A stretch of DNA of 64,000 nt, taken from positions 1 through 64,000 of the forward strand of contig DYJK01000005.1 in assembly GCA_020723165.1 (NCBI GenBank), written 5' to 3'. Source of the DNA: Melioribacter roseus. Lineage in GTDB: Bacteria > Bacteroidota > Ignavibacteria > Ignavibacteriales > Melioribacteraceae. The translations under genes were made by a program, and so were the position numbers. Under the pieces are notes generated by a model. The model searched no databases. It saw only the letters and a program-made list of their open reading frames with translations, and was not told the DNA's origin. Numbering within the stretch: position 1 is the first letter of the stretch; each line of letters starts with the position of its first letter. Positions 1 through 64,000 of this stretch are shown in pieces.

Positions 1-920
1 TAATTGCGCTGGGTAATGAGGATGTCGGTTTCAAAATTAAAAAGGTTATTCAAAATGTAAATGATTATGAAAATAATTCTTTCAGTATCGCCGGAATAAA
101 CTATCCTCTTGAAAAAACATATTTGATGGGGATTTTGAATGTAACACCGGATTCGTTTTCGGATGGAGGAAAGTATTACGAGGTAAATGATGCGGTGGAA
201 CACGGTATTCAACTTTTGAGTGATGGTGCAGATATTCTTGATATTGGAGGTGAGTCATCGCGTCCTGGCTCTGAGCCGGTAAGTGCGGAAGAAGAAATTA
301 ATCGTGTTGTGCCGGTTATTGATAAAATATTAGAAATCAAACCAGGTGCTGTTATTTCGATTGATACAATGAAATCCAAAGTTGCTGATGAAGCACTTAA
401 ACAAGGTGCGAAAATTGTAAACGATATCAGTGCTTTCGAAAATGATAAAGATATTCTGCATGTTGTTAAAAAGTATGATGCATCATTAATTCTAATGCAT
501 ATGAAGGGTACACCAAAGAATATGCAAGAAAATCCTTCTTATGAAGATGTTGTTTCCGAGATTTACGATTATTTGGTAAACAAAACTGAAGCTGCAAAAA
601 GAAGCGGCATTAAAAATATAATTATAGATCCCGGGATTGGATTTGGAAAAAGAGTGATGGATAATTACGAAATCATAAAAAGATTAAATGAATTCAGGGG
701 GATTGGCTGCCCCATAATGGTAGGTTTGTCTAAAAAATCTTTTATTGGCAAAGCGTTAAATTTATCAACAGAGGAGAGGGAAGAGCCGACAATAGTTGCA
801 GAAGCGATTTCCATTAAGAATGGTGCAAGGATTATCAGAACGCACAATATTAGGAAGGCAAAGGTTGCGATGAATATTACCCAATTTATAGAGAATCCAG
901 AGCTGGTAATAAATGTTTGA
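1..920 (+). CDS. folP: Dihydropteroate synthase, 5' end cut by window edge
   Basis: Condenses p-aminobenzoate with dihydropterin pyrophosphate in folate synthesis. The signature LMGILNVTPDSFSDGG, the IGGESSRPGS loop, IDTMKSKVA and the late DPGIGFGK segment are all visible. A TTG at 123 could be read as a start, but the frame stays open to the left edge (first whole codon at position 3). It encodes about 40 residues before the signature, ending in YPLEKTY, which is the usual lead-in strand of the family. The true start is therefore outside the window. The gene overlaps cdaA by 8 bases; folP followed by a diadenylate cyclase gene is a common Bacteroidota arrangement. Confidence 0.93.
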   Translation, partial: IALGNEDVGFKIKKVIQNVNDYENNSFSIAGINYPLEKTYLMGILNVTPDSFSDGGKYYEVNDAVEHGIQLLSDGADILDIGGESSRPGSEPVSAEEEINRVVPVIDKILEIKPGAVISIDTMKSKVADEALKQGAKIVNDISAFENDKDILHVVKKYDASLILMHMKGTPKNMQENPSYEDVVSEIYDYLVNKTEAAKRSGIKNIIIDPGIGFGKRVMDNYEIIKRLNEFRGIGCPIMVGLSKKSFIGKALNLSTEEREEPTIVAEAISIKNGARIIRTHNIRKAKVAMNITQFIENPELVINV

Positions 921-1752
921 ATTATTCAAAGTTGGTTTTATATCGATATCATTTTTAGACATAATTGATATTGCCCTGGTATCGATTATATTCTATAAAC
1001 TTTACACGGTTATTCGTGGTACTATTGCTGCACAAATTTTTTACGGACTGCTATTAGTTTTGTTTTTATCTTTTGTAGCACAAGCTGCTAACTTCAAAGC
1101 AATCGGATGGCTATTAAAATTAATTTCCGAAGTGTGGGTTATAGCGTTCATTATTCTATTCCAACCGGAAATTCGCAGACTCTTAGTTCTGCTTGGAAGA
1201 AGCCCGGTAATGAAATTATTTTTTAAGAGCGATGTAAGCGGAGTTGCTGATATTATTGCCGATACTGCTTATGAGTTAGCCCAACATCAACATGGTGCAC
1301 TGATTGTATTAGTTAAATCTGTTGGTATCAGAGGCATTACTGAAACCGGCGAACAAATAAATTCCAAAGTATCAAAAAGTTTGTTGAGATCGATATTCTT
1401 CCCACGCTCTCCCTTGCACGATGGGGCAGTAATTATCAAGAATGATGTTATAGAAGCGGCGAGATGTACATTACCGCTATCAAGTGAAACACATCATGAT
1501 GGTATCGCATTAGGTATGAGACATCGGGCCGGTTTGGGAATATCAGAACAAGCCGATGTCGTTTGTGTAATTGTATCAGAAGAATCCGGCAGTATTTCAA
1601 TTGCAGAAAACGGTAAATTGAAAAGAGGTCTTTCTAAGGATATTTTAAGGAGTACGTTAAAAGCCAGTTTAAAAGGAACAAAAGAGAGAGGTATCAAAGG
1701 AATTTTAAAACATATCAGAAAAAATAATTTTTCTAATGACTTATATTCATAA
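913..1752 (+). CDS. cdaA: Diadenylate cyclase (c-di-AMP synthase), membrane type
   Basis: Makes the second messenger c-di-AMP from two ATP. The 279 residues show three N-terminal membrane helices (about 12-34, 40-58 and 63-85) followed by the DAC catalytic domain. The diagnostic DGA (residues 170-172) and RHR (203-205) motifs are intact, so the enzyme should be active. Length and layout match CdaA/DacA rather than DisA. The start overlaps the end of folP by 8 bases, implying translational coupling. In other bacteria c-di-AMP controls potassium and osmolyte uptake and wall homeostasis; no receptor or c-di-AMP phosphodiesterase gene was recognised here. Confidence 0.93.
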   Translation: MFELFKVGFISISFLDIIDIALVSIIFYKLYTVIRGTIAAQIFYGLLLVLFLSFVAQAANFKAIGWLLKLISEVWVIAFIILFQPEIRRLLVLLGRSPVMKLFFKSDVSGVADIIADTAYELAQHQHGALIVLVKSVGIRGITETGEQINSKVSKSLLRSIFFPRSPLHDGAVIIKNDVIEAARCTLPLSSETHHDGIALGMRHRAGLGISEQADVVCVIVSEESGSISIAENGKLKRGLSKDILRSTLKASLKGTKERGIKGILKHIRKNNFSNDLYS

Positions 1753-1758
1753 AACTAG

Positions 1759-2214
1759 ATGAACATAAATAAGAAGTTTAAGATTCCAGATCTCAACATT
1801 AACGGGAAATTTTCTTCAAGCTCAAAAATTGTTCTTAAAGATAAACTTAGAAGTATCCATAAAGAAATTGACAAATACTTTAAGAATGATTCAAGTAAAA
1901 ATCTCCATTCGATGAGGATAGCCTTCAGAAGGTTTAGGTATGTACTGGAAATTTATTCGGAATGTTATGAGTCGAATTTATTTAAAAAAATACTATCACG
2001 GATTAAATATATGCAAGATTTAATCGGCAAGGGTAGAGATCTTGATGTGTTGGAACTTAAGGTTAAGGATACTGAAAAAATGATCAAGAAGAAAATCCCA
2101 AAGTATTTTTACGAGCAAATCAACAAAGAAAAAATAGAAACAAAACAGACAATTAAGATGGAATTAATTAATTTTATCATTGATAGGGAAATTAATAAGT
2201 TAATAAAGAGGTGA
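1759..2214 (+). CDS. CHAD domain protein, short form
   Basis: A 151-residue basic, helical protein. Residues 49-61 (LHSMRIAFRRFRY) are the hallmark of the CHAD domain: a conserved histidine (H50) followed by clustered arginines. A later segment, DLIGKGRDLDVLE, matches the second conserved block. CHAD domains bind inorganic polyphosphate. Most are over 200 residues and many are fused to a CYTH triphosphatase; this one is short and unfused, so it may be a minimal version. It sits 6 bases after cdaA and overlaps the next gene by 4. A Ppx/GppA enzyme is encoded at 5807-6745. Function beyond polyphosphate binding is unknown. Confidence 0.75.
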   Translation: MNINKKFKIPDLNINGKFSSSSKIVLKDKLRSIHKEIDKYFKNDSSKNLHSMRIAFRRFRYVLEIYSECYESNLFKKILSRIKYMQDLIGKGRDLDVLELKVKDTEKMIKKKIPKYFYEQINKEKIETKQTIKMELINFIIDREINKLIKR

Positions 2215-2894
2215 GCGTGAGGCTGAGATATTTTTCTCATTCGGCTTTTCAAATAACCACCAAAGATGGAATTAAAATTTTAATTGATCCGTTTTTAGAT
2301 GGCAACCCTACATCACCGGTTAAATCTGATGATGTTAGTGCAAATTACATAATAGTTACACACGGGCACAGTGATCACGTTGGTGATTCTTTTAAGATTG
2401 CTAAAAGATGCAATTCAACTTTTATATGCGTTAATGAATTGGCTAATTACTTTATTTCGAAAGGATTCAAAGCTCATAATATGCATATCGGCGGTGCACA
2501 TAATTTTGATTTTGGACGTGTTAAATTTACTATTGCTCACCACGGTTCAATGACCTCAGACAATTATTACGGTGGAGAAGCATCAGGAGTAATCCTGACG
2601 ATTGATGGTTTAACATTATATCATACTGGCGATACCGGACTGTTTTATGATATGAAATTAATAGGTGAGATGAACAAGATTGATTACATGTTACTGCCCA
2701 TAGGCGATAATTTTACGATGGGTGTAACTGATGCATTAAAAGCAGTTGAACTGACAAATCCTAAAGTTGCTATACCAATGCATTATAAGACATTCCCGGT
2801 AATTGAATCAGATCCTTACGAGTTTAAAAAGAAATTAGAGGAACAAGGTAAAAAATCCATCGTGATGGAATTTGGTCAAGAAATAGAACTTTAA
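2211..2894 (+). CDS. Metal-dependent hydrolase, UPF0173 metallo-beta-lactamase fold
   Basis: A 227-residue MBL-fold protein of the UPF0173/YtkL type. The metal-binding HGHSDH motif is at residues 51-56, with later ligands in AHHGS, HTGDTG and MHYKTF. The start is GTG at 2211, overlapping the TGA of the CHAD gene, so translation is probably coupled. An N-terminal FSHSAF strand and the LIDPFLDGNP segment are typical of this family. The natural substrate of the family is not established, so no specific reaction is assigned. Confidence 0.85.
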   Translation: MSVRLRYFSHSAFQITTKDGIKILIDPFLDGNPTSPVKSDDVSANYIIVTHGHSDHVGDSFKIAKRCNSTFICVNELANYFISKGFKAHNMHIGGAHNFDFGRVKFTIAHHGSMTSDNYYGGEASGVILTIDGLTLYHTGDTGLFYDMKLIGEMNKIDYMLLPIGDNFTMGVTDALKAVELTNPKVAIPMHYKTFPVIESDPYEFKKKLEEQGKKSIVMEFGQEIEL

Positions 2895-2906
2895 ATATTT
2901 TCATAT

Positions 2907-3689
2907 ATGGCAAAAAAAATAGTTATTGCAAATCAAAAAGGCGGTGTTGGAAAAACAACTACTGCTATTAATCTTTCGGCATCAATCGCTGCTGCCGAAT
3001 TTAAAACACTTCTGATTGATATTGATCCCCAGGCAAATAGTACTTCGGGCTTAGGTGTAAATGTTAATGAAAAATCTGTTTACCAGGTACTTGTAGGGTT
3101 AGAAACGGTTGATCATTGTATTCTAAATACATATATGCCGCATCTGGATATATTACCTTCTACAATAAATCTTGTAGGAGCTGAAGTAGAATTGGTTTCT
3201 ATGGAATCGAGAGAATATTTACTGAAAAATGCATTAGTTGAAATAGAAGACAAATACGATTTTATTTTTATTGATTGCCCTCCTTCATTAGGATTGCTTA
3301 CATTAAATGCATTAACATCAGCCGATTCTGTGCTTATCCCGGTTCAATGTGAGTACTTTGCATTAGAAGGTCTGGGACAATTATTAAATACGATAAATAT
3401 TGTAAAGAAAAATTTAAATGAAGAATTAGCAATTGAAGGTGTTGTTTTAACAATGTTCGATACAAGATTGCGATTGTCTCACCAAGTAGTTGAAGAGGTA
3501 AAAAAATATTTCGGTACAAAAGTTTACAATACAATTATTCATCGTAACGTAAGGTTATCAGAAGCACCGAGTTATTCTAAGCCGGTAATATTGTACGACG
3601 CAAGTTCTGTAGGTGCGCAAAATTATATTTCTCTCGCTTCAGAATTAATTCAAAGAAGTAACCTAGAAACAAAAGGGACCAATGGCTGA
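2907..3689 (+). CDS. parA: Chromosome partitioning ATPase ParA/Soj
   Basis: A 260-residue MinD/ParA-family P-loop ATPase that works with ParB to segregate replicated origins. The deviant Walker A motif KGGVGKTT is at residues 11-18, followed by [11 protein letters not shown] (Walker A') and IDCPPSLG (Walker B). It lacks an N-terminal DNA-binding extension, which marks the short chromosomal Soj type. The stop overlaps the start of parB by 8 bases, the standard operon arrangement. Confidence 0.95.
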
Positions 3690-4635
3690 TAAAATGAAAT
3701 CACATTTGGGTAGGGGATTGGATGCTTTAATTAATCCTCAACTTAGGGATAGACTTGATGTTCCGGTCGCCGTATCGAGTAAAGATCTTCCTAAGGATGA
3801 TGGCCAATCATTTGATCTGCTGGTTAAGATAGCTGTTGATAAGATTTCTCCTAATCCATATCAACCACGTACAGAGTTTAACCAGCAAGCATTGGATGAA
3901 TTAAAAAAATCAATTCTTGAAAATGGATTAATTCAACCTATCACAATACGTAGAACCGACAAAGAAAGATATGAACTGATATCAGGGGAACGACGTTTAA
4001 GAGCTTGCAAAGAAATTGGTTATAGAGAGATTCCGGCTTACATCATAAAAGTTGAAACCAAAGAAGCTATGCTGGCGCTTTCGCTTATTGAAAATATTCA
4101 AAGAGAGATGTTAAACCCGATAGAAATTGCCAATGCTTACAAAAGGTTGATCGATGAATGTAATTTAACTCAAGAACAAATTGCGGAAAAAGTTGGGAAG
4201 GATAGAACCACGGTAACTAACTTTATTCGTTTATTAAAACTCCCTGAAAAAATTCAACAATGTCTTAAGGAAGACAAAATTACGACTGGTCATGCAAGAG
4301 CCCTGATTAATTTACCGAATGAATTGATTCAATTAGAAGTCCTGGATAAAATTCTTAAGAGGAATTTATCTGTCAGGAAAGTTGAGGAGATAGTTAGGAA
4401 GATTACAGAATTTAAAAATGGCAATAAGAAAAAATCTACTGTTACTATTTCTTCCGGTACAAATAATATATCTCAAAAAAATTTAGAAGAAAAGTTACAA
4501 GGCATTTTAGGTACTAAAGTGCACTGTAAGATTAAAAAGAGTGGCGCCGGAGAATTAGTAATAGAATTCTATTCACAAGAAGAATTGGAAAGATTGTTTG
4601 AACTCTTCGATATTATCGGGCATAATTACAATTAG
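3682..4635 (+). CDS. parB: Chromosome partitioning protein ParB
   Basis: A 317-residue ParB/Spo0J family CTPase and DNA clamp that loads at parS. The N-terminus carries the LGRGLDALI ParA-interaction peptide. The ParB/Srx domain (about 50-150) shows [16 protein letters not shown] and the conserved LIENIQRE box. A helix-turn-helix (about 165-200) and a C-terminal dimerisation region follow. It overlaps parA by 8 bases, and the next gene starts inside its 3' end. No canonical parS (TGTTTCACGTGAAACA) was found by eye in the window. Confidence 0.95.
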
Positions 4636-5125
4636 AAGGATTTTTTTCTTACTATTTTTTGCCCTTGGCACAAATTTATATTCACAAACGGAACCAACGT
4701 TAACAGATACCGTCCAAACAGACACAGCAAAATTTGAGATGAAAAAATCATCATTAGGAGCGGTATTAAGGAGTGCCATAATTCCGGGTTTCGGCCAGTT
4801 TTACAACGAATCCTACTGGAAAATCCCCGTTATATGGGGAGTACTTGGCTATCTGGGCTATCAATGGGGTGATAGAAACAATTTATATAAACAGTACAGA
4901 GATTTATATAATCAAAGTCTTTTAGAGTCTGATAATGGTAACTCACTATATTATGATAGGAGAGAAGATTATAAAGATCAGAGGGATTTACTTGCAGTAT
5001 TTATCGGGCTAACATATTTATTAAATTTAATTGATGCATATGTGGATGCTCATTTGTTTGATTTCAACGTAAACGAAAATGGGGGCAGTTCTAATATTCA
5101 ATTATCGCTAAAATTTAATTTTTGA
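4598..5125 (+). CDS. DUF5683 family membrane/secreted protein
   Basis: A 175-residue protein. A signal-peptide-like stretch follows IRR at the N-terminus and ends at LYSQ. The core GAVLRSAIIPGFGQFYN then WKIPVIWG and GYLGYQWG is the signature of DUF5683, a family found in Bacteroidota and Ignavibacteria. A TTG at 4598 is the only start that keeps the whole signal peptide, since the next in-frame ATG falls after it; a GGAAAG lies 5 bases upstream. This places the start 38 bases inside parB, implying coupling. Function unknown; hydrophobic segments suggest it is membrane associated. Confidence 0.75.
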   Translation: MNSSILSGIITIRRIFFLLFFALGTNLYSQTEPTLTDTVQTDTAKFEMKKSSLGAVLRSAIIPGFGQFYNESYWKIPVIWGVLGYLGYQWGDRNNLYKQYRDLYNQSLLESDNGNSLYYDRREDYKDQRDLLAVFIGLTYLLNLIDAYVDAHLFDFNVNENGGSSNIQLSLKFNF

Positions 5126-5126
5126 A

Positions 5127-5843
5127 ATGAAGAATATATTAGTTTGTGAAAACTGTAAAACCGAGAATCCCAATTATTCATTGATCTGTACTAATTGCAA
5201 TTCATTTTTAAGAGCCCGGGTTCCCAATATTGATCTTTGGGCAACAATCGCCAGATTGATTGATAATCCAATTACTTCCATTAGAACTATTATTTATGCT
5301 GATCACAAAAATTTTGTTTTGTTATTATTAATTCTGGCAGCTTTTAAAAATACCCTTAATACCATTATGTTTATTAATGCAACGGTTACATATCATACAA
5401 ACCAATTGGATGCAGCAGTAAAAATTGGATTTGGTATGTTGTTATTTATTTCGGTTTTCTTTGCGGGTGCTTTTATTATTACGAAAATTAATAAGATGCT
5501 TGGCGTTGACAATAGATTGAAAGATAATATTGCAATATTCACATATTCACTTATCCCCATGATCATACTTCTACTTGTATTAACGCCAATATACTTTGCT
5601 ATGTATGGTCTTTACTGGTTTAAGTTTAATCCATCACCATTTTTGATAAAACCATTTGCCTCGTACATATTTTTAGTTATTGAATCATTATTTACAATTT
5701 GGAGTTGTACCTTGTTTGTTATCTCTATATATGTACAAACTAAAAAAGTTTTTTATTCTATTATTATCGGGATATTGTTTTTCATTACGATTTCAATAAG
5801 CATGTTTTATTTGATAGGTCTTTTTAATTCATTGATTATATAA
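5127..5843 (+). CDS. YIP1-like membrane protein with N-terminal zinc ribbon
   Basis: A 238-residue protein. Residues 7-24 hold two CxxC pairs (C7/C10 and C21/C24), forming a small zinc ribbon. About five membrane helices follow in the pattern of the Yip1 domain family. The start ATG lies one base after the stop of the DUF5683 gene, so the two are probably cotranscribed. The 3' end overlaps the convergent ppx gene by 37 bases. Zinc ribbon plus Yip1 proteins are widespread in bacteria, with no assigned biochemical function. Confidence 0.65.
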   Translation: MKNILVCENCKTENPNYSLICTNCNSFLRARVPNIDLWATIARLIDNPITSIRTIIYADHKNFVLLLLILAAFKNTLNTIMFINATVTYHTNQLDAAVKIGFGMLLFISVFFAGAFIITKINKMLGVDNRLKDNIAIFTYSLIPMIILLLVLTPIYFAMYGLYWFKFNPSPFLIKPFASYIFLVIESLFTIWSCTLFVISIYVQTKKVFYSIIIGILFFITISISMFYLIGLFNSLII

Positions 5844-6745
5844 TCTACTACAACGCCGTATCTCAATCCTCTTGAACTAACATTAATTTTATTACAGTTC
5901 AATAATTCCATGATTGTTCTTAGTATTAATGTACCAGCAAGTATTAGATCCTCACGCCCTTTTACAACGGTGCCATATTTTTTTAATATTTGTTTTGGAG
6001 TCATTTTAACTAATTGTTCTAAAATATTATTTATTTCGTTACTATTTAAGATAGATTCATCTACCATTTCTTCTTTGTATTCTTTGAGACCTTGTTTCAT
6101 ACATGATAATGTGGTAGGTGTACCGGCTACAGCCAACAATAATGAATTAGCATCGATTGTGTGTCTAATTTCATTAAATATCGCTCTTAGATAATGCACT
6201 GCTTCATCAATTTGGTTTAATGATGGGGGAATATCAATAAAAAATTTTTCTGTTAATGATACAACTCCAATGTTAAAACTTTTTACATATTTAATATCGA
6301 AATTATTTCCATAAATAATTTCAGTGCTACCTCCACCAATATCAATTACAATTTTAGAAAGTGGATTTGATAAATAGGGATATACAGTACCAAGAAAAGA
6401 CAAACGAGCTTCATTATCACCATCAATAATATTTATTTCAAAGTTCAGTTTGCTTTTTACTAAATCAAGTATTGAGTTTGAATTTTTTGCTACTCGTAAT
6501 GCATTGGTTCCGACTAAAAGAATTTTTTCACAATGATATTTCTTAATTATATTATCATATTCTATTAATACATTCATCAATTCATTTATTTTAGTCTCTA
6601 TAATACTCTGATTATATATTAATTTATGAGAGATACGAGGGGAGCGGTATTCATTTAATATTGTTTTTAAATAATGTTCATTATCATATTTAGTAATTAA
6701 TAGCAAAACGGTATTAGAACCAATATCAATTGAGGCAATATTCAT
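5807..6745 (-). CDS. Ppx/GppA family exopolyphosphatase or pppGpp phosphohydrolase
   Basis: A 312-residue protein of the ASKHA fold. The opening ASIDIGSNTVLLLI is the phosphate-1 loop. VIDIGGGSTEI is the second glycine-rich loop with the catalytic-type glutamate, and LLAVAGTPTTLS is the adenosine-type loop. Length fits the short two-domain Ppx/GppA group without a C-terminal HD domain. Sequence alone does not separate exopolyphosphatase from guanosine pentaphosphatase. It is the only minus-strand gene in the first 12 kb, convergent with the YIP1 gene and divergent from the next gene across 36 bases. Confidence 0.88.
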   Translation of the reverse strand: MNIASIDIGSNTVLLLITKYDNEHYLKTILNEYRSPRISHKLIYNQSIIETKINELMNVLIEYDNIIKKYHCEKILLVGTNALRVAKNSNSILDLVKSKLNFEINIIDGDNEARLSFLGTVYPYLSNPLSKIVIDIGGGSTEIIYGNNFDIKYVKSFNIGVVSLTEKFFIDIPPSLNQIDEAVHYLRAIFNEIRHTIDANSLLLAVAGTPTTLSCMKQGLKEYKEEMVDESILNSNEINNILEQLVKMTPKQILKKYGTVVKGREDLILAGTLILRTIMELLNCNKINVSSRGLRYGVVVDYIINELKRPIK

Positions 6746-6781
6746 ATTTTTTTCATATTTTTAATAAAAATTATTTCTAAT

Positions 6782-7306
6782 ATGCACAAACTAAATAACA
6801 TTTCTAAACTCCTTTTAGCTCTTACTATTTTATTCGGAATAATCTGGTTAGGCGGATATGTAGCACGCCAGTTAGTAATATATCAATTTTTTGAACCGGA
6901 TAACCTACAATTAGTAGATGAATTTCGATCCAACAGTTCTACAAGTACTTTAAGAATTGTTCAACCCTTATTGGTAATGAACATAATCTCGTATGGAGCT
7001 TTTTTGCTACTGCTAATTTCATTTATTATAACTTCTAAATTAAACTTTAAAAAATATGGCTGGTTATTTATTTGTTTCGCAATAATTTTTATTACATCAC
7101 CTTTTGAAATTTATTTGCTGTCGATTGATTACAAAATTGTTGGTTTGATATTGAACGATAATTTTGACCATTTAATTATCTTTGAATTGCTAAAAAAACG
7201 GATTGAAATACTTAGTAGTTTTTCATTGATCGAAATATTTGCATTTTTTGGTATAATATATTTGTCTGTTTTTCAACCCTTAAAAAAAGTTAATAATGAA
7301 AATTAA
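6782..7306 (+). CDS. Hypothetical four-helix membrane protein
   Basis: A 174-residue protein that I do not recognise. Four hydrophobic segments are visible, at about residues 8-27, 63-85, 92-113 and 145-163. A polar loop (about 35-60) lies between the first two. No catalytic motif, cysteine pair or lipobox is present. The gene is divergent from ppx and its 3' end overlaps the next small gene by 11 bases, so the two are likely cotranscribed with aroQ. Confidence 0.6.
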   Translation: MHKLNNISKLLLALTILFGIIWLGGYVARQLVIYQFFEPDNLQLVDEFRSNSSTSTLRIVQPLLVMNIISYGAFLLLLISFIITSKLNFKKYGWLFICFAIIFITSPFEIYLLSIDYKIVGLILNDNFDHLIIFELLKKRIEILSSFSLIEIFAFFGIIYLSVFQPLKKVNNEN

Positions 7307-7568
7307 GGAAAAAGAATTCGAAAATATTCTACAAGATCTAAAACAAATTGCGCATACTATTGGAGCAAGGGTGAGATTTGAGATTGGAGATTTTAAGGGC
7401 GGATATTGTATCATTAAAGAATCTAAGATTATTGTAATTAATAAATTGTCTCCTTTACAAAAAAAAGTATTGATTTTAACATCTGCATTAAAAGAACTTG
7501 GAATAGAGGAGTTGTATTTACCTCCGAAGCTTAGAGAAATAATTGATGAACTTGGCGAAACTCAATGA
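7296..7568 (+). CDS. Hypothetical 90-residue protein upstream of aroQ
   Basis: Not recognised. The protein is soluble, highly charged and rich in Lys, Glu and Ile. A helix (about 1-20) is followed by two short strands around RVRFEIGDFKGGYCIIKE and a helical C-terminus. It overlaps the upstream membrane-protein gene by 11 bases and aroQ by 4 (ATGA), so it is translated as part of this operon. No metal or nucleotide motif is seen. Coding status is supported by the tight overlaps on both sides. Confidence 0.6.
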   Translation: MKIKEKEFENILQDLKQIAHTIGARVRFEIGDFKGGYCIIKESKIIVINKLSPLQKKVLILTSALKELGIEELYLPPKLREIIDELGETQ

Positions 7569-7999
7569 AAATACTTATACTTAACGGGCCAAATTTAAAT
7601 TTAATTCACCAGCGCAATTCTGAACATTATGGTGATCTTACATTAGAAAACATAAATGATAAAATAGTGGCAGAATTTCCTGATATAGAATTTACGTTTA
7701 TCCAATCTAATGTAGAAGGTGAATTAATTAATTATATTCAAAGCGCTCAACAGAAATATGCTGGCTTGGTTATTAATCCAGGTGGGTATGCACACACAAG
7801 TGTTGCAATTAGGGATGCGCTAGAGCTATCCAAACTACCTAAAATCGAAGTTCATCTATCCAATATAGCAAATAGGGAAAACTTTAGAAAAATATCCTTA
7901 ACTGCCAGTAGCTGCAACGGTTACATAAGCGGATTTCATTATTTAAGTTATATTAGTGCGGTGTTTACTTTAATTAAATTAATTCAACCTAAAAAATAA
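7565..7999 (+). CDS. aroQ: 3-dehydroquinate dehydratase, type II
   Basis: Catalyses the third step of the shikimate pathway, 3-dehydroquinate to 3-dehydroshikimate. The 144 residues match the dodecameric type II family. LNGPNLNL is at 6-13, the flexible active-site loop holds R17 and catalytic Y22, INPGGYAHTSVAIRDAL spans 70-86 with H77, and EVHLSNI is at 95-101 with H97. The loop reads NLIHQRNSEHYG where the common form is NLLGxREPxxYG, a mild variation that keeps the catalytic residues. Start codon overlaps the stop of the preceding gene. Confidence 0.93.
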   Translation: MKILILNGPNLNLIHQRNSEHYGDLTLENINDKIVAEFPDIEFTFIQSNVEGELINYIQSAQQKYAGLVINPGGYAHTSVAIRDALELSKLPKIEVHLSNIANRENFRKISLTASSCNGYISGFHYLSYISAVFTLIKLIQPKK

Positions 8000-8001
8000 A
8001 T

Positions 8002-8685
8002 ATGATTAAAGCTGTAATTTTTGATCTTGATAACACATTAGTAGACTTTATGCGAATGAAGAATAGAGCCATTGATGCTGCAATTAATGCTATGATTGAT
8101 GCTGGCTTACCATTAACGAAGGAAGAATCCTTATCTGAAATTAACGCGATATATAAGGAGCAAGGGATTGAATACCAACAAGTATTTGACCAGCTTTTAA
8201 CCCGTACAATCAAAAAAATTGATCATAAATTGCTCGCATCTGGAATTATCGCTTATAGAAAAGTACGAGAAGCAGAATTGATCCCATATCCTAGAGTCTA
8301 TCCAACACTTATTGAGCTATTAAAACTTGGGCTAAAACTAGGAGTACTTTCAGATGCGCCAAGTAAAGAGGCATGGCTAAGATTAGCACAGCTAAATTTT
8401 CAATATTTATTTGATTCAATAGTAACTTTTGAGGATACTGGTTTTAGAAAACCTAGCCCTGAACCATTCCAAGAAATACTTAAAAGATTGAATGTTACTG
8501 CAAGTGAATCGCTAATGGTTGGTGATTGGGCGGAGCGTGATATTCTAGGTGCTTCACAGCTAGGGATGCTTACAGCTTTCGCTAAATATGGTGATACATT
8601 TAATACTGAAATTCATAATGCAAATTTTGTTCTCAATGACATTACAGACTTAATAGGTATAGTTAAATCAATTAATAATAAGTGA
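8002..8685 (+). CDS. HAD superfamily phosphatase
   Basis: A 227-residue haloacid dehalogenase-fold hydrolase. Motif I DLDNT is at residues 8-12 (nucleophile D8), motif II is GVLSDAP, the motif III lysine lies in FRKPSPEPF, and motif IV is MVGDWAERDILGA. A helical cap (about 18-85) places it in the subfamily I group that includes phosphoglycolate phosphatase and pyrimidine nucleotidases. The substrate cannot be assigned from sequence. It starts 2 bases after aroQ and is probably in the same operon. Confidence 0.82.
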   Translation: MIKAVIFDLDNTLVDFMRMKNRAIDAAINAMIDAGLPLTKEESLSEINAIYKEQGIEYQQVFDQLLTRTIKKIDHKLLASGIIAYRKVREAELIPYPRVYPTLIELLKLGLKLGVLSDAPSKEAWLRLAQLNFQYLFDSIVTFEDTGFRKPSPEPFQEILKRLNVTASESLMVGDWAERDILGASQLGMLTAFAKYGDTFNTEIHNANFVLNDITDLIGIVKSINNK

Positions 8686-8716
8686 TTGTATCATCATCTT
8701 TAATAACATACCTTTA

Positions 8717-8762
8717 TTGAAATTCAATTACACTTAAGTTATATTTCTAATGTATACTTAAG
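8717..8762 (+). promoter_or_regulatory. Possible promoter and operator of the MerR-type gene
   Basis: TTGAAA (8717-8722), 17 bases, then TATATT (8740-8745) reads as a sigma-70-like promoter. Two CTTAAG boxes (8733-8738 and 8757-8762) sit on either side of the -10 with centres 24 bases apart and could be a binding site for the regulator encoded 11 bases downstream. The promoter consensus used by this lineage is not known to me, so this is a weak call. Confidence 0.3.
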
Positions 8763-8772
8763 AGGTTGTAAT

Positions 8773-9150
8773 ATGAAAGATTTTGGGTTAAAAAAATTAT
8801 ATTATTCTATAAGTGAAGTGAGTAAACTAACTGGATTAGAACAATATATCTTAAGGTATTGGGAAACAGAGTTTGAACAATTAAAACCTGGTAAGAATAG
8901 AGCGGGTAATAGAATTTATACTAATAAAGATATAAAACTGATTCTTAACATTAAAAAGTTATTGAGAGATGAAAAATATACTATAGAAGGAGCAAAAAAA
9001 AATTTAGAAGATTATAATTTAGAAACAACAACACAAACTGATTCTGTTCACAGTCAATATGAGAAGATAATTGTTACAGAGCCACGTATTTTGAAAACAG
9101 ATCTTGAAGAAATCAAATCTTTTTTATTAAAATTACAAACAACAATCTGA
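8773..9150 (+). CDS. MerR family transcriptional regulator
   Basis: A 125-residue protein. Residues 9-75 form the MerR winged helix: YSISEVSKLTGL, then ILRYWETEF, then RIYTNKDIKLI. The short C-terminal part lacks a recognisable metal or drug-binding domain; it resembles the small HspR/CarA-like or generic MerR_1 regulators common in Bacteroidota and Chlorobi. The LRYWE core matches the subgroup with Trp-Glu after the second helix. Target unknown; autoregulation is possible given the paired CTTAAG boxes upstream. The tRNA-Pro gene follows three bases after the stop. Confidence 0.82.
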   Translation: MKDFGLKKLYYSISEVSKLTGLEQYILRYWETEFEQLKPGKNRAGNRIYTNKDIKLILNIKKLLRDEKYTIEGAKKNLEDYNLETTTQTDSVHSQYEKIIVTEPRILKTDLEEIKSFLLKLQTTI

Positions 9151-9152
9151 AC

Positions 9153-9226
9153 CGGAACGTAGCGCAGTCCGGTAGCGCACTTGAATGGGGTTCAAGGGGT
9201 CGCGAGTTCAAATCTCGCCGTTCCGA
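9153..9226 (+). tRNA. tRNA-Pro (anticodon GGG)
   Basis: A complete cloverleaf of 74 bases. The acceptor stem CGGAACG (9153-9159) pairs with CGTTCCG (9219-9225), with discriminator A at 9226. The D stem GCGC pairs 9162-9165 with 9175-9178. The anticodon stem CTTGA/TCAAG (9180-9184, 9192-9196) encloses loop ATGGGGT with anticodon GGG at 9187-9189. The T stem GCGAG/CTCGC encloses TTCAAAT. No CCA is encoded. An open frame from purF runs back through this gene but is not coding here. Confidence 0.95.
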
Positions 9227-9228
9227 CT

Positions 9229-9264
9229 AACAACGGTACATTTGATATGTGCCGTTGTTCTTTT
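9229..9264 (+). terminator. Hairpin terminator after tRNA-Pro, in the purF leader
   Basis: A 13-base stem (9229-9241 with 9247-9259, one G-T pair) with a 5-base loop, followed by C then TTTT. It begins three bases after the tRNA and ends 27 bases before the purF ATG. It should end the tRNA transcript, and any read-through would enter purF. Confidence 0.8.
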
Positions 9265-9291
9265 ATATTGCATCCCAAAATTTTTAAAATA

Positions 9292-10767
9292 ATGTCTGAC
9301 AAACCAAAATGTAACTGTGGAGTCTTTGGAATTTTCGGTTCTAAAGATGCATCAATACAAACTTACTATGGACTTCTTGCTCTTCAACATAGAGGACAAG
9401 AAGCCGCTGGCATTGTTACATCTGCTGAGAATATTAATGGTAAGAAAATTTTTAATATATCAAAAGATTTTGGACTTGTTACGGAAGTTTTTAATAAGCA
9501 AGATATTTTCGAAAAAATTTTATATGGCAATTCAGCTATCGGGCACAATCGATATTCAACTACAGGTGCTTCTGATTCAGAAAAAAATATTCAGCCGTTT
9601 TGGGTAAATTATCGTCAAGGAAATTTGGCAGTAGCACATAATGGTAACTTAACGAATGCAAAAGCAATTCGAGAAAAGTTAGTTAATGATGGTGCAATTT
9701 TTCAGACAACAAGTGATACCGAAGTAATTCTACATTTAATTGCTCGCAGTAAATTAGAGAACCAAATTGATCAGATAAAAGAGGCTCTTCAACAAATAGA
9801 AGGTGCATATAGTTTAGTTTTATTGACTGATAATAGCTTGATAGCTGCAAGAGATCCAAAGGGATTTAGGCCATTGTGCATTGGAAAGTTAGATGGATCT
9901 TTCATCGTCACATCTGAAACTTGTGCCTTAGATATTAATTCCGCTGAATATATTCGTGAAGTTAATCCTGGTGAAATTGTTAATATTAATGATAATTCTC
10001 TTAAAACAAATAAAATCAGATCCTATCAAATTTTTTCAAATAAACATGAGATTAAGCATTGCATATTTGAGTATATCTATTTCTCAAGACCTGATAGTAA
10101 AATTTTTGGTTCTAATGTAGATAAACTTAGGAGAAAATTGGGAAAAGTCTTAGCTCAAAATCATCCGGTGTATGATAAAGATGGTGATAAGGTAATTGTA
10201 ATTAGCGTCCCAGATAGTTCAAATACAGCAGCACTTGGATTCCAAACACAGTTAAAGAAACAAGGGATTCCTTCTCGACTTGAAATCGGTCTTATTAGGA
10301 GTCACTATATTGGTAGAACATTTATTTTACCTGGGCAAAAAGCTAGGGAAATAGGTGTAAGAATAAAATTTAATACAGTTAAAGGAGTACTAGAAAATAA
10401 AACAATTGTTTTGGTAGATGATTCGATAGTTCGTGGTACTACATCTAAACAGCTTGTCAAATTGCTAAGAGAAGCTAATCCCAAAGAAATACACATGAGA
10501 GTATCATCGTCTCCTATCATTTCTCCTTGTTACTATGGAATGGATTTCCCTTCGAAAGAAGAACTGATAGCAAACAAATTTGATAGGAAAATTAGTAAAA
10601 TTGCCGAGTATCTTAACGTTGATAGTTTAGAGTATCTTACAATAGATGAGATGTTAGAAGCAATGATTGATCATAAACCGGATGATTTTTGCACAGCTTG
10701 TTTTTCCGGGAAATATCCAGTAAGAGTTGATTCAAATATTAGAAAAGATGAATACGAATTGCACTGA
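9292..10767 (+). CDS. purF: Amidophosphoribosyltransferase
   Basis: First committed step of purine synthesis: PRPP plus glutamine to phosphoribosylamine. ATG at 9292 gives 491 residues with a short propeptide (MSDKPKCN) before the nucleophile C9 of CGVFGIFG; starting there avoids the upstream tRNA and terminator. The glutaminase domain (9 to about 240) shows GHNRYSTTG and HNGNLTNA. The phosphoribosyltransferase domain has VLVDDSIVRGTTS. Cysteines in KHCIFEY, SPCYYG and FCTAC match the four ligands of the [4Fe-4S] cluster in the Bacillus-type enzyme, so an oxygen-sensitive iron-sulfur form is likely. A tRNA terminator occupies its leader. Confidence 0.95.
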   Translation: MSDKPKCNCGVFGIFGSKDASIQTYYGLLALQHRGQEAAGIVTSAENINGKKIFNISKDFGLVTEVFNKQDIFEKILYGNSAIGHNRYSTTGASDSEKNIQPFWVNYRQGNLAVAHNGNLTNAKAIREKLVNDGAIFQTTSDTEVILHLIARSKLENQIDQIKEALQQIEGAYSLVLLTDNSLIAARDPKGFRPLCIGKLDGSFIVTSETCALDINSAEYIREVNPGEIVNINDNSLKTNKIRSYQIFSNKHEIKHCIFEYIYFSRPDSKIFGSNVDKLRRKLGKVLAQNHPVYDKDGDKVIVISVPDSSNTAALGFQTQLKKQGIPSRLEIGLIRSHYIGRTFILPGQKAREIGVRIKFNTVKGVLENKTIVLVDDSIVRGTTSKQLVKLLREANPKEIHMRVSSSPIISPCYYGMDFPSKEELIANKFDRKISKIAEYLNVDSLEYLTIDEMLEAMIDHKPDDFCTACFSGKYPVRVDSNIRKDEYELH

Positions 10768-10775
10768 ATGAAAAC

Positions 10776-11342
10776 ATGAAATTAAAATTGAAATATCTGC
10801 TTGCTGATTTAAATAAATTACCAAATTTATTAAGTTTATTCCGCTTAATGCTTGTTATCCCTTTCTATTTTACAATTACCCGTTTGAATGATGACTATAT
10901 ATATAGAATTTTTACGATCAGCCTAATCTTTTTAGCATTTATTACTGATATACTTGATGGATATCTGGCTAGAAGGAAAAATATGATAACCGAAATGGGA
11001 AAAATCATAGATCCGCTTGCAGACAAAGTATTAGTAATATTTATTGTAACCCATCTTTATTTACAAGGTTTAATTTTAGGATTTTACTACTGGGTTATTA
11101 TTGTCCGTGATATATTTATTTTTATAGGTGGTATATTTCTTTCAACAAAAATCGGTAAGGTGCTACCATCAAATACGATTGGGAAGCTAACTGTGTTTAC
11201 GATAGGTGTATTTATTATAATTACAATTTTAGGATTACAAACAGACAATATTTTCTACCATATCTTTTTTTATTTAAGCATTATTCTAAGTTTTTTATCT
11301 GTTGTAGTTTATTTAATTAGGGCAATAGAAGCCATTCGATAG
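10776..11342 (+). CDS. pgsA: CDP-diacylglycerol-glycerol-3-phosphate 3-phosphatidyltransferase
   Basis: Makes phosphatidylglycerophosphate, the precursor of phosphatidylglycerol, in the inner membrane. The 188 residues carry the CDP-alcohol phosphotransferase signature D..DG..AR with two further aspartates, seen as DILDGYLARR and MGKIIDPLADK, in the loop after the second helix. Four or more membrane helices surround it, and NLLSLFRL near the N-terminus is typical of PgsA. Eight bases separate it from purF and six from ftsY, so the three may be cotranscribed. Another CDP-alcohol transferase specificity is possible but less likely. Confidence 0.85.
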   Translation: MKLKLKYLLADLNKLPNLLSLFRLMLVIPFYFTITRLNDDYIYRIFTISLIFLAFITDILDGYLARRKNMITEMGKIIDPLADKVLVIFIVTHLYLQGLILGFYYWVIIVRDIFIFIGGIFLSTKIGKVLPSNTIGKLTVFTIGVFIIITILGLQTDNIFYHIFFYLSIILSFLSVVVYLIRAIEAIR

Positions 11343-11348
11343 GGTAAT

Positions 11349-12281
11349 ATGAATATTCTAAATAATAAATTTTTTGAAAAACTAAAAAGTGGTCTAGCGA
11401 AAACTAAGAACAACATTTTAACTAAAATTAATGAAAGAATATCAAGTGAAAATATAGATGAAAGTACGTTAGATGCTATTGAAGAAGCATTGATATTAAG
11501 TGATGTTGGATTCAATACTTCAGAGTTAATTATTAAGAATGCTAAACAAAAATTATCCCGAACCGGGAATAGAACAAAAGAGAATTTCGAAAATGTTATA
11601 AAAGAAGAAATGATAAATACGTTGTTGGAAAACGATGATACTTACCTTGAAAATTTAATTAGTAGTCACAAGCCGGTTATAATACTTATTATTGGCGTTA
11701 ATGGTTCTGGTAAAACGACCACAATAGGGAAGTTAGCTAATTATCTTAAAAGTAAAGAATTAAAAGTTGTTATAGGTGCTGCTGATACATTCCGAGCAGC
11801 AGCCGATGAACAATTGAAAATTTGGGCTGAAAAAGTTGGTGTGGATATTGCCTTAAGTAATTCTAAAGATCCAGGTTCAGTTGTATTTGAAACATTAACA
11901 TTAGCTAAAAAAAATAATCATGATGTTGTTATAATCGATACAGCTGGTAGGCTACACACACAAAAAAATCTTATGGACCAACTAACTAAAATAAAAAGTG
12001 TTATAAATAAATTTGATAATCTTGCTCCACAAGAGACATTATTAGTTATTGATGGTAATTCCGGGCAAAATGCTATTAATCAAGTTAATGAATTTGAAAA
12101 ATACTCTAAAATAGATGGTATCATTATTACTAAATTAGATGGTACTACTAAAGGCGGAGTCATTTTCAACATCTGTAATACTAAAAAGATTCCAGTTAGA
12201 TTCATATGTATGGGAGAATCTATTGATGATTTGCAAGTTTTTAACCCATATTTATTTGTTTCAGCAATACTTGATAACTAA
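11349..12281 (+). CDS. ftsY: Signal recognition particle receptor FtsY
   Basis: GTPase that docks SRP-ribosome complexes at the membrane for cotranslational insertion. The 310 residues hold only the N and G domains; the long acidic A domain of Escherichia coli is absent, as in many other phyla. Motifs include GVNGSGKTTTIGKLA (G1), DTFRAAADEQL, DTAGRLHTQ (G3) and TKLDGTTKGG (G4). The N-terminal amphipathic helix with several lysines can mediate membrane contact. Confidence 0.95.
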   Translation: MNILNNKFFEKLKSGLAKTKNNILTKINERISSENIDESTLDAIEEALILSDVGFNTSELIIKNAKQKLSRTGNRTKENFENVIKEEMINTLLENDDTYLENLISSHKPVIILIIGVNGSGKTTTIGKLANYLKSKELKVVIGAADTFRAAADEQLKIWAEKVGVDIALSNSKDPGSVVFETLTLAKKNNHDVVIIDTAGRLHTQKNLMDQLTKIKSVINKFDNLAPQETLLVIDGNSGQNAINQVNEFEKYSKIDGIIITKLDGTTKGGVIFNICNTKKIPVRFICMGESIDDLQVFNPYLFVSAILDN

Positions 12282-12304
12282 TTACAATTAGGTAATGAAA
12301 TAGT

Positions 12305-12508
12305 ATGTTTCTAAAAAAAATTAAACATAAAGACTTCGATTATTTACCTAGATTTTATAATCCAGAAAATGATAATGAACTTAAAAGAAAAAAGGAATTA
12401 TCGTTTAGGACTAATCTAGTGCATACTAGGGCGAGGGGAAAAAGAAGTATAGTGTTTTGGATAGTAATTATTATTTTCATTATTTATTTTTATCTGTCAT
12501 TATCATAG
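12305..12508 (+). CDS. Small single-helix membrane protein, unknown
   Basis: A 67-residue protein. About 48 basic, polar residues precede one hydrophobic helix (about 48-66) at the C-terminus, which suggests a tail-anchored protein with its charged part in the cytoplasm. It starts 23 bases after ftsY on the same strand, and the strand switches to hbd shortly after. I do not recognise the family. Confidence 0.5.
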   Translation: MFLKKIKHKDFDYLPRFYNPENDNELKRKKELSFRTNLVHTRARGKRSIVFWIVIIIFIIYFYLSLS

Positions 12509-12536
12509 TTTACATAATATTCATTATGTGCGGATT

Positions 12537-13385
12537 CTAATATTTGTAAAATCCTTCGCCAGACTTTCTACCCAGATTTCCAGATGCAACCATTTTCTTC
12601 AGTAATGGACAAGGTCTATACTTAGGGTCATTAAAACCATCATATAGAACATTCATAATTGATAGACAAACATCTAAGCCAATGAAATCTGCCAGAGTTA
12701 GTGGTCCCATCGGATGATTCATCCCTAATTTCATTATTTGGTCAATAGCTTCAACACTAGCTACACCCTCATACAATGCAAAAATAGCTTCATTTATCAT
12801 CGGCATTAAAATACGATTTGATATAAAGCCTGGATAATCATTTACCTCAATTGGTACTTTATTAATTTGTGTCGTGATATTCTTTATATAATTGACAGTT
12901 TCATCACTGGTTTTATGACCGCGTATTATCTCAACTAATTTCATTATTGGAACTGGGTTCATAAAATGCATGCCGATAAATTGTTCTGGCCTTGATTTAG
13001 TTCCTAATGCTGTTATGGAAATAGATGAAGTATTGGAAGCAAAGATACTATTAGCATCTATTAAATCATTTAATTTTAAGAAAACATCAGTTTTACTTTT
13101 CTCATCCTCATAAATTGCTTCGATAACTAATGATATGTTTCTTGGTAAGTTGTTAATATTAGATATATTATGAATATTATTTAGAATTAATTCTTTATCG
13201 GATTCCTGGACTGTCCCTTTCTGGATTTGTCTGTCAAGATTTTTTGATATTTGCAACATTGCCTTGTTCAGTAATTCATCAGTTTTATCGACTAAAAAAA
13301 CCTCATAATTATACTGGGCAAATGTGTGAGCAATTCCAGACCCCATAGTTCCACTACCGATGACAGCAATTTTCTCACTGTTCAT
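12537..13385 (-). CDS. hbd: 3-hydroxybutyryl-CoA dehydrogenase
   Basis: NAD(P)-dependent oxidoreductase interconverting acetoacetyl-CoA and 3-hydroxybutyryl-CoA. The 282 residues begin with a Rossmann motif (GSGTMGSG at 10-17). IGMHFMNPVPIMKLVEI carries the catalytic histidine and the conserved NPV, and GFISNRILMPMINEA begins the C-terminal domain. The length fits the stand-alone enzyme rather than the multifunctional FadB. No crotonase or thiolase gene lies beside it, so its place in fatty-acid oxidation or fermentation is inferred from the family only. Confidence 0.9.
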   Translation of the reverse strand: MNSEKIAVIGSGTMGSGIAHTFAQYNYEVFLVDKTDELLNKAMLQISKNLDRQIQKGTVQESDKELILNNIHNISNINNLPRNISLVIEAIYEDEKSKTDVFLKLNDLIDANSIFASNTSSISITALGTKSRPEQFIGMHFMNPVPIMKLVEIIRGHKTSDETVNYIKNITTQINKVPIEVNDYPGFISNRILMPMINEAIFALYEGVASVEAIDQIMKLGMNHPMGPLTLADFIGLDVCLSIMNVLYDGFNDPKYRPCPLLKKMVASGNLGRKSGEGFYKY

Positions 13386-13422
13386 ATTAAATCCTTTTTA
13401 TGGTTAATTGGGAGCAAATATA

Positions 13423-14271
13423 TTAAAATGATTCCGATTCGAATGATAAGCAGCATTTAAGTTTTCCACATGGACCGCTAAGTTTTCCCATGCTTGAAAG
13501 TAGATTCTGGTCATTTGCTAATTGGGTAGTAATTTTTTTAAATGATGATAATACAGAAATGCAGCAATATTCTCTTCCACAAGTCCCCATACCGCCTAGT
13601 TTCTTTGCTTCGTCTCTAACTCCAATTTGCCTTAATTCAATTCTCGTTTTAAACTCACTTGCTAGTTCTTTAGCTAATTCACGAAAATCAACTCTCCCAT
13701 CTGCAGTGTAGAAAAAGAATAATTTTTTCCTATCAAATTGATAGTGAACACTTACAAGTTTCATATTTAAATTAAATTTTTCTACAATTTTTTTGAATAT
13801 AGGTACGGCGCGCTGTTCATCAAAAAAATTCTTATTTAATTTATCACTATCTTCTTTATTTAACTTACGAATGACAGTAGGTAATTTTTCATTGTAATAG
13901 CCAAGATTATGTCGTTTAAGCCTTACTAATTCCCCAATGGACTTAACCTGAGCTAATTCTAACGATTCTTCATTACTTACTACAATAAGATCGCCCGGGA
14001 AATAATTAGGATCAGTCTTATCAATAATTTCACAATAATTATTATTTAATAAACCATTGCATTCAATTTCAACTATGTCTCTATTATCAATCGGTGTATG
14101 ATTTTCTAAACTACAAGAGCAAAAAAAACAGCCACTAAAATTACAATTGTTTTCGTGAAGCTTTGTTATAATTTTCGATTCATAAATATCGTGGAATATT
14201 TTATTTCCACTTTTGGTAAGATCAGATTTAATAGAATCCTTATTGTGGTCGGACAAATCTATGTGATACAA
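13423..14271 (-). CDS. ricT: PSP1 domain regulator of RNase Y, RicT/YaaT-like
   Basis: A 282-residue PSP1-domain protein. The FTARDG-type core is seen as FFYTADGRVDFRELAKELA. Cysteines cluster in GGMGTCGREYCC and GPCGKLKCCLSFE, which in Bacillus RicT/YaaT contribute to iron-sulfur binding in the RicAFT complex that guides RNase Y. An additional CxxC-type cluster (CFFCSC, residues about 48-53) is present in the N-terminal part. The start is TTG at 14271 with AAGGAAA upstream. It directly follows holB, the same gene order as holB-yaaT in Bacillus. Confidence 0.85.
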   Translation of the reverse strand: MYHIDLSDHNKDSIKSDLTKSGNKIFHDIYESKIITKLHENNCNFSGCFFCSCSLENHTPIDNRDIVEIECNGLLNNNYCEIIDKTDPNYFPGDLIVVSNEESLELAQVKSIGELVRLKRHNLGYYNEKLPTVIRKLNKEDSDKLNKNFFDEQRAVPIFKKIVEKFNLNMKLVSVHYQFDRKKLFFFYTADGRVDFRELAKELASEFKTRIELRQIGVRDEAKKLGGMGTCGREYCCISVLSSFKKITTQLANDQNLLSSMGKLSGPCGKLKCCLSFESESF

Positions 14272-14273
14272 CT

Positions 14274-15389
14274 TTATTTCCTTATGGATATAGACGCCAA
14301 TTCAAATATAATGCTAAGTGAAATTACATTCAAGTTAACATTTTTTGTGCAATTATTATCTATTGTATCGAGTCTGTCGTATAGACTTGTAAGGTCATAA
14401 TCTCTAAATTTTTCATTGAACTTTTTTATTGTCTCAATATGGTTTATAAAGAAATAATCATTATTACTTAATCTATTCTTAATGTTATCACTTATCCATA
14501 ATTTAATTAGTTTTAATATAAACTGAATTTCAATCAACGAATAATTCTCTAAAAGTTTGTTCAGTTCCAGAAAAGCGGAATAATAACGCTTAGCTATTGA
14601 ATATCTTAGAATAGAAATTATCGTTTCAGATGATTTTGCTAAATCTTTATCCTTTAACGATAATGCTTTGTGAACAGATCCTTCGGAAAATAACGATAAT
14701 AGTTCTGCTATTTCACTACCAATATTAAAATATTTAATTAGTATTGACTTAACCGCTTCTTGACTGAGCGGTTCAAAATCAACTATCCAACATCTCGATT
14801 GAACTGTAGCGAGTAATTTGTTTAAGCTATTTGTTACGAGAATAAATATTACGTTTTCAGGCGGTTCTTCTAAACTTTTTAATAATGCATTTTGAGATTG
14901 TTCATTCATATCGTGTGCGTCAAGTATAATGATAACTCGGTAAGCAATGTCATTAAAATTAGTGCTTAAAAATCTTTTAATATCTCTAATACTATTTATT
15001 TTAATCGTATTTGCATTCTCAAGTTCAAAATTGTGATATGGATTTTCAATCAATCGGTCTAATTCTTCAGTCAACCTTTCTATCTGTTCTTTTGTAAGTT
15101 TTTCAACAGCATTATCATCTGTCAATTCATTTTTACCCCTTGGCAAAGGTGTAATCAATTTAATATATGGTTCTTTAAGGTGTGAAATAGATTGTAATAG
15201 GTAGTCTTGTTTTGGAGCCTCAATATTGGAATATAGAACTTTGGCAAATTGGATAGCAGTAAAGAATTTACCTATCCCCTCTTGACCAGAAAAAATAAAA
15301 GCGTGGGGTACACGCTTTGTAACAATTAATCTCTCTAATATTTCTTTAGCTTTTGTTTGTTCAAAAACCTCAGCCCAAAGATTATTCAT
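14274..15389 (-). CDS. holB: DNA polymerase III delta' subunit, clamp-loader AAA+ protein
   Basis: A 371-residue AAA+ protein of the clamp loader. The N-terminus has AKEILERLIVTKRVPHAFIF then SGQEGIGKFFTA, a modified P-loop as usual in delta' subunits. ILDAHDMNEQSQNALLKSLEEPP is the Walker B/sensor 1 region and TVQSRC holds the SRC motif. An unusually long insert lies between the P-loop and Walker B regions (about residues 60-125). Two bases separate it from ricT and 13 from the upstream DUF2795 gene. Confidence 0.88.
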   Translation of the reverse strand: MNNLWAEVFEQTKAKEILERLIVTKRVPHAFIFSGQEGIGKFFTAIQFAKVLYSNIEAPKQDYLLQSISHLKEPYIKLITPLPRGKNELTDDNAVEKLTKEQIERLTEELDRLIENPYHNFELENANTIKINSIRDIKRFLSTNFNDIAYRVIIILDAHDMNEQSQNALLKSLEEPPENVIFILVTNSLNKLLATVQSRCWIVDFEPLSQEAVKSILIKYFNIGSEIAELLSLFSEGSVHKALSLKDKDLAKSSETIISILRYSIAKRYYSAFLELNKLLENYSLIEIQFILKLIKLWISDNIKNRLSNNDYFFINHIETIKKFNEKFRDYDLTSLYDRLDTIDNNCTKNVNLNVISLSIIFELASISIRK

Positions 15390-15402
15390 CTATGAACCAT
15401 AT

Positions 15403-15633
15403 TTAAGATTTGAATTCATCATCGTCTGTGTAAAAGAAATCTTCATCACTTGGGTAGTCAGGCCAAATGTCTTCAATGGATTCATAAGGTTCATCTGAAT
15501 CTTCTAATTCTTGCAGATTTTCTACTACTTCTAAAGGTGCGCCAATTCTTTCTGCATAATCTATTAATTCTTCTTTTGTTGCTGGCCAAGGAGCGTCATC
15601 TAAATACGAGGCTAATTCGACGGTCCAGATCAT
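15403..15633 (-). CDS. DUF2795 family small acidic protein
   Basis: A 76-residue protein. The first 45 residues (WTVELASYLDDAPWPATKEELIDYAERIGAPLEVVENLQEL) match the DUF2795 helical fold; the remainder is a strongly acidic Asp/Glu tail. The family is small and of unknown function, often encoded near replication or cell-division genes. It sits between holB and an M23 peptidase on the same strand. Confidence 0.75.
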   Translation of the reverse strand: MIWTVELASYLDDAPWPATKEELIDYAERIGAPLEVVENLQELEDSDEPYESIEDIWPDYPSDEDFFYTDDDEFKS

Positions 15634-15656
15634 ATAATTTTCTCCTGAATAGGTTT

Positions 15657-16580
15657 TTATTTTTTGACTATCTCAAAAAGTTCAACATCGTCATAAATAA
15701 AATTTTTGGGATTGAGAGGTATATCATTGTGTCTTATTTCGTAATGAAGGTGTGGTCCGGTTGATAATGAACCCGAATTTCCCGTATTGGCAACGTAGTC
15801 CCCTCTTTGAACTAATTGTCCTACCTTAGCATTTATTCTATCTAAATGTGCAAAAGTTGTTTTATATCCAAATCCATGATCAATCTCTAGTGTCAGTCCA
15901 AATCCTCCTTTTCTTCCTGCAAATACTATATGACCATCACCAGGTGCATAAACTTTCGTTCCAATATCAGTTATAATATCAATCCCGTTATGCATTCTGC
16001 GTATCTTTAATATTGGATGTAATCTTATCCCAAAATCATCAGCAACTCTTCCACTACATGGTACTATCGCCGGTATTACTGAATATAATTTGTCATTTTC
16101 CGATAATTTATTTTCGATTTCTTGATAATTATTTGTCTCTAATTTTACCTTTAATGATACTCTATCTATATAGGAGCCCAACTCTTCAAGTTTTGATTCT
16201 ATTTCAGACGGACTATTAGTTAAAATTGGAGTAAAGGCGGAACCACCCGTTCCAAAATTTTCTTCATTCTCTAATGGTTCTAAGTTAGTAACTAATCTTA
16301 ATTCACGGCTTCTTTCCGATAAATTTTTAATTCTATCTTCTAGAGCCTGATAATTGGAATAAAAGGAATTTATTTTTTCTTTTAGTTCTTCATTAGTCTT
16401 TTTAAGAGATTTTACCTCAGAATCAGGATTAAAGATTTCACTAAATATTAAAAAGGTTCCGAAGAGAAAGAAAGAAACAATGAATGATGAAAATAGCACT
16501 AGGAATACGAATTTCTTATAGAAATTTCGTATCTCTACAAACTTTAACTTTGATTTTGAAAAGTAGTAAAATTTTTTCAT
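15657..16580 (-). CDS. M23 family metallopeptidase, membrane anchored with coiled coil
   Basis: A 307-residue protein. A basic N-terminus is followed by one membrane helix (about 27-49), a coiled coil (about 57-95), a linker, and a C-terminal LytM/M23 domain. The zinc ligands are present: the first histidine and aspartate in MHNGIDI, and HLHYEIR near the end; GPHLHYE confirms an active-site layout. Likely a peptidoglycan endopeptidase or a regulator of wall hydrolysis in the periplasm. Coiled coil plus LytM resembles NlpD/EnvC-type or MepM-type proteins; the exact role is not determinable. Confidence 0.88.
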   Translation of the reverse strand: MKKFYYFSKSKLKFVEIRNFYKKFVFLVLFSSFIVSFFLFGTFLIFSEIFNPDSEVKSLKKTNEELKEKINSFYSNYQALEDRIKNLSERSRELRLVTNLEPLENEENFGTGGSAFTPILTNSPSEIESKLEELGSYIDRVSLKVKLETNNYQEIENKLSENDKLYSVIPAIVPCSGRVADDFGIRLHPILKIRRMHNGIDIITDIGTKVYAPGDGHIVFAGRKGGFGLTLEIDHGFGYKTTFAHLDRINAKVGQLVQRGDYVANTGNSGSLSTGPHLHYEIRHNDIPLNPKNFIYDDVELFEIVKK

Positions 16581-16646
16581 AGCGAAACGTGGTTGCGAAA
16601 ATAATAAATCAAAATCGGGCTGTCAAGGACAGTTTTTAATAAAAAT

Positions 16647-17657
16647 TCACTCAAAATCATGTTCAAAATAATCTATCGAACGGTTGATTTCTTTGTTTTT
16701 CTGCTGAATTTTCGATGTTAATCGATCATGGAACACTTTGGCGGCATCGTACCCGTAATGTTTTAATAAATAATTCAGTGCCATAATCTCCGAAATGACA
16801 GTAATATTTTTACCGGGTATGATAGGTAATTTTACATATGGAATATCTACATCCATAACAGTGATAGTTTTACTATCCAAGCCGGTTCTGGTGTAATCTG
16901 AATGATCGTCCCATATTTCTAACTCTATAATCACTTCTAAACGCTTTTGAAACCTTATTGCTCTTACTCCAAACATACTCCGTACATCAATTATCCCGAT
17001 ACCTCTTAGTTCCATAAAATGCTTAACAAGCTCGGTACCGGATCCCATTAATATTCCCTCGCCTTTCTTAGTAAGAATAACAACATCATCAGCAACAAGT
17101 CGATGCCCTCTTTCAACGAGATCAAGAGCTACTTCGCTTTTACCTATTCCGGATTTGCCAATGAACATCATTCCTACACCATAAACGTCTACGAAAGATC
17201 CATGAATTGAAAGTCTTGGTGCAAATTGGTCATCAAGAAAATCACTAATCAGGTAAAATAATTTTGTTGTTGCAAAAGTTGAACCAAAAATTGGTATTTG
17301 GTACTTGTTCGCTACTTCAATCATCTCTTGGGTTGGCTTATTATTATTTGTAATAATTAAACAAGGTATGCTGAATTTTAAAATATTTTCTAGTGATTTT
17401 CTTCTTTCTGCCGGATTAAGATTTCTTAAATATCTCATCTCGGTATTTCCGAAAACTTGAACTCTGTTATATGAAAAAAGCTCAAGAAATCCAGCTAATG
17501 GTAATCCCGGTCTGTGTAAGTTATGATCGTTTATCTGGCGGTCGAAACCAACTTGATCATTTAATAATTTTAATTTGAAACGGTCCTTAATATTATTATA
17601 GAAGAATTCTACTGTAATACTATCTTTCTTTGCAATATTCTTCTCGTCAATATTCAT
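16647..17657 (-). CDS. hprK: HPr kinase/phosphorylase
   Basis: Phosphorylates and dephosphorylates HPr on a serine in response to metabolic state. The 336 residues include an N-terminal regulatory domain and a C-terminal kinase domain. The Walker A motif is at 157-164 (GKSGIGKS), an upstream His-containing IHG lies near 142, and DVRSMFGVRAIRF contains the signature region. The start codon overlaps the stop of hpf by 4 bases (ATGA). ptsI is encoded at the right end of the window, so part of a PTS relay exists; no sugar permease is seen. Confidence 0.92.
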   Translation of the reverse strand: MNIDEKNIAKKDSITVEFFYNNIKDRFKLKLLNDQVGFDRQINDHNLHRPGLPLAGFLELFSYNRVQVFGNTEMRYLRNLNPAERRKSLENILKFSIPCLIITNNNKPTQEMIEVANKYQIPIFGSTFATTKLFYLISDFLDDQFAPRLSIHGSFVDVYGVGMMFIGKSGIGKSEVALDLVERGHRLVADDVVILTKKGEGILMGSGTELVKHFMELRGIGIIDVRSMFGVRAIRFQKRLEVIIELEIWDDHSDYTRTGLDSKTITVMDVDIPYVKLPIIPGKNITVISEIMALNYLLKHYGYDAAKVFHDRLTSKIQQKNKEINRSIDYFEHDFE

Positions 17658-17959
17658 GGTTTTTTCCTTGCGATGCGTTTTGTTTTAATCTTGGTAAGTT
17701 GTTTTGCTGCTTTAGTAATGGCAGCACTAACTGATTTTTCAAATTCTTCGCTTGAATGTGTAACTGTTATTTTTGAACCGGGAATATTTAAAATTATTTC
17801 TGCTGTTTTAATACTGTCTGTTGCATGGGTATAACTTAACACCACACTGGCATCAAGGATCTGGTCATTGAATTTTCCTAATGCTTTTAATGCATCTGTG
17901 ATGTAATCTTTTAAGGAATCTTTTGCTTTGAATTTGCGGGATGTTATTTTAATATTCAT
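17654..17959 (-). CDS. hpf: Ribosome hibernation promoting factor, short form
   Basis: A 101-residue protein of the RaiA/HPF family. It opens with MNIKITSRKFKAKDSLKDYI and continues with the beta-alpha fold (AEIILNIPG, SSEEFEKSVSAAITKAAKQL), ending in a basic tail. It has the short-HPF length without the long-form dimerisation domain. It binds the 30S decoding region during stationary phase. Translation of hprK starts within its stop codon. hpf beside a phosphotransfer kinase recalls the proteobacterial rpoN-hpf-ptsN cluster. Confidence 0.9.
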   Translation of the reverse strand: MNIKITSRKFKAKDSLKDYITDALKALGKFNDQILDASVVLSYTHATDSIKTAEIILNIPGSKITVTHSSEEFEKSVSAAITKAAKQLTKIKTKRIARKKP

Positions 17960-17968
17960 GACAACTCC

Positions 17969-18865
17969 TTAAGATTTTGGATGTGCTTTTTTATATGATT
18001 TTTTTAATCGTTCTATACTTACATGTGTATAAATCTGTGTAGTTGATAAATTTTCGTGTCCGAGGATTTCTTTAACTGCCATTATATCGGCATCCCTATC
18101 AAGCATGTGTGTTGCTGCACTGTGCCTTAGTATATGCGGACTTTTCTTCTCAATATCAGATACATATGAAATATATTTCTTTACAATTGAATAAACATCG
18201 AATCTGTTTATCCTTGCTGATTTATCCCTATAAAATAAAGGATTGGTATAAGAACGATCTTTTAATTCTTGAAAGTAACCTTTAATAATTTCAATTGATT
18301 TGTTACCTATCGGTACTATTCGAACTTTAGAACCTTTCCCAAAAACTCTTAACTGCTTCTTGTTCAAATCAACATCCCCAATGTTTAGACCACACAACTC
18401 AGAAACACGAAGTGCACAACCGTACAACAATTCTAAAATTGCCTTGTTTCTATTTTTGTACTCAGAATTTTTATCTTCATCTATCAATCTATAAATTTCC
18501 AAAAAAGAATCAAGATTAATTGTTTCAGGCAGCTTTCTTTTTACTTTCGGATTCGGAATCTTTTTTATCGGATTTTTATCAATTATTTCATTTCTTAACG
18601 CAAAACCAAACATTCTACGCAGTGTAGAAAGTTTTCTTGATACAGAACTTTTTGATAATTCTTTTGCATTTAATCCCATCACAAAACGACGTATTACTCT
18701 CTCCGATATTTGATCGATGGAATCGATTTTTTGTTCTGAACAGAAGTTAGAAAACTCTGCTAAGTCGTTTCTGTAAGCCTCTAAAGTATTATCAGATGCT
18801 CTGCTTATACCGGATAGCTCTGATAATGTATCGCGGATAACTTCTTGTAATTTTGCTTTGCTCAT
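17969..18865 (-). CDS. Tyrosine recombinase XerC/XerD family
   Basis: A site-specific recombinase. From the ATG at 18865 it is 298 residues; a TTG at 18877 would add four. The SAM-like N-terminal core-binding domain spans about 10-105. The catalytic residues are all visible: Arg in CALRVSELCGL, Lys in FGKGSKVR, HILRH (His and Arg), LGHENL and the nucleophile Tyr in TQIYTH. Length and position among core genes next to topA suggest a dimer-resolving Xer rather than a phage integrase. XerC versus XerD cannot be decided from this sequence alone. Confidence 0.9.
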   Translation of the reverse strand: MSKAKLQEVIRDTLSELSGISRASDNTLEAYRNDLAEFSNFCSEQKIDSIDQISERVIRRFVMGLNAKELSKSSVSRKLSTLRRMFGFALRNEIIDKNPIKKIPNPKVKRKLPETINLDSFLEIYRLIDEDKNSEYKNRNKAILELLYGCALRVSELCGLNIGDVDLNKKQLRVFGKGSKVRIVPIGNKSIEIIKGYFQELKDRSYTNPLFYRDKSARINRFDVYSIVKKYISYVSDIEKKSPHILRHSAATHMLDRDADIMAVKEILGHENLSTTQIYTHVSIERLKKSYKKAHPKS

Positions 18866-18886
18866 TAATATCCGCAAATTTATTAG

Positions 18887-21103
18887 TTAGTATTCTTCTT
18901 CCTCGGTAACTTCTGGTTCTTCTGCTTTTGGAAGTTTCCAGGTTGCGTAATCACAATCGGGATACCGGTTGCAGCCGTAAAAGATTTTACCTCTTTTTGT
19001 TCTTCTGGTTATTATTTCACCTTGTTTGCACTGAGGACAAGTGATTCCTAAAGTAATGATTTTAGTAAAATCGCAGTCGGGGTATTTTTCGCAGCCAATA
19101 AACCTTCCGAATTTTCCTTCGCGGTAAACAGTTCGTGAACCACACTTGGGACAAGTTTCGCCGGTGAATTCCGGTTCGTTATTGTTACCACTAATTTCTT
19201 TGAGTGACTTAATATTTTTGCATTCGGGATAATTTGTGCAAGCTAAAAATTTTCCGAACCTACCGATTTTAATATCCATGTCAGAGCCGCATTTATCACA
19301 CTTAATCTTTTCAAGATTTGCTTCAACTTCTTTTAAGGATTTTGAAAATGGTCCGTAAAAGTCATTCAACACTTGAAGATATTCAGTCTCACCTTCTGCA
19401 ATTGAGTCTAACTCACCTTCCATTTTTGCAGTGAAGTTAACATTAAAAATATCCGGGAAATTTTTAACCAATATTGTGCTAACCTTTTTTCCAATATCCG
19501 TTGGAATAAGTTTACGATCAATCTGCTCTACATATTTCCGGTCTATAATTGTTCCAACTATCATTGCATAAGTAGAAGGTCTGCCGATTCCGTTGTACTC
19601 CAATTCCTTTATCAAAGAACTTTCAGTATATCTTGGCGGAGGTTTTGTAAAATGCTGATTTGGTTTAATTTCGCTGAGATTTAATTTTTGATCAAGCTCT
19701 AAGCCAACTGGAATTTTTGAACCGTTGCCGTTTTCATCACCGCTTTCTTCGGTCGATTCATCATAAATCTTTAAGAATCCATCGAATAATATTGCGGTGC
19801 CGGATGCCCTGAATACAAACTCATCGGCTTTAATGTTTACGGTGGTGGTTTCTAATCTGGCTGATTCCATTTGAGATGCAACAAACCGCTTCCATATTAA
19901 ATCGTACAACTTAAATTGTGCATCATCGAGATATGGTTTTACAAATTCAGGTGTATATTTCAAAGAAGTAGGACGTATTGCTTCGTGTGCGTCTTGAACA
20001 TTCTTTTTCTTTTGTTCGAATGTTCGAGGCTTTTCCGTAATGTAATTTTCACCGTAATTTTTCATTAAATAATCGCGTGTATCATTTAATATTTCTTCAC
20101 TTAATCTTGTGGAATCTGTTCTCATATACGTGATCAAACCGGTTACACCTTCATCACCAAGCTCGATGCCCTCATATAAATTTTGGGCGATCATCATTGT
20201 TCTGCGTGGTCTAAATTTCAATTTACGCGATGCTTCAACTTGCAATGTACTTGTTATGAATGGTGGAAATGGATTGCGTTTTGATTCCTTCTTAATGAGA
20301 TCAGAAATAGTGAAACTATTTTTTGCATTAATCTTTTCAAGTATTTCTTGTGCTAATTCATTCGAAGTAATTGCAAAATTGGTTTTCAAAAATTCATCAA
20401 GTTCTTCTTTGGTCATATTTGGTTTGGGTGGAATTTTAATCTGTTTACCGTCAACCTCGAATAATCTTGCCTGAATTTTTTCACCCGATTCTGTTGTGAA
20501 TATTGCAGCTATCGACCAGTGTTCTGTTGCAACAAATTTATCAATCTCTTCTTCGCGTTCGCATATTAATCTCAATGCAACTGATTGAACTCGACCGGCG
20601 GAAAGTGAGCTTCCGTATGAATCTAAAACTGCACGCCACAAAAACGGGCTTACTTTGTAGCCGATTATCCTATCCATCGCACGTCTTGCACGCTGCGAAA
20701 TAACAAGGTGTTCATCAATTTTAATCGGGGATTTTAATGCGTTATTTACAGCGTTTTTTGTGATTTCATTAAAAAGTACACGCTGAATTTTTTGCTGGCT
20801 CTTATCATCGAGTATATCGACGACATCTTGTGCAATTGCTTCTCCCTCCCGGTCAGGGTCGGTTGCTATATAAATATTTGTAGATTTTGACGCCAAACTT
20901 TTTATTTTTTTTATTACATCGCTCTTACCCCTGATTGTAACTAAGCTTGGTTTAAATTCATTTTCAACATCAATACCAAGTTTTGTTTTGGGAAGATTTT
21001 TAATATGCCCTATTGTTGCTTCAACAATAAATTTACTACCGACATATTTATTAATAGTTTTAGCTTTGGAGGGCGACTCCACAAGAATAAGATCTTTGCT
21101 CAT
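18887..21103 (-). CDS. topA: DNA topoisomerase I
   Basis: Type IA topoisomerase relaxing negative supercoils. The 738 residues start with the Toprim domain (LVESPSKAK with E9, and TDPDREGEA with D82, D84, E86). The nucleophile is Y326 in GLITYMRTDSTR, and GRVQSVALRLI precedes it. The C-terminus has three four-cysteine zinc ribbons, beginning at CDKCGSDM, CPKCGSRT and CPQCKQGE, followed by an acidic tail. The xer gene follows 9 to 21 bases downstream and the smg gene lies immediately upstream. Confidence 0.96.
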   Translation of the reverse strand: MSKDLILVESPSKAKTINKYVGSKFIVEATIGHIKNLPKTKLGIDVENEFKPSLVTIRGKSDVIKKIKSLASKSTNIYIATDPDREGEAIAQDVVDILDDKSQQKIQRVLFNEITKNAVNNALKSPIKIDEHLVISQRARRAMDRIIGYKVSPFLWRAVLDSYGSSLSAGRVQSVALRLICEREEEIDKFVATEHWSIAAIFTTESGEKIQARLFEVDGKQIKIPPKPNMTKEELDEFLKTNFAITSNELAQEILEKINAKNSFTISDLIKKESKRNPFPPFITSTLQVEASRKLKFRPRRTMMIAQNLYEGIELGDEGVTGLITYMRTDSTRLSEEILNDTRDYLMKNYGENYITEKPRTFEQKKKNVQDAHEAIRPTSLKYTPEFVKPYLDDAQFKLYDLIWKRFVASQMESARLETTTVNIKADEFVFRASGTAILFDGFLKIYDESTEESGDENGNGSKIPVGLELDQKLNLSEIKPNQHFTKPPPRYTESSLIKELEYNGIGRPSTYAMIVGTIIDRKYVEQIDRKLIPTDIGKKVSTILVKNFPDIFNVNFTAKMEGELDSIAEGETEYLQVLNDFYGPFSKSLKEVEANLEKIKCDKCGSDMDIKIGRFGKFLACTNYPECKNIKSLKEISGNNNEPEFTGETCPKCGSRTVYREGKFGRFIGCEKYPDCDFTKIITLGITCPQCKQGEIITRRTKRGKIFYGCNRYPDCDYATWKLPKAEEPEVTEEEEY

Positions 21104-21112
21104 TTACTCACC

Positions 21113-21571
21113 TTAGTTAACGGAATCAGAAGAATAAAGAAGATTGCGGCTGCCGGGGAGGTTTTCTGAATCAAAATCGACTATTGAAAGAAGTATTATC
21201 CAGTTTATTTCTTTTCTTGTCAAACGATTCTCAGGAAACATTATTACTTGTTCTAATATCAATTCCAAATTGTCTGAGTCCAACAAGCCAAGATTATACA
21301 AGTGCATCAAATAATTCACATTATCTCTGCCAAGAATATACTTCTCCTCCTCCGTAAGAAACCGAATACTCCTTTCTTTATTTATTTTGTCTTTAGTGTT
21401 CTCTTTTCTGTTTAATATTTTATCATAAATCAAACTGAAAGCGATACTTAAAGTCTGCTCATCGTATTCTTTGTTGCTCATCAAAGATTTATTTAATTCT
21501 TCAAAAGGCATGTTATTGCTTATACCTTCAAGAATTTTTGTTATTACATCTACAAGTTTAGGTTTAATCAC
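21113..21571 (-). CDS. smg: DUF494/Smg family protein
   Basis: A 152-residue helical protein. The block from SIRFLTEEEKYILGRDNVNY through the ILEQVIMFPE segment and KEINWIILLSIVDF resembles Smg, whose gene sits beside topA-related genes in gamma-proteobacteria. Position next to topA here supports the assignment. The start is GTG at 21571, overlapping the ybeY stop by 4 bases. Biochemical function of Smg is not established. Confidence 0.7.
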   Translation of the reverse strand: MIKPKLVDVITKILEGISNNMPFEELNKSLMSNKEYDEQTLSIAFSLIYDKILNRKENTKDKINKERSIRFLTEEEKYILGRDNVNYLMHLYNLGLLDSDNLELILEQVIMFPENRLTRKEINWIILLSIVDFDSENLPGSRNLLYSSDSVN

Positions 21572-22011
21572 TTTCTAATTACCTTACCGATACTTTTAAT
21601 ATTCTTTAACATATGGTTTTCTGCATTTTGCATTTTCACCCTATCCTTTTTAGATAAATCATCATAACCAATTAAGTGAAGTATGCCGTGTATGACCAAT
21701 CTTTTTAATTCATTATCTATTGAAACTTTAAAATATTTAGCGTTTTCAACTGCAATTTCATAACAGATGAAAATTTCGCCGTCTAAATTATTACTTTCAA
21801 CTGAATAATTAAAGGAAATAACGTCTGTAGCGTAATCATGCTTGAGATACTTTTTGTTGATTTCATGAATAATTTTTGATAGGACAAAATTTATCTCCAA
21901 TGAATTAATACTCAGTCCGTATTCCATTTTTATTGCTGTTAATATTTTATGAACTGCTCCCTTATTAATCTTAAACTTACTATTTGAATATATTAGTACA
22001 TTTTTAATCAT
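21568..22011 (-). CDS. ybeY: Endoribonuclease YbeY (rRNA maturation)
   Basis: A zinc-dependent RNase needed for 16S rRNA 3' maturation and ribosome quality control. From ATG at 22011 it is 147 residues. The UPF0054 signature HGILHLIGYDD contains the three histidine/metal ligands, and DVISFNY is the conserved upstream strand. A TTG at 22029 would add six residues but runs into the preceding gene. The stop overlaps the smg GTG start. Confidence 0.88.
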   Translation of the reverse strand: MIKNVLIYSNSKFKINKGAVHKILTAIKMEYGLSINSLEINFVLSKIIHEINKKYLKHDYATDVISFNYSVESNNLDGEIFICYEIAVENAKYFKVSIDNELKRLVIHGILHLIGYDDLSKKDRVKMQNAENHMLKNIKSIGKVIRK

Positions 22012-22018
22012 CACAATC

Positions 22019-22600
22019 TCAGTTATCAAGAGGATAATTATACTTTGTTAGAGATTCAATTGTTATCCTTGTATACTCCATATATCTATTAGCAGAATCT
22101 TCAATGTCATTAATTTCTTCCGACGTAAGATCGCGGGTAACTTTTCCCGGTACACCGACAACAAGTTTACCGGACGGTACAACAAAACCCGGTTTAACGA
22201 CTGTTCCGGCTGCAACCATTGAATTTTCTTCAATCACAACGCTATCAAGAATAACCGAACCCATACCGATTAGACATTTATCCTTTAACGTGCAACCGTG
22301 AAGTGTTACACAATGTCCTATAGTTATTTTGTTCCCGATAACTATAGGATATTTACTGTTGGTAACATGCAGCATCGAGCAATCCTGGATATTTGTCATT
22401 TCACCGATCCTGATAAAATGAACGTCACCACGAATTACGGTATTATACCAAATGGAAGAATTTTTACCTATCTCTACATCACCAATTACTTTTGTACCGC
22501 TTGCAAGGAAAACGGAAGTATGCAGATTCGGCAATTTATCTTTATAGGGAAATAATTTTATTTCTTTTCCCTCAACAATCTTATTTATTTTATTTTGCAT
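22019..22600 (-). CDS. Gamma-carbonic anhydrase family protein (left-handed beta helix)
   Basis: A 193-residue hexapeptide-repeat protein from the ATG at 22600, leaving 16 bases after the upstream protease gene; a longer reading from 22648 would overlap that gene and adds an unrelated stretch. Repeats such as VIGDVEIGKNSSIWYNTVIRG and the VTLHGCTL region resemble YrdA/CaiE-type proteins. Metal-ligand histidines are seen in MLHV, IGHCVTLHG. Carbonic anhydrase activity is unproven for many members, so only the family is assigned. Confidence 0.82.
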   Translation of the reverse strand: MQNKINKIVEGKEIKLFPYKDKLPNLHTSVFLASGTKVIGDVEIGKNSSIWYNTVIRGDVHFIRIGEMTNIQDCSMLHVTNSKYPIVIGNKITIGHCVTLHGCTLKDKCLIGMGSVILDSVVIEENSMVAAGTVVKPGFVVPSGKLVVGVPGKVTRDLTSEEINDIEDSANRYMEYTRITIESLTKYNYPLDN

Positions 22601-22616
22601 CAAAAACTTAATGACA

Positions 22617-24209
22617 TTAATTATGTAAAAACTTCCCAGCTTCATCAAAATGGGTAATTGCTTGCTGGAATTGTTTATCGGTCTTTAGTAAAGTTGAATA
22701 CCAACCCTCTTGTTTGAACCAATCACGCGCAATAAAAGCTTTCAGCCGCATCCTGATAATCTCTTTGTCTTTTCTAAATCCTACGGCATCATATTTTACA
22801 TTTTTGTTTTCGGCAAATTTTACATATTCATCTAAATCCTGGTTACCGATTGAAAATTTGTCATTAAAATCTTTTAGTGTAATAATATCTTTCGGTTTGT
22901 TTTTCTTATCTAAGTACTTTCTTATGAACTGGTAATAGATATTATTTCTTCTCAGTTCCAATGAATACTTAGAATCTGTTTCCGTGTTAACAAGGTAATC
23001 GGGTGTTATGCCACCGCCGCCAAAGACCGTTCTCCCCTTTTTTGTTCTAAAGATGGTTTTGTTCGAATCTTTTTCGTTCTCGTGATTAATATTTTCAGTA
23101 TCAACGGTTTTCCGTTCTAATATCTCGTCGTAATATTCTTTCTTATCCTTGTACTCTCGTTGTATAGCTCTGCCTGATGGAGTAAAATATTTTGCAATTG
23201 TAATCCGTACGGCGGAATTATCATCTAAAAGAATCGGGTGCTGAACCAACCCTTTACCAAAAGTTGTTTCGCCGATTATTAATCCCCTATCCCAATCTTG
23301 CACAGCACCGGCTACAATTTCGCTGGCAGAAGCACTGCCACGATTAACTAAAATTATCAACGGGAGTTTTTCATAAGGATAAGTCTTCTCCGCTTTGAAT
23401 TCCTCATCAAATTTTTTAATTCTACCTTTTGTATACACAATTAATTTAGTACTGTCAATAAAAAGGTCAGAGATACTGTGTGCCTGGTCTAAATAGCCGC
23501 CGGGATTGTTCCGTAAATCTAATACAATTTTTTTCATACCTTTTTTGTAAAGATCATCCAATGCTTTTTTAACTTCATCAGTAGATGTTGCGGAAAAACG
23601 CGTTAGATTTATGTACCCTATTTCATTATCGTACACAAGAGACACATCAACAGAAGATAAATTAATTTTATCGCGTGTAATCTTAAAATTTAATAGCTGC
23701 TGCAAATTTGGTCTGGCGATTGAAACTTCAACTTGCGAACCTTTCTTACCTCTTAATAATTTTATTACCTCTTCATTTTTCAAACCAACACTACTTTTAC
23801 CGTTTATCTTAACGATTCTATCTCCAGACAAAATTCCAACCGTCTCGCTTGGTTCACCGGTCATTGCAGATGCAACAACAATTGTATCATTTATAATCTG
23901 GAATTCGATTCCTATCCCTTCAAAATTTCCCCGAAACTGCTCCTCGGATTCTAATTGCTCGGCAGCAGAAATATAAACTGTATGCGGATCGAGTTCATCG
24001 AACATTCCGCGGATTGCACCTTCTACAAGTTTATTCTCGTCAACAGAATCGATATAATACCGGTTGGTAAATGTAAGCACATCATCAAACTTTTGGACAA
24101 GCTGGTTTTTAGTACTCAAAGAAAAATGTTCGCTTAATTGGATACCTCCGTAGATTCCAGCTAAGAGAATTATTATATAAACCGGTAACTGTTTAAAATT
24201 AAGTTTCAT
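22617..24209 (-). CDS. C-terminal processing peptidase, S41 family, with PDZ domain
   Basis: A 530-residue periplasmic serine protease. An N-terminal membrane anchor (about 8-24) is followed by a PDZ domain (about 90-170, GIGIEFQI to LLRGKKGS) and the S41 catalytic domain. The nucleophile serine is in NRGSASASEIVAGA and the general-base lysine in TFGKGLVQHP. The C-terminal 150 residues extend past the catalytic domain, as in Bacteroidota CtpA/Prc-like enzymes. It overlaps lysS by 11 bases. Candidate substrates are lipoproteins and wall hydrolase regulators, by family knowledge only. Confidence 0.9.
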   Translation of the reverse strand: MKLNFKQLPVYIIILLAGIYGGIQLSEHFSLSTKNQLVQKFDDVLTFTNRYYIDSVDENKLVEGAIRGMFDELDPHTVYISAAEQLESEEQFRGNFEGIGIEFQIINDTIVVASAMTGEPSETVGILSGDRIVKINGKSSVGLKNEEVIKLLRGKKGSQVEVSIARPNLQQLLNFKITRDKINLSSVDVSLVYDNEIGYINLTRFSATSTDEVKKALDDLYKKGMKKIVLDLRNNPGGYLDQAHSISDLFIDSTKLIVYTKGRIKKFDEEFKAEKTYPYEKLPLIILVNRGSASASEIVAGAVQDWDRGLIIGETTFGKGLVQHPILLDDNSAVRITIAKYFTPSGRAIQREYKDKKEYYDEILERKTVDTENINHENEKDSNKTIFRTKKGRTVFGGGGITPDYLVNTETDSKYSLELRRNNIYYQFIRKYLDKKNKPKDIITLKDFNDKFSIGNQDLDEYVKFAENKNVKYDAVGFRKDKEIIRMRLKAFIARDWFKQEGWYSTLLKTDKQFQQAITHFDEAGKFLHN

Positions 24210-25719
24210 TTTTTTTCTGCGGTTTCATTTGTGGAAAAAATAGAACATCTCTTATTGAAGACTGATTGGTTAAAAGCATAACAAGTCTATCGATGCCAAC
24301 ACCTAAGCCGGCGGTTGGAGGCATTCCGTATTCCATAGCATTAACATAATCTTCATCTATCTGGTGTGCTTCTTCATCACCTTCCTCACGCATTTTTGTC
24401 TGCTCAACAAATCTGTTTTTTTGATCGATAGGATCGTTCAACTCTGAGAATGCATTGCAAATCTCTCGTCCGAGTACAAATCCTTCAAACCTCTCAACCA
24501 ATCCTTCTCTCGATCTATGTTTTTTTGCTAACGGAGAAAGCTCGACCGGGTAATCTGTAACAAATGTCGGCTGGACTAAAGTCGGTTGAATCGTAACTTC
24601 AAAAAGTTCATCTATCAGCTTTCCTTTGCTTTCGCCGCCTTTAATTTCAATTCCTCTTTTCTTTAATTCTTTAACGAGATCGTTATAACCGGCATTCAAA
24701 ACATCTATACCGGTAACATTTTTTAATTCATCAACCATCGATATTCTTTTCCATGGAGATGAAAAGTTTATTTTATTCCCCTCGGTCTCGAATTCAATTC
24801 TGCCGAAGATATCCATGCACAAGTCATTGATCATTTGTTCTACGAATGACATCATCCAGATGTAATCTTTGTAAGCAACATACAATTCAAGCATAGTGAA
24901 TTCAGGATTGTGTGTTTTATCCATTCCTTCATTCCGGAAATCTTTCGATATCTCGTAAACTCCGTCAAAGCCGCCCACTATCAATCGTTTAAGATATAAT
25001 TCATCTGCTATTCTTAAATAAAGATCAATATCCAGCGCATTATGGTGTGTAGCAAATGGTCTGGCAGTTGCCCCACCATATAAAGATTGCAGAATCGGTG
25101 TCTCAACTTCAAGTAAACCGTTTGTATCTAAAAATTTCCTGATGTGAGTAATAATTTTTGATCTCTTTGCGAATACCTCTTTAATACCAGGATTTACAAT
25201 CAGGTCTACATACCTTTGACGGTATCTTAATTCTTTATCGGCAAATTGATCGTAAATAATTTTATTGCCGTTTTCGTCAATTACTTCTTTAGCAATCGGA
25301 ATCGGTTTTATTGATTTAGCAAGTAGCTGGAATGATCTGCTGTGAACAGAAATTTCACCGGTCTTTGTCTTGAACACATAACCTTCCACGCCGATGATAT
25401 CGCCGATATCTAATAATTTAAAAACATCATAGTATTCGCCAATATCATCTCTCTTCAAATAAATTTGGATTCTTCCCTCTTTATCTTGAATGTGAGCAAA
25501 TGATGCTTTACCCATTCTTCTTATTGCCATAATTCTACCGGCAATCTTAACGTCTTTACCTTCGTGTTGCTCATAATTGTTTTTGATATTCATCGAATAA
25601 TTATTCACATCATAACTATAGGCATAAGGTAAAATACCTTTTTCGATTAGCTCTTTTAATTCTTCGTGCCTTCTTTGAACTAATGTATTATACTCTTGTT
25701 CAAAATTTAAGTTATCCAA
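24199..25719 (-). CDS. lysS: Lysyl-tRNA synthetase, class II
   Basis: Charges tRNA-Lys. The OB-fold anticodon-binding domain (about 45-140) precedes the class II catalytic core with motif 2 (SKDFRNEGMDKTHNPEFTMLE) and motif 3 (GLGVGIDRLVM). I place the start at TTG 25719 (506 residues) because GGAGGG at 25723-25728 stands just before it and this clears the upstream dacB gene. A TTG at 25764 would add 15 residues inside dacB. Confidence 0.94.
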   Translation of the reverse strand: MDNLNFEQEYNTLVQRRHEELKELIEKGILPYAYSYDVNNYSMNIKNNYEQHEGKDVKIAGRIMAIRRMGKASFAHIQDKEGRIQIYLKRDDIGEYYDVFKLLDIGDIIGVEGYVFKTKTGEISVHSRSFQLLAKSIKPIPIAKEVIDENGNKIIYDQFADKELRYRQRYVDLIVNPGIKEVFAKRSKIITHIRKFLDTNGLLEVETPILQSLYGGATARPFATHHNALDIDLYLRIADELYLKRLIVGGFDGVYEISKDFRNEGMDKTHNPEFTMLELYVAYKDYIWMMSFVEQMINDLCMDIFGRIEFETEGNKINFSSPWKRISMVDELKNVTGIDVLNAGYNDLVKELKKRGIEIKGGESKGKLIDELFEVTIQPTLVQPTFVTDYPVELSPLAKKHRSREGLVERFEGFVLGREICNAFSELNDPIDQKNRFVEQTKMREEGDEEAHQIDEDYVNAMEYGMPPTAGLGVGIDRLVMLLTNQSSIRDVLFFPQMKPQKKNET

Positions 25720-25722
25720 TTT

Positions 25723-25728
25723 CCCTCC
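25723..25728 (-). promoter_or_regulatory. Ribosome-binding site deciding the lysS start
   Basis: On the minus strand GGAGGG is followed by AAA and then TTG at 25719. The spacing is slightly short, but no other good site exists near the start, and the protein from this TTG has the usual class II LysRS N-terminal length. Confidence 0.55.
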
Positions 25729-25730
25729 GA

Positions 25731-27230
25731 TTAATTTCTTACAAAGTTTGCCAATCTGTTGCAAACATTGTCTTCAACATACTCAGCAAAATTAGGTGGA
25801 ACTAAAAAATTATTGACTATCATAGAAAATAGAAGCATCTCTCCGCTTACTGTTTTAATATATCCGGAAAGCGAGGATGTATTGTTAATATACCCGGCTT
25901 TTGCTCTTACATTATATTCAGCCGATGTTTTTTTCATTCTGTCGATCAATGTACCGTCTACTCCGCCTATAGGCAGCGAATCATAGAAGGCATCAAATTG
26001 ATCTGTCTTATTCATGTAAGTAAGCAAGGTAACAATCTGGCGCGGTGTTACAAGATTTAATGATGACAAGCCCGATCCATCCGCGATGACCATATTGTCG
26101 GAATTAATTCCCATCGTATTAAATAATTCCTTGCAAGCTTTAACACCGTTTTCTTGTGACCCGAATCCGTTTATTTCGTAGCCGATTGTTTTTAATATTT
26201 GTTCAGCGTAAAAATTATTACTGTTCTTATTCAGTTCTTTCAATATTAAATAAATAGGAACCGATTCATGCGTAAATAAATGTGAAAGATTCTCGCTTAT
26301 AATTATCTTTTCTGCCGTATCAACACTTCCTATTCTTCCCTTAACGGAAATACCTTTTGCTTCAAATACTTCTTTCAGTACAGTAAGAAAGTACATTGTA
26401 GGATCAGAAATAGAAACATAATTTGAAACCGGAGATGAATTTTTTCTGATCGAACCGTTGATGCTTATTAAATTGGTCCCACGCAATCTCGATATATGAA
26501 TCGACTGTTCGGAATTATCATTAACTGTAATTACCTTACTCACAATATTTACGTAACTAGTATTCGGCATCAATTTAATTTCAGCCGGAAAACCTATTTC
26601 AGAAGGATTGACAATAATCTCAATCGTATTATCATCAAAACTTAATGCACCGGATGGCGCTGAGAACCAATTTGATTCATTATCCCACGACCATCCTTTT
26701 CCTAAGCCAACGTTATCAAATGCAGTGTCATCACCATAAATATTGCCGGTAATTTCATAAATACCATGCTGCGTTAAACTATCTGCCCAGTTTCCAAAAA
26801 CTTTGGTAACGCTATCGTTATAGAATCTTTTTGATATTGTAGGATCACCGGCTCCCTGGATAATTAAATCACCTTGCAGCTTGCCTTCTTTGATTATTCC
26901 ATTTGCATAGATATCGGTAGTGAAAGCGTAACTTGTTCCTAAAAGCATTAACGCAGCAGCAGATGTAAACAATTTCATATTCGATGCCGGCGTAAAAAGT
27001 TTGTCTGCATTTCTTTTATAAATTATTTCCCCGGTTTTAAGAGATTTAACCATTACACCCCAAAAAGCATTTGAAAAATTTTGATCGTTGAAAGAATCTT
27101 CCAACTGATCGCGCAGTTCATTCAGTGTATAATAATTCTGTTCATTTTTATTAACTGTTATGCTGTCTTTTTGCTGCGCAGAAAGATTAACAGCTATTAA
27201 AAGGGATAATATTAAAATTCTAACGAGCAT
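25731..27230 (-). CDS. dacB: D-alanyl-D-alanine carboxypeptidase/endopeptidase, PBP4 type (S13)
   Basis: A 499-residue low-molecular-weight penicillin-binding protein. A signal peptide (1-18, ending NLSAQ) precedes the domain. The three active-site motifs are present: SNMK at 83-86 (nucleophile S83), SNN in the NKNSNNFYAEQ stretch, and KAG in the RAKAGYINNT stretch. Family members trim D-Ala or cleave peptide cross-links in the periplasm. The start codon overlaps the rluB stop by 11 bases. Confidence 0.93.
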   Translation of the reverse strand: MLVRILILSLLIAVNLSAQQKDSITVNKNEQNYYTLNELRDQLEDSFNDQNFSNAFWGVMVKSLKTGEIIYKRNADKLFTPASNMKLFTSAAALMLLGTSYAFTTDIYANGIIKEGKLQGDLIIQGAGDPTISKRFYNDSVTKVFGNWADSLTQHGIYEITGNIYGDDTAFDNVGLGKGWSWDNESNWFSAPSGALSFDDNTIEIIVNPSEIGFPAEIKLMPNTSYVNIVSKVITVNDNSEQSIHISRLRGTNLISINGSIRKNSSPVSNYVSISDPTMYFLTVLKEVFEAKGISVKGRIGSVDTAEKIIISENLSHLFTHESVPIYLILKELNKNSNNFYAEQILKTIGYEINGFGSQENGVKACKELFNTMGINSDNMVIADGSGLSSLNLVTPRQIVTLLTYMNKTDQFDAFYDSLPIGGVDGTLIDRMKKTSAEYNVRAKAGYINNTSSLSGYIKTVSGEMLLFSMIVNNFLVPPNFAEYVEDNVCNRLANFVRN

Positions 27231-27933
27231 AAGTTTTATAACACTCTTGAACTTCGTTATACGATAATTTCTGGTAAGAGCCTACTGGGATATCTTTAAC
27301 TTTGAATACTCCAAACGAACTTCTATTTAATTTTTCAACACGGTAACCTAAAATTCCAAACATTCTCTTAACAAAATGGTTTCTTCCTTCAACAGTTTTA
27401 ACTTTTAGTTTATCGTAATAACCTTTAAACATAGGGTAAATTTCTTCAAACTTACTTTTACGACCGTCCAGGATTACCCCTTTCAATAATTTTTCTTTAT
27501 CCTCGATCGTTAATTTCTCATTTAACACAACTTCATATTCTCTTGGAATATGGTTTTTAGGATGCGTGAGAAAATTAGAGAAATCACCGTCATTTGTCAG
27601 CAGCAAAACGCCGGTAGTATCATAATCCAATCTGCCAACCGGGAAAATTTTGTGGTTAGTATTAATTAGATCAGTTACTTTTTTTCTTCCCCGCTCATCA
27701 TTAGTTGTAGTTATATATCCTTTCGGTTTATTCAAAAGGAAATAAACTTTTTTCTGCTGTTTAATCTTTTCACCATCAAGCGCAACAACATCATTTTCTT
27801 CATCGATAGTATAAGCAAGATCGGTTATTCTTTTCCCATTAACCGATATTCTTCCATCAATGATAAATTCTTCGGATTTTCTGCGTGAAGCGATTCCGCA
27901 TTCGGAGAGAAATTTATTCAGGCGTACTTTCAT
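27220..27933 (-). CDS. rluB: Pseudouridine synthase, RluB/RsuA family
   Basis: A 237-residue RNA modification enzyme. The N-terminal S4 RNA-binding domain (about 1-60, with CGIASRRKSEEFI) precedes the catalytic domain. The catalytic aspartate is in FPVGRLDYDTTGVLLLTNDGD, and RNHFVKRMFG lies near the C-terminus. Family members modify 23S or 16S rRNA. The position directly after scpA-scpB matches the widespread scpA-scpB-rluB arrangement; the overlap with scpB is 20 bases. Confidence 0.92.
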   Translation of the reverse strand: MKVRLNKFLSECGIASRRKSEEFIIDGRISVNGKRITDLAYTIDEENDVVALDGEKIKQQKKVYFLLNKPKGYITTTNDERGRKKVTDLINTNHKIFPVGRLDYDTTGVLLLTNDGDFSNFLTHPKNHIPREYEVVLNEKLTIEDKEKLLKGVILDGRKSKFEEIYPMFKGYYDKLKVKTVEGRNHFVKRMFGILGYRVEKLNRSSFGVFKVKDIPVGSYQKLSYNEVQECYKTYAR

Positions 27934-28591
27934 TTTCCGTTTCGGCTTCAGGTTCTATTTCGTTGCTGCTTTCTAATTCAGCTTCTAAATTTTCTTCAAC
28001 TTCATTCATCATGATTCGTCTTTTTTGCTCCAGGAAGTCCTCATCTTTCATTATTTCTTCTATCTCGCGCGGCTTTGGCAGATCGGTAATATTCCTCAAA
28101 CCGAAATATTTTAAGAATTCATCGGTGGTAATATAGAGTAAAGGTCTTCCCACCGTTTCGGCTCTACCCTGGATAGTTATTAAATTTTTTTCAAGAAGTG
28201 TATTCAAAGTATAATCCGAATTTACACCTCTAATCATTTCAAGTTCCGGCTTGGTAAGCGGCTGTTTGTAAGCAATTATTGCTAATGTTTCTAATGCTGC
28301 CTGACTTAATCTTCGTTTGCTTTTTTCTGTCGATAGATACCCAACATACTTTGCATGGTTAGGTTTGGTAGCAAAAGTATAACCGTGTGCAATTTTAAGA
28401 ATTGTAAATGCACTCTCTTGTTGATCGTATTTGGTATTCAGATCATCAACGGTCTTTTCGATATCATCTTCGGTTATCTCGACATCACTGCCGTCAATTT
28501 CTTTTACTGAATCGATGATCTCTTTCGGTTGCAGCGGATCATCCGAGGCAAAAATTAATGCCTCTATTACCGATATATATATATTATCCAT
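27914..28591 (-). CDS. scpB: Segregation and condensation protein ScpB
   Basis: A 225-residue winged-helix protein that bridges SMC heads together with ScpA. The conserved LSQAALETLAIIAYKQPLTKPELEMIRGVNSD segment is the core of the second winged helix, and GRAETVGRPLLYITTDEFLKYFGL closes the domain. A glutamate-rich C-terminal tail of about 45 residues follows. It overlaps scpA by 8 bases and rluB by 20. Confidence 0.94.
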   Translation of the reverse strand: MDNIYISVIEALIFASDDPLQPKEIIDSVKEIDGSDVEITEDDIEKTVDDLNTKYDQQESAFTILKIAHGYTFATKPNHAKYVGYLSTEKSKRRLSQAALETLAIIAYKQPLTKPELEMIRGVNSDYTLNTLLEKNLITIQGRAETVGRPLLYITTDEFLKYFGLRNITDLPKPREIEEIMKDEDFLEQKRRIMMNEVEENLEAELESSNEIEPEAETENESTPE

Positions 28592-29303
28592 TAGCCAATC
28601 CGTATATGATGAAGTCGTTTACTGAATTAGATTCTTGCAGACCGATCTTACCGGCTTTAACCATTTCGAGTACAGCAATAAATGTTACAACTATTTTAAT
28701 CTTATTATTCAAATCCTTCATCAGTTCAATAAAACTAAACCGGTTTTTCTCTTTTATTTTGCCGGAGATAAAATCCATTTGTTCATCAATTGTAACGTTC
28801 CATTTTTTAATTTGATGCACAGGTTCAGCCGGTCTATCCATCATCGCTTTTTTGAATGCTTTGATCAAATCATAGAGCGTAATATTCTTTAGAAGTACAT
28901 TATAGTCTGTTGTACTTTCTTTATAATCAGCTTCGTAGTTTCCTCTATAATTATAATTGCGCATACTTGCTTCCATAAAACTCATTTCATCGGACATTTC
29001 TTTGTAACGTTTATATTCCAACAGAGCTTTTACAAGTTCGGCACGCGGATCGATCTCATCGCCTTTTTCATCAATCTCCTTAGGAAGAAGCATCCTAACT
29101 TTAATCTGCATCAACGTAGCAGCCATAAGTATGAAATCTCCGGCTACTTCAAGATCGAGCTGCTCGAATAATTTTAAGTAATCAATAAAATCTTTCGTGA
29201 TCTTAGAAATCGGGATATCATAAATATCAATTTCATCCCTCTTAATGAAAAAGAGAAGCAGATCAAGCGGACCTTCAAAATGTTGTAACTTAATTTTGTA
29301 CAT
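28584..29303 (-). CDS. scpA: Segregation and condensation protein ScpA (kleisin)
   Basis: The 239-residue kleisin subunit of the SMC-ScpAB condensin. The N-terminus FEGPLDLLLFFIKRDEIDIYDIPI and DFILMAATLMQIKVRMLLP are the conserved SMC neck-binding region. The C-terminal winged helix ends near residue 239. trpS is two bases upstream. The SMC gene is not in the window. Confidence 0.94.
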   Translation of the reverse strand: MYKIKLQHFEGPLDLLLFFIKRDEIDIYDIPISKITKDFIDYLKLFEQLDLEVAGDFILMAATLMQIKVRMLLPKEIDEKGDEIDPRAELVKALLEYKRYKEMSDEMSFMEASMRNYNYRGNYEADYKESTTDYNVLLKNITLYDLIKAFKKAMMDRPAEPVHQIKKWNVTIDEQMDFISGKIKEKNRFSFIELMKDLNNKIKIVVTFIAVLEMVKAGKIGLQESNSVNDFIIYGLANG

Positions 29304-29304
29304 G

Positions 29305-30291
29305 TCAACCGATTTTCATTTTTTGATGAACTTCTTTCATTGTTACTTCTGCAATAGCTCTTGCTTTTTGTTCGCCATCATTAATTATACTTTTAACTAA
29401 ATCAAGATTAGCTTCATATTTTTTTCTTCGTTCGATAATCGGTGCTAAAAACTGGTTCATCTTAGCCGAGCATTTAGTTTTACATTCAACGCAACCAAGT
29501 GCACCGCTTCTGCAGTTGGTTTCTATTTCGCCTAATTCTTCAGGATTAAATTTCTTGTGATAAGTAAACACTAAACAGATTTCCGGTCTGCCCGGATCAT
29601 TTTTACGGACCTTCTGCGGATCGGTAACTGCCTTACGTAATTTTTGGTTTACTACATCAGGTTCATCCGAAAGAAAAATTGTATTGCCGAGTGATTTACT
29701 CATGCGGTTTCCATCCAAACCGGGTAAACGCGCAAACTGTGTAATCTTTCCTTCCGGTTCAGGAAAAATTGGCTCATCGGAACAATACTGATTGTTAAAT
29801 CTCCGCGCAATTTCTCTTGTAATTTCTATATGCGGCAATTGATCTTCTCCAACGGGAACAACATCACCTTTGTAAAGAAGAATATCCACTGCTTGTAAAA
29901 CCGGGTAACCAAGATGCCCATAAGTTAAATTTTCGATATTCAAATCGCGTACTTGTTCTTTAAGAGTTGGATTTCTTTCCAATCTCGCTTTTGTGATGAG
30001 CATCGAGAAAATCAGGAATAATTCTGTGTGCTCTTTAATTTGAGATTGTCTAAAGATCGGTGCCTTCTCCGGTTCCAAACCGGCGGCAAGCCAATCGATA
30101 ACCATTTCAATCGTGTTGTTATAAATTTCATCGGTGGATAAATCAGTAGTTAAAACATGATAATCCGCAATGAGATGGAAACTTTGATATTCATCTTGAA
30201 GTTTAGTCCAGTTTTCCAATGCACCAACATAATTACCGAGGTGAAGTTTCCCGGTCGGGCGCATTCCGCTCAAAATTCGTTTTTTTGCCAT
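29305..30291 (-). CDS. trpS: Tryptophanyl-tRNA synthetase
   Basis: A 328-residue class I synthetase. The HIGH-type motif is KLHLGNYVGA near residue 17 and the KMSKS-type motif is GNRMSKSLGNT. GEDQLPHIEITREIARRFN is the substrate pocket region. A CVECKTKC cluster near the C-terminal domain (about residue 270) could bind metal and is a small variation. The gene precedes scpA in the run. Confidence 0.95.
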   Translation of the reverse strand: MAKKRILSGMRPTGKLHLGNYVGALENWTKLQDEYQSFHLIADYHVLTTDLSTDEIYNNTIEMVIDWLAAGLEPEKAPIFRQSQIKEHTELFLIFSMLITKARLERNPTLKEQVRDLNIENLTYGHLGYPVLQAVDILLYKGDVVPVGEDQLPHIEITREIARRFNNQYCSDEPIFPEPEGKITQFARLPGLDGNRMSKSLGNTIFLSDEPDVVNQKLRKAVTDPQKVRKNDPGRPEICLVFTYHKKFNPEELGEIETNCRSGALGCVECKTKCSAKMNQFLAPIIERRKKYEANLDLVKSIINDGEQKARAIAEVTMKEVHQKMKIG

Positions 30292-30363
30292 AGAGAAATA
30301 GGATAGTTAGTTTTTTGAATAATTGAATAGACGAAAATAATGAAAAAATAATAGATTTCCGCT

Positions 30364-30860
30364 TTAATGGAATAGGTATGGTTTCCAGGTATCGTCGAAT
30401 CTTCCGGCTGTTGTTTTGATGAACATTATATGACTAGGCGCATATGGTTTGTATTTAAGTTTCAGGTTAGCCTCATCTGGAGTTCTATCGCCCTTGCTGT
30501 TATTGCAAGGTAAACAAGCGGCAACTAAATTTTCCCAGCTATCGTCTCCACCTTTCGATCTAGGAATGATATGATCTATCGTCAATGGCAGATCACCTCT
30601 TCCGCAGTAAGCACATTTATGGTTATCGCGGCGTAAAATATTCCTTCTAGTTAAAATTATTTTTTTATAAGGCACTTTTATATAATCATTTAAGCGTATA
30701 ACACTTGGCCAGGGGAATGCTGTACTTATAGAGTGGATTTTTTTCCTTTGATTATCGGCAACGAGCTCAGCCTTTCCTAAAAATATTAGGACTATCGCTT
30801 TCTTTACATTGCAGATTGTTAACGGTTCATAGCTTTGATTGAGTAGAAGAACTTTCGCAT
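30364..30860 (-). pseudogene. HNH endonuclease gene without an in-frame start codon
   Basis: The C-terminal 103 residues can be read from GTG at 30675 and contain a complete HNH core: CAYCG, DHIIPRSKGG and NLVAACLPCN. The same frame, however, stays open upstream to a stop at 30898-30900. It encodes about 60 residues (KVLLLNQSYEPLTICN, AIVLIFLGKAEL, AFPWPSVIRLNDYIK) that are the normal N-terminal half of this widespread Bacteroidota HNH family. No ATG, GTG or TTG occurs in that stretch. An ATG at 30858-30860 lies one base out of frame just before the KVLLLN block. Either a single base was lost after the start codon or an unusual start is used. Confidence 0.7.
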
Positions 30861-31004
30861 TAAGTGTTCCATTTGTACCAAATTTGTGTTCGAAGACTTA
30901 CCTCCGGAAAAATCCTGGTTTAAAATTGTTATTGTAATATTAATTCCCTTTTCCTTATAGCTTGTGCAAATATCGTAATTTAGATAGAATAATGAAAGAC
31001 TTAA

Positions 31005-32105
31005 TTAATTCTCTTTTGTGATTACCCCACCGGCTAAAACGTATCCTTGTTCATCATAAATAACTAATGATTGTCCCGGTGTAACAGCATTTTTCGGTTC
31101 TGAAAATTTTATTTTAATCTTGTTCTGATCCGAATATAAAACTACGGCAGATGCTGCTCTATCTGCATAGCGGATCTTTGCAGAAACAAAATCCCCTTTT
31201 TTAAGAGATGATTTACTTACATAATTTATATCAACAGCGGTCACTTCCTCACCGAGCAATTCCTCTTTATCGCCAAGAATCACTCTGTTTGAATTTGTAT
31301 CGATCTCTTTTACGTAAACCGGCTTGCCGAGTGCCAATCCTAATCCCCTTCTCTGCCCAACTGTGTAAAACGGAATCCCCTTATGCTCACCGATTACTTC
31401 ACCGTGATAAACGATTTCTCCATGTTCAATCTTATCAATTACATCAGGGACACGCTCGCGCAGAAACCTTTCGTAATTATCATCGGCAACAAAACAGATT
31501 TCCTGGCTATCCGGTTTGTTTGCAGTTTTCAATTCCAACCGGTCTGCGATTTGTCTAACTTCATTCTTGGTTAAGTGACCTAGCGGAAATATTGTTCTGC
31601 TTAAACTTTCTTGTGTTAATCCCCAGAGTGCATATGTTTGGTCTTTCTTTGCATCCTTTGAATACTTAAGAGTATATCTGTTCAACTGTTCGTTATAATC
31701 AACCATAGCATAGTGACCGGTAGCAACATATTTAGCATCGAGCGAATCGGCTTTTTTAAGAAGCTCTTCCCATTTTATTTTTCTGTTGCAGACAACACAC
31801 GGGTTAGGTGTTCTCCCGTTCAGGTATTCATCAACAAAATTTTCTATCACTTCTTTTTCGAATGCCTTGGTAAAATCAACTGTGTAATGTGGAATACCGA
31901 ATTTGTTGGCAACACTCTTGGCATCGAATATCGCATCCAATGAACAGCAGCCCGATTCATGTTTGGGTGCACCGCCAACTTCCATGAATCCCCACGTCTT
32001 CATCGTAATACCGATTACCTCGTATCCTTGCTGATGAAGCAATGCCGCAGCTACCGAGGAATCAACACCGCCGCTCATTGCAACTATAACACGGTTTGAG
32101 TTCAC
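31005..32105 (-). CDS. mnmA: tRNA-specific 2-thiouridylase MnmA
   Basis: Thiolates U34 of Lys, Glu and Gln tRNAs. The PP-loop AMSGGVDSSVAA is near the N-terminus. The catalytic cysteines are in TPNPCVVCN and the SQEICFVADDNY stretch, and the interface region SQEICF to HKGIPFYTVGQRRGLG is intact. I choose GTG at 32105 (366 residues) because GAAAGG stands six bases upstream; a TTG at 32129 would add eight. A second copy of the first 15 or so codons lies at 32771-32824. Confidence 0.94.
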   Translation of the reverse strand: MNSNRVIVAMSGGVDSSVAAALLHQQGYEVIGITMKTWGFMEVGGAPKHESGCCSLDAIFDAKSVANKFGIPHYTVDFTKAFEKEVIENFVDEYLNGRTPNPCVVCNRKIKWEELLKKADSLDAKYVATGHYAMVDYNEQLNRYTLKYSKDAKKDQTYALWGLTQESLSRTIFPLGHLTKNEVRQIADRLELKTANKPDSQEICFVADDNYERFLRERVPDVIDKIEHGEIVYHGEVIGEHKGIPFYTVGQRRGLGLALGKPVYVKEIDTNSNRVILGDKEELLGEEVTAVDINYVSKSSLKKGDFVSAKIRYADRAASAVVLYSDQNKIKIKFSEPKNAVTPGQSLVIYDEQGYVLAGGVITKEN

Positions 32106-32120
32106 GTTTGACCTTTCATA
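32068..32120 (-). repeat. Direct repeat copy 1: 5' end of mnmA
   Basis: This stretch covers the ribosome-binding site, start and first codons of mnmA. Its core, 32073-32093, is identical over 21 bases to 32777-32797, and similarity extends on both sides, including the GAAAGG. Offset between the copies is 704 bases and the toxin-antitoxin pair lies between them. Confidence 0.85.
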
Positions 32121-32194
32121 ATAAATCAAATGTAATTATAAAAATTGTTTTGAGGTTACGAACTAAGTATAACGGATGGTCCTTTCAAATAAAA

Positions 32195-32454
32195 TTATTG
32201 TTTCGCTTTATAGATTTCCTTCCTATGGCCAACACGAAGCACAACTATTTTATCACCATCGATATCAAAATCACCCTATAATCTCCAATACGAAATCTGT
32301 AATTGCCAAGCGCAAAATTTGTTAATTTTTCCGAATACTTAAGAGGATTTTGAGAATAATTTTCGAGAGCATTTTTTATGCGAGTTTTAACAATTTCATT
32401 TAATTTCTGTATATCTCTGACTGCTCTTTTAGTATAAAGAAGTTCGTAACTCAT
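32195..32454 (-). pseudogene. RelE/ParE-type toxin gene with a single-base frameshift
   Basis: Reading from ATG at 32454 gives LLYTKRAVRDIQKLNE and NFALGNYRFRIGDYRVI, a clear RelE/ParE fold, but the frame ends early at 69 residues. Adding one base at the AAAA run 32267-32270 (TTTT on the coding strand) restores DIDGDKIVVLRVGHRKEIYK to a stop at 32195-32197, giving 86 residues with the family's usual C-terminal strand and basic residues. The toxin is therefore probably inactive unless this is a sequencing error. Its ATG overlaps the antitoxin stop. Confidence 0.8.
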
Positions 32455-32660
32455 TTTGTTTTAAATACTTCATCGTGAGAATAAACACGGCCTTTTTTAT
32501 AGTCATCACATGCTTCTTCGATACTTTTCAAATAATCAGGACTTGCTGCAGCCAGAAGATCTTCAACAAATGAAGTTCTCTCTCCTTTTTTCATTCGCAT
32601 CACAGCTTCGATTATCTGTCTAGGAGTTAAATTAACCTCTATCGATAATTCTCTGGACAT
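32451..32660 (-). CDS. Type II antitoxin, RelB-like
   Basis: A 69-residue protein. The N-terminal strand MSRELSIEVNLTPRQIIEAV suggests a short DNA-binding or dimerisation part, and the C-terminal YLKSIEEACDDYKKGRVYSHDEVF matches toxin-wrapping tails of RelB-type antitoxins. It precedes the toxin and overlaps it by 4 bases (ATGA), the standard order. AAGGAAA lies six bases before the ATG. Antitoxins normally repress their own promoter; a specific operator was not identified. Confidence 0.72.
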   Translation of the reverse strand: MSRELSIEVNLTPRQIIEAVMRMKKGERTSFVEDLLAAASPDYLKSIEEACDDYKKGRVYSHDEVFKTK

Positions 32661-32770
32661 ATTATTTCCTTTTTTAATTAAACTTTTAATTCACTCTTTA
32701 TATGTTCGTGAAAATAGCTTACTAATAACAAATATAGGAAAATAACTTAGATTTTTTTATTTGTATTCAC

Positions 32771-32824
32771 CCCGCTGCTCATTGCAACTATAACACGTTT
32801 TTTGTTCACGACTTCCCTTTCTTA
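32771..32824 (-). repeat. Direct repeat copy 2: displaced remnant of an mnmA 5' end
   Basis: On the minus strand this reads GAAAGGG, seven bases, then GTG and codons for VNKKRVIVAMSSGVN before the similarity ends. It is an mnmA start with its ribosome-binding site but with Ser for Gly and Asn for Asp in the PP-loop. No continuing mnmA frame follows. It shares 21 identical bases with copy 1 (32777-32797). Confidence 0.85.
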
Positions 32825-32873
32825 GACTAGCTATCCTTTTAACAACTGCAAAGATATAAAAATTATAGTTGAG

Positions 32874-32986
32874 AACTTGTCCGCTGCCAGCTCCGCCGAT
32901 GCAGAAGCGAGACGAGTCTTTTTAGCGGATTTAGAACTTGTCTGCGTTGGGCAATTAATAATTCACAATTTATAACTTGTCTGCTG
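32874..32986. repeat. Three degenerate AACTTGTCYGC repeats
   Basis: AACTTGTCCGCTG (32874), AACTTGTCTGCGT (32935) and AACTTGTCTGCTG (32974) are spaced 61 and 39 bases apart. Spacing is irregular and the intervening sequence differs, so this is not a CRISPR array; it looks like decayed copies of a short intergenic repeat. Confidence 0.55.
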
Positions 32987-33333
32987 TAGGCAGATTTATA
33001 ATTTTTTCAGGGGTTATTGATTTTTCTTAGTCAGAACATTAATTTGAACGCAGATTTGTTGGTGGTCTATGTTTGAATTCTTATCCGATCTTACTAGTGC
33101 TTTCCTCCCCCGAAGCTTTCCTCAAAAACATTCCCTTACCAACATACTATTTTACGATGGAAGCTTTACCTAAAAAATAGATGGCATGGTAGTACACAAA
33201 TAATTAAGAATTTTTAACAAAAACTAAATAAATATTAGTGGATGTAATTTAGAATATCCACTAGTCGCCTTGCCCTACAATATAGTTGGAATAAATATAA
33301 TTTATATGGTTATAAATATTTTCGTTAGATACA

Positions 33334-34479
33334 ATGATGATAGAAAATAATTTTATGTTTAGTTATTCAAAAACCATTATATGTTTATTTTTGATTTGTG
33401 TTGTCTCTTGTGTCCCATCACGTTCTCAAAAGTTAGTCAAATTACCTGGTGAACCTAATAATAATTCGCTTGATTCTTCCCGAGCTCAAATTGTTTACAA
33501 ATACGCAAAAAATTATCCAAATGGTACCGAAATTGCGATTGCATTTGTGATCGGTGATTCCGTAAGATATTATGGGATCCAACGCCGCAACGATTCTTTG
33601 GTATATGTTAAAAATTATATGTCTGCTTTTGAAATTGGCTCAATAACAAAAACATTTACGGCGACCATGCTTGCAGAACTTGTTTACAGCGGTAAAGTAG
33701 ATTTAAACGAACCAATTAAAAATATTTTGCCAATACATATGCATCAAAGTTCTCTCAGTGGAAAAGAAGTTACATTATTGCATCTTGCTAATCACACTTC
33801 TGGATTCCCGAAAGAACCTGGTAATTTAATATTTGACTGGTCTATTCCTGGAAGCCCATATAAATTTTATGACACTACAAAATTATACGACTATCTTTCA
33901 AAGAGAATTACGCTTCTCTCTATACCTGGTGAAAAACGTGAGTACTCCAATCTTGGAGGAGGATTACTTGGCCATCTGTTAACACTTTTAACTGGAAAAT
34001 CATATGAAAATCTTTTATCTGAATTTATTTGTAAACCCCTTGGTATGAAGAATACATTTGTTTCATTAGATAGTACCGAAACAAATAAACTTATTCCGGG
34101 TAGAGACCCTAACGGAAATATTACTCATAATTGGGATTTGAATGTGTTAGTAGGTGGAGGAGGTATCAAGTCGTCAACTGAAGATATGGTTAAGTATCTT
34201 CGTGCTCATATGACAGACACAACATTCTATCTTATGACACAACAGCCTACAATCAAATATACCGAAAACAATTTTGCTGGACTTGGATGGACCTGGTTTG
34301 CAATAGATAATTTCAAATTTGTCTCAGCAACCGGCGGTACCGGCGGATATTCATGCTGTGTAATTTTCGAGCGAGGCACAAAGAAGGCAATCGTTTTGCT
34401 AACAAATGTTTCGTCTTTCTTAGCATCAAAAGATGATTCCATCTCGAATATGAGTATTGAATTACATAAATCTCTTTGA
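33334..34479 (+). CDS. Serine hydrolase lipoprotein, class C beta-lactamase fold
   Basis: A 381-residue exported protein. A signal sequence ends with lipobox VVSC (C26). The start could equally be the ATG for M8, which gives a cleaner signal peptide. SITK at 103-106 is the SxxK nucleophile motif and YSN at 204-206 the second motif. A TGGTGG segment near residue 340 stands where HxG/KTG is expected. The family covers esterases, D-aminopeptidases and D-Ala-D-Ala enzymes, and true AmpC is only one branch, so antibiotic resistance should not be assumed. A second member follows downstream. Confidence 0.85.
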   Translation: MMIENNFMFSYSKTIICLFLICVVSCVPSRSQKLVKLPGEPNNNSLDSSRAQIVYKYAKNYPNGTEIAIAFVIGDSVRYYGIQRRNDSLVYVKNYMSAFEIGSITKTFTATMLAELVYSGKVDLNEPIKNILPIHMHQSSLSGKEVTLLHLANHTSGFPKEPGNLIFDWSIPGSPYKFYDTTKLYDYLSKRITLLSIPGEKREYSNLGGGLLGHLLTLLTGKSYENLLSEFICKPLGMKNTFVSLDSTETNKLIPGRDPNGNITHNWDLNVLVGGGGIKSSTEDMVKYLRAHMTDTTFYLMTQQPTIKYTENNFAGLGWTWFAIDNFKFVSATGGTGGYSCCVIFERGTKKAIVLLTNVSSFLASKDDSISNMSIELHKSL

Positions 34480-34626
34480 AATTATGATCGATATATATTT
34501 ATGAATTGCATATAACTCGCTACCCAACTGAACAGCATTTTTTTTAGGACGTCATTTGTATAATTATAAAGTTGTGTTCAAAAACTAAGCAAGTTTTTTG
34601 AATCATTTTTATCAATATAATATAGT

Positions 34627-35766
34627 ATGAAGACTACCAAAAGATTCTTTATTTATTTCATTATGCTTTTCCTATTCGCAATTTATAGTTGCTCACAAAG
34701 TCAAAACACTGGCTTTTCTAAGCGTGTAACTGCCGGTCGTCCCGTTCCGGATGGTGTGATGGATACATTAATGAATTTATATAATGTCCCCGGTGTAAGT
34801 ATTGCAGTAATCCACAACGGTCAAATTGATTGGGTGAAAGGTTACGGTCTCCGCGAATACGGAAAATCCGAACGTGTAGATAGCACCACTTTATTCCAGG
34901 CAGCTTCTATTTCAAAACCGGTCTCTGCAGTTGCTGCCTTGCGGATGGTTGATAAAGGAGAGCTAACCTTAGATGAAGATGTGAACCTCAAATTGCAGTC
35001 ATGGAAAGTACCTGAGAATGAATTCACCAAGAAACAATACATTACACTACGCCGACTATTGAGTCATTCTGCCGGCTTGTCTATGCACGGCGTCCCGGAA
35101 TTTTCTGCCGGTGCCGAACTCCCCACCCTCGTACAGATTCTCGACGGTAATTGGTTTGCATCAACAGAACCGGTTCGTGTAATCACCGAACCGGGCACTA
35201 TGTTCCGTTATTCCGGCGGCGGTTATATTGTGTTGCATGTACTATTGGAAGATATTACTAAGCGCCCATTTGCAGAGCTTGCCCGTGAATTCGTACTACA
35301 GCCAGCCGGCATGTTATCAAGTACTTTTGAACAACCTTTACCAAAGCAATTTTGGTCTCAAGCTGCTGTTGGGCATCTCGCTGACAAAACTCCCCTTCAA
35401 GGACTCTGGCACATATTGCCAGAGCAAGCGGCCGGCGGACTTTGGACAACTCCCAAAGACCTTGCATCATTCATGATAGAACTCTGGCGGTCTTATCAAG
35501 GTTTATCAGACAAACTTCTCCCTAAACATCTTGCACGCGAAATGTTGACAAGACAGATTGATGATTTTGGGCTTGGACTCTCTCTGCCGGGTGTTGGTGT
35601 CTCTCGTTTTCAGCACAGTGGCGGAAATGCCGGGTACCGGTGTTTTATGGTTCTTTCAATAGATGTTCCCGATGGCATCGTGATCATGACCAACAGTGAC
35701 TCCGGTGAAGAGTTAATCTGGAAAGTATTCGAGTTAATCGGTCACTCATACGGATGGCAAGTATAA
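34627..35766 (+). CDS. Serine hydrolase lipoprotein, class C beta-lactamase fold, second copy
   Basis: A 379-residue paralogue. The signal peptide ends with a lipobox before C22 (IYSC). SISK is at 94-97, YSG at 195-197, and HSGGNAGY near the C-terminus is the HxG-type third motif. The two neighbouring proteins resemble each other mainly at motifs, so this is not a recent tandem duplication. Its DNA is visibly GC-richer than neighbouring genes and uses more C/G third positions, which hints at separate acquisition. Substrate unknown. Confidence 0.87.
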   Translation: MKTTKRFFIYFIMLFLFAIYSCSQSQNTGFSKRVTAGRPVPDGVMDTLMNLYNVPGVSIAVIHNGQIDWVKGYGLREYGKSERVDSTTLFQAASISKPVSAVAALRMVDKGELTLDEDVNLKLQSWKVPENEFTKKQYITLRRLLSHSAGLSMHGVPEFSAGAELPTLVQILDGNWFASTEPVRVITEPGTMFRYSGGGYIVLHVLLEDITKRPFAELAREFVLQPAGMLSSTFEQPLPKQFWSQAAVGHLADKTPLQGLWHILPEQAAGGLWTTPKDLASFMIELWRSYQGLSDKLLPKHLAREMLTRQIDDFGLGLSLPGVGVSRFQHSGGNAGYRCFMVLSIDVPDGIVIMTNSDSGEELIWKVFELIGHSYGWQV

Positions 35767-35876
35767 AGAATGTCATTAACTGGAGAGACGTTTTTTTGTT
35801 TGGTATTATCTCGCTTATTGGATTGTCTGCTGTATTGCTTAAAATAAGTTTGAATCTAAATAACCGTCTGCTTTAG
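35754..35876 (+). CDS. Possible 40-residue membrane protein
   Basis: An ATG at 35754, inside the last codons of the serine-hydrolase gene, opens a frame of 40 codons with a polar start (MASIKNVINWRD) and one hydrophobic helix (about 13-30, FLFGIISLIGLSAVLL). The overlap with the preceding gene favours coupled translation, and a plausible membrane helix favours coding. It has no recognised family and could be chance. Confidence 0.3.
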   Translation: MASIKNVINWRDVFLFGIISLIGLSAVLLKISLNLNNRLL

Positions 35877-35975
35877 CAAACGGAATAACGCCTGAGAAGA
35901 AAACATGGGCTTTCGCCCTATCAGACTAAGCTAATGTGGCTAAAGCCAGAATGTTATCGTTCTTTTTTTTGGATT

Positions 35976-36027
35976 CCGTCAGTTTGGCGAAGTCATTCCT
36001 TCAGAAAAAACTGACGGTAGTTTTTTT
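35976..36027 (+). terminator. Hairpin with T-run downstream of the serine-hydrolase genes
   Basis: A perfect 10-base stem (CCGTCAGTTT at 35976-35985 with AAACTGACGG at 36008-36017) encloses a 22-base loop and is followed by TAG and TTTTTTT at 36021-36027. It sits in the 217-base gap before the gene at 36094 and would end transcription of the two lipoprotein genes. The rest of the gap holds a weaker GGCTTT/AAAGCC inverted repeat around 35910-35945. Confidence 0.65.
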
Positions 36028-36093
36028 ATTTTTGAGTTATGCAACTGCCGTTAATTAATAAATATAGCATCATAAATTAGCCGGAGGGATATC

Positions 36094-36456
36094 ATGAAAG
36101 AAATTTATGGTTTCAGCTGGCCTTGGAGAGAAAATCATGCAGAATTAGCAAGGCAATTATTCACTTGTTTAGAAGATACAATGAATCAAGGAAACATGCC
36201 TCCTTCTTTTGTATATGAGATAGGATTAGTGCGAGGAGATAGTACGTTAGTATGTTTTCTCACCGACACACTTGATAACAAAGATTACGAAAAGCTAAAA
36301 AGTTGGATCCTATCAAGTAACGCACCTGAATTTGATGAGTTTGAAGTAATTCCCAGTAAAAAAGGATCATTAGTTGATGACCTTAAAGCACCTTATGATG
36401 TTAAAGAATATTTTGATATATGGAAAGGTAAATTCAATCATCATCTATTGATTTGA
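36094..36456 (+). CDS. Hypothetical 120-residue protein
   Basis: Not recognised. The start is well supported by GGAGG seven bases before the ATG. The protein is soluble and acidic, with tryptophan-rich N-terminus FSWPWRENH, a middle segment with hydrophobic strands (FVYEIGLVRG, LVCFLTDTL) and a C-terminal helix. No signal peptide, metal motif or helix-turn-helix is seen. It stands alone between a terminator and a palindromic repeat element. Confidence 0.55.
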   Translation: MKEIYGFSWPWRENHAELARQLFTCLEDTMNQGNMPPSFVYEIGLVRGDSTLVCFLTDTLDNKDYEKLKSWILSSNAPEFDEFEVIPSKKGSLVDDLKAPYDVKEYFDIWKGKFNHHLLI

Positions 36457-36486
36457 AACTAGTAGGTTGTTGAAGTAATACACAAG

Positions 36487-36620
36487 GACAACTAGTCAGT
36501 CTAGGAACTAGTCTTTGTCACTCTGAACTTGGTCCAGAGTCTTAATTAATTTCCTTTTCAAAGGATTAGATTCCGAAACAAGACTTGCCTAACGGCAGTC
36601 ATGTTCGGAATGAAGGTATC
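36487..36620. repeat. Palindromic intergenic element, GC-richer than surroundings
   Basis: Contains three nested inverted repeats: ACTCTG/CAGAGT (36520-36525 and 36535-36540), TCCTTT/AAAGGA (36552-36557, 36560-36565) and ATTCCGAA/TTCGGAAT (36570-36577, 36604-36611). The style is that of dispersed palindromic units common between genes in Bacteroidota relatives. The 36457-36729 gap holds no gene. Confidence 0.5.
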
Positions 36621-36729
36621 CGGACAGACTCCACTCCTTGACGAGTACATTTTCTGAACTACCGGCATGCTCGCAGAATTAAGGAGAGTTGGCATTTATA
36701 CATTTAACTTTATTAATTAAAGGTTAAAA

Positions 36730-37143
36730 ATGAAAAAGCTAAATCTATTATGTGTTATACGACTACTTAGTTTACCGCATTTATTCTTATTAATCGCAGT
36801 CATAGTAATTTTATCCGGCTGCAGCAAAACAAGCGAGATCGAACCGATAGTTGGCGTCGAAAAGACAGTAACTGTATTTAAAGACTCGGAGGATTTCTAC
36901 TGGGCAATCCCTGGTAATGGTATCGAAAAAGTTGAAGGCGAGCAGATATTTATAAAAACAGATGTAATATTCAGTCGCGGCAAAGGTGAAGGTAATGTAA
37001 AAAGGATCTCTGAGATTCTCCGGGAAAACCGCCGGACACAGCGAGGCAGTTACCAGGCAATTGAATCGACATTTACAGAAACAATAAACGGAAAGGAAGT
37101 TGTTACTAAACTTCACGATTGTTTAACTGCAATAACTACATAA
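36730..37143 (+). CDS. Hypothetical lipoprotein
   Basis: A 137-residue exported protein. Its signal peptide carries a long hydrophobic core, and the lipobox LSGC gives a lipidated cysteine near residue 31. The mature part is hydrophilic, with FYWAIPGNGIEKVEG and a C-terminal FTETINGKEVVTKLHDC stretch. It has no recognised domain. AGG lies seven bases before the ATG. It stands alone, 586 bases before acpS. Confidence 0.55.
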   Translation: MKKLNLLCVIRLLSLPHLFLLIAVIVILSGCSKTSEIEPIVGVEKTVTVFKDSEDFYWAIPGNGIEKVEGEQIFIKTDVIFSRGKGEGNVKRISEILRENRRTQRGSYQAIESTFTETINGKEVVTKLHDCLTAITT

Positions 37144-37284
37144 CCAGTTACCCTTACAGTAGTAGAAGTAATTGATGTTATAAAATAAATGCAGTATTAA
37201 AAATTCTTTTTGCTGATAATCTAGCAATGAATTATCTTGAAGCGTTGTAACCAATAATACATCTAGAAAAAAAATGGGATAATT

Positions 37285-37731
37285 ATGGATAGAGATTATC
37301 AAGTAAAACAGAGTAATAAATTAATTTGGTTTGGAGTATTGTTATTCCTATTAGGGTTACTTACCGGTTTTATCTCACCATTAACGGCAAATCCGCGCAT
37401 GGGTTTATCAAGCCACATTGAAGGTGCATTGAACGGAATGCTTCTAATGATTTTTGGTTTAATCTGGCCCAAACTAAATTTATCACACAAAGCATTAAAA
37501 TCGGGATATGGACTTGCACTATTCGGCACTTTTACCAACTGGCTAACTACCCTTCTTGCCGCAATATGGGGTGCCGGTTCCGAAATGATGCCTATTGCCG
37601 GTGGTGGTTTACAAGGAACCCAATTGCAAGAAATAATAATTAAAATTGGATTGATTACCCTTTCAATAGCAATGGTAATTGTCTGCGGAATACTGCTATG
37701 GGGAATGAAAAGAAGTCCAATGGAAAGTTAA
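37285..37731 (+). CDS. Probable hydroxylaminobenzene mutase, HabA-like membrane protein
   Basis: A 148-residue protein with four membrane helices. The segments WFGVLLFLLGLLTGF, ANPRMGLSSHIEGALNGMLL and IWGAGSEMMPIAGGG closely resemble, from memory, the hydroxylaminobenzene mutase family, which isomerises hydroxylaminobenzene to 2-aminophenol in nitroaromatic breakdown. The assignment rests on these conserved blocks. No nitroreductase or aminophenol dioxygenase gene is nearby, so the physiological substrate may differ. It is the last plus-strand gene before the convergent acpS. Confidence 0.65.
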   Translation: MDRDYQVKQSNKLIWFGVLLFLLGLLTGFISPLTANPRMGLSSHIEGALNGMLLMIFGLIWPKLNLSHKALKSGYGLALFGTFTNWLTTLLAAIWGAGSEMMPIAGGGLQGTQLQEIIIKIGLITLSIAMVIVCGILLWGMKRSPMES

Positions 37732-37846
37732 AACAGTTGTGATAGTATAAAATGTAATGTCCAATATTTAATCAGCGGAAATCATAAAAGATCAGCCGGA
37801 TCAGCGTTCTATTTATTAAGCTCTAATTATTTTTATGTGAAAACAA

Positions 37847-38221
37847 TCAGACAGAAAATAAAATAGCTACGCACGTAACATAATTTTCGGAATGGCTCAT
37901 AGAAATTTTTAGGTCTTTTCCTTTTCCTAAATATTCCTTCAAAGAACCAAAGAGTCTTACCCTTGGCAGCCCGTTCGGCTCGTTAAATATTTCAACATCA
38001 TGCCATGTATAAGATGGTGCATCATCACCGGATAGAGCTTTGTAGATTGCTTCTTTGGCAGCAAACCGTGCCGCCAAATGCTGGTACTTGTTCGCCTTGT
38101 TTAAGGAGTATTCCAGTTCTGTCCCGGTGTAAATTTTTTGAAGAAAGCGTTCACCGTAATCGTCCACACTTTTTTTGATTCGTTCAATTTCAATTATGTC
38201 TATCCCAACTCCAAGTATCAT
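37847..38221 (-). CDS. acpS: Holo-[acyl-carrier-protein] synthase
   Basis: Transfers 4'-phosphopantetheine to acyl carrier protein. The 124 residues open with GVGIDIIEIERI (metal-binding Asp), and the second motif is seen as AARFAAKEAIYKAL (Glu and Lys). Length is normal for AcpS-type enzymes. It follows ggt on the same strand by one base. Confidence 0.93.
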   Translation of the reverse strand: MILGVGIDIIEIERIKKSVDDYGERFLQKIYTGTELEYSLNKANKYQHLAARFAAKEAIYKALSGDDAPSYTWHDVEIFNEPNGLPRVRLFGSLKEYLGKGKDLKISMSHSENYVTCVAILFSV

Positions 38222-38222
38222 A

Positions 38223-39920
38223 TTAAAATCCTATTGCCTTTCCATAATCACGCGGATCGGTTGCCCCATAAAATATTTTGTTATCAATATCGATTACTAT
38301 GCCTTCCATTCTGCCGAGTGATAATTCTTTACCAAATATATGACCTTTTCCGGTCAAAATGGATTTTGTATCATCGGATATAGAGAAAGGTTCATAGTCA
38401 ATTTGATTTGGCAGCCCTTGATGATGGATTCTCGGTGCTGCAATTGCATCGTAAATGTTCATATTAAAATCGATAACATTTTGTACCGTCTGCAATACTT
38501 GTGTAATTATAGTAGAACCGCCGGGAGAGCCGATAACCATAAATGGTCTCCCCTCTTTCAATACAATTGTTGGAGTCATCGAACTTAACATTCTTTTTTT
38601 AGGTTGAATTGAATTTGCCATACTTCCGATTAAACCATATTGATTTTGAGCGCCGGGTTTGGCACTGAAATCATCCATCTCGTTGTTTAACAAAAATCCT
38701 AAACCCTCAACAACAATTTTATTGCCGTAGGCACTATTTATTGTGACTGTTGTACTAACGGCATTTCCGTATTTATCTGCAACGGAATAATGTGTTGTTT
38801 GGTCACTTTCATGTTGATTAAATTCCCGGGCTTTCAAAGCCAGCGAATTTGTAGCGGTGTCGCTTATACCGGTGAATAATTTATTTGCATAATCTTTTGA
38901 GATAAGCTGTTCGATGGGTACGTTAAAAAAATCGGAATCACCCAAATGAATTGAACGATCGGCGTAAACACGTTTTAATGCTTCAGCCAGATAATGTATA
39001 TGAGTGCTGCCGTGCCATTGCTGTTTCTCAAAATTAATATTCTCTAAAATATTCAGTGCTTCTATTAAACAGATTCCTCCTGAACTTGGCGGTCCCATAG
39101 AAATGATTTCATAACCTTTGTATATACCGATAACCGGTTTCCTTTCTAATGATTTGTAATCAATGAAATCTTTGCGGGTAAAGATGCCGCCATTTTTATT
39201 CGATTCATTAACAATCTTTTCCGCTATTATTCCGTTATAAAAAATTTCTTTACCGTTATCTCTTATTAATTTTAAAGTATTGGCTAAATCTTTCTGAACG
39301 AAGGAATCACCCTCTTTGAATTTGTTTCCATTGTTAGTAAATATTTTTTTCGATGATTCGTATTTGATAAAATCATTATGATATTTATTAATCGATTCTG
39401 CCATATTATAAGTCAACATAAAACCGTTTTCAGCTAAATCGATTGCCGGTTGAATTACATCGGCTAATTTCATGCTTCCATATTTTTCGAGAGTTGAGAT
39501 TAAGCCATAGACTGTGCCCGGGATTCCAGATGATAGCCACCCGGTTTGAGATAGCTGTGCATTGTAGTTACCAAGCGAATCTAAATACATTGTCTCATAA
39601 GCTGCATAAGGAGCGGTCTCACGAAAATCAATGGTTGTATTTGTTCCATCTGCGAGATGTATAACCATAAAACCGCCGCCGCCGATGTTACCGGCTGTCG
39701 GGTACGTAACAGCTAGTGCAAATCCAACTGCAACGGCAGCATCAACTGCGTTACCACCTTTTTTAAGTATTTCAATCCCAACATTTGATGCAAGCGGTGA
39801 TGCGCTTACAACCATTCCGTTTTTTGATCTTTCAGGATTGCCGGCGTTAATTAGTCCGGCTATAAGAAATGAAAAGACTAATAAATAATAATTGGTTTTA
39901 GAAGAGATCAACTTCTGCAT
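38223..39920 (-). CDS. ggt: Gamma-glutamyltransferase
   Basis: A 565-residue exported N-terminal nucleophile hydrolase. The signal peptide covers about 1-26. The catalytic threonine is T375 in TTHYSVAD, which is where autocleavage makes the large and small subunits. GGGFMVIH near 81-88 and the GPPSSGG loop (about 276-282) are typical, and IGSPGGSTIITQV lies near the end. Cleaves gamma-glutamyl peptides such as glutathione in the periplasm. It overlaps the MlaD-like gene by 23 bases. Confidence 0.93.
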   Translation of the reverse strand: MQKLISSKTNYYLLVFSFLIAGLINAGNPERSKNGMVVSASPLASNVGIEILKKGGNAVDAAVAVGFALAVTYPTAGNIGGGGFMVIHLADGTNTTIDFRETAPYAAYETMYLDSLGNYNAQLSQTGWLSSGIPGTVYGLISTLEKYGSMKLADVIQPAIDLAENGFMLTYNMAESINKYHNDFIKYESSKKIFTNNGNKFKEGDSFVQKDLANTLKLIRDNGKEIFYNGIIAEKIVNESNKNGGIFTRKDFIDYKSLERKPVIGIYKGYEIISMGPPSSGGICLIEALNILENINFEKQQWHGSTHIHYLAEALKRVYADRSIHLGDSDFFNVPIEQLISKDYANKLFTGISDTATNSLALKAREFNQHESDQTTHYSVADKYGNAVSTTVTINSAYGNKIVVEGLGFLLNNEMDDFSAKPGAQNQYGLIGSMANSIQPKKRMLSSMTPTIVLKEGRPFMVIGSPGGSTIITQVLQTVQNVIDFNMNIYDAIAAPRIHHQGLPNQIDYEPFSISDDTKSILTGKGHIFGKELSLGRMEGIVIDIDNKIFYGATDPRDYGKAIGF

Positions 39921-40812
39921 CTACCTTCAAGCCTTCATTTTTCAGTTGATCTAATAATAAGTCCGAAAGTTCTTTCAATTTTTTGATTGAATATTTTAGA
40001 TCATCTATAATCTCTTTATCGTTAAGTAGAATTCCGAGATTATTTTCGCTGCGATTAGTTTTATCAACCAGGTCATTAACCTTAACTATGAGTTGTTTGG
40101 AATGATCCAATGTTTGTCTGAGAGATGTAATAGTTTGGCTTATCGAATCTTTGTTGGTAGTGATAAAATCATTTAAGGTGGTTGTCAATTCTATACCTGA
40201 ATTCAATAATTTATTTATTTCATCCCTATTCTGAACTAACATGTCATTCAGATTTGTTGTTAGTGTCGTTAGATTTTTTAAGGATAATTTCAAATCGTTA
40301 TTGAATTGATCATCCGTTAAAGTTTTGTTTAAGCTGGTAAGAGTAATTTTAACTTCCTTGATTACATCAACCAGGTCATTTTCAACGGTTCCAAAAGCTG
40401 CCATAGCTGTAGCAATATCGCCGAGAAATTGTCCATTCTGCAATTTAGAATAATCGATTGGTGTTGAAGAACTGCCGGGATTTACTTCAACTTTTTTCCC
40501 GCCCATCAAATCGAGCATCATAATAAAAAATTTAGCGTCTTCTTTTAACTGGCTATCGGCATCGATATTGATATGGACAAGAACATGATCATCTTGATTT
40601 AATATCTCATCAACATAACCTTTGCGTACACCGTTGATTGTAACCGGGTCGCCCTCTTCAAGTCCAGATACTGTTGCGAAGGCGATAGTTGTTTCTTTTC
40701 TACCGGAATTAACGGTGATATTTTTTGCCCAACCAAAAACCCAGATTATAATTATAATTGAGGCAAGTACTGTTATGCCTACTTTAATTTCTGTTTTTCT
40801 CTGATCTTTCAT
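39898..40812 (-). CDS. MCE/MlaD domain protein
   Basis: A 304-residue protein with one N-terminal membrane helix (about 11-29), an MCE domain (about 37-120, with FATVSGLEEGDPVTINGVRKGYV) and a long coiled-coil tail. These proteins form rings that bind phospholipid in periplasmic transport systems such as Mla, usually with an ABC ATPase and permease. Those partners are not in this window. The start overlaps the preceding gene by 29 bases. Confidence 0.87.
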   Translation of the reverse strand: MKDQRKTEIKVGITVLASIIIIIWVFGWAKNITVNSGRKETTIAFATVSGLEEGDPVTINGVRKGYVDEILNQDDHVLVHINIDADSQLKEDAKFFIMMLDLMGGKKVEVNPGSSSTPIDYSKLQNGQFLGDIATAMAAFGTVENDLVDVIKEVKITLTSLNKTLTDDQFNNDLKLSLKNLTTLTTNLNDMLVQNRDEINKLLNSGIELTTTLNDFITTNKDSISQTITSLRQTLDHSKQLIVKVNDLVDKTNRSENNLGILLNDKEIIDDLKYSIKKLKELSDLLLDQLKNEGLKVDAEVDLF

Positions 40813-41161
40813 TTTGGGAAGTCATGTTTTTGAGTGCTGTAAATTCGATGGAATCGATCTTGCCATCGTGTATGAAAAATTTTGTTTGATCAATAAAATC
40901 GCCGTATCTGTTCATTGTATCTTCAAAATTCACATCTTTATATTTAGTTACTTGCTGTCCCAATAATATTTTCAGTGAATCCTGGTAAATCGATTTTTCT
41001 AATTTATCAATTTCTTCATTTATCTCGTTAACGCTTACTTGTAAAATTTTTTCTTTCCCGTAATCTGCAATCTCTTTCCAGTATTTTTTATATAAATAAA
41101 ATCCAACAGCAACAACAATAGTTAAAATAATTATTGAAGTTAAGAAGCAGCCTTTTTTCAT
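40784..41161 (-). CDS. Hypothetical single-helix membrane protein
   Basis: A 125-residue protein with one N-terminal helix (about 8-25) preceded by a lysine and cysteine (MKKGCF), then a charged helical domain. Cysteine placement is not a lipobox. It overlaps the MlaD-like gene by 29 bases, which implies cotranslation and possible membership in the same envelope complex. No family recognised. Confidence 0.55.
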   Translation of the reverse strand: MKKGCFLTSIIILTIVVAVGFYLYKKYWKEIADYGKEKILQVSVNEINEEIDKLEKSIYQDSLKILLGQQVTKYKDVNFEDTMNRYGDFIDQTKFFIHDGKIDSIEFTALKNMTSQNERSEKNRN

Positions 41162-41172
41162 AAATGAATTGT

Positions 41173-42450
41173 TTAGCTAAGTTTCTCAATAAGGACTTTG
41201 TTTATTCTTTTATTCACTACTTCCTTAACGGTAAATTTATAGTTATTATGAACAAAATGAAATCCTTGCCGCGGTATGTTACCGGTATGGTTAAAAATAA
41301 AACCGCCAACGGTATCATAATCATCGTTAACAGACGAAAAATCTTCCCCTAACAAATCATTCAATTCATTTATCTGTACCCGTCCTTGAAGCAGATAACT
41401 ATTATCATTCACTTTAACGATTTGCTTCTCTTCCCTATCATATTCGTCCCTTATATCTCCAACAATTTCTTCCAAAATATCCTCAAGTGAAATCAATCCG
41501 GCAGTACCGCCGTATTCATCTACAACAATGCCAATGTGCATTTTCTTTTCTTGAAACTCGTGCAATAAATCTTTAATCGGTTTGGTTTCGGGAACAAAGA
41601 TTGCTTCGCGTGCCAACTTACTCAGCGAATACGTTTTGCGCATGTCTGTGTTCTTCAGATATGGAAGCAAATCTTTAGCATAGATAATTCCAGCGATGTT
41701 ATCGAGATTCTCTTTATAAAGCGGTATCCGGCTGAATCCTGATTCTGAAATTAATTTCATTAAATAATCGATGTTATCCTGGATAGAAACAGAAATTATG
41801 TCAACACGCGGAGTCATAATTTCACGTACAGAAACATTTTTAAAATCGACTATACCTTGGATAAGCTCATGTTCTTCCTCTTCAATTTCACCTTTCTCCA
41901 CACTCAGTTCAGTCAGCTCCGATAATTCAGTTGATTGTAAAGCCGATGGGTATTTATCGGTTTTAATTTTAGAGTAAAAAATTCCGAGAAGGTCACTTAA
42001 GATTTTTGCAATCGGGTATAGGATTATACTAACGCCGTACAGAGGCAAGGCGGTTATTTTAGCAAAGAATATTGGATATTTATTCCCGATCAATCTTGGA
42101 ATTATTTCGCCAATAAATAACACGAGGAAGATTAGGATAATTAAATGCAGCAGAAGAGTAATGGAATATACAGCTTCTGTTTCGTTCGTTATCTCAAATG
42201 ACAATAACAATCCCGAAACCACGGCAATTGTATTCGTAATGGTACTGCCAAGTTGAAGTGTAACTAAAAGTCGGCGAGGATATTCTAATAAACCCTGGAT
42301 GTATCCACCGGTTATTTTATTAGTCTTTCGGAATGCACGTAATTTTGCTTCATCAAAAGAAAATAAAACAACTTCCGATACTGAAAAAAAAGCAGATAAT
42401 AAAAGTGCTCCTAATAAAAGAATTACTTTTGATAGCCAGCTTATGTCCAA
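41173..42450 (-). CDS. CNNM/CorC family transporter with CBS pair
   Basis: A 425-residue protein. The N-terminal DUF21 domain (about 1-190) has four membrane helices. The two CBS domains (about 205-325) carry the MTPRVDII and GIVVDEYGGTAGL segments, and a CorC_HlyC domain lies at the C-terminus (about 345-425). CorC relatives in the CNNM family affect magnesium or cobalt efflux; older annotations call them hemolysins, which this sequence does not support. Substrate not assigned. Confidence 0.88.
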   Translation of the reverse strand: MDISWLSKVILLLGALLLSAFFSVSEVVLFSFDEAKLRAFRKTNKITGGYIQGLLEYPRRLLVTLQLGSTITNTIAVVSGLLLSFEITNETEAVYSITLLLHLIILIFLVLFIGEIIPRLIGNKYPIFFAKITALPLYGVSIILYPIAKILSDLLGIFYSKIKTDKYPSALQSTELSELTELSVEKGEIEEEEHELIQGIVDFKNVSVREIMTPRVDIISVSIQDNIDYLMKLISESGFSRIPLYKENLDNIAGIIYAKDLLPYLKNTDMRKTYSLSKLAREAIFVPETKPIKDLLHEFQEKKMHIGIVVDEYGGTAGLISLEDILEEIVGDIRDEYDREEKQIVKVNDNSYLLQGRVQINELNDLLGEDFSSVNDDYDTVGGFIFNHTGNIPRQGFHFVHNNYKFTVKEVVNKRINKVLIEKLS

Positions 42451-42481
42451 AAATTACGCAGCCTTATCTTGTTCAAAAAAA

Positions 42482-42904
42482 TTAGAATGGAAGGTCATCA
42501 TCTTCCGAAGTTGCAGCAGCAGTATCAGCTGATTCATAATTATTTTTTTCGGTATAGGATTCACCGCTACTCTCTCTGCCTTCGAGCGGAATTAATTTTT
42601 CGGAAACAACATCTGTAACGTATCTCTTAATTCCATCTTTATCGGTGTAATCTCTTTTCGAGATCCTTCCTTCAACATAAAACTTTTTCCCCTTTTTGAG
42701 GGCATCTTTGTAGAAGTCCGGTAAATTATAACCAACAACATTATGCCATGTGGTTTCATTAACCCAATTACCGTCCTTACCTTTATAGCTTCTTGAAGTA
42801 GCTAAAGAAAATGATGTAATAGCCAGGTTATTTGTGGTGAAACGTGTTTCGGCATCATTACCTAAATTACCTATAAGCATAATTTTGTTTAATGAAAAAG
42901 CCAA
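42482..42904 (-). CDS. ssb: Single-stranded DNA-binding protein
   Basis: A 140-residue protein with an OB fold (about 1-110; NKIMLIGNLGNDAETR, WHNVVGYN, KKFYVEGRISKRDY) and a short acidic tail ending DDDLPF. That tail contacts replication and repair partners. It is encoded between corC and a SPOR lipoprotein gene. Confidence 0.94.
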   Translation of the reverse strand: MAFSLNKIMLIGNLGNDAETRFTTNNLAITSFSLATSRSYKGKDGNWVNETTWHNVVGYNLPDFYKDALKKGKKFYVEGRISKRDYTDKDGIKRYVTDVVSEKLIPLEGRESSGESYTEKNNYESADTAAATSEDDDLPF

Positions 42905-42969
42905 CTTATTCTCCGTTTATTTTGTGAATGTAACTGGTATAAAATTATCATTATAAAAATTGAAAATCA

Positions 42970-43458
42970 TCAGTAATATTTAGTGATGATAAATGTTCCC
43001 TTAAATGCCGGTATTCCCAGCAATTTATCACGAGCTGTTTCAGCATCTTCCCTTGAGCGGAAAGGTGCAAGCTGTATTACATGTAAATGAACTTGTTCAC
43101 TAAATGAAAGCCTTAATTGAAATTCTGTTTTACCTTGATTCTCTTTGATAAATTGTTCTGCCCGTTCCTTAGTAGAGAATGCACCCACTTGTACGATGTA
43201 ATCAGGATTTTTATTCTCCAGAGTGCTATCGGGTTTAACTTTTGCCTCAATTAATGTATCAGGTTTAGTTTGTACGATAGTTTCTACTGAATCAACTGCT
43301 TCTATTCCAGGCTGATTTTGTAGAGTATCTAATTTTTCAACATCATCAAATACATATATTTCTTGCTGCCCCTCATCTTTTTGGGATTGTTCGGTTGCAG
43401 AACAGCCGGTTAAAATCAGTAAACATAACAAAAGATTGAGTGCTAAAATATTTTTCAT
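42970..43458 (-). CDS. SPOR domain lipoprotein
   Basis: A 162-residue exported lipoprotein with lipobox LTGC (C19). A linker rich in Glu and Asp is followed by a C-terminal SPOR domain (about 85-160): YIVQVGAFSTKERAEQFI and VIQLAPFRSREDAETARD. SPOR domains bind glycan strands lacking stem peptides at division sites. It is followed by ssb and preceded by a terminator. Confidence 0.88.
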   Translation of the reverse strand: MKNILALNLLLCLLILTGCSATEQSQKDEGQQEIYVFDDVEKLDTLQNQPGIEAVDSVETIVQTKPDTLIEAKVKPDSTLENKNPDYIVQVGAFSTKERAEQFIKENQGKTEFQLRLSFSEQVHLHVIQLAPFRSREDAETARDKLLGIPAFKGTFIITKYY

Positions 43459-43470
43459 TTCTAATTCTTT

Positions 43471-43500
43471 AAAATAAAAAGGGATGGCATGACCATCCCT
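43471..43500 (-). terminator. Terminator after the FadL-like gene
   Basis: On the minus strand AGGGATGG (43500-43493), loop TCATG, CCATCCCT (43487-43480), then TTTTA and TTTT. It lies 18 bases after the FadL stop and before the SPOR gene start. Confidence 0.8.
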
Positions 43501-43518
43501 ATATAATTATTCGAAAAA

Positions 43519-44778
43519 TTATAGACTGTATAAGAAGTTAAGACCAAACAAATGGGCACTGTTAGTATATTGACCATTAAATCCAAATTTAGAACTGCTA
43601 ATAGTTCTATCTACGAAATGTAGATACATATAAGCTACATCCATAGTTAGATTATTTGATAATTTAGCGCCGTATCCAATGCTGAATCCTATTCTATCTG
43701 AATCCGGGAGTGTTGGCTCAACATACTCATCTTGTACCGGGTTGTTATCATATAACAATCCGCCTCTTAATTGGAAAGCATCTGTTACTGCATATTCAAA
43801 ACCACCGCGGATTATATAAGTATCTTCATATTTTCTATCTGTGGATAGAACATTTTGCTGACCGTTAGCCGGGTTAAAATCAAAATCATAACTCGCAAAA
43901 GTAACTTCCAGCTTATCATAACTCGACCATCCGACAAATTGGAAATCCGCTGTTAATGTTAATTTATCACTAGCCATGTAAGCGATACCAGCAGTTAAAT
44001 TTTGCGGTGTTGCTAACGGAGCGGTTATATCTCCATTCGGGAAAGGAAGCGATGCTTGTAATAACGGGTGGAAGAATGTTGCCGGGGTACTAACAGCAGT
44101 ACCTTCCAAATCAAAACTAACTTCGCTTCTATAACTGACACCTAATTGTAAATTATCAGTCGGTTTAACCAGCAAACCGGCTGTAAAACCAAAACCGGTA
44201 CCGTCACCGTTTAATTCAATTTCTATATCTCTGAGTGCTGGCGATAAGGGATTTGCTTGTTTTCTCATAATTGTGACATCACCAAATGCAAATACAGCAC
44301 CGGCACTTAAAGAGAACATATCTGAAAATTTATATGCTAGAACAACAGTGCCAAAAAAAGTTTTCAAATCTGTATCAAGTGCTAAATATCTTCCGGGCCA
44401 GCCCTGGTTCCACTCTGTTCCTAACCCGTAAGGATTATTAACGCTTAAACCGGCATAAAAATTATCAGTTATTTGATGGGTAATATAAACATTAATTGGA
44501 GAGAAGAATTGAGTTGTCATTTCATATTCTTTCTCTATAGGGCTAGTATATGAAGCTAACGGAGTAATTAAGGTTGTACCGAAATAAAATTGTGTTCCTT
44601 TTAATTGGGTAATACCAGCCGGGTTGAAATAAATTGCGGATGGATCGTTTGCTAAAGCTGTAAATGCACCGCCCATTGCCATGGCTCTTGCACCATGCTC
44701 GTTAATTTGGAAGCCGCCAGCATATGTGCGAACTGTGAACATTGCAACTAATAAAAGTAATGGTACTATTCTTTTCAC
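43519..44778 (-). CDS. OMPP1/FadL/TodX family outer-membrane transporter
   Basis: A 419-residue beta-barrel protein. The signal peptide (about 1-20, ending YA) precedes GGFQINEHGARAMAMGGAFTALANDPSAIYFNPAGI, the hatch region diagnostic of the family. The C-terminus ends in an aromatic strand (FGLNFLYSL). The start is GTG at 44778, four bases after AGGAGG. FadL relatives carry long-chain fatty acids or hydrophobic aromatics across the outer membrane. A hydroxylaminobenzene-mutase-like gene lies 6 kb away, but a link is speculative. Confidence 0.9.
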   Translation of the reverse strand: MKRIVPLLLLVAMFTVRTYAGGFQINEHGARAMAMGGAFTALANDPSAIYFNPAGITQLKGTQFYFGTTLITPLASYTSPIEKEYEMTTQFFSPINVYITHQITDNFYAGLSVNNPYGLGTEWNQGWPGRYLALDTDLKTFFGTVVLAYKFSDMFSLSAGAVFAFGDVTIMRKQANPLSPALRDIEIELNGDGTGFGFTAGLLVKPTDNLQLGVSYRSEVSFDLEGTAVSTPATFFHPLLQASLPFPNGDITAPLATPQNLTAGIAYMASDKLTLTADFQFVGWSSYDKLEVTFASYDFDFNPANGQQNVLSTDRKYEDTYIIRGGFEYAVTDAFQLRGGLLYDNNPVQDEYVEPTLPDSDRIGFSIGYGAKLSNNLTMDVAYMYLHFVDRTISSSKFGFNGQYTNSAHLFGLNFLYSL

Positions 44779-44850
44779 ACAACCTCCTCTTTGTTAGTGA
44801 AATATCTAAGAAAATATACTTATTTGATTATTAAAAGAAAACAAGATTTA

Positions 44851-45351
44851 TTATTCTATAGTCATAATAATTGCATCTTTTTCTACCGCCTCGCCACCCT
44901 TAACCATTATCTCTTTTACGATTCCCGAATAATTAGATCTAAGTTCGTTTTCCATTTTCATCGCTTCAAGTATGATTATAGGGTCGCCGATATTAATACT
45001 ATCACCAATTTTTCTTAAAACTTTGTTGATTAAACCTGGCATAGGTGCACGGCACTCATGCATTTTTTTTGCTGATTCCTTTTTTGAAATAATCTCATTA
45101 GCAAAATCCTGGAGCTTTGTCCTAATATTTATATTGAAATACGAGCCCTCAATCAAAAATTCATAATTACCATTACTATGGGAGTTATAAGCTGCTTCAA
45201 ATGGAATATTACCCAGTTTAATCAGCATGGAGTGTTTATTGATTTCGGTTAATTCAACATTTAATGTTCTACCGTTAATTTCAACTTTAGAGCTGTCTAT
45301 AATTTTAACAGTATGCTTCTTTTGGTTATATGTAATTACAAACTCACTCAT
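44851..45351 (-). CDS. Biotin carboxyl carrier protein (acyl-CoA carboxylase)
   Basis: A 166-residue protein from ATG at 45351; a TTG at 45354 would add one residue. The C-terminal biotinyl domain (about 95-166) carries the AMKME biotin site. The N-terminal part with the EFVITYNQKK and FLIEGSYFNINIRT strands resembles the BT plus BCCP tail of propionyl/methylcrotonyl-CoA carboxylase alpha chains rather than AccB. It overlaps the biotin carboxylase gene by a few bases, so the alpha chain is split into two proteins. Confidence 0.85.
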   Translation of the reverse strand: MSEFVITYNQKKHTVKIIDSSKVEINGRTLNVELTEINKHSMLIKLGNIPFEAAYNSHSNGNYEFLIEGSYFNINIRTKLQDFANEIISKKESAKKMHECRAPMPGLINKVLRKIGDSINIGDPIIILEAMKMENELRSNYSGIVKEIMVKGGEAVEKDAIIMTIE

Positions 45352-46840
45352 CAAATTGTTCGAGCCATCTGTTTTGTGAACTAACTCTATTCTCTGATAA
45401 CTTAAATTCGCTTTCTTTATTCTTTAGTAAAGCTGCTAAAACAACTGCCGCTTCTTCAACTTCAGGATTAATATACTGATTCCATTTTTGCGGTATCAAC
45501 GGTAAAAATTCTTTTTCTAAAAAGTTGATGTTAAAATCGCCGGTGAGATATTTTCCCTGGTTGAACAACCAGTTGAACGCCGGGATGTTGGTTATAACAC
45601 CTATAATCTGGTATTCTTTCAAAGCCCTCTGCATTCTTTGGATCGCTTCATTCCTTGTGTTTCCCCAGGCCGTAACTTTTGAAAGGAGTGGGTCATAATA
45701 GATCGGTACATCACTAAGTAGATCAATCCCGCGATCGATTCTAATACCCGGACCTGAAGTTAAACGGTGATGCAATATTTTGCCAACAGACGGAGAAAAA
45801 TTATTATCAACATCTTCAGCATAAATTCTGCATTCTATGGCATGCCCGTTAATTTTAAAATCCTCTTGTTTTACATTTAATTTTTCGCCGTTGGCAACAC
45901 GTATCTGCATTTTCACCAAATCAACCCCGGTTATCATTTCTGTTACCGGGTGCTCAACTTGCAGACGTGTATTCATCTCAAGGAAATAAAAATCTTTATT
46001 CTTATCCATTAAAAATTCTATTGTACCGGCATTGTAATAATTGCAAGCTTTTGCAGCATTAATAGCAGCGGTTGTAATTTTTTCTCTTGTTATATCATCA
46101 ATAAAAATTGATGGCGCTTCTTCAACAACTTTTTGCTGCCTCCTTTGTATTGAGCAGTCCCTTTCAAAGAGATGAATATAATTCCCGAATTTATCAGCGA
46201 AAATTTGAACTTCAATATGTTTCGGGTCTACGATTAGTTTCTCTATGTAAATTTCAGATTTGCCGAAGGCTTTTAGTGATTCATTTCGTGCGGAGTCGAA
46301 TGCAGAATCGAGTTCGTCATCATTAAATATCTTTCTCATCCCTTTACCGCCGCCACCGGAACTTGCCTTCAGCATTATAGGATAACCGATTTCATGTGCT
46401 ATTTTTTTTGCGACAGTCTTATCATCAATTGCTTCGGTAGTACCGGGCACAATTGGTACGTTATGCTGTTGCATTAAACGTCTTGCAGCAGTTTTATCGC
46501 CCATTAATTCAACAGATTTTGAAGATGGACCGATAAATTCAATGCCGGATTCTTCAACCATTTTAATGAATTCTGAATTCTCGGATAGAAAACCGTAACC
46601 GGGATGGATAGCATCTGCGCCGATTTCTTTTGCAAGATCAATTATTTTTGATTTATGAAGATATGATTCCGATGCCGGTGGTGGTCCGATCAAGTATGCT
46701 TCATCTGCTATCCGGACGTGTAGTGAACTTTTATCCGCCTCAGAGTAGATTACAGCAGATTTGATATTCATTTCGCGGCAAGCTTTAATTATTCTTACCG
46801 CAATCTCCCCTCTGTTTACAATCAGGATCTTAGTGAACAT
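45344..46840 (-). CDS. Biotin carboxylase subunit of an acyl-CoA carboxylase
   Basis: A 498-residue ATP-grasp enzyme that carboxylates biotin. KILIVNRGEIAVRI opens the N-terminal domain; the ATP-binding loop KASSGGGGKGMRK and the catalytic-region FLEMNTRLQVEHPVTEMITGVDLV are intact. The C-terminal domain ends about residue 445, and about 50 extra residues follow. With the neighbouring BCCP it makes an alpha-type subunit pair; the carboxyltransferase is not in the window, so acetyl- versus propionyl-CoA specificity is open. Confidence 0.9.
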   Translation of the reverse strand: MFTKILIVNRGEIAVRIIKACREMNIKSAVIYSEADKSSLHVRIADEAYLIGPPPASESYLHKSKIIDLAKEIGADAIHPGYGFLSENSEFIKMVEESGIEFIGPSSKSVELMGDKTAARRLMQQHNVPIVPGTTEAIDDKTVAKKIAHEIGYPIMLKASSGGGGKGMRKIFNDDELDSAFDSARNESLKAFGKSEIYIEKLIVDPKHIEVQIFADKFGNYIHLFERDCSIQRRQQKVVEEAPSIFIDDITREKITTAAINAAKACNYYNAGTIEFLMDKNKDFYFLEMNTRLQVEHPVTEMITGVDLVKMQIRVANGEKLNVKQEDFKINGHAIECRIYAEDVDNNFSPSVGKILHHRLTSGPGIRIDRGIDLLSDVPIYYDPLLSKVTAWGNTRNEAIQRMQRALKEYQIIGVITNIPAFNWLFNQGKYLTGDFNINFLEKEFLPLIPQKWNQYINPEVEEAAVVLAALLKNKESEFKLSENRVSSQNRWLEQFDE

Positions 46841-46842
46841 AT

Positions 46843-49188
46843 TTATTTGAATTCCACAATTGTAACTCCGTCACCGCCGCTTTCTATACCGGCAAAATAA
46901 AATTTTTCAACATGCCGGTAACTTTTAAGAATTGTTTTAACCAACTGTTTAAGTGCGCCAGTTCCTTTACCATGCAATATTTCAGCACGATCCAATCCGC
47001 GCATATGAGAATTATCGAGAAACTTTATTATTTCAGGTTCCGCCTCTTCATATTTTTTACCGCGAATATCTAAACGGTAATTCAAATTATCGAGATCGAA
47101 AGAATAATTTGTAACTCGTTGTTCAATTGAATCTGCTTTCTTTGAAGGAATCAAATCTGAATATTTTGCTTTTATTTTAAGAGAACCAATCATAAGCACT
47201 GCACGATCTTTTAATTTATCAATCTCTTCAACAAACCCTACAGAATTTGTACCTTGGATTGCCGCATACGAACCGACCTTAACTTCGCCATTTGTTCTTT
47301 GAGATGGCTCCGGTTTAATTATTGACTCGGCTTCTTTTTTGATCTTGCTGATTTTCTCCTTTTCAGTTTTTATAACCTCTTTTTTTGCATTCGATTCACG
47401 AATATTTTTTATAGCAGATTCAATTTTCTTGTTCACATCAACCAGGTATGTCTTGGCTTTCTCTTTAGTCTCTTCTAAAATTTCTTTCTTTTGTTTCTCC
47501 AGCTTATCAATTTTTTCCTGGTATAGATTTGCCAAGCTCTTCAATCGTATATTCTCAATTTCCAGTTTATTTAATTCCTCCCTTAGCTTTTTAGATTTCT
47601 TTTCTAAGTTGACGAGGAAATCTTCAATCTTAGTTTTGTCAGGATCGAGATATTGTTTCGATAATTCTATAAACTTGTTATCGAAACCGATTCTTCCGGC
47701 AACCTCGAAAGCATAACTTGAACCCGGTACACCCTGGTTAAATTTATATGTAGGTTTCAACGCTTCAAGGTCAAACTCCATTGATGCGTTCTGAAAATAT
47801 TCCAATTGATTCGCTAATACTTTTAACGATCCGTGATGGGTTGTTGCTAGAACTCTTGATTTTTTATCTCTTAATGAAATTAATACTCCGGTTGCAATAG
47901 CAGCACCCTCTGTCGGATCTGTACCGGTCCCGATTTCATCTAAAAGTATTAAAGTGTTTTCATCGGCATTTTCAATTATGTGTCTGATGTTTGTTAAGTG
48001 GGAACTAAATGTACTCAGATCATCCTCTATAGATTGGGCATCGCCTATATCTACAAGAATATTTTCAAAATAATGGAAATTAGAATCTGGATGAACCGGT
48101 ACATGAATGCCGGCTTGTGCAAGTAGACATAATAACCCGGTAGTTTTTAATGTAACTGTTTTTCCGCCGGCGTTTGGCCCGGTAATTAATATGACAGATG
48201 AATTTTCAAATTTTAGATTAAGCGGAATTGTGGCATTGTGACCAATTTTCTTTATCAAGATGGGATGTCTTCCCTCGATTAGATGAAACGGTACGTTTGG
48301 TCTGTATGATGGGAAAGCACCCAGAATTTCTATTGAATACTTAGCACGTGCAAAAATTGAATCCAGTTCTGATATCGATTTGAGAGCATTCTTCAATCCC
48401 TCGCTGTTTTGCCCGATCTTTTCAGTCAATGCTTTCAATATCTTTTCTATTTCTCTTTTTTCGGCAAAACTTAGCGAAAGGATTTCGTTGTTTAATTCTA
48501 ATGTCTCTTCCGGCTCGATATAAACCGTTTGCCCGGTAGAAGATTCGGAATGCACGAATCCGCGCACATGTCTCTTGTGTTCAGCTTTAACCGGGAGAAC
48601 TATCCTTCCATCGCGCTGTGTTATATATTCTTCTTGTACTAAATAGGAATCGCTTAATTGTTTTAGTAGTTTATTAACAAGTTTTCGTAAAGACAATTCC
48701 TTATCGCGGATTTCATTTCTAATTTCTTTTAAACGCGGTGTAGCATCGTCTTTAACCTCTCCGCTCTCGGTAAAGTTATGTGAGATTTGATGTTCGAATA
48801 CTTTATCGACAAATAATTCGCTTCGAAGTATCTCAATGTTTTTTAATTCAAGTTCTTTATGTTTTAAAAACTGAAATAATTTTCTTGAAGTTTCGGCAAG
48901 TTTTAGTACACCTAAAATTTGTTTAATCCCTAACACTACACCTTCAACTTTACTTTTTGCTAATGTGTCGGTTAAATCAGGTAAGTATTCCAGCGGAGGT
49001 AAATCATTGTGGATCAATATTTCTTTTGCTTCGGTTACTTTTGCACCGTCCTGAATTATAAGTTCCAATGAAGAAAGCGGTGCTAATCTTAGTGTAAATT
49101 CTTTCCCGTTATCTGTTATGCAATATTTAGCAATGAAGGAGATTACTTTTTGAAATTCTAATTTGTCTAATGTTTCTTGTTTGATCAT
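46843..49188 (-). CDS. mutS2: Endonuclease/ATPase MutS2 with Smr domain
   Basis: A 781-residue protein from ATG at 49188, one base after the cvpA stop (ATG at 49212 would overlap cvpA and add eight residues). The MutS core has ITGPNAGGKTVTLK (Walker A) and LILLDEIGTGTDPTEGAA (Walker B). A long coiled-coil region (about 510-610) is followed by a C-terminal Smr domain with LDIRGKKYEEAE and ILHGKGTGALK. MutS2 splits collided ribosomes and processes branched DNA in other bacteria; it lacks the mismatch-recognition domain. Confidence 0.93.
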   Translation of the reverse strand: MIKQETLDKLEFQKVISFIAKYCITDNGKEFTLRLAPLSSLELIIQDGAKVTEAKEILIHNDLPPLEYLPDLTDTLAKSKVEGVVLGIKQILGVLKLAETSRKLFQFLKHKELELKNIEILRSELFVDKVFEHQISHNFTESGEVKDDATPRLKEIRNEIRDKELSLRKLVNKLLKQLSDSYLVQEEYITQRDGRIVLPVKAEHKRHVRGFVHSESSTGQTVYIEPEETLELNNEILSLSFAEKREIEKILKALTEKIGQNSEGLKNALKSISELDSIFARAKYSIEILGAFPSYRPNVPFHLIEGRHPILIKKIGHNATIPLNLKFENSSVILITGPNAGGKTVTLKTTGLLCLLAQAGIHVPVHPDSNFHYFENILVDIGDAQSIEDDLSTFSSHLTNIRHIIENADENTLILLDEIGTGTDPTEGAAIATGVLISLRDKKSRVLATTHHGSLKVLANQLEYFQNASMEFDLEALKPTYKFNQGVPGSSYAFEVAGRIGFDNKFIELSKQYLDPDKTKIEDFLVNLEKKSKKLREELNKLEIENIRLKSLANLYQEKIDKLEKQKKEILEETKEKAKTYLVDVNKKIESAIKNIRESNAKKEVIKTEKEKISKIKKEAESIIKPEPSQRTNGEVKVGSYAAIQGTNSVGFVEEIDKLKDRAVLMIGSLKIKAKYSDLIPSKKADSIEQRVTNYSFDLDNLNYRLDIRGKKYEEAEPEIIKFLDNSHMRGLDRAEILHGKGTGALKQLVKTILKSYRHVEKFYFAGIESGGDGVTIVEFK

Positions 49189-49189
49189 A

Positions 49190-49741
49190 TCATTCAACTT
49201 TTGAGCTGTCATTTTTTATTGAAGAGCCGGCAGTCTCATCCTCTATAAAATATTTTATTATGTCTGTTGCTTTTGCCCTATGCCCAATTATTAAGTCAAT
49301 CGAATATGGAATTATTTCACTTACTGAATTATACAACAAGGATTCTTGTTTAGTATTCTTATCCGGGAAACCGAAAATATTTACAAATAGTAAAAGAGCA
49401 CTTAAAAAGAAAAGTATTTGCACTATCCCGATAATACCGCCTATTAATTGGTTAATGAAAAGATTTAATTTATCGAGAGGATGAACAATTCTTTTGATAA
49501 TGGATGCAATTAAAATTGTAACGAGAAAGATTATTATCCCGGCGACAACACCGGCAAAATATTCATCCTTGTTGAAAATCGGGGTCAATAAATTTCCAAG
49601 ACTGTCGGAAAACTCAAATGCAAAGGCAACACCGGCAACTAATCCGATTAGCCCTATAATTTTTCTTACCAATCCATCTTTGAATCCTAACAAGAATCCA
49701 ATAACCAACCCGATAATTATGATGTAATCGATGTAGTTCAA
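49190..49741 (-). CDS. cvpA: CvpA family membrane protein
   Basis: A 183-residue protein with four predicted helices (about 4-17, 27-46, 62-84, 97-120). The N-terminus YIDYIIIIGLVIGFLLGFKDGLVRKIIGLIG is typical of CvpA. The family was named for colicin V production but affects envelope function more widely. It overlaps yqeY by 4 bases and is adjacent to mutS2, an arrangement also seen in Bacillus and relatives. Confidence 0.82.
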   Translation of the reverse strand: MNYIDYIIIIGLVIGFLLGFKDGLVRKIIGLIGLVAGVAFAFEFSDSLGNLLTPIFNKDEYFAGVVAGIIIFLVTILIASIIKRIVHPLDKLNLFINQLIGGIIGIVQILFFLSALLLFVNIFGFPDKNTKQESLLYNSVSEIIPYSIDLIIGHRAKATDIIKYFIEDETAGSSIKNDSSKVE

Positions 49742-50190
49742 TTACCGCTCAAAATCTTTTCTACGATTTCTTTAATTACTTTTCCGTCTGCTTTCCCTTT
49801 TAACGTTTTTGCTGCTATGGGCATTAATTTAGGAAAGTCTTCTTTGCTTTTAGCACCAATTTCCGACGCCAATTTCTTTACTTCATTTATAATTTCATCA
49901 GTAGAAAGCTGCTTTGGTAAAAATTCCTCCAGAATTTTTAATTCTTGCTCTTCTTTTTCTGCTAAATCGATTCGGTTAGCATTTCTAAATTGTTCTATTG
50001 ATTCTTTTCTTTTTTTTGCAGCTGATGTGAGCATTTTTATTTCTTCTTCTGGATTTAATTCTTTGCCACTACCGCTTTTTTCAAATTCTAAAATTAAAGC
50101 TCTTATTGACCGGATAGTCTCAAGACGGATTTTATCACCACTTTTCATTGAATCTTTTAATTCCTGGTTTATTTTCTCTTTCAAGTTCAT
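49738..50190 (-). CDS. YqeY-like GatB/YqeY domain protein
   Basis: A 150-residue helical protein from ATG at 50190 (the upstream ATG at 50211 would overlap the terminator). MNLKEKINQELKDSMKSGDKIRLETIRSI and the C-terminal APIAAKTLKGKADGKVI-type region mark the GatB/YqeY fold, found as the tail of the amidotransferase subunit GatB and as stand-alone YqeY. It may bind tRNA. It is cotranscribed with cvpA and mutS2. Confidence 0.82.
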   Translation of the reverse strand: MNLKEKINQELKDSMKSGDKIRLETIRSIRALILEFEKSGSGKELNPEEEIKMLTSAAKKRKESIEQFRNANRIDLAEKEEQELKILEEFLPKQLSTDEIINEVKKLASEIGAKSKEDFPKLMPIAAKTLKGKADGKVIKEIVEKILSGN

Positions 50191-50208
50191 TCTATCCTCG
50201 TGATTAAT

Positions 50209-50245
50209 CAAAAAAAAAGGCAGACTATTAATAATAATCTGCCTT
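50209..50245 (-). terminator. Strong terminator between exbD and the yqeY operon
   Basis: On the minus strand a 12-base stem (AAGGCAGATTAT with ATAGTCTGCCTT, one G-T pair, loop of five) is followed by eight Ts. It lies 21 bases after the exbD stop at 50266 and ends just before the yqeY start, separating two operons. Confidence 0.85.
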
Positions 50246-50265
50246 AAATTAAGAAAAAGATATTA

Positions 50266-50679
50266 TTATATCTTAAGCAAAGTTGAATAGTTAATTCTCA
50301 AACAAGATGCTTTTCTAAGTTCTTGCTGAATATCGGTAACAACTCCCATATCAGAATTTTTATCAACACGTAGGGAAACTATTACATTGGGTAGTGAAAC
50401 CCTTTTGGAGTACATTATTTTTTGAATCTCGTCTAATTTTGTAAGACTATCATTAACTTGAATTTTACCATCTTGACCAATCCAAATATATGATATCAAT
50501 CTTTTGTTCTCTATTTTCTCAATAGCTTTTGCCTCGGGTAATCTAAATTGTACCAATACATCAACTTCTCTTAATGTAGTAGTAACCATAAAGAATAATA
50601 GCAGCATAAAAACAATATCCGGCATAGAGGCAGTTGGAATACTTGTTTTAGTATTAGATCTCTTTTTTTCAAATTTCAT
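50266..50679 (-). CDS. ExbD/TolR family biopolymer transport protein (second of pair)
   Basis: A 137-residue inner-membrane protein. The single helix starts at about residue 20 (MPDIVFMLLLFFMVTTTL) and includes the ion-translocating aspartate near the helix start (D21). The periplasmic domain is short. It works with ExbB to use proton motive force across the envelope. It is encoded 15 bases after another exbD. Having two ExbD genes allows mixed complexes. Confidence 0.88.
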   Translation of the reverse strand: MKFEKKRSNTKTSIPTASMPDIVFMLLLFFMVTTTLREVDVLVQFRLPEAKAIEKIENKRLISYIWIGQDGKIQVNDSLTKLDEIQKIMYSKRVSLPNVIVSLRVDKNSDMGVVTDIQQELRKASCLRINYSTLLKI

Positions 50680-50694
50680 TATAGTATCCCTAAA

Positions 50695-51240
50695 TTATTT
50701 TTTTATTGCTTCAGGTTCTGCAATACTTATAGTAATAGGAATTTTTTCACGTATTTCTTTCATCTCTTCACTTTTATCATTAAGATCAACTAATCTTTTG
50801 CCGTACTTTGATTGTGAATATTGTTCCCTGACACTAAAATATGCTTCTTTAACCTGATCTAATGCTTGTATGTATAAATTGTAATTTGTTTTTCTATCTG
50901 TTTTTACAGAAACGACTAACTTCTTTGTATCCGGTAAGTCAATTTTACTTTCTATTCTTGGTATCAAAGTTTTTGAAATCTGCGGTATAGCAATAATCTC
51001 GTTATTTAAGAGAACATCCCCGTTTTCATTTATCAGAACAGCAGCTAACCTATCCTTTGAAATCGGTACAGTAGTTTGTTGTTCCGGCGGAATAAACTCA
51101 GGTAATGTTAAACCGATACCGGTATCAACATCAATTACGGTAGACACCATGAAGAATAATAAAAGCAAAAAAGAGATATCAGCCATAGAGCTAGACGGGA
51201 TTTCCGGATCCGGCTTTTTTTTCTTTTTGATTTGAATCAT
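50695..51240 (-). CDS. ExbD/TolR family biopolymer transport protein (first of pair)
   Basis: A 181-residue protein of the same family. The transmembrane segment SMADISFLLLLFFMVSTVI carries the conserved Asp (D21), and a longer periplasmic domain (about 50-180) follows, with KLVVSVKTDRKTNYNLYIQAL. The lysine-rich N-terminus (KKKKKPDPEIP) is cytoplasmic. It is 30 bases after exbB and precedes the shorter exbD. Confidence 0.88.
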   Translation of the reverse strand: MIQIKKKKKPDPEIPSSSMADISFLLLLFFMVSTVIDVDTGIGLTLPEFIPPEQQTTVPISKDRLAAVLINENGDVLLNNEIIAIPQISKTLIPRIESKIDLPDTKKLVVSVKTDRKTNYNLYIQALDQVKEAYFSVREQYSQSKYGKRLVDLNDKSEEMKEIREKIPITISIAEPEAIKK

Positions 51241-51270
51241 TTTATTCTCAATAGATTATTTTAGCAATAG

Positions 51271-51957
51271 TTACTTTTTCTTCATTTCGTATAGAGCGTC
51301 GATCAATTCGATGGAGCTTTCTTCCATATCAGAGATGATTTTATCAATTCTTGATACAAAATAATTATATAGAGCTTGAAGAATCATAGCAACTACCAAT
51401 CCGAACAATGTTGTTAATAATGCAACAGAAATACCGCCGGCAACAACACCAGGAGAAATTTGAGCTGCTTCTTTAATAGCATCGAATGCCTGAATCATTC
51501 CTTGTACAGTTCCGGTAAAACCAAGCATAGGTGCCAAACTAATAAATAGTGAAATCCAAATTAATCCTTTTTCGAGGAACCCGGTTTCAATTGCACCATA
51601 TGCCATAATAGCTTTTTCAGCGGCATCGAGACCTTCATCAGCACGTAAAAGACCGGCATGGAAAACAGATGCAATAGAGCCGCGTGAATTTTCGCATAAC
51701 TTGATTGCTTCCGGAACGCCACCTTTATTTAAAGCATCTTTAACTTGCACGATGAATTTTTTTGTATTAATTGAAGCTTTAGAGAGAGTATACAATCTTT
51801 CGAATGCAAACCCCAGACCAATTATTAAGCATCCTAAAATTGGCCACATGAAAAGCCCGCCTTCAATGAATTTTTCTTGTAGATAAGTAATTATACCTTG
51901 ATCTTGAACTTGTGCTAGCACAAGTGTAATAAACCCATTAATCTCTGCGATTTGCAT
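51271..51957 (-). CDS. ExbB/TolQ family proton channel protein
   Basis: A 228-residue protein from ATG at 51957, nine bases after GGAGG; TTG at 51966 is less likely. Three helices are visible (about 30-50, 135-155, 170-200). The conserved LAPMLGFTGTVQGMIQAF and the GGISVALLTTLFGLVVAMILQAL helices line the pore with ExbD. No TonB or TolA gene follows, so the energised outer-membrane partner is unknown. Confidence 0.9.
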   Translation of the reverse strand: MQIAEINGFITLVLAQVQDQGIITYLQEKFIEGGLFMWPILGCLIIGLGFAFERLYTLSKASINTKKFIVQVKDALNKGGVPEAIKLCENSRGSIASVFHAGLLRADEGLDAAEKAIMAYGAIETGFLEKGLIWISLFISLAPMLGFTGTVQGMIQAFDAIKEAAQISPGVVAGGISVALLTTLFGLVVAMILQALYNYFVSRIDKIISDMEESSIELIDALYEMKKK

Positions 51958-52092
51958 AAGAGACAACCTCCATTGTTATTTTATTTATTGATTAGAAAAA
52001 TCGATCTTTTTCTAAAATTAAGCTTGCGAACATTAAACAAACTACGAAAAAAAGTCAATAAATAATTTATGACACTTCTTATTGTTTCTATC

Positions 52093-52767
52093 TTAATCTC
52101 TAAATTCTTGAATTATTTCGCCCGAATAATTTTCCCACTTTAAAAATATTTTTTGTACAGTTGCACATATTGCTTTTGGACTTACCATTAATGAATTGTC
52201 CTTTATCCACTGCCGGTTTTCTTCAGTATCAATAATGTATGGCGCAACGGCATTAGCCGTTAAATTGATTTCTGTTCCTTCGATAGCTAAGCTTCTTACT
52301 AAATAGTTTAACGCATTTTTTGTTAATCCGTAAATAGCATTATTTTTTTGCGGCTTCAAACTTGATAAGGCACTAGTAAAACAAATTGTTCCGCCCGATG
52401 AATCTCTGACAAGTTTCATAAAGTATTTTGATATCAATAATGCTGACGTCAAGTTTATAGATACAAGCCGTTCCCATTCTTCTATTGGTGTCTCGGCTAT
52501 TGTTTTACCACCGGAATAACCGCCAATAGTTGAAAAGAGAAAGTAAATATTTTCTTTTCCTAGAATTACTTTTTGAAACGCCTTATCCACATTTATTTCT
52601 TTAGATAAGTCTTCTACAATTATTTGACTTACGTTTATAGTTGGTTTTATATCGACTGGCTTTCGCGAAAAAATAAAATACTCATCATACTTTTGGGTTA
52701 AAAAATAATCTACGGCTGTTTTACCGAGATTTCCGCTAGCCCCGAACAATAGAAATATTTTTTTCAT
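52093..52767 (-). CDS. Short-chain dehydrogenase/reductase family protein
   Basis: A 224-residue SDR. The nucleotide-binding GASGNLG is at residues 9-15. The catalytic Ser is in CFTSALSSLKP and the YxxxK motif is IYGLTKNALNYL. Cofactor preference and substrate cannot be decided. It follows the EEP hydrolase gene by three bases. Confidence 0.82.
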   Translation of the reverse strand: MKKIFLLFGASGNLGKTAVDYFLTQKYDEYFIFSRKPVDIKPTINVSQIIVEDLSKEINVDKAFQKVILGKENIYFLFSTIGGYSGGKTIAETPIEEWERLVSINLTSALLISKYFMKLVRDSSGGTICFTSALSSLKPQKNNAIYGLTKNALNYLVRSLAIEGTEINLTANAVAPYIIDTEENRQWIKDNSLMVSPKAICATVQKIFLKWENYSGEIIQEFRD

Positions 52768-52770
52768 TAA

Positions 52771-53811
52771 CTAATCTTTCGTATAAAAAAATTTAGTTCC
52801 TACCGGGAAATGATCGCTGTAACCGCCATAGTATTTTGTACCGGAATACGTAGGAAGAATACTCCCCTTTTTTTCACCCTCTTTTGCAATTATGAAATCT
52901 GGTTTAATAATTTCAAAACTATCACAATCATATTTCAATTTTTTATCGGTAATAAACCGGCTTGATATAATAATCTGGTCAAGCATATTCCAATCGGAAC
53001 CGAACCGGTATGATCCTTCACCTTGTTCGAATTTAGTAAATGCGGCATTGGAAAGTTTATTAGATTCATTCATATCATCACAATCAATTTTATTCGCAGC
53101 TAAAACATTTTTAATTGATCTATTGCCCGGTTCGTCATTGAAATCGCCAACAATAATAATTCTGTTCTCGTTCACGCTGAATAAAGAATCGACTTTTCTA
53201 CGAAGTGCTGATGCCGCAGCAAATCTGTTTGCTTCCGATTTTGTTTCACCGCCGCGCCTTGAAGGCCAATGATTAACAAAAAAATGAATAATGGAATTAC
53301 TCTCCTTATGAATCAAACCAACATGAAGAATCAACCGCGTCTTATACCGGGTAGGAAGTTCTACTTGAACTGTATCAACACTATGAATATCAAAAGTATT
53401 TCTGTCGTAAATTAGAGCAACATCAATTCCTCTTTCGTCGGGCGAGTCTCTATGAACAATGATATAGTCCCTATCCCTGAATTGATAGATCAATAATTTC
53501 AATACATTGATATTTTCTACTTCTTGAAAACCAAGAATGTCTGGACCACAGCCATTATTCATATAGTTTATAACTTTACTTAAGTTCTTGATTTTTGTTA
53601 AGAGCCGATCGTCAGTCCATTGCCTATTACTTTCCGGTAAAAACTCGGAATCATTTATTGTGGGATCATCCGAGGTATCAAATAAATTTTCAATATTCCA
53701 ATTGGCAACATAGAAAGAATCGATATTATTGCCGGTTTGACATATGCCGGTAATCGGCAGCAATAAATACAAAATTATTCTAATGAGCGGCATTTGAATT
53801 TCTTTAATCAT
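52771..53811 (-). CDS. Secreted endonuclease/exonuclease/phosphatase family protein
   Basis: A 346-residue protein; the signal peptide is cleaner from the ATG for M7 (53793). FYVANWNIENLFD carries the metal-binding Asn and Glu, ILGFQEVENI the second Glu, IIVGDFNDEPGN the catalytic Asp/Asn pair, and GGYSDHFPV the final Asp-His. All are canonical EEP residues. Substrate could be nucleic acid, phospholipid or inositol phosphate. Divergent from polA. Confidence 0.87.
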   Translation of the reverse strand: MIKEIQMPLIRIILYLLLPITGICQTGNNIDSFYVANWNIENLFDTSDDPTINDSEFLPESNRQWTDDRLLTKIKNLSKVINYMNNGCGPDILGFQEVENINVLKLLIYQFRDRDYIIVHRDSPDERGIDVALIYDRNTFDIHSVDTVQVELPTRYKTRLILHVGLIHKESNSIIHFFVNHWPSRRGGETKSEANRFAAASALRRKVDSLFSVNENRIIIVGDFNDEPGNRSIKNVLAANKIDCDDMNESNKLSNAAFTKFEQGEGSYRFGSDWNMLDQIIISSRFITDKKLKYDCDSFEIIKPDFIIAKEGEKKGSILPTYSGTKYYGGYSDHFPVGTKFFYTKD

Positions 53812-53888
53812 AGGATAGTTATTGTAGGAGTTTATTATTATTTTCGATTGAAAATATAATCAAAAATATTCTCTGCAAGAAGGTATAC

Positions 53889-56684
53889 ATGGAAAGTTCG
53901 AAAAAAAAATTTGTTATAATTGATGCAATGGCATTGGCATATAAAGGTTATTACGCTTTTATATCCCGACCTCTGACAAACCCTAAGGGTGAACCAACAT
54001 CGGCAGTCTTCGGGTTTGTAAATCAACTGTTAAAAATTATTGAAGATACAAAACCGGATTATCTTGCAGTTGCATTCGATTCTAAAGAAAAAACTTTCCG
54101 CCATGAAAGATATGAGAATTACAAATCTTCACGCGAAGCAATGCCTGAAGATATGATTCCGCAAATTCAACGGATTAAAGATATAATTGAAGCATTCAAG
54201 ATTCCCATTTACATACTCCCCGGTTATGAAGCGGATGATTTGGTTGGCACTGCCGTAAAAAAAGCCGAAGAGAAAGGATTATTAAGTTTTGCGATAACGC
54301 CTGATAAAGATTATGTGCAGCTTATTACCAAGGATATAAAAGTGATAAAGCCCGGGAAATCAACCGATGAAATTATAATTATTGATGAAGATAAAGTAAG
54401 AGAAGAATACGGTTTTGATCCAGTGCAGATGATAGACTATTTAGCTTTGGTTGGAGATTCCTCAGATGACATACCGGGTGTTGCCGGGATAGGTCCTAAA
54501 ACTGCTGTCCCGTTAATTCAAAAGTTTAAATCGTTAGAAAATATTTATAAAAATATCGATCAAATTGAAAAAGAATCTTTGAAGAATAAACTTTCCGAGA
54601 ATAAAGAGAACGCCTTCCTTTCTAAAGAACTTGCAACTATTCATACAAATGTAAATTTCAAAATTGATTTTAACGATGCGGTTTATGAAAGACCCGATCT
54701 TGAAAAACTGTTAAAAATATTTGCCGAATTAGATTTTAAATCTTTTGCCGCAAAACTTAAAAAGATTTACCTGGATCAGCCGGTTGAAGAGAAAAAAACA
54801 GAAATTGAGGTTGATGATGTTAAATCTCATTCGGCACCAGTCGCATTTTTCGAAAAGAATAAGGTAAAGTACAAGCTAATAACTGCTGAAAAAGAATCAA
54901 AAGAACTTGTTAAGTTATTGCAGCAATCTGAATTATTTGTATTCGACACAGAGACAGATTCTCTTGATACGTTTAATATAAACCTTGCCGGTTGTTCATT
55001 CGCATTAAAAAAAGGTGAAGCTTATTTTGTTGCAGTCAATCCAAGTCCTGAATCTTCCGGTTTATTTACAACAGATCTTTCAAATCGACTTTCCCTGGAC
55101 GAGTTTATTAAAATCTTTAGACCAATTTTTGAGAGTAAAAAGCAAAAGAAAATCTGTCAAAATGGTAAGTATGATATTGCAGTATTAAAACATTACGGGA
55201 TCAACGTAGAAAATTTTTATTTTGATACGATGCTCGCAAGTTATGTGATAGATCCCGATCAAAAACATGGGATGGATGACCTTTCGGAAAAATATTTGAA
55301 CTACCGGCCAATTCCCCTTCTGGATTTAATCGGATCAAAGAAAACACCGGAAAAAATATTTGAAGTAGAGCCGGAAAGATTATCGGACTATTCTTGTGAA
55401 GATGCTGACATCACTCTACGACTATACGAACTTTTAGAAAAGGAATTAAAAAAAGAGAAACTTGAAAAAGTAGCTTACGAAGTTGAATTCCCTCTTGTAC
55501 CGGTACTTGAGGATATGGAACGAACCGGTGTGAAGATAGACGTGAAAAATTTAAATGCTTTTGGTTCTGAACTTCAAAAAAGACTAGACGAATACACCGA
55601 AAAAATATTCAACCTATCGGGCGATAAATTCAATATAAATTCAACACAACAACTACAAAAAATACTCTTTGAAAAATTACAGTTGCCACAGACTGCTAAG
55701 ACAAAAACCGGCTATTCAACGGATGCCCGTGCTCTTGAATCATTGAAAGGATCCCATGAAATAATTGACGTTATCCTAGATTACCGCCAGGTTCAAAAAC
55801 TGAAATCAACTTATGCGGATGCTTTGCCTGATCTAATTAATCCTAAAACCGGACGGGTACACACAACATTTAATCAAACTGCTGCGTCCACCGGAAGATT
55901 ATCGAGCAACGATCCAAATCTTCAGAATATTCCTATACGAACCGATCTTGGTAAAGAGATCCGTAAAGCATTTGTACCGCACGATAAAAATTATTTAATT
56001 CTTTCTGCGGATTACAGCCAGATCGAATTGAGAATAATGGCAAGTATATGCGGTGATGAAACATTAATCGATGCTTTCAAAAATGGAGAGGATATTCACA
56101 GAAGAACAGCTTCACTTGTTTTTAATGTTGATCCGAAAATTGTAAATGCCGATATGAGGCGTAAAGCTAAAGAGGTCAATTTTGGTATTCTTTACGGACT
56201 CGGTCCGTTCGGCTTAAAAACGCGTTTAGGAATTAGTCAGACAGAAGCGAAAGCAATTATTGATAATTATTTCGGTTCGTTTAAGGAAGTAAGAAATTTT
56301 ATGAACGATTCGGTTAAGAAAGCACAAAAAAAAGGATTTGCTGAAACGCTTCTGGGTAGAAGAAGATTCCTGAAAAACATTAACAGTAATAATAGAGTTG
56401 TGCGGCAATTCGAGGAACGTGTAGCTATCAATATGCCGATACAAGGAACTGCCGCCGATATGATAAAGATTGCGATGATCTCAATTCATAAAGAATTAGA
56501 GAAAAGGAAAACTAAAACAAAAATGATTCTGCAAGTACATGATGAATTGGTTTTTGATGCGCATAAAGATGAAATTGATGATATGAAAGAAATGATTAAA
56601 GAATTAATGGAAAGTGCGTTACCGCTAAATGTTCCGGTACTTGTAGAAACTGGTGTTGGTGATAATTGGCTTGATGCACATTAA
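53889..56684 (+). CDS. polA: DNA polymerase I with proofreading
   Basis: Fills gaps and removes RNA primers. The 931 residues hold three active-looking domains. The 5'-3' flap nuclease (about 1-290) has PGYEADDLVG and ALVGDSSDDIPG. The 3'-5' exonuclease (about 320-505) keeps the DxE pair at D353/E355 (FDTETDSLD), so proofreading is likely functional. The polymerase (about 510-931) has motif A (SADYSQIELRIMA), motif B (RRKAKEVNFGILYG) and motif C (QVHDELVFD). It is the only plus-strand gene between 37.7 kb and the right end. Confidence 0.96.
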   Translation: MESSKKKFVIIDAMALAYKGYYAFISRPLTNPKGEPTSAVFGFVNQLLKIIEDTKPDYLAVAFDSKEKTFRHERYENYKSSREAMPEDMIPQIQRIKDIIEAFKIPIYILPGYEADDLVGTAVKKAEEKGLLSFAITPDKDYVQLITKDIKVIKPGKSTDEIIIIDEDKVREEYGFDPVQMIDYLALVGDSSDDIPGVAGIGPKTAVPLIQKFKSLENIYKNIDQIEKESLKNKLSENKENAFLSKELATIHTNVNFKIDFNDAVYERPDLEKLLKIFAELDFKSFAAKLKKIYLDQPVEEKKTEIEVDDVKSHSAPVAFFEKNKVKYKLITAEKESKELVKLLQQSELFVFDTETDSLDTFNINLAGCSFALKKGEAYFVAVNPSPESSGLFTTDLSNRLSLDEFIKIFRPIFESKKQKKICQNGKYDIAVLKHYGINVENFYFDTMLASYVIDPDQKHGMDDLSEKYLNYRPIPLLDLIGSKKTPEKIFEVEPERLSDYSCEDADITLRLYELLEKELKKEKLEKVAYEVEFPLVPVLEDMERTGVKIDVKNLNAFGSELQKRLDEYTEKIFNLSGDKFNINSTQQLQKILFEKLQLPQTAKTKTGYSTDARALESLKGSHEIIDVILDYRQVQKLKSTYADALPDLINPKTGRVHTTFNQTAASTGRLSSNDPNLQNIPIRTDLGKEIRKAFVPHDKNYLILSADYSQIELRIMASICGDETLIDAFKNGEDIHRRTASLVFNVDPKIVNADMRRKAKEVNFGILYGLGPFGLKTRLGISQTEAKAIIDNYFGSFKEVRNFMNDSVKKAQKKGFAETLLGRRRFLKNINSNNRVVRQFEERVAINMPIQGTAADMIKIAMISIHKELEKRKTKTKMILQVHDELVFDAHKDEIDDMKEMIKELMESALPLNVPVLVETGVGDNWLDAH

Positions 56685-56694
56685 TTTTATTGAT

Positions 56695-56805
56695 GCATCA
56701 AAAGTTCTTGCGTAATCTTTGCGTGCCTTGCGGTTTCCATTGCGCCTTTGCGTGAATTCTTTTTCACGCAAGGACGCTAAGGTATCGCAAAGTCCGCAAA
56801 GAAAA
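56695..56805. repeat. Dispersed-type palindromic repeat after polA
   Basis: A near-perfect 15-base inverted repeat (56742-56756 with 56763-56777, one mismatch and one G-T) sits inside a larger imperfect palindrome built from CTTTGCG-type units (CTTTGCGTG, CGCAAAG, CCGCAAAG). Sequences of this style are widely dispersed between genes in Bacteroidota and Chlorobi relatives. It may also end polA transcription, although no long T-run follows. Confidence 0.6.
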
Positions 56806-56828
56806 ATGAAAAATATAGTAGTGTTTTT

Positions 56829-57551
56829 TTAATCCGTGAGAAATTTATAAATCAAATACCCGAAATTAACTTGAAGTAAACCGAAAGCAACTCCACTGTA
56901 AAGGTCGTAACGGTCAACATCATTAAGAAGTGCGTGATTTTTACTCGCAACGTATTCATCGTATTTTTTATCTGCCTGAATTTTAAAGTAAGCCGCGGTT
57001 GCCCCTAAAATTGCCGCGCTGCCCAGCAAAACTTTGAACCAATCTGAGCTTGAAAAACTTCCATTTGGTTTTGAAGGAATATAATCTAAAGGAACAACAT
57101 TAAATTTGTTAAGCTCGCTTGAGTGAAGGGTCTTTTGTGTACCGTTCTTCTTAAATATCACCGACTGGAATTGATTGACATTAACATAATTTGGTGTGTA
57201 TGCCATCAAGGAATCATAAATATACATCGCAGCATTTTGCGGATTACTATCGATGAAAATTTTATCGAATAAATTATAACTTACCAAATATTCTTTATCG
57301 CATAACTTTATAGTTACAGAATCATTTATCTCGTGCTCATTCCATCTTAATACTTCTTCTTTTATAGTAATGTAATATTTACCCAAAGTAACCGGAATTC
57401 TTATTTTGCCCGAGCCTTTCAACTCATTATTTACAAATATGTACGAGCTATCTCTGTTTGTTTCTATTTCAAGATAGCTTAGGCAGTCTTGCGCAAAGGA
57501 TGAAACAAACAGTGAAAAAAACATGATTAATAATAATTTCAATTTATACAT
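56829..57551 (-). CDS. Exported PEGA-like domain protein, unknown role
   Basis: A 240-residue protein with signal peptide (1-20, ending SFAQ). Residues 26-75 (LEIETNRDSSYIFVNNELKG, GKYYITIKEE) resemble a PEGA beta-sandwich. A second, weaker repeat follows (about 95-150), then a membrane helix (about 172-190) and a hydrophobic C-terminus. It is one base after the PQQ-propeller gene, so the two probably act together at the envelope. Confidence 0.6.
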   Translation of the reverse strand: MYKLKLLLIMFFSLFVSSFAQDCLSYLEIETNRDSSYIFVNNELKGSGKIRIPVTLGKYYITIKEEVLRWNEHEINDSVTIKLCDKEYLVSYNLFDKIFIDSNPQNAAMYIYDSLMAYTPNYVNVNQFQSVIFKKNGTQKTLHSSELNKFNVVPLDYIPSKPNGSFSSSDWFKVLLGSAAILGATAAYFKIQADKKYDEYVASKNHALLNDVDRYDLYSGVAFGLLQVNFGYLIYKFLTD

Positions 57552-57552
57552 G

Positions 57553-58704
57553 TTAATTCATCTTAAAAGTTTGAAATGCATGAATTTCACCTTTATCGGA
57601 TCCAAGATAAATTATTCCATCATAGTAGATCGGCATTAATTTTAACCTTCTTTCAAAATCGTATGTTTTAACAATTTCACCTAACGATTTATTGATAACG
57701 TGAACTTTTTTATTAAGATCAGGTTGATACAAATATGAATTAGTAAGTAACGGTGTTGTATTGATCACACCTTGTGTATTGATCATCCAATTCTTTTCCC
57801 CACTCGATTTATCAATAGAGAAAACTTTACCGGCTAAATTACCAACGATAACATTATTAGCATCGAATACCGGCATCGATTTAATATTTGAACCGGTATT
57901 GTATTCCCAATTTATTTTTTTCTTGTCGATATCAAATGAATAAATTTTGCCGGTCCTATCGCCAAAATATATTGTATCACTCTCCATTGAAATACCGCTC
58001 TCTATCGGGTCAGCTATCTTTTCTTTGTACTTAATTGTGCCATCATTACAATCAACAATCACAATCTCCCCTAACTGGTTACCGAATACAATAACTTTTC
58101 CATCCGATACCGGTGAACTTTGAGTAGTAGTTTTTGTTTTAGTTGACCATAATCTTGTACCGACAAGATTGTATTTAATAATTTCACCGGAATCCGTTAC
58201 AACGACGATCCCGTCATCGAGTAATAAGAGTTCGTTGGTTACACTTCCGGTAATCAAATCTTCGGAGAGAATCTTTCCATTGACAAAATCAAAGTGAATA
58301 AATGTTGAATATTTTTCTTCCCGTTCATTCACAACAAAAAATAATTTCAGTTTATATATAACGGGGTTGGCAGAAATAGCGCCCGGGAACTTTTCATAGC
58401 CCAATTGTTTGCCTTCATTTCTATCAAATACATAAATCCTCCCTGAAAGATCGGCTGCAAAGAGGTATTTACCGTAAATTAAGACGGAATTATTTGCCTG
58501 GCTACCGCTGGTTTCGGAGACCCAGAGTGGCTGTAAATATTCGGTAATAGAAATATTCTCAAAATTATTTCTAACATTACTTTTTCCAAAAATAAAATAA
58601 CCATCATCTTCAGCCGACATATTTTTAAGAATTATCGGCTGGGAACAAGAATAGAGTAATGCTATAGAAATGATATGTAAAAATATTTTTCTCAAAAATC
58701 CCAT
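57553..58704 (-). CDS. PQQ-type beta-propeller lipoprotein, BamB-like
   Basis: A 383-residue lipoprotein with lipobox YSC (C20). Repeated blades such as SVLIYGKYLFAADLSGRIYVFDR, IYFGDRTGKIYSFDIDKKKINWEY and IYLGSDKGEIHAFQT form a beta-propeller of the PQQ-repeat type without the cofactor residues of dehydrogenases. Such propellers scaffold the BAM complex (BamB), but this one is beside an outer-membrane barrel protein and overlaps its gene by 13 bases, so it may serve that partner. True BamB identity is not established. Confidence 0.78.
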   Translation of the reverse strand: MGFLRKIFLHIISIALLYSCSQPIILKNMSAEDDGYFIFGKSNVRNNFENISITEYLQPLWVSETSGSQANNSVLIYGKYLFAADLSGRIYVFDRNEGKQLGYEKFPGAISANPVIYKLKLFFVVNEREEKYSTFIHFDFVNGKILSEDLITGSVTNELLLLDDGIVVVTDSGEIIKYNLVGTRLWSTKTKTTTQSSPVSDGKVIVFGNQLGEIVIVDCNDGTIKYKEKIADPIESGISMESDTIYFGDRTGKIYSFDIDKKKINWEYNTGSNIKSMPVFDANNVIVGNLAGKVFSIDKSSGEKNWMINTQGVINTTPLLTNSYLYQPDLNKKVHVINKSLGEIVKTYDFERRLKLMPIYYDGIIYLGSDKGEIHAFQTFKMN

Positions 58705-61496
58705 CCGAAGAAAAATTGGTAAAATAATTTCGGCTGAAACTCGGTAAAATTCTTTTCGATCTTCTTGCCTATATCGTATCTGAGCGCGATAGCATTGAAT
58801 AAATTAATCCGCAAACCGAAACCGACACTGCCGAGTGTTTCTTTATAATTTTCATCCCATGCAGAGCCGGCATCAAAATACATTGCGCCGCGCAAATTGA
58901 AGAAACCAATTCCGAAAAACGGAAAATTGATATTGAATTGATCTATCAATGGAAATCTTAATTCAACCGATGAGAGCCATAACTTTTCACCGCGGATACT
59001 CCAACGAGGCCAGCCGCGCAAATCCCAACTGCCACCGGCAAAATATCTTCTTGCTTCTTTACCATGGTTAACAAAGAAAGCACTGCGTACTGCAAGTGCA
59101 CTTCGCAATCCTAACCTAAAATATTTACGGTAATCCGCTATGAATGAATAATAATTAACATTCGAAAATTTAATATCCGAAGTGTATCCTAATAAAACTC
59201 TAAAACGAGAACCATCGATTGGACCGGTTGCAGTCCAGATTGAGTTATCATGAACAAATGAGAGCGAGTTCGAAACAAGCAATGATTTGCGTGTGATTAA
59301 TTCCCCAACAAGTTCTTTATCGGAATTTGCAACGCTTACACCGGCTTCCAATCTTTGGAATGAAGAGAATGGATAATATAGTTCGAAGAAACCGCCGTAA
59401 ACTCTTTCATAAAAGAATTCATCCGATTCGCGTATATCATATCTTCTGCCGGCGTAATTAAAAATTCCGTAACCGTAATTTGAGCGTTCCTTCAAACTAA
59501 TTCTTGTTAAAGCCACGTTGAAATACTTCAATATTTCGCTTTGCACTTCTGCCGTATTGTAGATGTAGAATAAATATCTTTCATCACCCAATAAATCGCT
59601 TAACGTAAACAGAGCGCCGCCGCGTGTACCGTAAACCGGGTCGGTGATCAATTGTCCGACTGCATAATCTAATGCATATTCATGCTCATAAACTAATCTA
59701 TCTTTTTCTGAAGGGATATAAATTTTTTTAGCATCCCATCTCGATCTACCCTCGATAAAATTATTTGTTAATGTAATGGAAGTATCGGTATCATATCCAT
59801 TAAGCTGCAGATTATAGAATTGAAAAGAGAATTTTTCAAATGCAGATGTAACAAGAGTGTTTGAATCAATGAATGTAAAACCATAAACACTCGTTACAAA
59901 ATTGGTTAATTGAGTTATGGTCTTGGAGGGAATTTGCTCATAATCCATTTTCCAAATATTATATGTGCCGTTGTAATCGCATGTGAAGTAGAGTTCTTTA
60001 TAATCGGGCGAGAATTTTGGAGTAGAAATATTTGCATCAACATTTGTTAAATATGAAATTATGTGTAAATTAATATTGTAACTGAAAAGGTTAAATTTTT
60101 GTTGGTAGATTCCGGCTGTGCGATCGGATGAAAAGATTATTTTAGTTTTATCTTCATTGAATACCGGGTCCTTCTCTTCGTAGTAATCGTTTGTCAACCT
60201 TGTTAATTCAAGATCGACAAAATTATAAATGTATAAATCCGAGAAGCCCTTTCTATCTGTTGCAGAAAAAACCAATAAATTACAATCACCGGAAAAACAT
60301 GGCGCTTCTATTGTGATCAAGTCATCAAACCGCAATGTTTCTAATATTTCTTCCTCTTTAATCGAGTAAATATGAATCACGTCCGAACCTAAACTTTTTG
60401 TAATAAAAGCAAGTAGACCAGTTTTTGAAAGATCCATTGAATTTTCCATCAAGTGGAACGATTCGTAATCAGCTTCTTTCTCCCCTTCGATAATAATTTC
60501 AGGTTTAACAAAATCTTCAGATTCCGGATCATATTGCATTTTGAAAACAGAAGAATAACCGGATTGATTTCCGAGGAAATATATTTCCTTTGTACCGTTG
60601 TTATCATAATAAGCCGGATCAAAGTTGAATCCCTGGTTTGTAATTTTTTTCGACATTACAAAATGAGGATAGTTCTTTTCGTACAGCGGGAAGTAATTTT
60701 GTTGAAGCCAATAATGCCAATAATTATCAATCGATTGGAAGTCGTCCCCAAGCGTAAACGCAAGATTATCTTTGAACGAAACAAATCTCCAAAAGTTTTC
60801 CATGATCATTAGAATTTTTTCTTGTCCGTATTTTTCAGAAACAAATTCTAAAAATTTCTGTCCTTCTTTATAAATAACGTAACCATAGACAGCATCAAGA
60901 TCACTTAACCGGACAAAGTTGCCGTTAAGCACTAGGTCCCTCATCACCATTTCAGATTGAGTGTCCCAATCGAACGACCAGTATTCAGCCAAACCTTCAG
61001 TGAACCAAAGGGGCGGCATTCTTCCGGTATCAATTCTATGATCGGTAAGAACATTATAAATTTTACTTGTCATAAAAACGTGTACAAGTTCGTGCCTGAT
61101 TACGTGTTTGAATCCATCAAGATTGCCGAGATAAGGAATTACAACTCTCCCCTTCATAAACTCGAAAAATCCGCCTACACCTTCGGGTATAAATCCGGGT
61201 GTTGTGTTTGTCTGCTGGAAATGAATATGTGTATTGTAAAAAATGAGGGGAATTCTATTGTTGATATAATGGTTGAATTTAACTTTTAATTCCTGGTAAG
61301 CGTCTTCGGCAAAATTCGCCCCGATTTCAGCGATATCAACAAAATCGTCATAGTAATAAATATTGAAGTGTTCGGTCTTAAGAACTTTCCAATTAAATTT
61401 TTCGTACTGTACTTTGTTTCTACCAAAAAAATAATATTGGGCGGAAATAATTTGTGGAATAAAAATTACCAGTAAAAAATATTTCCGCCAATTCAT
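58692..61496 (-). CDS. Large envelope protein: peptidase-MA-like domain, propeller and outer-membrane barrel
   Basis: A 934-residue protein in three parts. After a signal peptide (1-19), residues 40-290 form a gluzincin-like metallopeptidase with HELVH at 135-139 and a third-ligand candidate in WFTEGLAEY (E167 or E171). Residues about 300-650 carry WD40/TolB-like repeats (ACFSGDCNLLVFSATDRKG, IIFSSDRTAGIYQQ). The C-terminus (about 680-934) is a BamA-type beta-barrel ending in an aromatic residue (GWDF). Relatives occur in Ignavibacteria and Gemmatimonadota. It may degrade or assemble proteins at the outer membrane; substrate unknown. Confidence 0.82.
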   Translation of the reverse strand: MNWRKYFLLVIFIPQIISAQYYFFGRNKVQYEKFNWKVLKTEHFNIYYYDDFVDIAEIGANFAEDAYQELKVKFNHYINNRIPLIFYNTHIHFQQTNTTPGFIPEGVGGFFEFMKGRVVIPYLGNLDGFKHVIRHELVHVFMTSKIYNVLTDHRIDTGRMPPLWFTEGLAEYWSFDWDTQSEMVMRDLVLNGNFVRLSDLDAVYGYVIYKEGQKFLEFVSEKYGQEKILMIMENFWRFVSFKDNLAFTLGDDFQSIDNYWHYWLQQNYFPLYEKNYPHFVMSKKITNQGFNFDPAYYDNNGTKEIYFLGNQSGYSSVFKMQYDPESEDFVKPEIIIEGEKEADYESFHLMENSMDLSKTGLLAFITKSLGSDVIHIYSIKEEEILETLRFDDLITIEAPCFSGDCNLLVFSATDRKGFSDLYIYNFVDLELTRLTNDYYEEKDPVFNEDKTKIIFSSDRTAGIYQQKFNLFSYNINLHIISYLTNVDANISTPKFSPDYKELYFTCDYNGTYNIWKMDYEQIPSKTITQLTNFVTSVYGFTFIDSNTLVTSAFEKFSFQFYNLQLNGYDTDTSITLTNNFIEGRSRWDAKKIYIPSEKDRLVYEHEYALDYAVGQLITDPVYGTRGGALFTLSDLLGDERYLFYIYNTAEVQSEILKYFNVALTRISLKERSNYGYGIFNYAGRRYDIRESDEFFYERVYGGFFELYYPFSSFQRLEAGVSVANSDKELVGELITRKSLLVSNSLSFVHDNSIWTATGPIDGSRFRVLLGYTSDIKFSNVNYYSFIADYRKYFRLGLRSALAVRSAFFVNHGKEARRYFAGGSWDLRGWPRWSIRGEKLWLSSVELRFPLIDQFNINFPFFGIGFFNLRGAMYFDAGSAWDENYKETLGSVGFGLRINLFNAIALRYDIGKKIEKNFTEFQPKLFYQFFFGWDF

Positions 61497-61497
61497 A

Positions 61498-62529
61498 TTA
61501 AAGCCGTGATTTTAAATAATTAATATTTTCTATTGTTGTTGGATCGAAATTGCGAATTACGGCAAAGTAATACGTTGCCCAATCAGCAAAGTAGATTAAA
61601 TCAACCAATTTTAGTTTTGCATTTTTCTCATTGCTTTTAAGGTCAACTACCTCACCGCCGTTTTTCTTAATAACTTCACTTGTTACTTCAATTCTCTTTT
61701 TAACTTGCGGATGATATTCTTCATCCAAGATGTTAACTAATTTTATATTTATTTGATCCGGTTTATAACCTTCCCATCCCATAATTTCATTATGATCGAG
61801 TTCTGGGAAGTAAGCAAAGTAAGCATGCTGTTTTGAATTTTCATTAAACTGTCCTTTGAATCTCGTTCCTATAACAGAAGTATAATCCGATACTGCATAA
61901 ATAACCGGGATATACCCCACCATGTTTTCAGCAAAATCCAACGTTGCATTTTTTTCTTTAGAGTACTCTTCCCCTTTTCTTTTTAGCAGATCAATTACAT
62001 CTGCAACATTTTTATTTTGATCTGGTACCAATTTGAGAGAATGGAGCGTCTTTAGCAATGTAAAAAAATTTATCCAAAGTGCGAACCTCGGTTGGTATCC
62101 TTTTAGAAGTTTCCCCAAAGGAATATTATTTGCTTTAGCAATTTCTTCCATTTTACCGCCGGTTGTTACACAAACAACCTGGCATTTCTTAGCGATTGCT
62201 TCATTTAAAGCGGAAAGTGTCTCTTCAGTATTACCCGAATAGGATGAAGCAAGTACAAGAGTATCTTGGTTTGCATATGGAGGCAGCTCATAATTACGAT
62301 TTACGGAATAAGGATATTTTAGTTCGGTACGGAAAAAGTTTTGAATCAGTTCTCCGCCAATTGCCGATCCGCCGAGTCCGGTTAAAATTATATTTTTTAC
62401 TTTTGATGTATCGATTAATGATAGATCAATATTCAAATTCCATGCGTATTCTACTTGTGTGTAAGAATCTTTTAAAACCTGGAATTGATTAGCCGGATCA
62501 TGTTTTTTAATCATTTCTGATATTTGCAT
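61498..62529 (-). CDS. Bifunctional phosphoglucose/phosphomannose isomerase
   Basis: A 343-residue protein with two SIS domains. GLGGSAIGGELI is the first sugar-phosphate loop, ASSYSGNTEETL the second, and PELDHNEIMGWEG carries the catalytic glutamate/histidine typical of the bacterial and archaeal bifunctional PGI/PMI family. It interconverts glucose-6-phosphate or mannose-6-phosphate with fructose-6-phosphate. It is one base after the big barrel gene and nine after ptsI on the same strand. Confidence 0.9.
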   Translation of the reverse strand: MQISEMIKKHDPANQFQVLKDSYTQVEYAWNLNIDLSLIDTSKVKNIILTGLGGSAIGGELIQNFFRTELKYPYSVNRNYELPPYANQDTLVLASSYSGNTEETLSALNEAIAKKCQVVCVTTGGKMEEIAKANNIPLGKLLKGYQPRFALWINFFTLLKTLHSLKLVPDQNKNVADVIDLLKRKGEEYSKEKNATLDFAENMVGYIPVIYAVSDYTSVIGTRFKGQFNENSKQHAYFAYFPELDHNEIMGWEGYKPDQINIKLVNILDEEYHPQVKKRIEVTSEVIKKNGGEVVDLKSNEKNAKLKLVDLIYFADWATYYFAVIRNFDPTTIENINYLKSRL

Positions 62530-62537
62530 CTTTTACC

Positions 62538-64000
62538 TCAGTATAAGTTTTTAATTTGATCTTGTATTTTGTTATTGAAGAATTCATGTATGCTTTTATT
62601 TATTTCATACTCAGTTTTTAACTTTAGACAGTCTTCCGCTAATTTTATTAAATCAGCGTAGTTTAAACTTCTAATTATTTTCTTGAGTGAGGGAATTGCA
62701 GAAGCCGATACACTAAGAGTTTCTAATCCCAATCCCAATAATAAAGGTACGGCAAAAGGATCAGCCGCCATCTCTCCGCACATGCTAACGTTAGTGTTAT
62801 ATTTTTTCCCTTCACTGATTATGTATTGAATTGTCCGAACAACAGATGGATGAAATTCCTGATATTGTTTGGAAACAATATCGTTTCCCCTATCAACTGC
62901 AAGCATGTATTGGATAAGATCATTTGTACCGATACTTAGAAAATCAATCTCTTCAGAAAATTCTTTTATCATTAATGCTGCCGAAGGAACTTCAATCATT
63001 ATACCCAGGCTGATGTTTTTATCATAGCGTTTATTTTCCTGGTGTAATTCCTTTTTACACTCATCTATCAATTTCTTTGAATCCTGAACTTCATTTAATG
63101 AAGCAATCATAGGAAGCATAAACTTTACATTTTTGTGTGTACTTGCACGCAGCACTGCACGTATTTGTGTTTTAAACAAATGCGGATTATCCAACAACAA
63201 CCTGATACCTCTCCATCCAAGCATAGGGTTCGGTTCATGCAGATCAACCGGCAGAACTTTATCGCCGCCAATATCAAAAGCACGTATTGTGACAATGCCG
63301 GGATACACTTGTTCTGCTATTTTACTATAAACTTCATACTGTCTTTCTTCATCAGGGAATTCCTCGTATTCCTCGAATAATTGTTCTGTACGCACAAGTC
63401 CTATACCTTTTGCACAGTTGTGAATTATGAAGGACATTTCATCGGAAACATCAAGATTGGCAAGCATTTCAATTTCTTTCCCATCGGTAGTGAGTGCCGG
63501 CAGTTCACGGATTTTGTAGAGCTCTTCATCATACTTAGATAATCTTTTAATTCTTTCGTGGTATTCTTGAAGTTGTTCATTATCGGGATTTATAATAACC
63601 AATCCATGAAACCCGTCAATTATTATTTTATCTCTCTCATTAATTTTGTTTGTTGCGTCGTGGAGACCAACAACAGCCGGGATATTCAAAGAGCGGGCAA
63701 CGATTGCAGCATGTGAAGTTAAACCTCCGAAATCTGTAACGTATCCTTTAACATTTACACGTGAAAACAAAACCGTATCTGAAGGAGAAATATTGGATGT
63801 TACTACAATAACATCATCGGATATTTTTGAAGTCCACTTTTTCTTTTTAAGATTTTTAATGATCCTATTTTTGATATCCTCAATATCATGTGATCTTTCT
63901 TTCATATAAACTTCGTGTGAAAGACTCATAATAGAAGTGTATTTGGAAATTTCATCTTCAACAATATACTCGGGTAATCTTTTTTCGCTGCTGATTCTAT
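62538..64000 (-). CDS. ptsI: Phosphoenolpyruvate-protein phosphotransferase, N-terminal end outside window
   Basis: Enzyme I of the PTS: takes phosphate from PEP and passes it to HPr. ATG at 63929 is not the true start; the frame continues open to the window edge and encodes RLPEYIVEDEISKY, the family's usual second-helix region, so about 90 residues lie beyond. The active histidine is in GGLTSHAAIVA, with the PEP-binding FDIGGDKVLP, RGIRLLL and SIGTNDLIQYM segments. A partner HPr gene is not seen, but hprK is at 16.6 kb. Confidence 0.94.
   Translation of the reverse strand, partial: RISSEKRLPEYIVEDEISKYTSIMSLSHEVYMKERSHDIEDIKNRIIKNLKKKKWTSKISDDVIVVTSNISPSDTVLFSRVNVKGYVTDFGGLTSHAAIVARSLNIPAVVGLHDATNKINERDKIIIDGFHGLVIINPDNEQLQEYHERIKRLSKYDEELYKIRELPALTTDGKEIEMLANLDVSDEMSFIIHNCAKGIGLVRTEQLFEEYEEFPDEERQYEVYSKIAEQVYPGIVTIRAFDIGGDKVLPVDLHEPNPMLGWRGIRLLLDNPHLFKTQIRAVLRASTHKNVKFMLPMIASLNEVQDSKKLIDECKKELHQENKRYDKNISLGIMIEVPSAALMIKEFSEEIDFLSIGTNDLIQYMLAVDRGNDIVSKQYQEFHPSVVRTIQYIISEGKKYNTNVSMCGEMAADPFAVPLLLGLGLETLSVSASAIPSLKKIIRSLNYADLIKLAEDCLKLKTEYEINKSIHEFFNNKIQDQIKNLY

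Follow-up and report, generated by a model that had tools for sequence, protein, structure and literature searches.

The 5' end of mnmA is present twice in the window (the whole 64,000-nt stretch of DNA that was analysed), as two related starts on either side of a toxin–antitoxin pair. Comparison with the mnmA leaders of related genomes supports a reading of the distal copy (copy 2) as the old, native start, and of the copy adjoining the gene (copy 1) as its replacement. The original prediction had proposed a small or decayed mobile element inserted into the start of mnmA; its old-start remnant and its replacement start have stood up to analysis, while a dedicated SXT-like element has not. The presence of a second mnmA-type promoter between the copies points instead to recombination between mnmA loci, and we put the chance that two such loci recombined horizontally and left this structure as a scar, with no dedicated mobile element involved, at about even. 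The features concerned are listed in Table 1.

Table 1. Features at the duplicated mnmA start (positions in the window)
Feature	Position	Strand	Remarks
mnmA (tRNA 2-thiouridylase)	31005–32105	-	GTG start at 32105; Pfam tRNA_Me_trans, 1.9e-76
Copy 1 of the repeat	32065–32120	-	Ribosome-binding site, start and first codons of present mnmA (VNSNRVIVAMSGGVD)
21-nt identical core, copy 1	32073–32093	-	Putative crossover site
ParE-family toxin ORF	32245–32454	-	Pfam PF05016, 2.1e-6; frame broken
Antitoxin-like ORF, 69 aa	32451–32660	-	88% aa and 82% nt (82.4%) identity to the antitoxin that precedes mnmA of G024
P1, additional mnmA-type promoter/leader preceding the antitoxin	32690–32755	-	Homologous to mnmA leaders at L101 and L089
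Copy 2 of the repeat	32769–32824	-	Putative old mnmA ribosome-binding site, start and ~14 codons
21-nt identical core, copy 2	32777–32797	-	
P2, leader of native mnmA type preceding copy 2, with the likely promoter	32810–32875	-	Homologous to mnmA leaders at L091, L092 and L097 (genus g7)

Two mnmA starts around a broken toxin–antitoxin pair

The two copies form a direct repeat of 56 nt with 82% identity and a spacing of 704 nt, and within it lies a core in which 21 of 21 bases are identical, as had been predicted. The start in copy 1 reads AACTCAAA, which among the relatives listed is shared only by G024 and G064. Copy 2 reads VNKKRVIVAMSSGVNTNKKI followed by a stop (32747–32809, minus strand), and its potential product, as predicted from the reading frame, would be a 20-aa peptide. 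Its homology to mnmA is gone past approximately codon 14, in agreement with the loss of frame described beforehand, and inspection by eye against NEKRVIVAMSGGVD, the sequence common in the family, showed three substitutions (E to K, G to S, and D to N).

With up to three mismatches allowed, the 21-mer was found at only two sites in the 3.8 Mb genome, both at the repeat, and the full 21-mer was present in 0 of 84 distinct mnmA starts from relatives (best match 20 of 21, mostly 15–18). The synonymous codons common to both copies are thus not merely a consequence of protein constraint, and a recent common origin of the two copies at the core is most likely. All 12 mismatches over the 60 aligned nt around the start fell outside the core (0 of 21 positions within it versus 12 of 39 beside it); given 12 mismatches in 60 nt, a clean run of 21 nt has p = 0.036 if mismatches are distributed uniformly, which is nominally significant only, the test having been chosen post hoc.

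The interval between the copies encodes the predicted toxin–antitoxin pair and nothing else, with no recombinase among its genes. The pair is not intact, however: the toxin ORF carries a PF05016 domain but stops early at 32245, before its C-terminus, the conserved part of which resumes in another frame and runs to approximately 32195. An intact homologue of the toxin is present in G068. The antitoxin-like ORF had no family match in either Pfam or NCBIfam. A candidate HicB remnant between P1 and the antitoxin was rejected, being non-significant whether the ribosome-binding site was included (p = 0.10) or left out (p = 0.83). The intact homologue of the whole pair in G068 (L117, 892–1092) is located shortly upstream of a gene named by eye as hrcA, another housekeeping gene.

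The mnmA gene of the window shares 82% amino acid identity with that of G001, the sole same-genus genome, in line with neighbouring genes (81–86% for trpS, the HNH gene, scpA, and scpB), and in a tree of mnmA its body groups, with weak support, with G001 and genus g7 and not with genus g8; both observations suggest that the gene body was most likely inherited vertically. No mosaic break was seen within mnmA in 30-codon windows, and a search of the region against Rfam gave no structured RNA match. The gene order dacB, rluB, scpB, scpA, trpS, HNH gene, mnmA, acpS, ggt, mlaD is conserved across the family. The gap between mnmA and acpS, often shorter than ~250 nt in the family, is occupied in the window by ~5 kb of other genes (32825–37846), comprising two beta-lactamase-family serine hydrolases and small ORFs, and in G001, as judged by eye, by a different cargo (a radical-SAM-like gene and small ORFs).

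Leaders of mnmA in the window and in relatives

With the second leader P1 located in the interval, the minus strand carries P2, the old start, P1, the antitoxin, the toxin, the new start, and mnmA, in that order; since P1 lies between copy 2 and the antitoxin, the interval may be read as an mnmA leader that holds a toxin–antitoxin pair and a replacement start. P2 resembles the mnmA leaders of the genus g7 loci L091, L092, and L097 (p = 0.003 each, dinucleotide shuffles), and the leader that precedes HicB of G001 is related to it as well (p = 0.017 to the window, p = 0.001 to L091); it is on these matches that copy 2 is taken to be the old start. The mnmA leaders that P1 resembles are those at L101 and L089 (p = 0.003 each, dinucleotide shuffles). 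P1 was rejected as a generic promoter because its 15-mer TATATTTGTTATTAG (32722–32736) has a single exact match in the genome, namely itself. The possibility that P1 is the pair's own promoter was likewise set aside, as by eye it is absent from the homologous pairs in G068, G001 (C30), and G066 (C219). The leader of copy 1 matches that of no relative and has a weak likeness to the leader of copy 2 (p = 0.024 with the ribosome-binding site excluded). Upstream of P2, a short repeat of the AACTTGTCYGC type is present in three copies (32869–32992).

The relatives compared are mostly metagenome assemblies, and the same-genus comparison consists of one genome. A degenerate mnmA start was matched in 65 of 79 family genomes, 64 of which had one site, the window genome alone having two. 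In the three g7 loci, the leader runs directly into one mnmA start with no toxin–antitoxin genes, which constitutes the empty, single-start site expected from the original prediction; and as no relative has a second mnmA start, none combines both copies with absence of the pair, a combination that would have spoken against an insertion.

HicB, HicBA, or a ParE-type pair was found at the mnmA leader of five genomes from three genera. The leader of G001 contains HicB alone, and that of G066, nearly identical to the leader of its genus-mate G065, contains HicB and HicA (the latter matching PF07927). The same pair as in the window stands in front of mnmA in G024, where HicB, the window-type antitoxin, and a truncated toxin are followed by the AACTCAAA start, with no second copy; in G023, at a contig edge, the antitoxin and only the end of the toxin were recognised by eye. 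No second mnmA start was found in G001, G066, G024, or G023. A promoter duplication around HicBA in G066 was considered and rejected (p = 0.13 once the ribosome-binding site was removed). The antitoxins of the window and G024 share 82.4% DNA identity versus 72.4% for mnmA of the same two genomes, and HicB of G024 and G066 share 92.7% versus 71.8% for mnmA. These sequence comparisons suggest, and given short genes and single comparisons do not prove, transfer of genes at this site from one genus to another.

Origin of the duplicated start

Recombination between mnmA loci would explain the structure as follows. The resident locus would have consisted of promoter P2, a ribosome-binding site, a start, and mnmA, as in genus g7, and the incoming DNA, which we infer came from a relative, would have brought an mnmA leader with P1, the antitoxin, the toxin, a ribosome-binding site, and a start. 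A crossover in or adjoining the 21-nt identity (codons 5–11), together with a join of the other end of the import to the resident gene near codon 14, would have stranded P2 and the former first ~14 codons upstream, where they no longer function. Translation of mnmA would now begin at the imported start that follows the pair, with transcription probably originating at P1 or from P2 read-through, and the toxin frame would have been lost after the import.

Several observations are consistent with such a course of events: copy 2 lies behind a native-type leader and the mnmA body groups with the same relatives (with weak support); a second mnmA-type promoter is contained in the interval; the pair recurs at this position in G024, again followed by the unusual AACTCAAA start; and the clean 21-nt run fits a junction of two parental sequences at the core better than it fits a single duplicated sequence decaying uniformly. 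Against it, a linear import with two ordinary crossovers replaces the old start and gives no duplication, so that the model has to invoke end-joining, a circular donor, or an event between sister chromosomes, and no donor was found in which promoter, pair, and start follow one another in precisely that order. The weak likeness between the leaders of copies 1 and 2 would fit a duplication within the genome, and the support of the mnmA tree is weak and the clean-run test nominal and post hoc. Homology-facilitated illegitimate recombination has been proposed for immunity-gene arrays of Vibrio cholerae, in which remnants of the displaced gene stay in place (PMC5361080). As in those arrays, the module in the window would be anchored by homology at one end and joined illegitimately at the other, with a remnant of the old gene; unlike there, where an effector gene is displaced, it is the 5' end of a housekeeping gene that is left, and the order of the parts needs a circular or sister-strand intermediate.

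The strongest rival to recombination, which we consider rather unlikely, is insertion with a long target duplication, whereby the unit entered the resident mnmA and copied its leader and first codons, both copies being resident and having since diverged. An addiction-type unit flanked by direct repeats of its target, in an interval without a recombinase, is indeed what the locus contains, and the leaders of the two copies are weakly similar beyond the repeat. Precedent comes from restriction–modification genes of Helicobacter pylori (Nobusato et al. 2000, as cited in PMC1643837, which names it, and in PMC4978471), which share with the window the addiction-type unit, the direct target repeats, and the lack of a transposase in the unit; the window differs from them in having only 21 nt identical, flanks that look as if they came from two parents, and, inside, another promoter of the target gene. 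That promoter is left unexplained by target duplication, as is the AACTCAAA start common to the window and G024. Also against it, divergence is uneven between the core and the sequence beside it, and G024 has its pair in the same place without any duplication.

SXT elements insert at the 5' end of prfC and supply a replacement start. SGI1-like elements in dusA, a tRNA-modification gene, bring a new promoter and start (PMC8409611). The window resembles both in its replacement start, and dusA, as mnmA, encodes a tRNA-modification enzyme. A small or decayed element of the integrase type, with the mnmA start as its attachment site, would be in keeping with a repeated core with divergent flanks, a working new start, and a remnant of the old one, which is how attachment sites of 5'-end integrative elements look, and a recombinase could act in trans from other tyrosine-recombinase loci in the genome. 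Unlike SXT and SGI1-like elements, however, which measure 23–37 kb and encode their own integrase (PMC8409611), the interval is 704 bp long and encodes no site-specific recombinase; the only PF00589 match in the window (18017–18499) is a XerC/D-type gene next to topA, ~14 kb away. The original prediction envisaged other elements with the same 21-base core, and none was found: the other genomes of the family set lack a second site, and neither the 21-mer nor its degenerate version was found among the viral contigs of IMG/VR. Since, moreover, the pair in G024 precedes mnmA without a duplicated start, we regard an integrase-type element as improbable. A search for mobile elements in mnmA/trmU returned no literature with the terms used. 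A tyrosine recombinase with a Phage_int_SAM_4 domain does lie beside mnmA in G017 (L097), 451–1129 nt upstream and divergent from it, with a frame that looked incomplete in the stretch examined; it is absent from the window locus, the mnmA start of G017 is single, and it was not retained as a candidate.

Two further readings seem to us very unlikely, the latter marginally the more so. Copy 2, which comes with a complete leader and a start, could be what is left of a tandemly duplicated mnmA, or of an additional mnmA of foreign origin that has mostly been deleted; this alternative, raised in the original prediction as duplication or conversion between mnmA copies, is disfavoured by the fact that no relative has a second mnmA start, and descent of copy 2 from a diverged gene would not readily account for the 21-nt identity. 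An assembly artefact would have joined strain variants of the mnmA start at the 21-mer. The genome is in 193 contigs with one same-genus relative only, the exact repeat is 21 nt long, and 21 is a common assembler word size; the resemblance of copy 2 to mnmA, however, extends past the core and ends at another point, so the structure does not arise from a misjoin confined to the core.

Toxin–antitoxin genes in the leader of a housekeeping gene

A broader reading, which we put forward tentatively and consider possible but less than probable, is that the mnmA leader of Melioribacteraceae-type Ignavibacteria serves as a landing site for toxin–antitoxin modules, which would move between genera and become tied to the expression of the tRNA-thiolation gene, the toxins decaying and the antitoxins staying; the double start of the window would then be one such join, caught before erasure of the old start. 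The single event by itself is ordinary genome evolution. The locus would illustrate a route by which a toxin–antitoxin pair becomes the leader of a housekeeping gene, which survives because the unit brings a working replacement start, while the old start persists as a readable scar. Recurrence at one leader in three genera makes this a natural spot to test whether such pairs gain in persistence from sitting in the transcript of a needed gene.

The genes involved are like type II modules of the ParE/RelE and HicBA kinds, to judge from the Pfam matches of the window toxin and of HicA in G066, and unlike them in that the antitoxin is unmatched, the toxin is broken, and both genes are placed downstream of an mnmA promoter and ahead of the mnmA start. 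The same position was seen in G066 (L087), where HicB (261–486 nt upstream of mnmA) and an apparently intact HicA (47–269 nt upstream) lie between promoter and start. Neither G001 nor G024 has HicA in its leader, and none of the ParE-type toxins of the window, G023, and G024 is whole, each being truncated or broken.

Follow-up and report, generated by a model that had tools for sequence, protein, structure and literature searches.

A predicted protease-propeller-Omp85 protein and its BamB-like lipoprotein neighbour in Ignavibacteriales

Well-studied Omp85 proteins of outer-membrane assembly carry POTRA domains. A propeller-bearing subfamily, WD40-Omp85, was described in 2014 by Heinz and Lithgow: a TolB-type propeller lies N-terminal to a POTRA-less Omp85 barrel, an arrangement that its authors called reminiscent of a BamA-BamB fusion (PMC4104836); the role on record for such proteins is no more than a guess. 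In Bacteroidota, tamL and tamB do not share an operon, and because TamB2 and TamL2 were found in 20 of 30 species, an operon that joins a TamB gene to an Omp85 gene is not new as such (PMC12045153). The locus considered here lies in a window of 64,000 nucleotides from an Ignavibacteriales genome. It encodes a protein, A, with the WD40-Omp85 architecture (a TolB-type propeller directly before a POTRA-less barrel), a likeness drawn from the described architecture, and gene A is followed by the gene of a BamB-like lipoprotein, B. A looks like a POTRA-less WD40-Omp85-type protein, and its protease domain and B partner make it look like an undescribed relative of outer-membrane builders. Many members of this group keep the A and B genes, usually next to each other.

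Gene layout and predicted domains

Three open reading frames, all on the minus strand, make up the cluster. Gene A (58692..61496) encodes 934 residues with a signal peptide (recognised by eye), a gluzincin domain of the Peptidase MA type, a TolB-type propeller and a 16-stranded Omp85 barrel; gene B (57553..58704) encodes a 383-residue BamB-like propeller lipoprotein with its lipobox cysteine at Cys20; and gene C (56829..57551) encodes 240 residues comprising a signal peptide (again by eye), a PEGA-like region and a C-terminal helical hairpin. B starts inside A, with an overlap of 13 bases (58692..58704), and a single base separates B from C. The cluster belongs to a longer co-directional run, in which genes for a polyprenyl synthase and HPr (both by eye), PTS enzyme I and a PGI/PMI-type isomerase (61498..62529, minus strand, one base upstream of A) accompany A, B and C. 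In 42 of 57 loci the gene immediately upstream of A is that of enzyme I or the isomerase; these neighbours are metabolic and not envelope genes, and among A's neighbours in the loci examined none was recognised as TamB-like. A scan for promoter-like sequences returned 32 where 30.8 were expected, and one for terminator-like sequences returned 11 against an expected 5.3.

The gluzincin domain of A spans approximately residues 37-268 (60693..61388), as judged from the secondary structure of an AF2 model and from a match to Peptidase_MA_2 (PF13485) at residues 124-265 that scores 35.5 bits, over the cut-off of 32.4. Its HELVH zinc site (residues 135-139; 61080..61094) is followed by E167 (60996..60998) in the motif WF-x-EGLAEY, which we take, as in other gluzincins, to be the third zinc ligand. 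H135, E136, H139 and E167 are each kept in 87 of 87 distinct A homologues from three clades and two phyla, these being the distinct sequences that remained after a minimum length of 850 residues was set for matches to the A profile among the fetched loci. A has the HExxH motif, downstream Glu and above-cut-off profile match that characterise Peptidase MA gluzincins, and its protease domain is apparently intact. A structure search with the whole protein covered mainly the propeller and barrel and hardly the gluzincin domain, so nothing follows from the absence of a gluzincin fold among its matches.

The propeller (residues 282-577; 59766..60653) resembles the TolB crystal structure 1c5k (VIA Z 25.5 over 242 residues, rmsd 2.3) and gave a PDB profile match at 5.5e-19; it matched TIGR02800 at 1.6e-18, yet far under that model's equivalog cut-off, and PD40 was seen only under its cut-off. 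Some 30 residues separate it in the model from the barrel (residues 607-934; 58695..59678), which has 16 modelled strands, an L6-type LRGW motif at residues 826-829, a VIA Z of 20.3 against BamA and an Omp85 (PF01103) score of 43.3 bits against a cut-off of 24. R827 of this motif is kept in 87/87 homologues and G828 in 86/87. Strand number, L6 (V/L)RG motif and PF01103 match together place A in the Omp85 superfamily, and no POTRA family, as BamA or TamA would carry, was found in A at E up to 1. The AF2 model, with a mean pLDDT of 72.6 and a pTM of 0.44, is of mediocre overall quality and so does not fix the arrangement of the domains. The only BamA or TamA equivalog model to match A at E up to 1 was NF058613, of the Deinococcus-type BamA, at 13.6 bits against a cut-off of 1050, scores that rule A out as a BamA equivalog. 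The genome holds seven PF01103 matches, of which A ranks sixth by score and the seventh has internal stops; because there are six others, most of them stronger, A is unlikely to be the housekeeping BamA and is probably additional to it.

B scored 76.4 bits against PQQ_2/BamB (cut-off 27.6) and 104.6 bits against the BamB equivalog model TIGR03300, under the cut-off of 285.2, which rules it out as a BamB equivalog. Its model (30 strands, mean pLDDT 89.2) suggests an eight-bladed propeller lipoprotein; a structure search placed BamB among the closest folds, and propellers from outside BAM, YxaL and designed proteins among them, are equally close. Of 59 B ORFs (a count that, like those for C, includes duplicate records of one genome), 56 show a lipobox-like cysteine by pattern and two more by eye. 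C matched PEGA (PF08308) marginally, at 20.7 bits where the cut-off is 20.8, and L117, a distant C, gave no family match at E 0.05. Much of this had been read from the sequence in the initial annotation, and its description holds up: the order A-B-C on one strand with a 13-base overlap agrees with the ORF coordinates and recurs in relatives, the reading of A as an HExxH metallopeptidase, WD40/TolB-like repeats and a BamA-type barrel agrees with PF13485, the TolB structure match and PF01103, and the BamB-like propeller lipoprotein has the expected profile match, fold and lipobox.

Linkage and co-occurrence across genomes

Most relatives that have A carry it at 48-78% identity over nearly the full length, and B and C then follow in the same order. 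Recurrence of this order across the phylum sample rules out a chance cluster. Of 45 genomes that carry A, the present one among them, 44 have B as the very next gene downstream; in the remaining one the contig that carries A breaks off. Where both genes are measurable (42 loci, counting this one and taking the leftmost start), the overlap is again 13 bases in 30, because the ATG of B sits within the conserved last codons of A (GWDF).

By counts that, like their Fisher p values, ignore shared descent, 91 of 92 genomes with A in the class sample match B, and a clear B occurs in 1 of the 57 that do not have A. The A genome that gave no B match at threshold (G069) has C near A and room for B between them; an unlinked pair being by construction one whose B is found elsewhere, the fair wording is that a clear lack of B is seen in no class genome that has A. 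Class genomes without A gave seven B-profile matches, six partial and one (G185) a B-C pair. B lies elsewhere in the genome in 24 of the 91, all within three families (f8, f10, f15), and these cases may represent few events; the A locus was read in G062, G072 and G108 and the B locus in G064, G072 and G108, the rest being called from coordinates. Linkage was not callable in G089, G105, G156 and G187, and was taken from A-C spacing alone in G069 and G086.

In other classes, B stands beside A in 25 of 31 genomes by profile search, several of these matches being partial and weak (to about 1e-8), and in 28 of 31 once locus reading is added. No B match was found at 1e-6 in five of the 31 (G192, G206, G230, G265 and G294), and the 1e-6 match in G196 lies elsewhere in the genome. 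Locus reading revealed a B-profile match beside A in G206, G294 and G196 (at 1e-4 only in the last), and in G192 a 432-residue ORF beside A without such a match; G230 and G265 were called from the profile search alone. The B profile also matched somewhere in 6 of 30 comparison genomes, a listed set and not a random draw. SprA_N occurs in 144 of the 149 genomes of the class sample, whether or not they have A; its profile is therefore uninformative, and type IX secretion was set aside as an explanation for the presence or absence of A.

C was not detected in 18 of the 92 class genomes with A, which makes A-B the core and C a dispensable member; C is absent after B in G014, G044 and G051. The initial annotation had spoken of a three-gene cluster, and had looked to conserved gene order, co-occurrence of the three genes and retention of the metallopeptidase residues in most homologues to sustain its reading. 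The order recurs in relatives, A and B keep company in the proportions given above and the residues are invariant, while C proves the looser member.

A clade paralogous to A, here P1, sits behind a TamB-like gene and an RNase R gene (by eye) in 11 of 12 loci. Its representative L102 matched PD40 and Peptidase MA in Pfam and had no Omp85 match there, and the P1 protein of the present genome is not among the PF01103 matches; a P1 barrel is suggested by alignment to A (for example residues 619-823, 35% identity, 8e-25) and by an aligned R827.

Proposed role and competing readings

We favour, tentatively and with a little less than even confidence, a reading in which A and B, joined by C in many genomes, form a second BAM/TAM-like assembly or quality-control station with a periplasmic protease. 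From the computed domains, residue conservation, gene order and co-occurrence, we infer a topology, an A-B contact, an assembly role and proteolysis. A would be an Omp85 protein that carries, on its periplasmic side, a gluzincin domain and a TolB-type propeller in place of POTRA domains. B, whose start codon inside A suggests coupled translation, would dock on the periplasmic part of A as BamB does on BamA, and C, where present, would be a periplasmic PEGA-like protein with a C-terminal hairpin in a membrane, probably the inner one. The assembly might then insert or handle outer-membrane or exported proteins, and the protease might clear or trim substrates held at the barrel. The invariant protease site, the conserved B and the TamB-like neighbour of P1 suggest that in some bacteria proteolysis is joined to the assembly of the outer membrane. 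Counting against an assembly role are the lack of a POTRA domain in A, the metabolic genes upstream and the nearness of B's fold to non-BAM propellers.

It is also possible, though unlikely, that A is an enzyme of the PlpD kind, in which the barrel only anchors a peptidase that processes, in the periplasm, proteins or peptides of the envelope, and B is a gating or structural partner, with no assembly involved. PlpD is itself an Omp85 protein that bears an enzyme, with the enzyme domain in the periplasm (PMC11116518), and the invariant protease residues and missing POTRA of A would suit such an enzyme; retention of the L6-type Arg-Gly in 86-87 of 87 homologues argues the other way, although barrel stability alone may need the motif, and the TamB-like neighbour of P1 points to assembly or transport. 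We regard it as highly improbable that the two N-terminal parts, protease and propeller, are exported to the cell surface by the barrel, a surface-anchored protease being one of two interpretations in the initial annotation. An even-stranded Omp85 barrel keeps both of its ends periplasmic and so leaves N-terminal domains in the periplasm. All that speaks for display is the view formerly held of PlpD, whose enzyme domain has been demonstrated to be periplasmic (PMC11116518). We favour that annotation's other interpretation, an assembly device that has a lipoprotein of its own.

A purely structural zinc site, with the gluzincin domain as a scaffold in place of POTRA, is scarcely probable, as the catalytic Glu136 is kept along with the metal ligands in all homologues across the three clades and two phyla. 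One might also suppose that A, B and C are mere neighbours whose linkage reflects shared operon history, since enzyme I or the isomerase is closely linked to A as well and the co-occurrence counts take no account of descent; we think this very unlikely given that B is clearly lacking from none of the class genomes with A (G069 having room for it), that B is retained in the three families where it lies elsewhere, few events as these may be, and that a clear B is so rare in genomes without A. Returning to assembly, a broader extension would see, across much of the phylum, an Omp85-type family with POTRA replaced by an active protease and propeller, P1 being a TamB-linked, protease-equipped TAM and A a second, protease-equipped BAM. 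We consider this extension unlikely, and our estimate was lowered slightly because P1 has no Omp85 match in Pfam or PF01103 searches. A would in that case work with B, a BamB-like lipoprotein of its own, and in the majority of lineages with the inner-membrane PEGA-like protein too. If true, proteolysis would be built into outer-membrane assembly and not supplied by separate quality-control proteases.

Comparison with known systems

A shares the barrel fold and L6-type motif of E. coli BAM and has a BamB-like lipoprotein propeller encoded adjacent to it, but differs in the POTRA domain not found, in equivalog scores far under cut-off and in the added protease domain. For PlpD we know of no lipoprotein partner. 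This patatin-Omp85 protein, like A, places an enzyme domain before the barrel, and has a patatin-like domain where A has a gluzincin domain and propeller (PMC11116518). TAM (TamA/TamL-TamB; PMC12045153) also includes an Omp85 protein, and the clade with a TamB-like gene in its stretch of neighbouring genes is P1. A differs from TAM in having no recognised TamB-like gene beside it and no POTRA found. BepA is a separate periplasmic protein, an M48 peptidase with TPRs, and differs from A in not being fused to a barrel. Like the domain predicted in A, it is a zinc metallopeptidase, acting at a site of outer-membrane assembly (PMC8423444). The Bacteroidota BAM (BamADGH) is a phylum-specific elaboration of outer-membrane assembly, as A-C may be; the words peptidase, propeller and PEGA do not occur in the main text of its description, and BamG, BamH, BamM and BamP are set beside A-C by description only (PMC12611786). 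Likewise, the word peptidase does not occur in the main text on WD40-Omp85, nor a gluzincin or a lipoprotein or PEGA partner in its section 10 (PMC4104836). In the open-licence PMC literature, judged mostly from titles and the starts of abstracts, we found neither a gluzincin-Omp85 protein nor the A-B pair described. Propeller-bearing Omp85 proteins are thus already known, and the fused protease and the lipoprotein partner are apparently new. Together, the invariant protease site, the conserved lipoprotein partner and the TamB-like neighbour of the sister clade offer a specific, testable proposal for what WD40-Omp85-type proteins may do.

A peptidase, a propeller and a barrel in one protein

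The initial annotation had proposed a three-gene envelope cluster, either a surface-anchored protease or an assembly device with its own lipoprotein, and ORF coordinates confirm its three reading frames, all on the minus strand: gene A (58692-61496, 934 aa), gene B (57553-58704, 383 aa) and gene C (56829-57551, 240 aa). The genome comprises 3.8 Mb in 193 contigs and is 98% complete, with the window inside contig G000:C61, and the nearest named relatives found, in a listing that may omit the genome's own records, were Ignavibacteriales and Melioribacter MAGs.

In protein A, Peptidase_MA_2 (residues 124-265) and Omp85 (43.3 bits against a 24-bit cut-off) score above their Pfam cut-offs, the latter also in L116, an orthologue outside the class, and in L048, a homologue from Kapabacteria. 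The PD40 repeat falls under its Pfam cut-off, and TolB (1.6e-18) far under its NCBIfam equivalog cut-off. Searched against the PDB, a profile of 20 relatives matched TolB (5.5e-19) and BamA-type barrels (2e-7 to 6e-6). An AF2 model built with 20 sequences (mean pLDDT 72.6) predicts an alpha/beta domain (residues 37-268), a propeller (282-577) and 16 strands (607-932); because its propeller-to-barrel gap is about 30 residues there would be little space for a POTRA domain, and because pTM is low (0.44) the model does not fix the domain arrangement. By VIA-align, A superposes on a TolB model (Z 26.0, 247 residues, rmsd 2.5), the TolB crystal structure (Z 25.5, 242 residues, rmsd 2.3) and BamA (Z 20.3; Fusobacterium 284 residues, rmsd 3.8; Deinococcus 271 residues, rmsd 3.2).

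The fetched loci gave 87 distinct homologues with a length of 850 residues or more, some of them from Gemmatimonadota and Kapabacteria and only about 25-27% identical. H135, E136, H139 and E167 are each invariant in this set (87/87), and the L6-type Arg-Gly keeps its Arg in all 87 and its Gly in 86. An F-G-x-N-K segment just past the signal peptide (residues 24-28; window 61413-61427) is likewise invariant across clades bar one K-to-R change.

Proteins B and C and their linkage to A

Protein B, a propeller lipoprotein, matches PQQ_2/BamB in Pfam at 76.4 bits; as a BamB equivalog it reaches 104.6 against a cut-off of 285.2, and so we do not file it as BamB. The 30 strands of its AF2 model (mean pLDDT 89.2) are consistent with eight blades, and among natural folds Foldseek ranks BamB and YxaL best, identity being 14-19% over its first ten rows. 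All 12 aligned rows share Cys20. Pattern matching detects a lipobox-like Cys in 56 of 59 B ORFs, in 42 of which Ser, Thr or Ala comes next, and two of the remaining three show one by eye. Protein C falls just under the Pfam cut-off for PEGA (20.7 against 20.8 bits), and its conservation is highest in two hydrophobic helices at the C-terminus. These are likely, but not certain, to form a membrane hairpin, because their hydropathy is moderate (17-residue means of 1.63 and 1.60, lowest 1.28 and 0.61, in 59 C ORFs).

The gene order is conserved among near relatives (58 genomes, our own included). A occurs in 45, the other 13 having a paralog only or nothing. B is the gene immediately after A in 44 of these 45 (one survey gives 42 of 43 loci, to which G013 and G002 are added); in the exception, G054, the contig of A ends and B lies with C on a separate contig. 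Of 42 loci, 30 have A and B overlapping by 13 bases, five by 4 and four by 1, while three show another value. C occurs in 42 genomes, every one with A; the 13 genomes lacking A give no C match, and seven of these give partial B-profile matches only.

Across a sample of 149 genomes from class Ignavibacteria (thresholds 1e-90 for A, 1e-12 for B, 1e-3 for C), A, B and C matched in 92, 98 and 75. B is present in 91 of the 92 genomes with A. Of the 57 without, 7 give a B match, which is partial in six and belongs to a B-C pair in one (G185); the corresponding counts for C are 74 of 92 and 1 of 57. Judged by coordinates, 64 genomes have A and B linked and 24, from families f8, f10 and f15, have them apart, with four not callable. 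All 15 A-B-apart genomes that have C keep B and C near each other on one contig, a neighbourhood away from A that we read directly in G072 and G108. G064, which has B away from A and no detected C, carries a lipid A acyltransferase-like gene (by eye) after B (L132:6520-8723). In the phylum sample, 180 of 296 genomes have an A match at 1e-20 or better, paralogs counted. Outside the class, 31 have one at 1e-130 or better, and B adjoins A in 25 by one survey and in 28 once a second locus reading is added; for comparison, a B-profile match occurs somewhere in 6 of 30 genomes with paralogs only.

Surrounding genes and paralogs

In our genome A-B-C belong to a longer run of genes in one direction, which upstream of A comprises polyprenyl synthase and HPr (by eye) as well as PTS enzyme I and PGI/PMI (Pfam) (window 61498-64000 and beyond on the contig). 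Of 57 loci, 42 have enzyme I or PGI/PMI as the next gene upstream of A. These metabolic neighbours, PTS phosphocarriers among them, offer no hint of an envelope role. Downstream of the cluster, past a polA gene (by eye) on the opposite strand, lie an ExbB-like and two ExbD-like genes (by eye; 50266-51966), as in many relatives. Elsewhere the window holds a FadL/TodX-type outer-membrane transport protein (PF03349; 43519-44778) and a beta-lactamase-family serine hydrolase (PF00144; 34627-35766) in locally higher G+C (0.41; elsewhere mostly 0.30-0.38).

In the tree, a fully supported split (SH-aLRT 100, branch 1.2) sets the A clade apart from its paralogs. One paralog clade of gluzincin-propeller proteins is P1 (L101 from our genome, L102-L110, L112 and L114; about 1050-1080 aa). 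In 11 of its 12 loci a TamB-like gene and then RNase R (by eye) precede the paralog; our genome's run (L101:10168-16270, contig G000:C169) is among them, with the contig end truncating its TamB-like gene. The TamB-like protein scores under cut-off for NCBIfam TamB (2.8e-16) and for Pfam AsmA and DUF748. In a P1 representative, PD40 and Peptidase MA exceed their Pfam cut-offs and Omp85 gives no Pfam match; the putative P1 barrel rests on alignment to A. P1 is a candidate protease-bearing partner of TamB; in Bacteroidota, according to one study, tamL and tamB do not share an operon, and TamB2 and TamL2 occur in 20 of 30 species (PMC12045153). A third clade of related proteins, about 1020-1040 aa long (L111, L113 and L115, with L051 and L052), clusters with proteins of Gemmatimonadota and not with the other Ignavibacteria ones.

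A possible outer-membrane station and its known counterparts

Given the observed sequence features, linkage and co-occurrence, we favour A-B(-C) as an outer-membrane station. The barrel of A would sit in the outer membrane with its protease and propeller in the periplasm, a placement suggested by Omp85 topology and by the precedent of PlpD (PMC11116518). We infer that B binds the protease and propeller of A and that the protease may cut or clear substrates during assembly; C, where present, would span out from the inner membrane.

The literature searches brought up no paper describing either a gluzincin-propeller-Omp85 protein or its B partner. Heinz and Lithgow had already defined a WD40-Omp85 subfamily, which they call reminiscent of a BamA-BamB fusion, and the word 'peptidase' is absent from their main text (PMC4104836). 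Their 'Metallo' subfamily, distinct from A, is defined by PF00149. PF00149 is a phosphoesterase family. The proposed cutting or clearing of substrates would somewhat resemble what BepA does at BAM, except that the protease of A would be tethered to the barrel.
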